Source: a virus. From it: a stretch of DNA of 23,131 bases. The DNA is taken from positions 1 to 23,131 of IMG/VR virus record IMGVR_UViG_3300007734_000487, one strand, 5' to 3'. This document shows, in pieces, positions 1 through 23,131 of this stretch. The translations under genes were made by a program, and so were the position numbers. Position 1 is the first letter of the stretch, and each line of letters starts with the position of its first letter. The notes beneath the pieces are model-generated. The model saw nothing but the letters and a program-made list of their open reading frames with translations, ran no database searches and had not been told where the DNA came from.

Positions 1-100
1 ATGGATTTTAGACGCTTATTTCAGGTCTAAATAGACACGGCTGAAACGATGCCTCAATAGATGCTGACGAGCAATGCAGGTTCGAGTCCTGCTTTCTCCA
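1..100 (+). ncRNA. ssrA: 3' part of a tmRNA (ssrA-like), cut by the window edge
   Basis: Bases 76-92 form a T-arm (GCAGG, loop TTCGAGT, CCTGC), followed by an acceptor 3' strand TTTCTCC and discriminator A at 100; the next bases are CTA, so CCA may not be encoded. No matching 5' acceptor lies in the 75-100 bases upstream, so this is not an ordinary tRNA. Upstream is a clean H-type pseudoknot: stem 1 TTTAGAC (7-13) with GTCTAAA (25-31), and stem 2 TTTCAG (19-24) with CTGAAA (41-46). A pseudoknot before a tRNA-like 3' end is the tmRNA layout (PK4 then T-arm). The acceptor has U at position 70, as an alanine-type G3-U70 pair needs. The 5' half and tag reading frame lie outside the window. A YopX phage gene starts 21 bases later, which suggests the RNA belongs to the phage; the alternative is a host ssrA beside an integrated prophage. 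Confidence 0.55.
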
Positions 101-121
101 CTAACCAAAAATAAAAAACAG

Positions 122-517
122 ATGAACAGAGAATTAAAATTTAGAGCATGGGATGGAAGCCGTTTCGTGCATTTTGACGGTATTACCATCGGAATCGGTA
201 AAAATAGATACAGAAATAAAAAGGACAATTCACCTTATGTGATGTTTGAAAATGACACATTTGGAAACCATGTAAACCTTAGAAAGCATGAAGTATCTCA
301 ATATACTGGATTAAAAGACAAGAACGGAAAGGAGATTTATGAGGGGGATGTTTGTGTAACTAAGTATCCTGATAATATTCATGATTTATATCATGGCGTT
401 GTTACTTACAATAATTCCAAAGCATTTTTCGAGTTTTCAGGTATTCCACTCTATATAGCGGAAAATATTGAAGTAATAGGCAACATCTACGAGAATCGTG
501 ATTTATTAAATAACTAA
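122..517 (+). CDS. YopX family phage protein
   Basis: A 131-residue protein that starts MNRELKFRAWDG and contains QYTGLKDKNGKEIYEGD near the middle and IEVIGNIYEN at the end. These are the hallmark blocks of the YopX family, a widespread small phage protein of unknown biochemical role. The reading frame is open back to 74, but residues encoded there come from the tRNA-like 3' end of the upstream RNA, so the ATG at 122 is the better start; family members begin with this same RELKFRAWD block. The leader is A-rich with no Shine-Dalgarno, as usual in Bacteroidota. It heads a plus-strand run of three genes. Confidence 0.85.
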   Translation: MNRELKFRAWDGSRFVHFDGITIGIGKNRYRNKKDNSPYVMFENDTFGNHVNLRKHEVSQYTGLKDKNGKEIYEGDVCVTKYPDNIHDLYHGVVTYNNSKAFFEFSGIPLYIAENIEVIGNIYENRDLLNN

Positions 518-527
518 ACTATAACGC

Positions 528-1133
528 ATGAAACAAATCAAACTAAGCGATTCACACTACATTGTGGTGGATGAAGCGCAGGAAATCAAAGTAAACGATT
601 GGTGCATAATGCTTGATAGCTTTGGAAATTTATTTAGTGGATGCCAACAATACCTTGGTGAATCAGCGGGTCATTATCTAAATAAAGGACACATAAAAAT
701 CACCCACTCAACCCAACCGATTGAAAGTATTGTTACTTCAGTTGAAAACGACGAGCCATTTGTAGAATATATGTTCTCCAAGATCAAAGAATACCCACTA
801 TTCGTAGCCAAAGAGATAGCAGGAGGGGTGGATGTAAATGAAAAAGCATATAAATATGCGATTGATTATAGATGCCCAGCTACTAATGACCAAGAATATT
901 GCAAACACGATATTATATCTGCATATAATAATGGCTACAGCCAAGCCCTTGAAGACAACAAGGATAAAAAATATACAGATGAGGATATGCTTAATGCTCT
1001 TTATTCTATGTGGTACAAGGCAAAAGATGGTGACTTTAACATTAAGGAAGCAGTAAAAGCATCTATTGATTATGTCCAACCTAAAACAGAGTGGGAAGTA
1101 GAAATCGTAGAAGGTAAACTAAAAAGAAAATGA
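528..1133 (+). CDS. hypothetical phage protein, 201 residues
   Basis: I cannot assign a function. The N-terminus (KQIKLSDSHYIVVDEAQEI) and the ITHSTQPIE block near residue 60 resemble uncharacterised proteins I associate with Bacteroidota phage early or accessory regions. The middle (about residues 80-175) is helical and charged, and the sequence contains short segments of the form DxxxAYxxGYxQAxED. No signal peptide, membrane segment or cysteine motif is visible. It starts 11 bases after the YopX stop and its end overlaps the next start by four bases (ATGA), so the three genes are probably one transcript with coupled translation. Confidence 0.85.
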   Translation: MKQIKLSDSHYIVVDEAQEIKVNDWCIMLDSFGNLFSGCQQYLGESAGHYLNKGHIKITHSTQPIESIVTSVENDEPFVEYMFSKIKEYPLFVAKEIAGGVDVNEKAYKYAIDYRCPATNDQEYCKHDIISAYNNGYSQALEDNKDKKYTDEDMLNALYSMWYKAKDGDFNIKEAVKASIDYVQPKTEWEVEIVEGKLKRK

Positions 1134-1540
1134 CACACGAAGAACAATTAAAACACATGGATTCTTTCTTCGATAGAATGAAAGAAATAATGAATTCTAA
1201 GGGAGATGACTACGCGAATGAAGATCGTTTGTCTAACTTTAAGTTAGCGGGGGAAATCAGCCAAATATCACCGGAACAACAATGTCTTTCTCTTATCGCT
1301 ACTAAGGTGGCTCGGCTTGGAGTATTACTTAAAAACAAAAATCCACAACACGAAAGCATTAGAGATTCTGTATTAGACCTGGCAAATTACGCTTTGCTCT
1401 TAGATATGATTCTCACAGATGTAGAAAAGTCCGAATTGCTTTGCCAAAAATACGCCAAAGGACAAAGAGAACAAGCGCAATCCAAAGAATGTTATCAATT
1501 ATCCACAACTTTACCCTATCCAGTAACGTTTGGTTTTTAA
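1130..1540 (+). CDS. Nmad1/DUF1599-like (MazG-type helical) protein
   Basis: A 136-residue all-helical protein. The block KGDDYANEDRLSNFKLAG, followed by IATKVARLG and ESIRDSVLDLANYALLLD, matches the phage nucleotide-modification-associated domain 1 / DUF1599 group, which resembles MazG-type nucleotide pyrophosphohydrolases; the paired acidic residues near 26-32 and 82-87 could bind metal. A role in nucleotide metabolism is inference. The recognisable domain ends near residue 97. The last 38 residues or so have no family look and are encoded opposite the membrane segment of the convergent spanin gene, with which it shares 128 bases (1413-1540). It is the last gene of the plus-strand block and no obvious terminator follows. 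Confidence 0.78.
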   Translation: MTHEEQLKHMDSFFDRMKEIMNSKGDDYANEDRLSNFKLAGEISQISPEQQCLSLIATKVARLGVLLKNKNPQHESIRDSVLDLANYALLLDMILTDVEKSELLCQKYAKGQREQAQSKECYQLSTTLPYPVTFGF

Positions 1541-1862
1541 CCGAAACAGAGTTTACTTGGATTGGGTAATATTTGATCACGGTATCGGCATCACATTTTC
1601 CCTGTAAATAAACGGTTGAATCTCGGTTAAAGTAGTATTTAACGTGCATCTTACCCTCATTCATGTAAACCGTATCAGGTTGATTAAAGTAAAATGTAGT
1701 ATCTTTCTGCACCGACTTTGTAAAGATGGTATCTTTCTTCCAAATGGTATCCGTCTTTACAAGGCTTGGATGGTTTCTTAAAATTCTCGCTATTCGTTGT
1801 TCCGGAGAACACGAAGCAAATAATAAGAGTAAAATACTAATCTTTATCGTTTTCATTTTCAA
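1413..1862 (-). CDS. putative unimolecular spanin (lipoprotein with C-terminal membrane segment)
   Basis: A 149-residue protein with a lipoprotein signal (hydrophobic residues 7-16, lipobox FAS-C18), a beta-prone periplasmic region with repeated Asp-Thr pairs (TDTIWKKDTIF, QKDTTFYF, PDTVYM, CDADTVIKYY), and a C-terminal membrane segment at about 119-138 followed by a basic tail. A lipid-anchored N-terminus plus an inner-membrane C-terminus is the topology of unimolecular spanins, which disrupt the outer membrane in the last step of lysis of Gram-negative hosts. It lies at the 3' end of a cassette with an M15 endolysin and holin-like proteins. It overlaps the upstream gene by 26 bases; a second ATG two codons in shortens this. 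Its end overlaps the convergent plus-strand gene by 128 bases. The function is inferred from topology and position. Confidence 0.75.
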   Translation of the reverse strand: MKMKTIKISILLLLFASCSPEQRIARILRNHPSLVKTDTIWKKDTIFTKSVQKDTTFYFNQPDTVYMNEGKMHVKYYFNRDSTVYLQGKCDADTVIKYYPIQVNSVSVKNQTLLDRVKLWIIDNILWIALVLFVLWRIFGKAIRTFLHL

Positions 1863-2130
1863 ATGATTTTGCCCATTCTAACCAAGTGAGCCAAGTTTCT
1901 TTCAATCTATTATAGCTTTCACGCACCCTAAATACATCGTCCCTTGTATATACACGAGTACAAGGCTTATCGTCTTTTGATGTTCTACTCGCCTCCAATG
2001 TAACGATGTCGGCGATATATCCAATCCATTTAGCTTCGGCCGTTTCTCCCTTGTATTTTACCAATCTCCTTAACTCAATATGCGTAGAATTTAAAATAGG
2101 GATCGGGGTTTCCTTATCAAATTGTTTCAT
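1837..2130 (-). CDS. hypothetical protein, 97 residues
   Basis: A small soluble, charged protein that I cannot assign. The N-terminal half is mixed beta/alpha (PILNSTHIELRRLVKYKGE, then WIGYIADIVTLEAS); the C-terminal part is helical and tryptophan-rich (RLKETWLTWLEWAKSFE). No signal peptide or membrane segment is seen. Its start overlaps the stop of the exonuclease gene by four bases (ATGA) and its end overlaps the spanin gene by 26 bases, so it is translated as part of the lysis-end operon. Confidence 0.75.
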   Translation of the reverse strand: MKQFDKETPIPILNSTHIELRRLVKYKGETAEAKWIGYIADIVTLEASRTSKDDKPCTRVYTRDDVFRVRESYNRLKETWLTWLEWAKSFENENDKD

Positions 2131-2879
2131 TTTCTTTTACCTCTGTTTTGATATGCTTTTAGGCTTGTGGTGAAATACTTTCCGCAGTCTTTACATTGCA
2201 TGGAAATGGATACCATACCTGCTGCACTTATTTTCTGTTTGCTAAAGTTTGTACGTTTACTTCCACAATATTGGCAATCACAAGTATCACCAGCCATAAA
2301 CCTTCCAATGTGCGTTTTAGGCTTAGAGAACCCTTCTAACTTTAAAAACACTTTTTCCAATAACTCTACATCTCTCTTGCAATATGTCAGCATTTTACCC
2401 ATAGCCACTTTGCTATTTCGCTGAATTATATCGTGCCACAGCTGAATCCCTCCCGTATCTTCTTTCCCTCCAAATCCTAAATACTTACCAATGGCATCTA
2501 ATCTATTCGATGGGAATTTGAATTTAGAGCGTGAAATCTTTAACGTATCAATACTTTTTATCTCCGGCATGGATTTGTACCCATTAAGCAAGAAACGAGT
2601 TCTAATCCATTTAATATCGAAATTGTCCCCGTTATGCGCCACCACCTCATCAGCCTCATTAATGATTTCATAGAACTTATCAATCATTTTTGAATCGTCC
2701 CCCTTATCCCACGTTAAATGATTAACCTTACTACTTCCCTCCCATTTGTAGCAGATACAGATAATTGATGAATCCTTTACGATTTGATCGTAGGTTATTG
2801 TCGTATTGAATGACGGCTTCCAAAACCATCCTAAACAATAGGACGTTTCAATATCAAAAAATAATCGTTTAAATGCCAT
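2127..2879 (-). CDS. RNase H-like 3'-5' exonuclease with C-terminal zinc ribbon
   Basis: A 250-residue protein of the DnaQ-like/RNase_H_2 (YprB-type) group, expected to degrade nucleic acid from 3' ends with two metal ions. Exo motif I is FDIE (D9, E11), motif II is AHNGDNFD (N83, D88), and motif III is YCKRD (Y166, D170). After about residue 195 come two CxxC pairs (C202/C205 and C229/C232) spaced like a zinc ribbon, which could guide the enzyme to DNA. There is no polymerase domain, so this is a stand-alone nuclease. It sits between the holin and small genes of the lysis end, which is odd for a replication or repair enzyme; host DNA breakdown or genome-end processing are possible roles (inference). 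Start at ATG 2879. Confidence 0.85.
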   Translation of the reverse strand: MAFKRLFFDIETSYCLGWFWKPSFNTTITYDQIVKDSSIICICYKWEGSSKVNHLTWDKGDDSKMIDKFYEIINEADEVVAHNGDNFDIKWIRTRFLLNGYKSMPEIKSIDTLKISRSKFKFPSNRLDAIGKYLGFGGKEDTGGIQLWHDIIQRNSKVAMGKMLTYCKRDVELLEKVFLKLEGFSKPKTHIGRFMAGDTCDCQYCGSKRTNFSKQKISAAGMVSISMQCKDCGKYFTTSLKAYQNRGKRK

Positions 2880-2910
2880 AGGGTCGTAGTTTGGTTCGCC
2901 CCAAATATAA

Positions 2911-2942
2911 GTTAAGTATTTCTAACAAATACTAACTTTTTT
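2911..2942 (+). terminator. possible hairpin terminator on the plus strand
   Basis: GTTAAGTATTT (2911-2921) and AAATACTAAC (2927-2936) form an inverted repeat with one bulged base and a 5-base loop, followed by six Ts at 2937-2942. Read on the plus strand this has intrinsic-terminator form and would stop antisense reads running from the plus-strand operon into the lysis genes. On the minus strand the downstream tract is weak (TTATATTTG), and the hairpin overlaps the holin stop codon. The stem is AT-rich, so efficiency is uncertain. Confidence 0.35.
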
Positions 2943-3171
2943 CGGATTTCTCTTGCTTTTTACCGTATTCGTTGATTCCAAACAATACACTAATAAAAGC
3001 ATAATCACAAGTTAATACGGGGATCAGTTGTGAAAAGTCCCCTAATGTAATCCATTTAATATGTGCAACAAGAACACAAACGACAAGAGAAAATGCAGTT
3101 AATTTTTTACCACTATATCCTTCTGCTTTGTTATTTAAACTTGCAAGAATGTTATGTATAAATTCTTTCAT
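2932..3171 (-). CDS. putative holin
   Basis: A 79-residue protein with two hydrophobic segments (about residues 25-43 and 49-66), a basic/polar N-terminus and a charged Lys/Glu/Ser C-terminal tail. Size, topology and position directly after the M15 endolysin fit a small phage holin that opens the inner membrane. The block GKKLTAF before the first segment resembles holin-like proteins of Bacteroidota phages. Its start overlaps the endolysin stop by four bases (ATGA). A second small membrane protein (3705-3911) is the rival holin candidate or a possible antiholin. Confidence 0.65.
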   Translation of the reverse strand: MKEFIHNILASLNNKAEGYSGKKLTAFSLVVCVLVAHIKWITLGDFSQLIPVLTCDYAFISVLFGINEYGKKQEKSEKS

Positions 3172-3590
3172 TTGATAGTAATAAATTGTTGTCTATTGCC
3201 AACGGCTTTGTATGAAATATGCACCCAAGATGGATAACCTTGTGCATTTGGATATTCGCATATCAGTTGGTCAAATTTTAGATTTTCCTTTGCCCACATC
3301 ATCAACAAATAATTAGAATGACGATCACCAGTATCAATATCAATGGCTTCACCTTTGCAATGTTGGCTTGTTGGACTACCACCAATAGACGCATTTAATT
3401 CGGGACTACGATAAAATGAAGAAACAATTAATGGTTTTCCATAATATTTACGCATTGGTTCAAAGCATTTGTTTGCTACCAATTCCATTTTTGGAATAAC
3501 ATTATCAGGAGGAAGATTATTTATTCCTTTTCTTGCTGCTTCTTGGCTTTTTATAGCTTCTTCAAATGTGATATGTTCTGAAATATTCAT
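3168..3590 (-). CDS. endolysin, peptidase M15 family (D-Ala-D-Ala carboxypeptidase type)
   Basis: A 140-residue single-domain protein. The zinc-site motif SQHCKGEAIDID gives H77 and D84, and WVHIS supplies H124; SSFYRSPELN is the conserved block before the metal site. These match Peptidase_M15 proteins, which cut peptidoglycan peptide bonds. No signal peptide is seen, so it would need a holin to reach the wall, consistent with a holin candidate immediately downstream. The upstream small frame ends TAATG, sharing a base with this start codon, so translation is probably coupled. The family call is strong; the lysis role comes from context. Confidence 0.88.
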   Translation of the reverse strand: MNISEHITFEEAIKSQEAARKGINNLPPDNVIPKMELVANKCFEPMRKYYGKPLIVSSFYRSPELNASIGGSPTSQHCKGEAIDIDTGDRHSNYLLMMWAKENLKFDQLICEYPNAQGYPSWVHISYKAVGNRQQFITIK

Positions 3591-3712
3591 TATGCAAATA
3601 CTCTATGTTCAATTATTTTAATACGATCTTCAAGTGATTCGTGTTTAACACTTACTTCTTTGATTGCGATTTGCGAATCAAAGTTAACTTTAAAGTTAAC
3701 ATTATTATTTAT
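3590..3712 (-). CDS. possible small coiled-coil protein without an ATG start
   Basis: The 115-base gap between the endolysin and the upstream membrane protein holds an open frame of about 40 residues with protein-like composition: a beta-like start (NVNFKVNFDSQI) and then an amphipathic helix (KHESLEDRIKIIEHRVF). Its stop overlaps the endolysin ATG as TAATG, which suggests real, coupled translation. There is no ATG, GTG or TTG at a sensible place; the drawn start is an ATA at 3712-3710. A TTG lies further upstream, inside the preceding gene. The in-gap ATG at 3702 is in another frame and stops after 16 codons. It may use a rare start, have lost its start by mutation, or be a remnant. Confidence 0.35.
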   Translation of the reverse strand: MNNNVNFKVNFDSQIAIKEVSVKHESLEDRIKIIEHRVFA

Positions 3713-3911
3713 GTTTTTTAGATTTATTCCATTCGTGAAACCATTTCCATCCTGTATAACCAATGGCCAATAAAAGGGACATTATTTTCAATACAAGCTC
3801 GATATTAGTCAGGCTAATACCAATAGCTGCAACGTGTGCTAATACTACCGAAAGCACATCGGGATGTTCGTGTAAGAATTTATGCATATAAAGGGAGTTA
3901 TTTGAGCGCAT
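3705..3911 (-). CDS. small membrane protein, holin-like
   Basis: A 68-residue protein with two hydrophobic stretches (about residues 19-34 and 38-56) and a basic C-terminus rich in Lys, Trp and His. It lies just upstream of the endolysin and fits a holin, antiholin or other lysis-regulating membrane protein; the sequence alone does not decide. The ATG at 3911 overlaps the upstream gene by 14 bases; an internal ATG at 3887 (MHKFLHEHPD) avoids the overlap and is equally plausible. Confidence 0.65.
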   Translation of the reverse strand: MRSNNSLYMHKFLHEHPDVLSVVLAHVAAIGISLTNIELVLKIMSLLLAIGYTGWKWFHEWNKSKKHK

Positions 3912-4092
3912 CGAAACGAGCCTTTAATTGTCGTATTTGTTCATCTGCAAGTAAATTAATATCCAATTCAACCTGCTTATTAGGGTCTTCATAGACCATA
4001 TAACGGTTAATCAATTCTCCATTTTCTACTTCTTCGCATACCCAAGAATCACGACCATCTCCTTGCGGTTTATATGTATATATTTTTTCCAT
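3898..4092 (-). CDS. hypothetical protein, 64 residues
   Basis: A small acidic soluble protein that I cannot assign. It begins with aromatic residues (MEKIYTYKPQGDGRDSWVCEE) and ends in a helix (ADEQIRQLKARFDALK). Its ATG shares a base with the stop of the tail fibre gene (TAATG), so it is translationally coupled to it. A fibre chaperone or small accessory protein would fit this position, but that is only a guess. Confidence 0.7.
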   Translation of the reverse strand: MEKIYTYKPQGDGRDSWVCEEVENGELINRYMVYEDPNKQVELDINLLADEQIRQLKARFDALK

Positions 4093-5066
4093 TAGAATTT
4101 ATTAAATAATCTCATACTTGTATATACAGCGGTTGGATTTGTAACCCATGGAGGAGTAACCATTTTAATTGTATATCTATCTGTTGTATTTGGAATAGAT
4201 ATTGAAGTAGTAAAGTTAAACACTCCTGTTGCATTAGCACCAGCATCCATCGTAATATTCCCTATAAAATAATCCGTAGATGTTGTTATGTTTCTTAAAT
4301 ATAATCCAACTGATTCACTTGTTCCTGTTACTGTATTCTCATAAGTAAATAGAGCCTTAGTTACTGTACCTGCCGATATGAATGTAAATTCTTTCCCAGC
4401 AGTTGAGACAGCGGGAGCCAATGTGTAATATAACCCAAAATGATAAGATGTAGAATCGGCAGGAGAGAATGTTGTTCCACCAAGCATAACCATTTCGCCC
4501 AGTCTTCCATCGTTATTAAGCACAATATCACCGCTTGAAAAGCTTGTAGTAGTAACTTTATTACTACTATCAGTCATAAGCATTTTACTTGCTACCGTTC
4601 CTGTTTGCAAAAGAATATCACCACTCGATGTTCCGAAATTCTTGTTAAATGCTGTGTTTTTTGTAATTATAGGCTCATAAGCAGCAGCAGCAGCAGCGAT
4701 TGTCAAGTAAGGTGCAAGAGATGGAATATCAGAAGTAAAAGCTAAAGTACCATTAGCGTTCTGAAATGTGTAAGTGCGATCTGCATTATTCCCACTCGTT
4801 TTTAGGATAGTCTTATAGTTGCCATCAATCTTCCATTTAATATCTCCGTTTGCATCTGCCCATAAGGCTGTTGAACTTGCAGGACTTGTAGCATCAGATG
4901 ATTGATGTTTTAAATCAATATGACCTGCTCCAGCAGTTCCATTAATCTTAAATGAATTAGCGTTTAAAGCATAAGCACCCAAATCAACATCGCTATTAGC
5001 ATTAGAGCCATCACGCTTTAACGCATCTACCTGAGTTGCTGTTGGGGTTGTTATATTTATATCCAT
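4092..5066 (-). CDS. putative tail fibre / receptor-binding protein
   Basis: A 324-residue protein rich in Thr, Ser, Asn and Gly with low charge, typical of fibre shafts. The N-terminal 100 residues carry fibre-like phrases (DVDLGAYALNANSFKINGT, TALWADANGDIKW, RTYTFQNANGTLAFTSDIP). A run of six alanines precedes YEPIITKNTAFNKNFG, a motif seen near shaft boundaries. The C-terminal 150 residues look like a compact beta domain that could contact the receptor. It lies after the structural genes and just before the lysis cassette, where fibre genes often lie. It overlaps the upstream gene by 10 bases. No enzymatic depolymerase motif is visible. Confidence 0.7.
   Translation of the reverse strand: MDINITTPTATQVDALKRDGSNANSDVDLGAYALNANSFKINGTAGAGHIDLKHQSSDATSPASSTALWADANGDIKWKIDGNYKTILKTSGNNADRTYTFQNANGTLAFTSDIPSLAPYLTIAAAAAAYEPIITKNTAFNKNFGTSSGDILLQTGTVASKMLMTDSSNKVTTTSFSSGDIVLNNDGRLGEMVMLGGTTFSPADSTSYHFGLYYTLAPAVSTAGKEFTFISAGTVTKALFTYENTVTGTSESVGLYLRNITTSTDYFIGNITMDAGANATGVFNFTTSISIPNTTDRYTIKMVTPPWVTNPTAVYTSMRLFNKF
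4680..4697 (-). repeat. (GCT)6 triplet run in the fibre gene
   Basis: Six perfect GCT codons on the minus strand encode six alanines in the fibre protein. Length change would add or remove alanines without shifting the frame. Confidence 0.9.
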
Positions 5067-5704
5067 AATATGTTAACCGTTTCTGCGTTTAAATCTGTTG
5101 AACTTGTTGAACTTTGCAATACTCCATCTAAGTAAACATTAACCGTTCCACATGATCCACCTCCACCTGTTACCGTATAGCTTCCTCCTGCATTTACCGT
5201 AGTTAATACATTCCCATTTGAATCGAAAATAGTAACTACCGGACATCTATCATTAGCTGAGATAGTACCATCAAAAGGAACAGCACATCTATCAGAAGTG
5301 AATGGTAGCTTTAATTCTATACTTGCAGTCCATCCGCTTACACTATCAACAAATCTCTCAGTAAAATCGTGAAGCGTTACGTTGTCGGCCGTAAAAGTCC
5401 AATCATAGTTGGGGTCTTTTAGAATGATAATAACATCTTTTGCAATCTGTAATTGATCGCTTAAAACCTCTAATTCGTTTACTCTTCCACCTTTTACAAT
5501 ATCCATAAACAGGAAGTTAAATCTCAAGGTTTCATACATTCCAGAAATCTGACTATCCTCAAGAGTTACCCACATCATTGGGTAGTTAATATCCCCCGAG
5601 GTAGCTATATCCCAAATATCACCGTAACCAAAGCTATTTATCTGCTTGTGGCTTTGTGCTATCGTTTGAAAGTCTGATATTATCTGATTGAGTGTTCTGC
5701 TCAT
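5057..5704 (-). CDS. phage structural protein, probably tail-associated
   Basis: A 215-residue protein. The first 140 residues (HKQINSFGYGDIWDIATSGDINYPMMWV, then a beta-rich part ending WTASIELKLP) resemble a conserved structural protein near the portal and connector genes of Bacteroidota phages; size and position would fit a tail terminator or completion protein, but I cannot confirm that. From about residue 150 a separate Gly/Ser/Thr-rich segment (GGSYTVTGGGGSCGT) looks like a small appended beta domain. ATG 5704 is preferred because the conserved block starts about 18 residues in. Confidence 0.7.
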   Translation of the reverse strand: MSRTLNQIISDFQTIAQSHKQINSFGYGDIWDIATSGDINYPMMWVTLEDSQISGMYETLRFNFLFMDIVKGGRVNELEVLSDQLQIAKDVIIILKDPNYDWTFTADNVTLHDFTERFVDSVSGWTASIELKLPFTSDRCAVPFDGTISANDRCPVVTIFDSNGNVLTTVNAGGSYTVTGGGGSCGTVNVYLDGVLQSSTSSTDLNAETVNILWI

Positions 5705-5777
5705 GTTTTATCTTTTCAAAATACTCCCGTATCTTGGTTTCTGTTCTTTTTGATATTGCTCCCTTTGTCTTACTCAC
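5634..5777 (-). CDS. possible small GTG-start frame, basic
   Basis: A 47-codon frame that begins with GTG overlapping the stop of the connector gene and runs 71 bases into the next gene. Its product would be basic and helical (SKTKGAISKRTETKIREYFE). The first half fills the 65-base gap between two confident genes. The long overlap and GTG start argue against it, so I list it as a weak candidate. Confidence 0.22.
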   Translation of the reverse strand: MSKTKGAISKRTETKIREYFEKIKHEQNTQSDNIRLSNDSTKPQADK

Positions 5778-6336
5778 GATAGTATTTTTTAGTATCGTCA
5801 ATAGGAATATTTTTATACGACCTTTGAACCCCTAAAAATAAACCCTGTGTGTAGTTATTTCGCTTAGGAATTACCGTATCATATCCGTCCCCTGGATTGT
5901 CATAAAGAGGATAAGACGAGCAATTCTCTACCAAGTAACGAGTAACTCTCTCAGAATAGAACTCCGCTCTGTCCTTAAAGAAATCCATCAACCGATCTAA
6001 GTCAGTAGTCTGAATACTCTCCGTATTTTCTGAAGTTCTCTTGGTGATGCTCTTATTCATTACCTTAAACGTAAGAATCAAAGCAGCATCGTGTAAAACC
6101 CAATATTTTAAAGCAGGACTAATATAAGTGTCTAACAGGGTTCTGTTAAGTGAAGTAACCGAACCTGCTGCAATCTGACTTTTCAACTCATCATAAAGTC
6201 CCGTTCCAAGAACAGGAAGAAGTCTTAAATCCTGAGTTTCTAAGATAGAATTTCTAAGGAGTTTAATATCTACATTCTCATCAATGTAGGAGGTGTCCTT
6301 AATATATTGTTCGGTGATAAATATTACGTTTGCCAT
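5770..6336 (-). CDS. putative head-tail connector / adaptor protein
   Basis: A 188-residue mostly helical protein starting FITEQYIKDTSYIDENVD, then LRNSILETQDLRLLPVLGTGLYDEL and YISPALKYWVLHDAALIL. This matches a small-protein family downstream of the portal in Bacteroidota phages and has the helical build of gp6/gp15-type connectors that bind under the portal. The C-terminus is Tyr/Asn-rich and extended (YPLYDNPGDGYDTVIPKRNN). It follows the portal gene with a one-base gap. The connector role is inferred from position and fold type. Confidence 0.65.
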   Translation of the reverse strand: MANVIFITEQYIKDTSYIDENVDIKLLRNSILETQDLRLLPVLGTGLYDELKSQIAAGSVTSLNRTLLDTYISPALKYWVLHDAALILTFKVMNKSITKRTSENTESIQTTDLDRLMDFFKDRAEFYSERVTRYLVENCSSYPLYDNPGDGYDTVIPKRNNYTQGLFLGVQRSYKNIPIDDTKKYYRE

Positions 6337-6337
6337 C

Positions 6338-8320
6338 TTAATCCTTTTTAATTACTGCTGCCCAAATATGTCTGCAATATGGTACATTAGCACCATCTCT
6401 ATTCCACCAACCACCTCTGAACTCCCATACGTTAGTTCCTAAATCATTGCTCATAGCCGTTAAATCAGAACTTGTATAAGTAACACCAGCAGCTGATTTA
6501 TCTAACATCTCAACACAGAAATCTCTCGAATGCGATACGTTTCTTTCCTTCACATCAGGTCGCCAAGTGTACTTATACTCTACTCTCATTCCGGAAGTTT
6601 TCGCCCCTTCGTTATTTACAATATTCTCACCTGATTTTTTTGGGATAATCTCACCTTCCTTAACCTTCAAATACCCGCCATCATCAAGTCCTTTAATTAA
6701 TGAATTTACTTCGCTCTCAGAGATTTTTAACACCTTAGCGATATCTTTAGTAGGCATTAAACTATCCTTGCTTAAAAGGTCTATAATAGCTTTTTCATTA
6801 GGAGTTAAATCCGAGGCAAATTGCATACTGATTAGATTCGCCTCATATTCTGCAAAGTTGAAGTTTTCACTAAACTCGATTGGAATCTCTTTAACGATGG
6901 TTCCGCCGGTATTCTTCCCATACTTAGCAAATACAGATCGCCAATCTTTCTCGGCATTCATTTGAACAGGAGCCGTTGGAGTTACGTTTGTTTGAACCAA
7001 TCCTCCCTTCAATCCAATAAGACCACGAATCTCTTCTTGGGACATAGCCTCAAGAACCTTAGTAGCAACAAGTGGAGATAATGTATTCAAGGCGTTTACT
7101 ATATCCTTTCCTGTTTCATTTGTATCTGCGTGTTTTAATTTAGGTAATCCCAATTTTTCTCTGACCTCATCAGGAGTAAAGGCAGCGTTAATCTGTGTGT
7201 CTGTCAATCCTGCTGACACAGATGGAGCGTGTCTAAATTGTACCTTAGAAGTTACACCGAAAAGACCAGCAAATCCATTAATAACATCCTCTAACAATCC
7301 TTGTCGGATATTAACGTAGGTATTTTGAAACAACTCATAAGCATCAATCATCTCAGTTCTTCCTCCTAACTGCCCCTCAGTCTTAACACCAAACAGCATA
7401 GGACTTGTAATCTTATGCCCCGTGAAAATATCCTGCTCAACACGTTTTCCAATCTCGATAAATTGCTTATCCAAATCACTCGGAGCAAATGAAGTAATAG
7501 TAGGGGCGTTATCGGCCGTATTATTAAAAGTAATCGCTACACTTCCAGCCTTATCAGTCCCTTGAAACTTTCTCTTAATACTTTGCTCAATCTGCTTCTT
7601 GGCCTCATCCTCAGGAACCCCGTTATTAAAGTTGATAATCGTACCAACAGAGAAACCCGTCTTAATGTTATTTAAATGGTAGTTAGCAATCTCAATATCT
7701 GTCTCGATAGAAGCACAAGCACCGATATATTCAGGAACAGGATATACGTTTCTATCCTTACCGTTCTTAGGACTGATTAACTTATAGTAGAAAATTTGAT
7801 CCTTCCCAGGTTTGTTAGGGTCGAAAGCTGTAAAAGTCTTCAACCCCGTTTTTTCAGGTGATTGATTTGCTTGTCCCCAATCATTAGAATAGTAGAACTC
7901 TGTTTCATCAGGATTGACACGAATCTTAGAAAATGGAATATAATTAATACTAACTAATTTAGTAAAAGCCTTATTCCAAATAGGCTCAACATAGAATCCG
8001 TTAAACCATTCAAAATCTTGAATCATCTTTCTAATAAATCCATCCTTATTAAGTTGACGGATAAACTCATTCGCCTTGGCACGTTGCACCAAATTAGACC
8101 CCTGCTCTTTAGCCTCTAATCCACCACCATAGATATAGTTAGTCTTACCAGTTAAGATAGCACCGTGCTTCGCACTACGCAAAGCCAATTCAATGAGATA
8201 CTCAGGGTATTTATTATCTTCCCCGTAGTATACCCAATCCTTACCTTTAACCTCTTTAAACTCAGGAATCTTGTGATTCTCGAATTTAATGGTCATGAAA
8301 TTATTAGCTTCCTGTGCCAT
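6338..8320 (-). CDS. portal protein with winged-helix and CRHIW-type C-terminal domains
   Basis: A 660-residue protein. Residues 1 to about 400 are portal-like: early DNKYPEYLIELALRSAKHG, the stem and wing region, and GGRTEMIDAYELFQNTYVNIRQGLLEDVI, typical of portals of this host group. The portal forms the dodecameric DNA channel at the capsid vertex and docks the terminase. Residues about 505-559 (LTPNEKAIIDLLSKD, then ISESEVNSLIKGL, DGGYLKV) read as a winged helix-turn-helix. Residues 578-660 form a separate domain with SRDFC, NVWEFRGGWW and PYCRHIW, known from the C-termini of phage portal and head morphogenesis proteins. The gene lies far downstream of terminase and after the capsid gene, which is unusual. 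It overlaps the upstream gene by 17 bases. Confidence 0.85.
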   Translation of the reverse strand: MAQEANNFMTIKFENHKIPEFKEVKGKDWVYYGEDNKYPEYLIELALRSAKHGAILTGKTNYIYGGGLEAKEQGSNLVQRAKANEFIRQLNKDGFIRKMIQDFEWFNGFYVEPIWNKAFTKLVSINYIPFSKIRVNPDETEFYYSNDWGQANQSPEKTGLKTFTAFDPNKPGKDQIFYYKLISPKNGKDRNVYPVPEYIGACASIETDIEIANYHLNNIKTGFSVGTIINFNNGVPEDEAKKQIEQSIKRKFQGTDKAGSVAITFNNTADNAPTITSFAPSDLDKQFIEIGKRVEQDIFTGHKITSPMLFGVKTEGQLGGRTEMIDAYELFQNTYVNIRQGLLEDVINGFAGLFGVTSKVQFRHAPSVSAGLTDTQINAAFTPDEVREKLGLPKLKHADTNETGKDIVNALNTLSPLVATKVLEAMSQEEIRGLIGLKGGLVQTNVTPTAPVQMNAEKDWRSVFAKYGKNTGGTIVKEIPIEFSENFNFAEYEANLISMQFASDLTPNEKAIIDLLSKDSLMPTKDIAKVLKISESEVNSLIKGLDDGGYLKVKEGEIIPKKSGENIVNNEGAKTSGMRVEYKYTWRPDVKERNVSHSRDFCVEMLDKSAAGVTYTSSDLTAMSNDLGTNVWEFRGGWWNRDGANVPYCRHIWAAVIKKD

Positions 8321-8711
8321 ACGTTATAAATGTATTGTCCTGTCCACTATACCCTGTGTAAGAAATAGAAGTACCTACAACCTTAACAATTCCCTCTTCT
8401 AAAGGAGTTTGGTTATCAGCTAATAGTGGGTTTAAATTAGTATTGCTCGACTGCTCGTATACTCTGTATGTCCACGTTCCCGTTGGACTTAAAGTAATAG
8501 TGCCGCTCGTTAAAATATTAGTCCCTGTCGTTTCAGTGATCACGAACTCATTATACCTATCCTGATAAAGACTAATATCAGGAGCGATGAAATTTACCGC
8601 ATTCTTTGTGATGTCATTAACGAAGTTGAACAGAAAATAACCACCCGTAATAGACTTCTCATTCAAAGTCAATACTACCGTGTTATTGCTATTCTTGTTA
8701 ATCAATATCAT
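8304..8711 (-). CDS. small virion protein candidate, 135 residues
   Basis: A beta-rich protein (VVLTLNEKSITGGYFLFNF, RYNEFVITE, SGTITLSPTGTWTYRVYEQ) of a type seen among Bacteroidota phage structural genes; exact function unknown. The frame is open to 8837, but the upstream part would translate a terminator and promoter and lacks family character. ATG 8711 lies exactly 4 bases after the TATATTATA box, and the protein from there has the expected start (MILINKNSNN). It is the first gene of the unit that includes portal and connector. Confidence 0.75.
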   Translation of the reverse strand: MILINKNSNNTVVLTLNEKSITGGYFLFNFVNDITKNAVNFIAPDISLYQDRYNEFVITETTGTNILTSGTITLSPTGTWTYRVYEQSSNTNLNPLLADNQTPLEEGIVKVVGTSISYTGYSGQDNTFITYGTGS

Positions 8712-8715
8712 ATCA

Positions 8716-8742
8716 TATAATATAAAAAAAAGTATTTTGTAC
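8716..8742 (-). promoter_or_regulatory. phage promoter candidate, GTACA-N13-TATATTATA (site A)
   Basis: On the minus strand GTACA is followed after exactly 13 bases by TATATTATA, then 4 bases (TGAT), then the ATG at 8711. Four other intergenic sites share the layout. The short distance implies a transcript starting at or next to the start codon. It directly follows the terminator of the upstream gene, whose T-tract touches the GTACA box. Confidence 0.75.
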
Positions 8743-8772
8743 AAAAAATTAAAGCCACCCCGAAGGATGGCT
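8741..8772 (-). terminator. intrinsic terminator with UUCG tetraloop
   Basis: On the minus strand AGCCATCC (8772-8765), loop TTCG (8764-8761) and GGGTGGCT (8760-8753) form an 8-bp stem with one G-U pair, followed by TTAATTTTTT. It lies 28 bases after the stop of the tail tube candidate and ends the scaffold-capsid-tail tube unit. Confidence 0.88.
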
Positions 8773-8799
8773 CTAACCCTAAAGACATGAAAACAAAAA

Positions 8800-9318
8800 C
8801 TAAGAAAGAACACCAGTAACCAAAGCCTGAGATACAAAACTCGCAGGTTGTGATTCCATTCCGGTAAAGGTCAATGTGTACCCATTCAAATCTCCGAAAG
8901 CCTTTCCTGTTGTAGCACTTGCCTCACCAATATCAGCACCGTTGGTTTGTCCCATCAAACGGAATAATCCGTTGTTATCCTTAACGATAAACATCAAACG
9001 GTTTTGAGCCAAGATATGCAAGTCATTTCTGAGTGCTGCAGAAAGTTTCTTAAAGTTGAAAGTAAGCGTTTGTTCGTAATATAAAGTACCATTCTCACGG
9101 CTTGATACCACTTTCTCCTCGAAGCTCGCGTTCTCTTTTTCCATTTGATAGGTAAAGAATTTCTTTCCTGACAAGCAAGAAAGCGCAGTAATACTTCCGG
9201 AAGAAGCTGTGATATTAGCTTGTGGTACATTTGTAAATTCGGTAACATAGATCTCAGCAACCCCACCAACGGAATCACGGCAATCAATCTGTCTACCTTC
9301 AATAATTGTACAAGCCAT
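8800..9318 (-). CDS. putative tail tube protein
   Basis: A 172-residue beta-rich protein with a Cys-bearing start (CTIIEGRQIDCRDSVGGV) and a central block (GTLYYEQTLTFNFKKLSAALRNDLHIL, MFIVKDNNGLFRLMG), ending NGYTLTFTGMESQPASFV. Its pattern and place right after the capsid gene match proteins I take to be major tail tube proteins in Bacteroidota siphoviruses; a head decoration or completion role is the alternative. It is separated from the capsid gene by a G/C hairpin and followed by a strong terminator, so its transcript level may differ from that of the capsid. Confidence 0.65.
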   Translation of the reverse strand: MACTIIEGRQIDCRDSVGGVAEIYVTEFTNVPQANITASSGSITALSCLSGKKFFTYQMEKENASFEEKVVSSRENGTLYYEQTLTFNFKKLSAALRNDLHILAQNRLMFIVKDNNGLFRLMGQTNGADIGEASATTGKAFGDLNGYTLTFTGMESQPASFVSQALVTGVLS

Positions 9319-9339
9319 TTTTTATGAATTTAAAGAGTT

Positions 9340-9370
9340 AAAATAAAGGGGGGATTTTTTATTTCCCCCC
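9340..9370 (-). terminator. G6/C6 hairpin after the capsid gene
   Basis: On the minus strand GGGGGGA (9370-9364) pairs with TCCCCCC (9354-9348) around a 9-base A/T loop, followed by TTTATTTT. It starts 7 bases after the capsid stop. There is no promoter motif between it and the next gene at 9318, so it probably acts as a partial terminator or a 3' stabiliser that favours capsid mRNA. Confidence 0.7.
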
Positions 9371-9376
9371 GATTAA

Positions 9377-10339
9377 TTAGGAGCGTTTGTAAGTTACGAT
9401 TTCAGAACCGTAAGCAATTTGGCAACCTGATTTCCATTTGATAGAACCTTTGATGTTCTGATCGTCCGGAGAGTACCACAACTTAGCCTCTTCGTATTCG
9501 TTCGCCATATCTGTTCCGTAAGCCAAGTTACCAACCCAAGTACAAACGATACGGTCTTTGTAATTTGCACCCTCACCAAGTTGACCATTATCCAAACCGT
9601 GTACGGCTTTAACTTTCAAACCACTTCCAGGCATTACGAACTCGCCAGTAGCGTAAGCGTTAGCAGGATCGTAGTTAAAGTAGTTCAAATTCTTTTCAGC
9701 AATCAACAACAGACGGAACACATCCCAACCACAGAAAGCAATCAGCGGCTTGTTAGGGTTGTTCAACAGGGCAGCAGGAACCAACTGATAGATCTCATCG
9801 AATACACCAATTACGTTTGAGGTAGTCAAAGTACCAACAGGAGTAGCGTAAATCGGAGAAGCTGCATCGATAGTTTTCAACCATCCGTCAAATTGCTTCA
9901 ATACGTTAGAACCAACGCTATTGGTATCACCTTTCCAAATTGCTTGTTCGATACCGAGTGCAATGTTAGCGGTTACTGCATCCATGATAAGTTGCTCAAA
10001 CGGCAAAGCATCATAGTTAGAACCTGCAATCAGTTTAGTAGACAAGAATTTAGCCTCCAAATCCTCAGGGCAGAAAGTATCTTGCCATTTCAATTTAGTT
10101 ACGGTCAAAGTTCTGTCAGAGAATGTAGAAGAACCGGAAGCGTTGAAAGAACACACACCACCTGCTTGGAATGGAGCGGTGTTAGCAAACAACATGATTT
10201 TTTCTGCATTCTTAATACCTGCCATGATATTGATACCAGGCACTTTCAATGTTTCAGCACCTGTGATAGATGCTACCAAAATTTTGTCCGCATTCTCCTT
10301 AACGTAGGTAGTAAGGGACGATACTGTAAATCCAGCCAT
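9377..10339 (-). CDS. major capsid protein
   Basis: A 320-residue protein following protease and scaffold genes, as expected for an HK97-fold capsid protein. Features are a mixed alpha/beta start (FTVSSLTTYVKENADKILVASI), a long domain with CPEDLEAKFLSTKLIAGSNYDALPFEQLIMDAV and IEQAIWKGDT, a Pro/Asn-rich loop (LVPAALLNNPNKPLIAFCGWDVFRLLL), and a beta-rich end (DDQNIKGSIKWKSGCQIAYGSEIVTY). Length fits a 300-350 residue capsid subunit. There is no N-terminal scaffolding extension, consistent with a separate scaffold gene upstream. The call rests on position and family pattern. Confidence 0.82.
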   Translation of the reverse strand: MAGFTVSSLTTYVKENADKILVASITGAETLKVPGINIMAGIKNAEKIMLFANTAPFQAGGVCSFNASGSSTFSDRTLTVTKLKWQDTFCPEDLEAKFLSTKLIAGSNYDALPFEQLIMDAVTANIALGIEQAIWKGDTNSVGSNVLKQFDGWLKTIDAASPIYATPVGTLTTSNVIGVFDEIYQLVPAALLNNPNKPLIAFCGWDVFRLLLIAEKNLNYFNYDPANAYATGEFVMPGSGLKVKAVHGLDNGQLGEGANYKDRIVCTWVGNLAYGTDMANEYEEAKLWYSPDDQNIKGSIKWKSGCQIAYGSEIVTYKRS

Positions 10340-10360
10340 TTTTTAATTCGTTTTTTTTAG

Positions 10361-11062
10361 TTAGTAATTATTTAATTCTTTTTCCAATCTTTCGAGATCG
10401 GCTTTAAAGTTCTTTTTATGTTCAGTTGCGCTAAACTTCTCGCTCACTTTTTCAGTAGGAGTAGATGCAGGTTCTTCGCTAATTTGCTCAACAATAGAGA
10501 ACATTTGCTTACTGATTTCAGAGGTCTTAGAGAAATTCTCTTTCAACTCTTTATTCTCATTCTGCAAGGTCTCGATAGTAGATTTCAATTCAGCAATTGT
10601 AGCGTTTACCTCATCTTTGAAAGCGTTAAATACGTGTTCTTCAACTTGTGATTTAATCACTCGTTTAGGTGCTTTATCAGTTGCGCCTTGTTTAACAGGT
10701 GCAGGAGCAGCAGGGGTAGCAGGTGCAGGAGTTTCCATTGCCGGCTCAGTTCCTTCGGTTGCTTGAGTTTCAGTAGGCTCAGTTACGTTATCAGCAGTAC
10801 CCATATCATCTACGATAGAGAAAGTAGTACCATCTTCCAATACATAATCACCTTTAGGAAGTGGCAAAACTCCGCTTGGGTCTACAAGTGATACAATCAC
10901 ACCTGGCTCAAGTTCTTCTGCATCATAGCGAATAATGGTAGTACCATCTTGCAATTTAGCATCGGTAAACTTCTGCTCAGTAGTTACAATAGTTTCTTCG
11001 TTCTCAGGTTTTTGAGAACCCAAAAGAACTTTCAATTTTTCAATTCCTTCTTGAAGTGTCAT
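10361..11062 (-). CDS. scaffold / prohead core protein
   Basis: A 233-residue acidic protein. Residues 30-85 form a small beta domain (DGTTIIRYDAEELEPGVIV, then PLPKGDYVLEDGTTFSIVDD). Residues 90-130 are a Pro/Ala/Thr/Glu-rich linker. Residues 140-195 are a coiled coil (EVNATIAELKSTIETLQNENKELKENF, written here as its start, middle and end), and the C-terminus is basic and helical (EHKKNFKADLERLEKEL), as needed to bind capsid subunits. Its place between protease and capsid matches a scaffold that guides prohead assembly and is later cleaved. It is preceded by a GTACA/TATATTATA promoter, but with a 16-base leader instead of 4. Confidence 0.8.
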   Translation of the reverse strand: MTLQEGIEKLKVLLGSQKPENEETIVTTEQKFTDAKLQDGTTIIRYDAEELEPGVIVSLVDPSGVLPLPKGDYVLEDGTTFSIVDDMGTADNVTEPTETQATEGTEPAMETPAPATPAAPAPVKQGATDKAPKRVIKSQVEEHVFNAFKDEVNATIAELKSTIETLQNENKELKENFSKTSEISKQMFSIVEQISEEPASTPTEKVSEKFSATEHKKNFKADLERLEKELNNY

Positions 11063-11078
11063 GGTTTTCCTTTTTGTA

Positions 11079-11105
11079 TATAATATAATTTAACTTAATA
11101 TGTAC
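11079..11105 (-). promoter_or_regulatory. phage promoter candidate, GTACA-N13-TATATTATA (site D)
   Basis: It has the same boxes and the same 13-base gap as the other four sites. It lies between protease and scaffold genes. Here the ATG (11062) is 16 bases after TATATTATA, and the leader includes AAGGAAAA, so this unit may have a short conventional leader, which would suit very high expression of scaffold and capsid. Confidence 0.72.
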
Positions 11106-11108
11106 AAC

Positions 11109-11693
11109 TTATCCGTTAATGGAATCAATGATCTCGATAATCTGAGATTCTAATGATGATTTTTGAGGGACTAAATCGAACATCCCCTCTACGCTAAACC
11201 CTTGGAAACTGCCGTCTTTAATCTGATTCCAAATTTCCTCATTATCTACCTTGTAACTTCCAAACCAACTGCCCTCTGTGATATTCTCAAATCCCTTTGG
11301 AGGCGCAATACCTCGTTGCTTATCGACGATAAAACTCTCAAACATACTCACCCCATCTACAATCTGATTACCATCGTGCATTAGGTTAACGTTATTCTGA
11401 TAGCCTTTCTTCATAAACTTCTGCACCATTAGTTCAATCTGAGCCTTATCAAATACTACATAGAACTCTCCCATTGATTCGTTTCTACGGTAGATAGGTA
11501 AATCAGCAATCATAAGCGCACCGGTTACTATTCTTCTCTCAGCATCTGCGGTGAATTTGAACTCACGATTAAACGCAAAGAAATTACGTTCAATAGCAGG
11601 TTGGTCAACAAGTGCCACATAATTAACCCCACTCTCATCACTCTCATCCTTTAGAACTAAAGTATAAATGGGTAGTTTTCTATCGTTGCTCAT
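11109..11693 (-). CDS. prohead protease, XkdF-like (Peptidase_S78-type)
   Basis: A 194-residue protein with the blocks of the XkdF-like phage serine protease group: YVALVDQPAIERNFFAF, RRIVTGALMIADLPIYRR, GEFYVVF, NVNLMHD (H106) and MFESFIVD (S120), then GSWFGSYKV and GSFQGFSVEG. H106 and S120 are the likely catalytic His and Ser. It would cleave scaffold and perhaps capsid N-termini during maturation, fitting its place just before scaffold and capsid. Its ATG lies 4 bases after the TATATTATA box of site E. Confidence 0.85.
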   Translation of the reverse strand: MSNDRKLPIYTLVLKDESDESGVNYVALVDQPAIERNFFAFNREFKFTADAERRIVTGALMIADLPIYRRNESMGEFYVVFDKAQIELMVQKFMKKGYQNNVNLMHDGNQIVDGVSMFESFIVDKQRGIAPPKGFENITEGSWFGSYKVDNEEIWNQIKDGSFQGFSVEGMFDLVPQKSSLESQIIEIIDSING

Positions 11694-11697
11694 ATCT

Positions 11698-11724
11698 TAT
11701 AATATAATTTATCTTTATTTGTAC
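11698..11724 (-). promoter_or_regulatory. phage promoter candidate, GTACA-N13-TATATTATA (site E)
   Basis: Between tape measure and protease genes. GTACA, 13 bases, TATATTATA, 4 bases (AGAT), then ATG at 11693. It lets the protease be transcribed separately from the long tail operon. Confidence 0.75.
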
Positions 11725-11727
11725 GGC

Positions 11728-13563
11728 TTATAACTTCGCTCTACTTTCGATAGTACCAACCCGTTTCTGTGTTTTAGTGATGTCTGTTTCAACTACTACC
11801 GCTTTAACCGTTGGTTGTTTTTGATCTACACCTTTAATACTTCCGTCAGGATTCAGCAAAGTACTCCCATTTGTAGGAGGGGCGATAGGAACACCACCAC
11901 TTGAAGCACCTAACGATGGCGCACCACCTCCACCACTCTCACCACCTTCAAACTTGGCCGAAGCAATCTTAGCAATGTTAGCCCCAGCCATTACAGCATT
12001 TAATGCAGCCAAAGCATAAGACAATGGAGGGGATTGAGTTAATGCAGCCTGTACGGAACGAATACCATCAATGGTAGCACGAACAATATTGAAAGCCTTA
12101 TCAACCTTAAACTGTTTTTTCTTGAGTGCAAGTTCAGCAGCAGCATTACCCTTGGCCTTCTTCATCTGACCGGCAAAGTATAAATCAGAAAGACCCTTAG
12201 CAGCATTTAACCCTGCCTCTACCGTACTAACTGCTTGAGCAGACTGTTGCTGTTTTAATTGGTGTTCTTGCTCTGCATATCGTTGAGCAATCTCTAATTT
12301 CTGATTCTCTGTAAGTTCTTTATTATCAAGTTCAGCCTGTTTCTGTGCCTCTAAAAAAGCGAGTTTATCAGATAACTCTGCATCATTAGATTGCGCCTTT
12401 ATTTGTAATCCTAATAGTTGGTCATTTTGATAATCTTGTAATGCTTTTTCTGCATCCTGTCTGCCTAATTCGTATTCTCTTGCAGAAATCTCCCTCTGTT
12501 GTTTTTCATTCTGCTTTCTAATTTCATCCTTCTTTTTTTGTTTATCAATCTCAATCTGCTCTAATCTATCGGCTTCTGCCTCAGCCTCTTTCATTAATCT
12601 ATCATTATCCTCCTTTTTTTTCTTTGCTTCATCCTCCCACATTTTAACTTTCTTCTCATGATCGGCCTCCCTGCGAGCATTATCGGCAGCGTTTAAATCT
12701 TGGATAGATTGATAGTACTTACTATTCTCAACTTGTAAATCTGTGAGTTGCTTTAACTCATCCTCGTTTAGTTTACCCTTCTGCTTTAGTCCGCTAATGA
12801 TTAGGTTGTTAGCCTTAATAGCAGCCTGCGCCTTTTGTACCTCAATTAACTCTGTAGCATCTCCGGCACGTTTAGCAGCAGCAATCTCACTATCATATCT
12901 ATCAGCATTGGCCTTTTTAATTCTCTCACCATTCTTAATAATAGAATCGGTAAGCCTATCCATTTTAAAGTTGGTAAGACCTAAGAAGTCTAAGAAGTCT
13001 TTCCCTGTCTGAATCAATGTATCTAATACTTTACCAAGAACCTCAAACGCTTTACCAACAAATGGAATCTTATCTTTCAGTTCATATAAGGCAGTACCAA
13101 TCCCGATAATCACCGTAGCGATCAACATAATAGGATTGGCTTTTAATACGTTCCCCAATACCTTGAACGCATCACCCATTCCCATAATACCCTTAATACC
13201 TTCAGCAAATGCAGTAGCAGCCTGTACTTTCAATAGGGTTTTCTCTAATGCTTTACTCTCACCACCAAATAAAGCAGCAGCACCTTGAGCGGCTTGAAAT
13301 CCACTTGCTAAACCTCCTACAACATTTCCAAAAGCCTTAACCTTTCCCTCAGGATTAAAAGCGTTAATCTCGTCGTTTAGGTCTTTGATATTATCCCTAA
13401 TACCTCCTAACTTCTGTAACGCTTTCACATACTCTTTAGAGCCTACGGTCAATCCGTCTAACTCCTTTTGAGCCTCTTTAAAATCCTGTTTAAGAGCCTT
13501 TAAACTCTTACCACCTTCACCCGTATCTACCGATACACTAAATGCTATTTCTTCTTTTGCCAT
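11728..13563 (-). CDS. tape measure protein
   Basis: A 611-residue, highly helical, Lys/Ala/Glu/Gln-rich protein. Residues 20-70 have a helical start typical of tape measures (KALKQDFKEAQKELDGL). A hydrophobic part at about 80-165 (GNVVGGLASGFQAAQGAAALFGG, ANPIMLIATVIIGIGTALYEL) is followed by a long coiled coil at about 290-440, then a second Ala-rich hydrophobic part and a Gly/Ser/Pro-rich tail. Tape measures set tail length and are ejected with the DNA; 611 residues imply a tail of roughly 90 nm by the usual 0.15 nm per residue. It shares a base with the upstream stop (TAATG). It lies downstream of the tail-tip genes, the reverse of the common order. Confidence 0.85.
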   Translation of the reverse strand: MAKEEIAFSVSVDTGEGGKSLKALKQDFKEAQKELDGLTVGSKEYVKALQKLGGIRDNIKDLNDEINAFNPEGKVKAFGNVVGGLASGFQAAQGAAALFGGESKALEKTLLKVQAATAFAEGIKGIMGMGDAFKVLGNVLKANPIMLIATVIIGIGTALYELKDKIPFVGKAFEVLGKVLDTLIQTGKDFLDFLGLTNFKMDRLTDSIIKNGERIKKANADRYDSEIAAAKRAGDATELIEVQKAQAAIKANNLIISGLKQKGKLNEDELKQLTDLQVENSKYYQSIQDLNAADNARREADHEKKVKMWEDEAKKKKEDNDRLMKEAEAEADRLEQIEIDKQKKKDEIRKQNEKQQREISAREYELGRQDAEKALQDYQNDQLLGLQIKAQSNDAELSDKLAFLEAQKQAELDNKELTENQKLEIAQRYAEQEHQLKQQQSAQAVSTVEAGLNAAKGLSDLYFAGQMKKAKGNAAAELALKKKQFKVDKAFNIVRATIDGIRSVQAALTQSPPLSYALAALNAVMAGANIAKIASAKFEGGESGGGGAPSLGASSGGVPIAPPTNGSTLLNPDGSIKGVDQKQPTVKAVVVETDITKTQKRVGTIESRAKL

Positions 13564-16286
13564 TATACTTTTCCGATTATGTACCAGTTAGTCCCGTTGC
13601 TTTGAACGGTGATAGATTGATATTGTGTTGTTAATGTATAGCTTGTTGCATCCTCAATTAATCCACCTGTTGCAGGAACGATCAAAACGTCACCGATTGC
13701 ACTATCAATTTTCTTAATTGTTATTGTTTTACCAGTTGTTGCATTTGAATCATAAACCCCATAAAGTCCAGCAATAGGTAGATTAATGGTAGTTCTCGAT
13801 GAGGATGTAGTTACAAATACTACTCCATCTGTGGCGTTTAGATTGACGGTCTTATTGGATGAACTTACACTTCTTACCTTAGCAAATGGAAGTCCCACCT
13901 TTGGAAAGTAAGAACCATACAAATAGAACCCATCTTGAATAGAGAATGTAGTCCCACTTGAATTGATAGCAGTAACACCATGTCCAGTTCCATCAATAGT
14001 ACATCCGCTTGAATTTAACAGCGTAACGTTATCAGCAAATACAGAGTTGTAATCACCGTTAATGATTGCGCTCTTAATATTAGAGCCGATATTGTTTCTT
14101 GTTCCGGTAACTATTACATCATCCTTTGTAGTAGTGTTACCCATTGGTAAACTTCCACTCGGTAAGAATGGAGCAGCCTCAGCACCGATTAACGTGCCAT
14201 GACCACCATAAATAGTCTGAATCTTGCTTGTAAACCTATTAGATTCCTTAATCTTAATGAACTCACATTTTGTGGTTTGTTGGTCGATAGGGTTATAGTC
14301 GAAAATCTTATTCAGCCTATATAACTGCTCACCGAAGAAGAATTGGTTTCTAAAATCAAGTTGTTTAATGTCCTTAGGTGTCAAATAGAAATAACCCGTT
14401 ACAATCTTGCTATCCTTATCCGTGATCTCGTCAATGAACTTCTTGTGATACTTATTGAATACGTTGTTATTCGTGTAGCTTGTTGCTGTATAATACAACT
14501 CATAAGGCACAGCAAAACTAAGGTCAAATGTAGGGGATGTTGGATTATCCAAATGCCCTGCATAGCAATAGGTGGTCTCTGTGCTTATTCCGCTTGTTCT
14601 ACCTTCAAAAGTCCATGGCTGTGAAGTGGAAATCTCCCCTGCACAATAAAGTAAACGGATATTAAAAGCCTTTGGTTTAACCGCCCCACTTTCATCCAAG
14701 TTATATATTCTTGGTATTACTCTGTCTTGTGCTGGGTCAGCCACCAATGGCGTTGGACTAAATATTACTTTAACCTCGTTTTTGCCTGTCAGAAATTCGT
14801 TCCCTGTTTGGTAAAGTCTATTTCCGTAGGCTAATTGATATTTGTCTTTATAGTCCTTATTGTACTTATCTGAATCGTCCGTATAGGAATAATAGAAATC
14901 TCTAAAATCCAAATCACCCATCGGAGTTATCTCCAAAGGCTTAGAGTTGTCTAACTTGTAATGCCAATTTACGGTAGTCCCACTTGAATAAAAATCATCC
15001 CTCGTTTCAATATACAGCTTATTAGGAACGTCCTTATCAACCTCAACGTAAAGGTTAAACATCTTAATCAGCGACAACAGAAAATCCTTCTGTTTGATTT
15101 TTAATGGAACGCTGTTATTCATTAATACGTTATCTCCCTCAATCAGTCCGCTATTAACAACCTCATTCCAAAGTCTAAACCCTGAGAAGTTATATTGTGT
15201 AGCAGAGCCGTTAGGGTTATATGGAATAACCTTTGCTGTCAGCACATCACCTGCATTCAAGAATACATTAGCACCTGCACAGGCGGTTAATGTAGTAGCA
15301 GTACTCGGAACGGCTACTGGGCCATAACCACCTACATAGGTAGGCAATCCACTTGCTCTCTCAATTCTCATATTAAAGAATGGAGCATTCCCAACACTAA
15401 AATTGTGGTTAACACTAAAGTTCAAGTTGTAATAACCCGACTTATAGATAGTAATGGTATCGGCAGCAATACTCACCTGAGATGCAGGGTCGTTAATAAC
15501 GGTATCTATATTTACCGTTTGAGTAGTACTAAACGCACCACTCGGATAAGCACCGAGCGAAATAGTCCCACTCGAAGCCTGAGTGCAATCGTATAGCCTT
15601 GCTTGAATCTCTGTATCGTTCAATACCAACTTATTAGAGTTGGAAGGAATGATTAACTTGGTAAATGGATCGCTGTTAAAGAAGTTACTCTCATAGATAT
15701 AACCGGCATCAGCAAAAATCTTATCGATATACTGCCTAACAAAGATAGCAGGGTATAACTGCTCAACGTTAAATCTGTTTAGATCGTTATCAAATCCATA
15801 CTCAATAAGAGGGTATATATACCCATCGGTATAAGGATTACTCCATGTTCCCTTTTGATTATTCTTATCGTAAGTATGGTTAAATTCGCTGAAATCTAAG
15901 TCGGTCAATTCTTTCTCACCGATAGCAGTAAAGATAGAACCTACCTGACCTTTGATACACACATTGTACTCAATCCGTTTTTCGTCATCAATCTCAATGG
16001 AAAGTACTTGAAGATAACCACTCATCTGCGGTAGGTCATCAATATAGATGGTGCATGGTGCTTTTACATTCGGGTTAAATGTACCATCCCCAATATTCAC
16101 ATCGAAGATATGACCGAATCGAATGTTGTTCCCTTTCGTTCCAGGTATCTTAATCGTCTTGGAATAACTTGCATCCCTTTTCTCAGGTGTTCTAATATCA
16201 GAAATAGCATAATTGAGTGGCGTTGATACGTCATCGTACATATCAATATCACCACTCGATAAAAGTTCAATCCGTGTCCTTCCCAT
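13563..16286 (-). CDS. large tail tip / baseplate protein with fibre-like C-terminus
   Basis: A 907-residue structural protein and the largest here. The N-terminal part (RIELLSSGDIDMYDDVSTPLNYAISDIRTPEKRDASYSKTIKIPGTKGN, shown as separate blocks around residues 5-52) resembles tail-tip proteins of Bacteroidota phages. Residues about 150-420 are mixed beta domains; residues about 430-680 include SLIKMFNLYVEVDKD and FGEQLYRLNKIFDYNP, a hub-like region. After residue 700 the chain becomes repetitive and beta-helical (NNIGSNIKSAIINGDYNSVF, LLNSSGCTIDGTGHGV). The last 80 residues (TINLPIAGLYGVYDS, ITIKKIDS, YQSITVQSNGTNWYII) match a common fibre C-terminal beta domain. It probably combines tail hub and receptor contact. 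TAATG overlaps couple it on both sides. Confidence 0.72.
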   Translation of the reverse strand: MGRTRIELLSSGDIDMYDDVSTPLNYAISDIRTPEKRDASYSKTIKIPGTKGNNIRFGHIFDVNIGDGTFNPNVKAPCTIYIDDLPQMSGYLQVLSIEIDDEKRIEYNVCIKGQVGSIFTAIGEKELTDLDFSEFNHTYDKNNQKGTWSNPYTDGYIYPLIEYGFDNDLNRFNVEQLYPAIFVRQYIDKIFADAGYIYESNFFNSDPFTKLIIPSNSNKLVLNDTEIQARLYDCTQASSGTISLGAYPSGAFSTTQTVNIDTVINDPASQVSIAADTITIYKSGYYNLNFSVNHNFSVGNAPFFNMRIERASGLPTYVGGYGPVAVPSTATTLTACAGANVFLNAGDVLTAKVIPYNPNGSATQYNFSGFRLWNEVVNSGLIEGDNVLMNNSVPLKIKQKDFLLSLIKMFNLYVEVDKDVPNKLYIETRDDFYSSGTTVNWHYKLDNSKPLEITPMGDLDFRDFYYSYTDDSDKYNKDYKDKYQLAYGNRLYQTGNEFLTGKNEVKVIFSPTPLVADPAQDRVIPRIYNLDESGAVKPKAFNIRLLYCAGEISTSQPWTFEGRTSGISTETTYCYAGHLDNPTSPTFDLSFAVPYELYYTATSYTNNNVFNKYHKKFIDEITDKDSKIVTGYFYLTPKDIKQLDFRNQFFFGEQLYRLNKIFDYNPIDQQTTKCEFIKIKESNRFTSKIQTIYGGHGTLIGAEAAPFLPSGSLPMGNTTTKDDVIVTGTRNNIGSNIKSAIINGDYNSVFADNVTLLNSSGCTIDGTGHGVTAINSSGTTFSIQDGFYLYGSYFPKVGLPFAKVRSVSSSNKTVNLNATDGVVFVTTSSSRTTINLPIAGLYGVYDSNATTGKTITIKKIDSAIGDVLIVPATGGLIEDATSYTLTTQYQSITVQSNGTNWYIIGKV

Positions 16287-17503
16287 TAGAATCTCTGTCT
16301 GTTTCTGTTATATGAATAAGTGAACTCGATAGTTAGGTTAAATAACTTATCATTCACATATTTCTTTCTTTCGTGTTTGGCCGTAGTGATATTGATAGGG
16401 ATCAAATTACCGTCTTTCTCAACGTACACATCAGGGGAAGTAACTAATTCCTCTAACCAAGTAATCTGCGCCTCACTCAGCCAATCGCTTTGGCAAATAA
16501 CGTTATCCTGTACCCTTGTGTCATATTGTGTAACTGCTCGCTGACTTACCTTATACCCATAGTCATAAAGTGCGTTATATGCCCCTAAATTCTGCTTATA
16601 TGTTTCTCTCTTAACATCAGAAGTGAATCGGTTAATCTTTGAGAAAGTAAACGCATCGTAGCCTCCTAACTTATTCAGAAAGTGAATCCGATATTTTGTA
16701 TACTTCGTGCAAGGTGAGTTAATCGTATATCTGAACTGCTCAGTTACCGCCACATTAGAAGCGTTGAACATCTGAATGGTATATGCGTAGTCTGTGCTGT
16801 TGATAATCGGCTGCGCTCCCAATGTGATGTTAGCAGGTGAAATCTGATTAATCAAAGCAGGAGAAGAACAGAATCTAAAGAACCGACCACTTGACTTATA
16901 AGGGTTGTTCACCTTAGCCGTGTTGATTGTAGTATTTGAACTATCCTTAGTCACTATATACGCATAATCAATAGTCCCCGACGTGATAGAGTTACAATAC
17001 AGATAAGCGTTATCCGTAAATTCAATATCCCCACTCGATGGCATATTGGTTAGGAATCGGCAGGATGAGGTACCAGCGTTAATAGTGCCACTTGAATAGG
17101 AAACAAAATCCTCATAATCGTATACACCATTCCAAACGTACTTCGTTCCGGTTAACACCTGATTAGGGTAAACCGTTGATCCCGTAGATGAACTGCCATA
17201 ACTTTCTCCGAATTTCAGCACATAACTCGCATAGCTGTTTGAGTTAACCCCAAATCCATAAGTAGTCAGATCAATATCCTTAGAGATATAGTTCTCTATA
17301 ATACGGGCAGGATTGAATAAAGCCGTACCATACGTTGGATGAGGAGGGATAATCAATCTATCTACATAAGATGAAGACCCGTTAACATACACATCACAAA
17401 CGTATCTAAAGTTGGCCGTATTAGCCAAAGTGGAAGTAACGAGGTGATTCAACTCGTTATACCCTGGCATAATAGGGGCGCATTCCTGCTTTAATGTAAT
17501 CAT
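16286..17503 (-). CDS. tail protein, possibly distal tail
   Basis: A 405-residue beta-rich protein. The N-terminus (CAPIMPGYNELNHLVTSTL, then a YVCDVYVNG strand and DRLIIPPHPTYGTALFNPARI) and the C-terminus (TWLEELVTSPDVYVE, then LIPINITTAKHERKKYVND) have the style of a distal tail or tip adaptor protein that bridges tube and hub. The middle is a Ser/Thr/Asn/Gly-rich beta region with repeated SSGTI/SSGDI turns, probably exposed. It overlaps the upstream gene by four bases (ATGA) and shares a base with the downstream start. The precise role is inferred from order only. Confidence 0.65.
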   Translation of the reverse strand: MITLKQECAPIMPGYNELNHLVTSTLANTANFRYVCDVYVNGSSSYVDRLIIPPHPTYGTALFNPARIIENYISKDIDLTTYGFGVNSNSYASYVLKFGESYGSSSTGSTVYPNQVLTGTKYVWNGVYDYEDFVSYSSGTINAGTSSCRFLTNMPSSGDIEFTDNAYLYCNSITSGTIDYAYIVTKDSSNTTINTAKVNNPYKSSGRFFRFCSSPALINQISPANITLGAQPIINSTDYAYTIQMFNASNVAVTEQFRYTINSPCTKYTKYRIHFLNKLGGYDAFTFSKINRFTSDVKRETYKQNLGAYNALYDYGYKVSQRAVTQYDTRVQDNVICQSDWLSEAQITWLEELVTSPDVYVEKDGNLIPINITTAKHERKKYVNDKLFNLTIEFTYSYNRNRQRF

Positions 17504-18000
17504 TGCTCTATTGCTTGTATAATTGCTACTTTAATATCTCGCCCTACTGATTCTCTCAAATCTTTCTCTAATTGGCTTACTATGTTTCCTTCTACCACCT
17601 CAGCTAAAAAGTGAGTAGGTTTAATGCCCTTCTTTTTAATGGCTCTTCCAAGTACAAACGCCAACCCCTTTCTTTTGCTCTCTAAACTCTGTTTGCTTTT
17701 CTTTACCTTTTTATCCCTTACCTTAATTCCACGATCTCGGATGAAGTTTAACATAGCATCCAATGGAGGTGCTTTTGCCCCTTTTCTTCGCCCCTCTTCA
17801 ACGTACTTCCAATACTCCAACATTGACACTTCTAACACAATAGCCTGTCCGTAAATCTTTGTTTCAGCCTTTACACTCTGCCATAACTGACCCCGTGCCA
17901 CCCTATCATGTTTCTCTAATGAGGCGTGAATAGCGTTAATTAACTTCTCCTCGTAATCCATCAGCAACTGCCGAGGACTTTTAATATCTGCTTCGGGCAT
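17500..18000 (-). CDS. HK97 gp10-like tail completion protein
   Basis: A 166-residue basic protein. The blocks YWKYVEEGRRKGAKAPPLDAML, IRDRGI, KGLAFVLGRAIKKKGIKPTHFL and a helical end are typical of gp10-type phage proteins (tail terminator or completion class). In HK97-like phages such proteins lie at the head-tail join and finish tail assembly. Here the gene directly follows the frameshifted chaperone pair and overlaps its end by 20 bases, so it belongs to the tail operon that starts at 18771. Confidence 0.78.
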   Translation of the reverse strand: MPEADIKSPRQLLMDYEEKLINAIHASLEKHDRVARGQLWQSVKAETKIYGQAIVLEVSMLEYWKYVEEGRRKGAKAPPLDAMLNFIRDRGIKVRDKKVKKSKQSLESKRKGLAFVLGRAIKKKGIKPTHFLAEVVEGNIVSQLEKDLRESVGRDIKVAIIQAIEQ

Positions 18001-18771
18001 TTCTTAGCTGTTGCTGCGTTTGTTCTTCAATATAACCCTGTTTATCTTTGTAGTAAGCCAATGTATTTAGAAAAGCTACTACGTTCATATCTAAAAAGAA
18101 ATCCCACTTAGTACGGTCGTTATTACTTAGATTATCCAATGTGTAATACCATCCCCAATACTCTACGAAACTCGGTTTACTTCCTTTCTCAATTCCCTCG
18201 CCATCTTCGCTAACTGCCGTTTCAAATAGTCTTCCGTAGCCTTTGATAAGTTCTTCCAACTGGTTAAAAAAAAACCACTATATGTGAAGGCTACATCCAT
18301 AGTGCAATGCTCTAACAAATAAGCTTCTATATCCTTTTGGCTTTGTACCGTCCTTGCCTTTCTCTTCCCAAACCAATTAACCTCATGAAAGAAGATAGCC
18401 AATACCCTGTGGATATTTGTATTAGCCATTTCCTTAGTCTTAACCAACTCCGATAAACTGATAAATGAAGACGCTGCCGAATCTCTCAGGATCAAATCAA
18501 CGTTAAATCGTTTCTTCCCTACTCTAACAGATGGACGCGGTACCGATTCCTTCACCTTACCTGCAACGAATGAAATACGCTTAATGTAGGTCTTTAAATC
18601 ACCCACACTCACCTTCTCGTTAATATCCTTGATTGATACGTTAGAAAGCGCAGAAAGCATGGCAATAACCTTTTGGGTATCATCCTCCCAATCCATATCC
18701 ATCGCCTCACAAAGGTTGTAGTATTGTTTGATGGTTACTTCATCCCATCCGCTTGGTACGTTTAACTTCAT
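17981..18771 (-). CDS. tail assembly chaperone, -1 frameshift fusion product (G-T type)
   Basis: Predicted 263-residue fusion: codons 1-169 of the frame starting at 18771, then a -1 shift at TTTTTTA (18271-18265) into a frame that continues for 94 codons (NQLEELIKGYGRLFE, ... VEYWGWYYTLDNL, ... LNTLAYYKDKQGYIEE) to 17981. The downstream frame has no ATG near its start; the only nearby alternative is a TTG at 18259. Its Trp/Tyr-rich WGWYYTLDNL block followed by FLNTLAYYKDK is like the T part of tail chaperones of this phage group. In lambda and many siphoviruses, short and long chaperones made by such a shift coat the tape measure during assembly. The tape measure lies in the same operon. Confidence 0.78.
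18163..18771 (-). CDS. tail assembly chaperone, short (zero-frame) product
   Basis: A 202-residue helical protein: MKLNVPSGWDEVTIKQYYNL, then IAMLSALSNVSIKDINEKVSV, typical of tail chaperones in Bacteroidota phages. It is the zero-frame product when ribosomes do not slip at TTTTTTA; the part after codon 169 (TSWKNLSKATEDYLKRQLAK) overlaps the T frame by about 100 bases. ATG 18771 lies 4 bases after the TATATTATA box of site B. It is the first gene of the tail operon. Confidence 0.83.
   Translation of the reverse strand: MKLNVPSGWDEVTIKQYYNLCEAMDMDWEDDTQKVIAMLSALSNVSIKDINEKVSVGDLKTYIKRISFVAGKVKESVPRPSVRVGKKRFNVDLILRDSAASSFISLSELVKTKEMANTNIHRVLAIFFHEVNWFGKRKARTVQSQKDIEAYLLEHCTMDVAFTYSGFFLTSWKNLSKATEDYLKRQLAKMARELRKEVNRVS
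18265..18271 (-). promoter_or_regulatory. -1 ribosomal frameshift site, T TTT TTA
   Basis: On the minus strand a run of nine Ts (18274-18266) followed by A gives the classic heptamer T TTT TTA in the right frame for a -1 shift between the two chaperone frames. I see no strong downstream stem-loop. The nine-base homopolymer could also permit RNA polymerase slippage. Confidence 0.8.
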
Positions 18772-18775
18772 ACCC

Positions 18776-18802
18776 TATAATATAAAAAACAGGGTATTGT
18801 AC
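18776..18802 (-). promoter_or_regulatory. phage promoter candidate, GTACA-N13-TATATTATA (site B)
   Basis: It lies between large terminase and tail chaperone. GTACA, 13 bases, TATATTATA, 4 bases (GGGT), then ATG 18771. Only at this site a 7-bp inverted repeat, ATACCCT ... AGGGTAT (about 18798 to 18770), brackets the TATATTATA box and reaches into the start codon; it could be an operator or an RNA hairpin that hides the start. Confidence 0.75.
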
Positions 18803-18805
18803 ACG

Positions 18806-20005
18806 CTAAATAACGTGGTATTTTCCGTTATTGTTATTTTGTAGCTTATTGAGTGCTACATATCGGAGGGCATCTATTGCGTGGTTATTATAATCAACCG
18901 GAGTGTTAATCGGATTCCCCTGTTTATCGGTTGCCCATTTGTATGACTTTAACTCCTTTAATAGGTTGGTTGATTTAGCCGTTATGTTGAGTTTATAACG
19001 CTTTAAAATGTCAATTGAGTTCTTGATACTATCAGCACCCTTTAACGCTCCATTCACGTTAAAACCGTGGTTGTATATCTCGGTGATACTCTTAGGCTCT
19101 GAACTATCAGCAACGATATACTCGTGCCGTTTAATATCCAACTCCCTTAATCGTTCAGCTATTTGATCATTGGTCATTCCCCTCTTATACTCCAACTCAT
19201 TCACATATAACTCCCCATTCTGCATTCTTACTTCCAAAATCGCAGTCGGGTCATTAGTGAATCCAAAGTCCATTCCATAACCAACAAAAGTAGAATCATC
19301 AGGGAGTACATCAACAATAGAATAATCAGTGAAAATAAGACCAAATATCTTACCATACTGCCCAAGACCGTAAATCTTCCAAAACTCAGGGTCAGTCTTT
19401 TCCAGGTATTCAATCTCCGACACCAGCGATTGCGGTAGGAACGTGTTGTCCTTGTAAGTCGATACGATAACTTCAACATCCTTTTTCTCTATTGCTCGTT
19501 TCTGTTCTAATTCTGTGTTAATCCAAATGTTCTCATCGTCAGGGTTGAAGTCTATAAACACCTTATCCTCGGTACGCATAAGAAGCTGAAAGAACTCTTT
19601 TTTGTAGTCTAACTCGTTCGCCTCGTTGCAGTATAGGATATTCCGTTTAGCACCCCTCAACTTCTGCTCATCATCTGCACCGATAAACTCAACCATACGA
19701 TCCCCATACTTGTAGGTCTTTTTGGTCTTATTCTGTTGGATGGTATTCTCGAACCCGTGTTTCTTGATCTCTTCCTCAAAGTCGCGGATAACGGTAGCAT
19801 CTAAGGTAGTAGAGTATTTACGAACAGTAGACCACACACCTTTCTCTACTCGCTTATTCCTTTCAAGTTGCCCAGTCATTAGCCACAACAGGCATACTTG
19901 GACAATAGATACGGTCTTACTGCTACGAGTGCCACCACGGTTTACTACGATTTTCTTATCAGAACCGTAATTTCGACTAAATACCGGAGTGACCTCCAAC
20001 TGCAT
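18806..20005 (-). CDS. terL: terminase large subunit (Terminase_3 type)
   Basis: A 399-residue packaging ATPase and nuclease. The Walker A-like motif is GGTRSSKT (24-31), and the ATPase region continues through GAKRNILYCNEANEL (Walker B-like, catalytic Glu). The C-terminal RNase H-like nuclease shows YGMDFGFTNDPTAI (first Asp), VADSSEPKSI (second Asp) and NNHAIDALRY (third Asp). These fit Terminase_3 plus Terminase_3C. It pumps DNA into the prohead through the portal and cuts the concatemer. The frame stays open to 20098, but those extra codons only translate the repeat array; ATG 20005 (MQLEVTPVFSRNYGSDKKIVV) is the better start and abuts the first repeat. Confidence 0.92.
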   Translation of the reverse strand: MQLEVTPVFSRNYGSDKKIVVNRGGTRSSKTVSIVQVCLLWLMTGQLERNKRVEKGVWSTVRKYSTTLDATVIRDFEEEIKKHGFENTIQQNKTKKTYKYGDRMVEFIGADDEQKLRGAKRNILYCNEANELDYKKEFFQLLMRTEDKVFIDFNPDDENIWINTELEQKRAIEKKDVEVIVSTYKDNTFLPQSLVSEIEYLEKTDPEFWKIYGLGQYGKIFGLIFTDYSIVDVLPDDSTFVGYGMDFGFTNDPTAILEVRMQNGELYVNELEYKRGMTNDQIAERLRELDIKRHEYIVADSSEPKSITEIYNHGFNVNGALKGADSIKNSIDILKRYKLNITAKSTNLLKELKSYKWATDKQGNPINTPVDYNNHAIDALRYVALNKLQNNNNGKYHVI

Positions 20006-20567
20006 AACTTTTCTTATTTTAGAAATAACAAGTGTTATCGTGGCGGCCAAAATAACTTTTCTTATTTTAAAATTAAGAAGTGTTAGGTCTTGAGCCAAAA
20101 TAACTTTTCTTATTTTGAAATTAACAAGTTTTATTTTAAGAAGGCAAGTTTTTGAAAATAACTTTTCTTATTTTGAAATTAGTAAAAGTTATTTCAGAAA
20201 TCAATCTTTTTGAAATTAGTTTTTGTTATTTTGAATTTAACAAAAGTTATTTCAAAATCATAAGTTTTTAAAATTAGTTTTTCTTATTTTCAAATTAACA
20301 AGTTTTATTTCAAAACCCAAAATAACTTTTGTTATTTTCAAATTAGTAAGTTTTATTTTCAAAACCCAAGTTTTTGAAATTAGTTTTTGTTATTTTTAAA
20401 ATAAGAAGTTTTATTTCCCAAATCAATGTTTTTCAAAATAACTTTTGTTATTTTTGAAATAAGAAGTGTTAGCTTGACGCTGAAAATAACTTTTGTTATT
20501 TTTAAATTAAGAAAAGTTACCTAACCACCTAAAATAACTTTTGTTATTCTGAAATTAGCAAAAGTTA
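20005..20567. repeat. array of eleven 33-bp imperfect palindromes at 48/58-bp spacing
   Basis: Eleven units start at 20005, 20053, 20101, 20159, 20217, 20275, 20323, 20381, 20439, 20487 and 20535; each is exactly 33 bp. The best pair is left arm TAACTTTT with right arm AAAAGTTA (as at 20487 and 20535). Left-arm variants read TAGTTTTT; right-arm variants read AAGTGTTA or AAGTTTTA. Inner parts are TTATTTT and AAATTA. Spacers are 15 bp (five) or 25 bp (five), in the order 15,15,25,25,25,15,25,25,15,15. The 25-bp spacers often hold their own inverted repeat (TTTCAAAA with TTTTTGAAA). The left halves are also near-palindromes (AAATAAC, TTTT, GTTATTT). It fills the gap between small and large terminase genes. 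Coding is excluded because 58 is not a multiple of three. Candidate roles are a packaging (pac) site, replication iterons, or an RNA hairpin leader for terL. 20568-20595 is A-rich with nothing visible. Confidence 0.95.
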
Positions 20568-20595
20568 GCCAAAAAACACAAAAAACCGAATTTAG

Positions 20596-21000
20596 TTACG
20601 CTTCACGCTGCTTTTCGATGATTTCAACCCTTGTAACCGTCTGATTCTGATTCTCGGTGATCTCATCCTTCCAATCCTCTTTTCCGAGGTTTCTGAGGGC
20701 GAATTGCGCCCCTGCCCAGGTAAATGAGTAGAGGTTCTTTTCGTAGCACATCTTGATGAACTGCTTACCCTTATTGACCACGTTTAAAAACTCGGGGCTT
20801 CTTTCAGCATAATCCATAAGGCTTTTTCGTGTTGAAAACCCCAAATAAAGCGTTAAACCCTCTATTGTAGGCTGATATTTACCCGAATTATTCTTGGTAG
20901 TTTCAAAATAATCGACCATAACCCTTTCCATTTCGGATGGGTCAGTATATTTGGCTGGTCTTCCAAATAGTGCCTTAAAGTCTATATCTCCCTTTGCCAT
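20596..21000 (-). CDS. terS: terminase small subunit
   Basis: A 134-residue protein. GRPAKYTDPSEMERVMVDYFE starts a typical phage small terminase, then PTIEGLTLYLGFSTRKSLMDY is a helix-turn-helix-like DNA-binding part, RSPEFLNVVNKGKQFIKMCYE a long helix, and FALRNLGKEDWKDE the conserved late block; the tail is polar. Small terminases form rings that recognise the packaging site and load the large subunit. The repeat array immediately downstream is an attractive target. Its start shares a base with the upstream stop (TAATG). Confidence 0.88.
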   Translation of the reverse strand: MAKGDIDFKALFGRPAKYTDPSEMERVMVDYFETTKNNSGKYQPTIEGLTLYLGFSTRKSLMDYAERSPEFLNVVNKGKQFIKMCYEKNLYSFTWAGAQFALRNLGKEDWKDEITENQNQTVTRVEIIEKQREA

Positions 21001-21419
21001 TATCTAAATAATTTACCGATACTCCCCAACTCTTTAATCACATCGGGGTTGTTATCGTAGTGAGTTGTGATTCCTAATTCTTTAATTTTTTCAATCTTAG
21101 CCTTGTTACTTCCGGTAGCAAATACCCTTGATTCTGGGATTCTTAGTTTGGATGCCGTGTTTAACACTCCTTCTTTCCGTGATCGTGCAGAGATGATATA
21201 AACCGTTCCTTGTTGTTTCTCAGCGAGGTTCTTACCCGTATTAGTACTTAATACCCCATCATAGTCGAAAGATGTCTTAGAGGCGTCGTATTCATCCCAA
21301 AATGAATTACACACAGCATAGCGTTCAAACTTGTCAGGGTGCTTATCATTCATCTCAGGGTCAGCCATACATCGACTAAGATAATGGCTTTTAGATTCTT
21401 CCTTAGTTGGATAGGGCAT
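21000..21419 (-). CDS. fusion of a short phage domain and a HAD-like domain
   Basis: A 139-residue protein in two parts. Residues 1-45 (YPTKEESKSHYLSRCMADPEM, RYAVCNSFWDEY) match a short Cys/Trp motif recurring in phage proteins near head genes (ESKxxFxSRCM, then RxAVCxSxW). Residues 48-139 look like a small HAD-superfamily phosphatase: motif I FDYDGVL (D52, D54), motif II IISARS, a Lys in SNKAKI (K106), and THYDNNPD (D122) as motif IV. No cap domain is present. A phosphatase acting on a nucleotide, sugar or nucleic acid end is possible; the substrate is unknown. It is coupled to small terminase downstream by TAATG. Confidence 0.7.
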   Translation of the reverse strand: MPYPTKEESKSHYLSRCMADPEMNDKHPDKFERYAVCNSFWDEYDASKTSFDYDGVLSTNTGKNLAEKQQGTVYIISARSRKEGVLNTASKLRIPESRVFATGSNKAKIEKIKELGITTHYDNNPDVIKELGSIGKLFR

Positions 21420-21612
21420 CTTGTTTCTCTTTGATGATTCTTTCCACCTCAGCTTGTTTAATGCTGTCTTGGAAGTCGTATAAGTCCCACTTTAGGCTAT
21501 CAGCGTAATGGGTGATACTATCCATGTATGTATCTTTAGGCTCTACCTTTTCTTTGGGTTGCTCTGTGGTACACGCTGAAAGTAATAGTAGACTAAGAAT
21601 TAGCTTTTTCAT
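21403..21612 (-). CDS. small lipoprotein
   Basis: A 69-residue protein with a clear lipoprotein signal (KKLILSLLLLSAC, lipobox Cys14), then a short polar region and an amphipathic helix (DSLKWDLYDFQDSIKQAEVE). It is anchored in a membrane but has no second membrane segment, so it could be an outer-membrane spanin partner or a superinfection-blocking lipoprotein. Its place before the terminase genes, far from the lysis cassette, argues a little for the latter. It overlaps neighbours by 17 bases (downstream) and 20 bases (upstream). Confidence 0.68.
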   Translation of the reverse strand: MKKLILSLLLLSACTTEQPKEKVEPKDTYMDSITHYADSLKWDLYDFQDSIKQAEVERIIKEKQDALSN

Positions 21613-21817
21613 ATTCGTTTAGTAATGATTTAGTGAATTTTAAGAAACCGGCACGGCATGGGTCACACGTTCTCAGTATTGGTTCAGTAGCAATCCCCTG
21701 CTCTTCCAGGTAGTCAAATAACCCATCTGCTCCACCAATATACGTTTGATGTTGTACAAATGTATCAACGATAGGCTTATAGGATAAAATTCTGTTATAT
21801 TGCTCGGTGGTTAGCAT
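21593..21817 (-). CDS. hypothetical protein with CxxC motif, 74 residues
   Basis: A small mostly helical protein, not assignable. It starts MLTTEQYNRILSYKPIVDTF and holds a single CDPC pair near residue 51, suggesting a metal site shared between subunits or a redox pair. It is the first gene behind promoter candidate site C, with the ATG 4 bases from the TATATTATA box. It heads the unit that leads to the terminase genes. Confidence 0.72.
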   Translation of the reverse strand: MLTTEQYNRILSYKPIVDTFVQHQTYIGGADGLFDYLEEQGIATEPILRTCDPCRAGFLKFTKSLLNEYEKANS

Positions 21818-21821
21818 ATCC

Positions 21822-21848
21822 TATAATATAAAAATACTTATTTTGTAC
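21822..21848 (-). promoter_or_regulatory. phage promoter candidate, GTACA-N13-TATATTATA (site C)
   Basis: GTACA, 13 bases, TATATTATA, 4 bases (GGAT), then ATG 21817. It separates the nucleotide-sugar genes from the structural block. It shares CGTGTACAA with site B. No terminator is seen for the sugar genes in the 38-base gap. Confidence 0.75.
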
Positions 21849-21855
21849 ACGGGAA

Positions 21856-22659
21856 TCAGTTTTTATCATGATAACTATTTACCTTTAAGATGCTTCCATC
21901 GTTTTGTATCTCAACATACTCACTTGTCGAGTGTTTCAATTCTACTACTCGATCTCCTCTTCTTGGATAAATCAACTTGTACTCTAAATCTCCATATATA
22001 GACTTATAAATATCTACCATATTTCTGAGTTCCATAGGATTAACCGAGTACCTACCTGGCGAAGATAGCATGGTATAGATAATCAATCCAACTGCCTCAT
22101 CTAATGATACAAAATAGCGTTTACAATTAGCGGCAACCTCTCTTACTTTGCTTTGTTTCCAAATCTCAAAAACATTACCACTTGACTGAACCACATTGTA
22201 GAAACGAGCAACACTATTCCCAGAGTTTAAAATTAAACGTTCTGCTATCAGTTTTGTTGATCCATAAACTGTCTCAGGGTTACAACTTTTACAAGTAGAA
22301 GTTAAAACAATCTTAGCCGATGGAAAGGCTTTAATAAGATTCTGAGTACCTATGGTATTAATATTCATGGTTTCTATTGTATCCTCTTCACCCTTTGGAG
22401 CGTGTTTAGCACCGGCAAGGTTAATCACCACATCAAATCTTTGATTGGCATATTGTCTAATACTATCCATATCAGTAACATCCATAAAATTAGGGCAGTC
22501 CACTACATCAGTAGCTACTACATCACATTCTAATAAACGTTCTTGTAGTCGTTTACCAATAGAGCCTGATGCCCCTGTGATTAGAATTTTAAGACCACTT
22601 GCTGAAATGTCGAGCAGATTAGTCCATTCTTTTCTTCCTAATACTTTTTCTATCTCCAT
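21856..22659 (-). CDS. nucleotide-sugar dehydratase/epimerase, CapD/PseB-like SDR
   Basis: A 267-residue extended short-chain dehydrogenase. NAD-binding motif GASGSIG (29-35), acidic D51 after the second strand, MDVTD near 60-63, NLAGAKHAPKGE (80-91), and YGSTK (Y132, K136) as the catalytic pair. STCKSCNPETVYG corresponds to the STDKAVNPxNVxG block of UDP-GlcNAc 4,6-dehydratases (FlaA1, PseB, CapD), and RYFVSLDEAV to their RxFxTxxEAV block. The N-terminus (EIEKVLGRKEWTNLLD) also fits that group. ATG 22659 is chosen over 22743 because the longer form would overlap the acetyltransferase by 94 bases with no family match. It would make a keto- or deoxy-sugar nucleotide for a surface glycan; the substrate is inferred. 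Confidence 0.82.
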   Translation of the reverse strand: MEIEKVLGRKEWTNLLDISASGLKILITGASGSIGKRLQERLLECDVVATDVVDCPNFMDVTDMDSIRQYANQRFDVVINLAGAKHAPKGEEDTIETMNINTIGTQNLIKAFPSAKIVLTSTCKSCNPETVYGSTKLIAERLILNSGNSVARFYNVVQSSGNVFEIWKQSKVREVAANCKRYFVSLDEAVGLIIYTMLSSPGRYSVNPMELRNMVDIYKSIYGDLEYKLIYPRRGDRVVELKHSTSEYVEIQNDGSILKVNSYHDKN

Positions 22660-23114
22660 CTTAAATTTTTTTCGGGGTTTCCACATACCACCTCTGCTGT
22701 TTGTACATTCTTTGTTACTACGCTTCCAGCTCCTATCATACAATTGTTATAAAGGATTACTCCACAAATAATGGTTGAGTTTGCCCCGATGCTTACTTTA
22801 TCCATTATTATTGTTTCTTTAAATCTATGCGTCCAATCTTCAACCGGAAGCTCGGGGAATATATCATTAGTTGTTATAACTCCAGGCCCAATGAACACAT
22901 CGTTACCAATCGTAACCCCTTCATAGATTAATGCTCCTGTTTGTATTCGGCATCTATCTCCTATTGTAACCCCCTTACCTATATATTCATTTTCTCCAAT
23001 CGTACACGAATTTCCTATCTTGGCATCTTTACATATATGAGTGTTAGCCCATATGTTTGTTCCTTGTCCTACATTCTCGTAGGCAGTTTCTATTATTGAT
23101 GTTGGGTGTATCAT
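22650..23114 (-). CDS. left-handed beta-helix acetyltransferase, WlbB/WbpD-like
   Basis: A 154-residue hexapeptide-repeat protein: repeated [IV]G-type turns (AKIGNSCTIGENEYIGKGVTIGD, VTIGNDVFIGPGV, VSIGANSTIICGVILYNNCMIGAGSVV, given as separate blocks) and the ending VVCGNPEKNLRW, typical of acyltransferases that acetylate amino-sugar nucleotides. The pattern HPTSIIETAYENVGQGTNIW is close to WlbB/WbpD enzymes, which N-acetylate UDP-amino-sugar uronates. Paired with the CapD-like gene by a 10-base overlap, it probably acts in the same sugar pathway, altering host surface or virion glycan. The ATG 23114 is followed closely by the window edge, so its promoter is not seen. Confidence 0.82.
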   Translation of the reverse strand: MIHPTSIIETAYENVGQGTNIWANTHICKDAKIGNSCTIGENEYIGKGVTIGDRCRIQTGALIYEGVTIGNDVFIGPGVITTNDIFPELPVEDWTHRFKETIIMDKVSIGANSTIICGVILYNNCMIGAGSVVTKNVQTAEVVCGNPEKNLRWR

Positions 23115-23131
23115 ATCTTCTTTATAAATTT

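Follow-up and report, generated by a model that had tools for sequence, protein, structure and literature searches.

The locus lies in a linear IMG/VR virus record of 23,131 bases, an incomplete fragment of a tailed phage, and this whole stretch of DNA is called the window here. The record probably belongs to a phage of Bacteroidota, and the isolate matches of its TerL include many Bacteroides and Flavobacterium phages with identity up to about 37%. All structural genes recognised in the window are on the - strand. One of them, the portal protein gene (6338-8320, -), encodes two features unusual in a portal, a winged-helix domain (HTH_24/TrmB-like) at residues 505-556 and an additional stretch at the C-terminus. 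Between terS and terL lies a gap of 590 bp with an array of eleven imperfect palindromes of 33 bp (20005-20567; Table 1), which reaches exactly to the terL start codon. The start-to-start steps are 48, 48, 58, 58, 58, 48, 58, 58, 48 and 48 bp, in an almost mirror-symmetric order. A first-pass annotation of the window had reported eleven 33-bp units between terS and terL with steps of exactly 48 or 58 bp and a near-symmetric order of spacers, and the coordinates confirm this description, with a single unit breaking the mirror register.

Table 1. Positions of the array units, spacers and flanking genes in the window.
Feature	Position	Strand	Remark
Unit 1, 33-bp dyad	20005..20037	+	outermost base belongs to the terL ATG, 20005-20003 on -
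Unit 2	20053..20085	+	
Unit 3	20101..20133	+	
Unit 4	20159..20191	+	
Unit 5	20217..20249	+	
Unit 6	20275..20307	+	only unit out of mirror register
Unit 7	20323..20355	+	
Unit 8	20381..20413	+	
Unit 9	20439..20471	+	
Unit 10	20487..20519	+	best dyad, 14/16 pairs
Unit 11	20535..20567	+	
Inner zone	20134..20438	.	holds 25-bp spacers plus one 15-bp spacer, 20308-20322
Outer 15-bp spacers	20038..20052, 20086-20100, 20472-20486, 20520-20534	.	unrelated GC-rich 11 nt plus AAAA
Non-repetitive leader	20568..20595	.	from terS stop to unit 11
terS	20596..21000	-	134 aa, P22 gp3-type; Pfam GP3_package, PHROG 606
terL	18806..20005	-	399 aa; Terminase_3 and Terminase_3C

The consensus of the units is TAACTTTTSTTATTTTNAAATTARNAAAAGTTA, with AAAAGTTA, AAGTGTTA and AAGTTTTA as variants of the right arm. 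Every dyad is imperfect (10-14 of 16 arm pairs), and 131 of the 176 arm pairs are matched, against 64±6 in composition-shuffled units. The left-arm pattern TAACTTTTSTTATTTT with up to two mismatches is found 14 times in the window, always within the array (0.2±0.5 in shuffles), and a two-unit core pattern occurs seven times in the window and zero times in shuffles. Seven of the ten dyads in the window with 16-bp arms and at least 12 pairs also fall in the array. Its AT content of 82% is the maximum of the window, and no separate AT-rich region lies alongside. The mean identity of units is 82%, with pairwise differences up to 10/33, and a minimum spanning tree of the units requires at least 36 substitutions. 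Amid these substitutions there are zero indels within the eleven units, despite the AT-homopolymer-rich region, and this speaks for constraint, as judged within an array that occurs in one genome only.

The spacers fall into two kinds. Five of the ten are 25 bp long and mutually homologous (71% identical), so that part of the quantised spacing comes from shared descent. They are dyad-symmetric as well (TTTTCAAAA...TTTTTGAAA; 36 of 60 pairs vs 20.6±3.5 when shuffled), and block duplication is visible in the array at periods 164 and 106. The four outer 15-bp spacers are identical in length, but their identity over the variable first 11 nt, which are 66% GC, is 30% where chance gives 28%. Because sites and spacer lengths are conserved and the sequence of the outer spacers is free, selection on sites and geometry is favoured, and the earlier proposal that geometry is under selection gains support from these fixed-length, sequence-free spacers. 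The pattern of indels and spacers does not prove constraint, since block duplication is visible and minisatellites of constant pitch exist in Paenibacillus; regular pitch alone is no proof of selection either, because those minisatellites keep a constant 51-bp pitch. As for helical phasing, both steps are about n+1/2 turns at 10.6 bp/turn, which places neighbouring dyads on opposite faces and alternate units on the same face in near-perfect alternation, a two-face arrangement that depends on the pitch chosen and becomes a slow drift at 10.5 bp/turn. Thus, the protein binding one face of the DNA that had been suggested at first gives way to neighbours that alternate between faces.

Relatives were collected by TerL searches, which gave 30 and then 80 loci with TerL identity of 59-76%. 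In most of them terS and terL overlap or abut, and in a minority they lie 45-281 bp apart, with short ORFs or unrelated sequence in between. Comparison of this gap among related phages had been named as a check at the outset, and the array was found at the terS-terL junction in none of these relatives with homologous TerS and TerL. For nine relatives whose records were examined in full or almost in full, no tandem dyad array lies elsewhere either. When a sequence model of the units is run on the window, the sequence it was built from, all eleven are recovered, and it finds no convincing site in 17 relative sources. As far as sampled, the array appears to be lineage-specific, with the reservation that short-read assembly may break contigs at such repeats, so that relatives with an array could be sampled too rarely; no contigs broken in this way came to light in a TerS search. 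Wider searches gave a similar picture. blastn against phages and plasmids returned no relative of the array, where the low-complexity filter may hide some, and exact two-unit patterns in IMG/VR gave either nothing or, on inspection, unrelated AT-rich or tandem repeats. A pattern search of GTDB genomes found unrelated repeats only. Among 396 genomes of the order of a Flavobacterium host (that of L143), scattered matches occurred in 44, with no cluster of units among the matches listed. A TerL search of genome contigs gave no prophage relative, nothing comparable to the array lies in the noncoding gaps ahead of terS in three Bacteroides/Parabacteroides phages, and no description of such an array was found in a literature search. 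The first-pass annotation had placed the array outside CRISPRs, integrons and the iteron types it recognised, and the database searches bear out that it is neither of the first two nor a catalogued element. Within the array, the Bacteroidota promoter consensus has no match except one isolated TAnnTTTG.

The surroundings of the terminase genes in relatives show other features. A 37-bp element, GGTCTAGGGTAYTTATTTTTTTAAATATTTCGCACTT, lies in the terS-terL gap of only four IMG/VR contigs (L012:3801, L013:972, L014:4749 and L018:1100), whose TerL is 71-73% identical to that of the window. With 36 of its 37 positions conserved, it covers the last part of a small ORF together with the noncoding DNA that follows, and looks like a cis site, possibly for packaging, as judged from its sequence. 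In L012, the 3' end of terS is duplicated just before terL (3706-3756 and 3913-3963), flanking a short insert; here DNA can be inserted at the junction and the sequence context ahead of terL is still restored. A set of four 11-bp repeats in helical phase lies about 100-250 bp downstream of terL in marine relatives (e.g., L083, L092, L095, L104), consisting of AGCAAATGCTR three times and then AGCAAATGGGGTTAT, and the exact pattern is present in 24 IMG/VR contigs. Other period-11 repeats occur at a similar place, namely ATAGCATTACT in L067, L071 and L074 and GCTTAAGTACT in L061 and L063. These repeats downstream of terL are candidate sites for a ring-shaped TerS. The terS-terL junction of these phages thus seems to be a place that gathers cis elements and small inserts.

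We tentatively propose that the array acts in cis as a non-coding DNA platform whose eleven dyad sites each fit a dimeric DNA-binding protein, a reading that we regard as plausible though somewhat short of probable, and as the most economical functional one. The lineage of this phage would have gained the array when DNA was inserted or expanded at the junction of terS and terL, exactly up to the start codon of terL. Protein dimers would then bind unit by unit, where both dimer binding and cooperativity are what we infer. With the fixed n+1/2-turn steps, each unit would face away from its neighbours and the same way as the next but one, and bound dimers may contact each other to form a regular nucleoprotein structure in the 82% AT stretch. 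A role at the DNA level is favoured because the RNA hairpins of single units are weak (0 to -6.4 kcal/mol). No candidate for a dimeric binding protein, a replication initiator or ParAB was recognised among the searched proteins of the 23-kb fragment. It is doubtful that the array represents a new kind of cis element, that is, a two-faced lattice of large dyads and fixed-length, sequence-free spacers that would nucleate a regular protein-DNA assembly in the late operon of this lineage. The use of such a platform as a replication origin seems unlikely, and the lambda type would be its nearest working analogy. An origin had been suggested earlier from the AT-richness, and beyond this and the form of the array no positive support was obtained: relatives do without the array, and the GC skew, named as a check for an origin, makes no turn at the array, skew being a supporting sign only and confounded by gene direction. 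SPP1 oriR interrupts late genes (PMC6316719) and would be a precedent, by analogy, for an origin situated among late genes. About as unlikely as an origin is some other use by a dimer-binding protein, such as partition, silencing or titration of a regulator. If functional, the array would present dimer sites in a geometric code of unusual clarity, with two half-integer-turn pitches, at a place where related phages keep terS and terL overlapping. It would offer a simple system in which to ask how spacing, and not sequence, comes under selection, and what advantage a phage draws from keeping the two genes apart.

Neutral or selfish expansion, in which a dyad near the terL start was multiplied by tandem and block duplication and the spacing merely reflects the lengths of copied blocks, is rather unlikely in our estimate and still keeps a substantial probability. 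The array is in no relative examined, the homology of the inner spacers and the periods mentioned above indicate block duplication, and the junction in relatives tolerates short ORFs, the 37-bp element and a duplicated terS tail. Constant-pitch minisatellites of dyads do exist: in Paenibacillus (L140, L153, L156 from Paenibacillus herberti and L157 from Paenibacillus sp. SY21-1), long tandem arrays of about 10-20 copies of a dyad around AGTARCTTTTRTTACT are found at several chromosomal places with a nearly constant 51-bp pitch. However, the spacers of these minisatellites are nearly as similar as their dyads, unlike the outer spacers here, which are saturated in sequence and not in length, next to units that are still 82% identical. 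Phage genomes also usually shed useless DNA, which is against the persistence of a neutral array.

Initiation of packaging at a pac or cos site, where a TerS ring would bind the array and TerL would cut nearby, is quite improbable. The position between terS and terL suits it, and P22 pac is within terS and SPP1 pac overlaps terS (PMC7672466, PMC6316719). The best remaining argument for packaging would be the 37-bp element of the four relatives, which occupies the same gap and could, from its sequence, be a packaging site. On the other hand, relatives with homologous TerS and TerL have no array, and the unit model finds no convincing site in them. The predicted structure of TerS, whose confidence is modest overall (mean pLDDT 69.7) and about 86-92 for residues 21-80, places a helix-turn-helix at 46-65 with the recognition helix at 58-65. 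This helix, RKSLMDYA, differs by one residue in L018 (RKSLIDYA) and by two in L020 (RQSLHDYA), both of which are array-less on short contigs. Because the recognition helix is almost unchanged in these array-less relatives, it is unlikely, on this structure model and alignment, that TerS reads the dyads today. TerS rings are built of 8-11 subunits, in most cases nine (PMC7672466). With one helix-turn-helix per subunit and DNA wrapped around a 9-11-mer, ring geometry would imply repeats about every 11 bp, not 33-bp dyads every 48 or 58 bp. The pac site put forward in the first-pass annotation is thus weakened by the array-less relatives, by their nearly identical recognition helix and by a pitch unlike that of a TerS ring.

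It is very unlikely that the array acts as an RNA element, whose hairpins in the late transcript would uncouple terL translation or attract a nuclease and in this way fix the ratio of TerS to TerL. In most relatives the two genes overlap or abut, a coupling that the array removes, and the folding of the whole array is far stronger than that of shuffled sequences (z about -10 on one strand and -9 on the other). However, such global folding is a trivial consequence of repeated palindromes, the hairpins of single units are weak as noted above, an Rfam search gave chance-level matches only and no family, and RNA folding leaves the fixed spacer length unexplained. The arm mismatches on the + strand, 17 G.T vs 1 A.C, would speak for it, but the strand favoured by this bias is antisense to the genes on either side, and few independent changes (about seven columns) underlie it. 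The strand asymmetry itself is accounted for by none of the explanations. An equally slight chance is given to a partition or centromere-like site, or to a decoy that draws off a regulator, in the way that sopC repeats titrate ParB/SopB. The layout resembles that of sopC with its 11-12 tandem inverted-repeat units (PMC9178275, PMC6238139), but no ParA/ParB or plasmid replication gene was found in the fragment, the dyads are 33 bp and not 16, and a position in the late operon is unusual for a centromere.

Three further candidates were rejected. A CRISPR would have cas genes and near-identical repeats set apart by unique spacers of some 25-45 bp, whereas the repeats here differ at up to 10 of 33 positions, the spacers are 15 or 25 bp with the longer ones homologous, and no cas gene is among the proteins searched. 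Coding is dismissed since the 58- and 106-bp steps are not codon multiples and the ORF list has none spanning the array, and a designed giant hairpin since mirror pairing of units gives 24.7 matches vs 24.2 for any pair of units.

Among known systems, the pac/cos sites of P22, SPP1 and PaP3 share with the array a position at the terminase genes. They consist of one short site or of a few contact regions, with no dyad array, and relatives with the terminase genes of this phage do without the array. The Paenibacillus minisatellites (L140, L153, L157) are alike in having tandem short dyads, around AGTAACTTTTGTTACT, at the constant 51-bp pitch, a half-site similarity that follows from the search pattern, in which the same half-site was used; they differ in lying on a bacterial chromosome and in spacers nearly as conserved as the dyads. 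F parS/sopC is a run of twelve repeats of 43 bp that each contain a 16-bp inverted repeat (PMC9178275, PMC6238139) bound by a ParB dimer (PMC9178275). The two have in common 11-12 tandem units of 43-58 bp with an inverted repeat in each, but the array has two alternating pitches, much larger dyads and no par genes recognised in the fragment. In lambda ori, inverted 19-bp iterons are bound by O dimers, with AT-rich DNA beside them (PMC5043065). The array differs from it in having eleven 33-bp sites instead of four of 19 bp, in lying between terS and terL and not inside the initiator gene, in the lack of an initiator recognised in the 23-kb fragment, and in its absence from relatives. What it shares with lambda ori is tandem inverted-repeat sites and regular spacing, the initiator role being putative here, and the AT-rich DNA is in this case the array itself.
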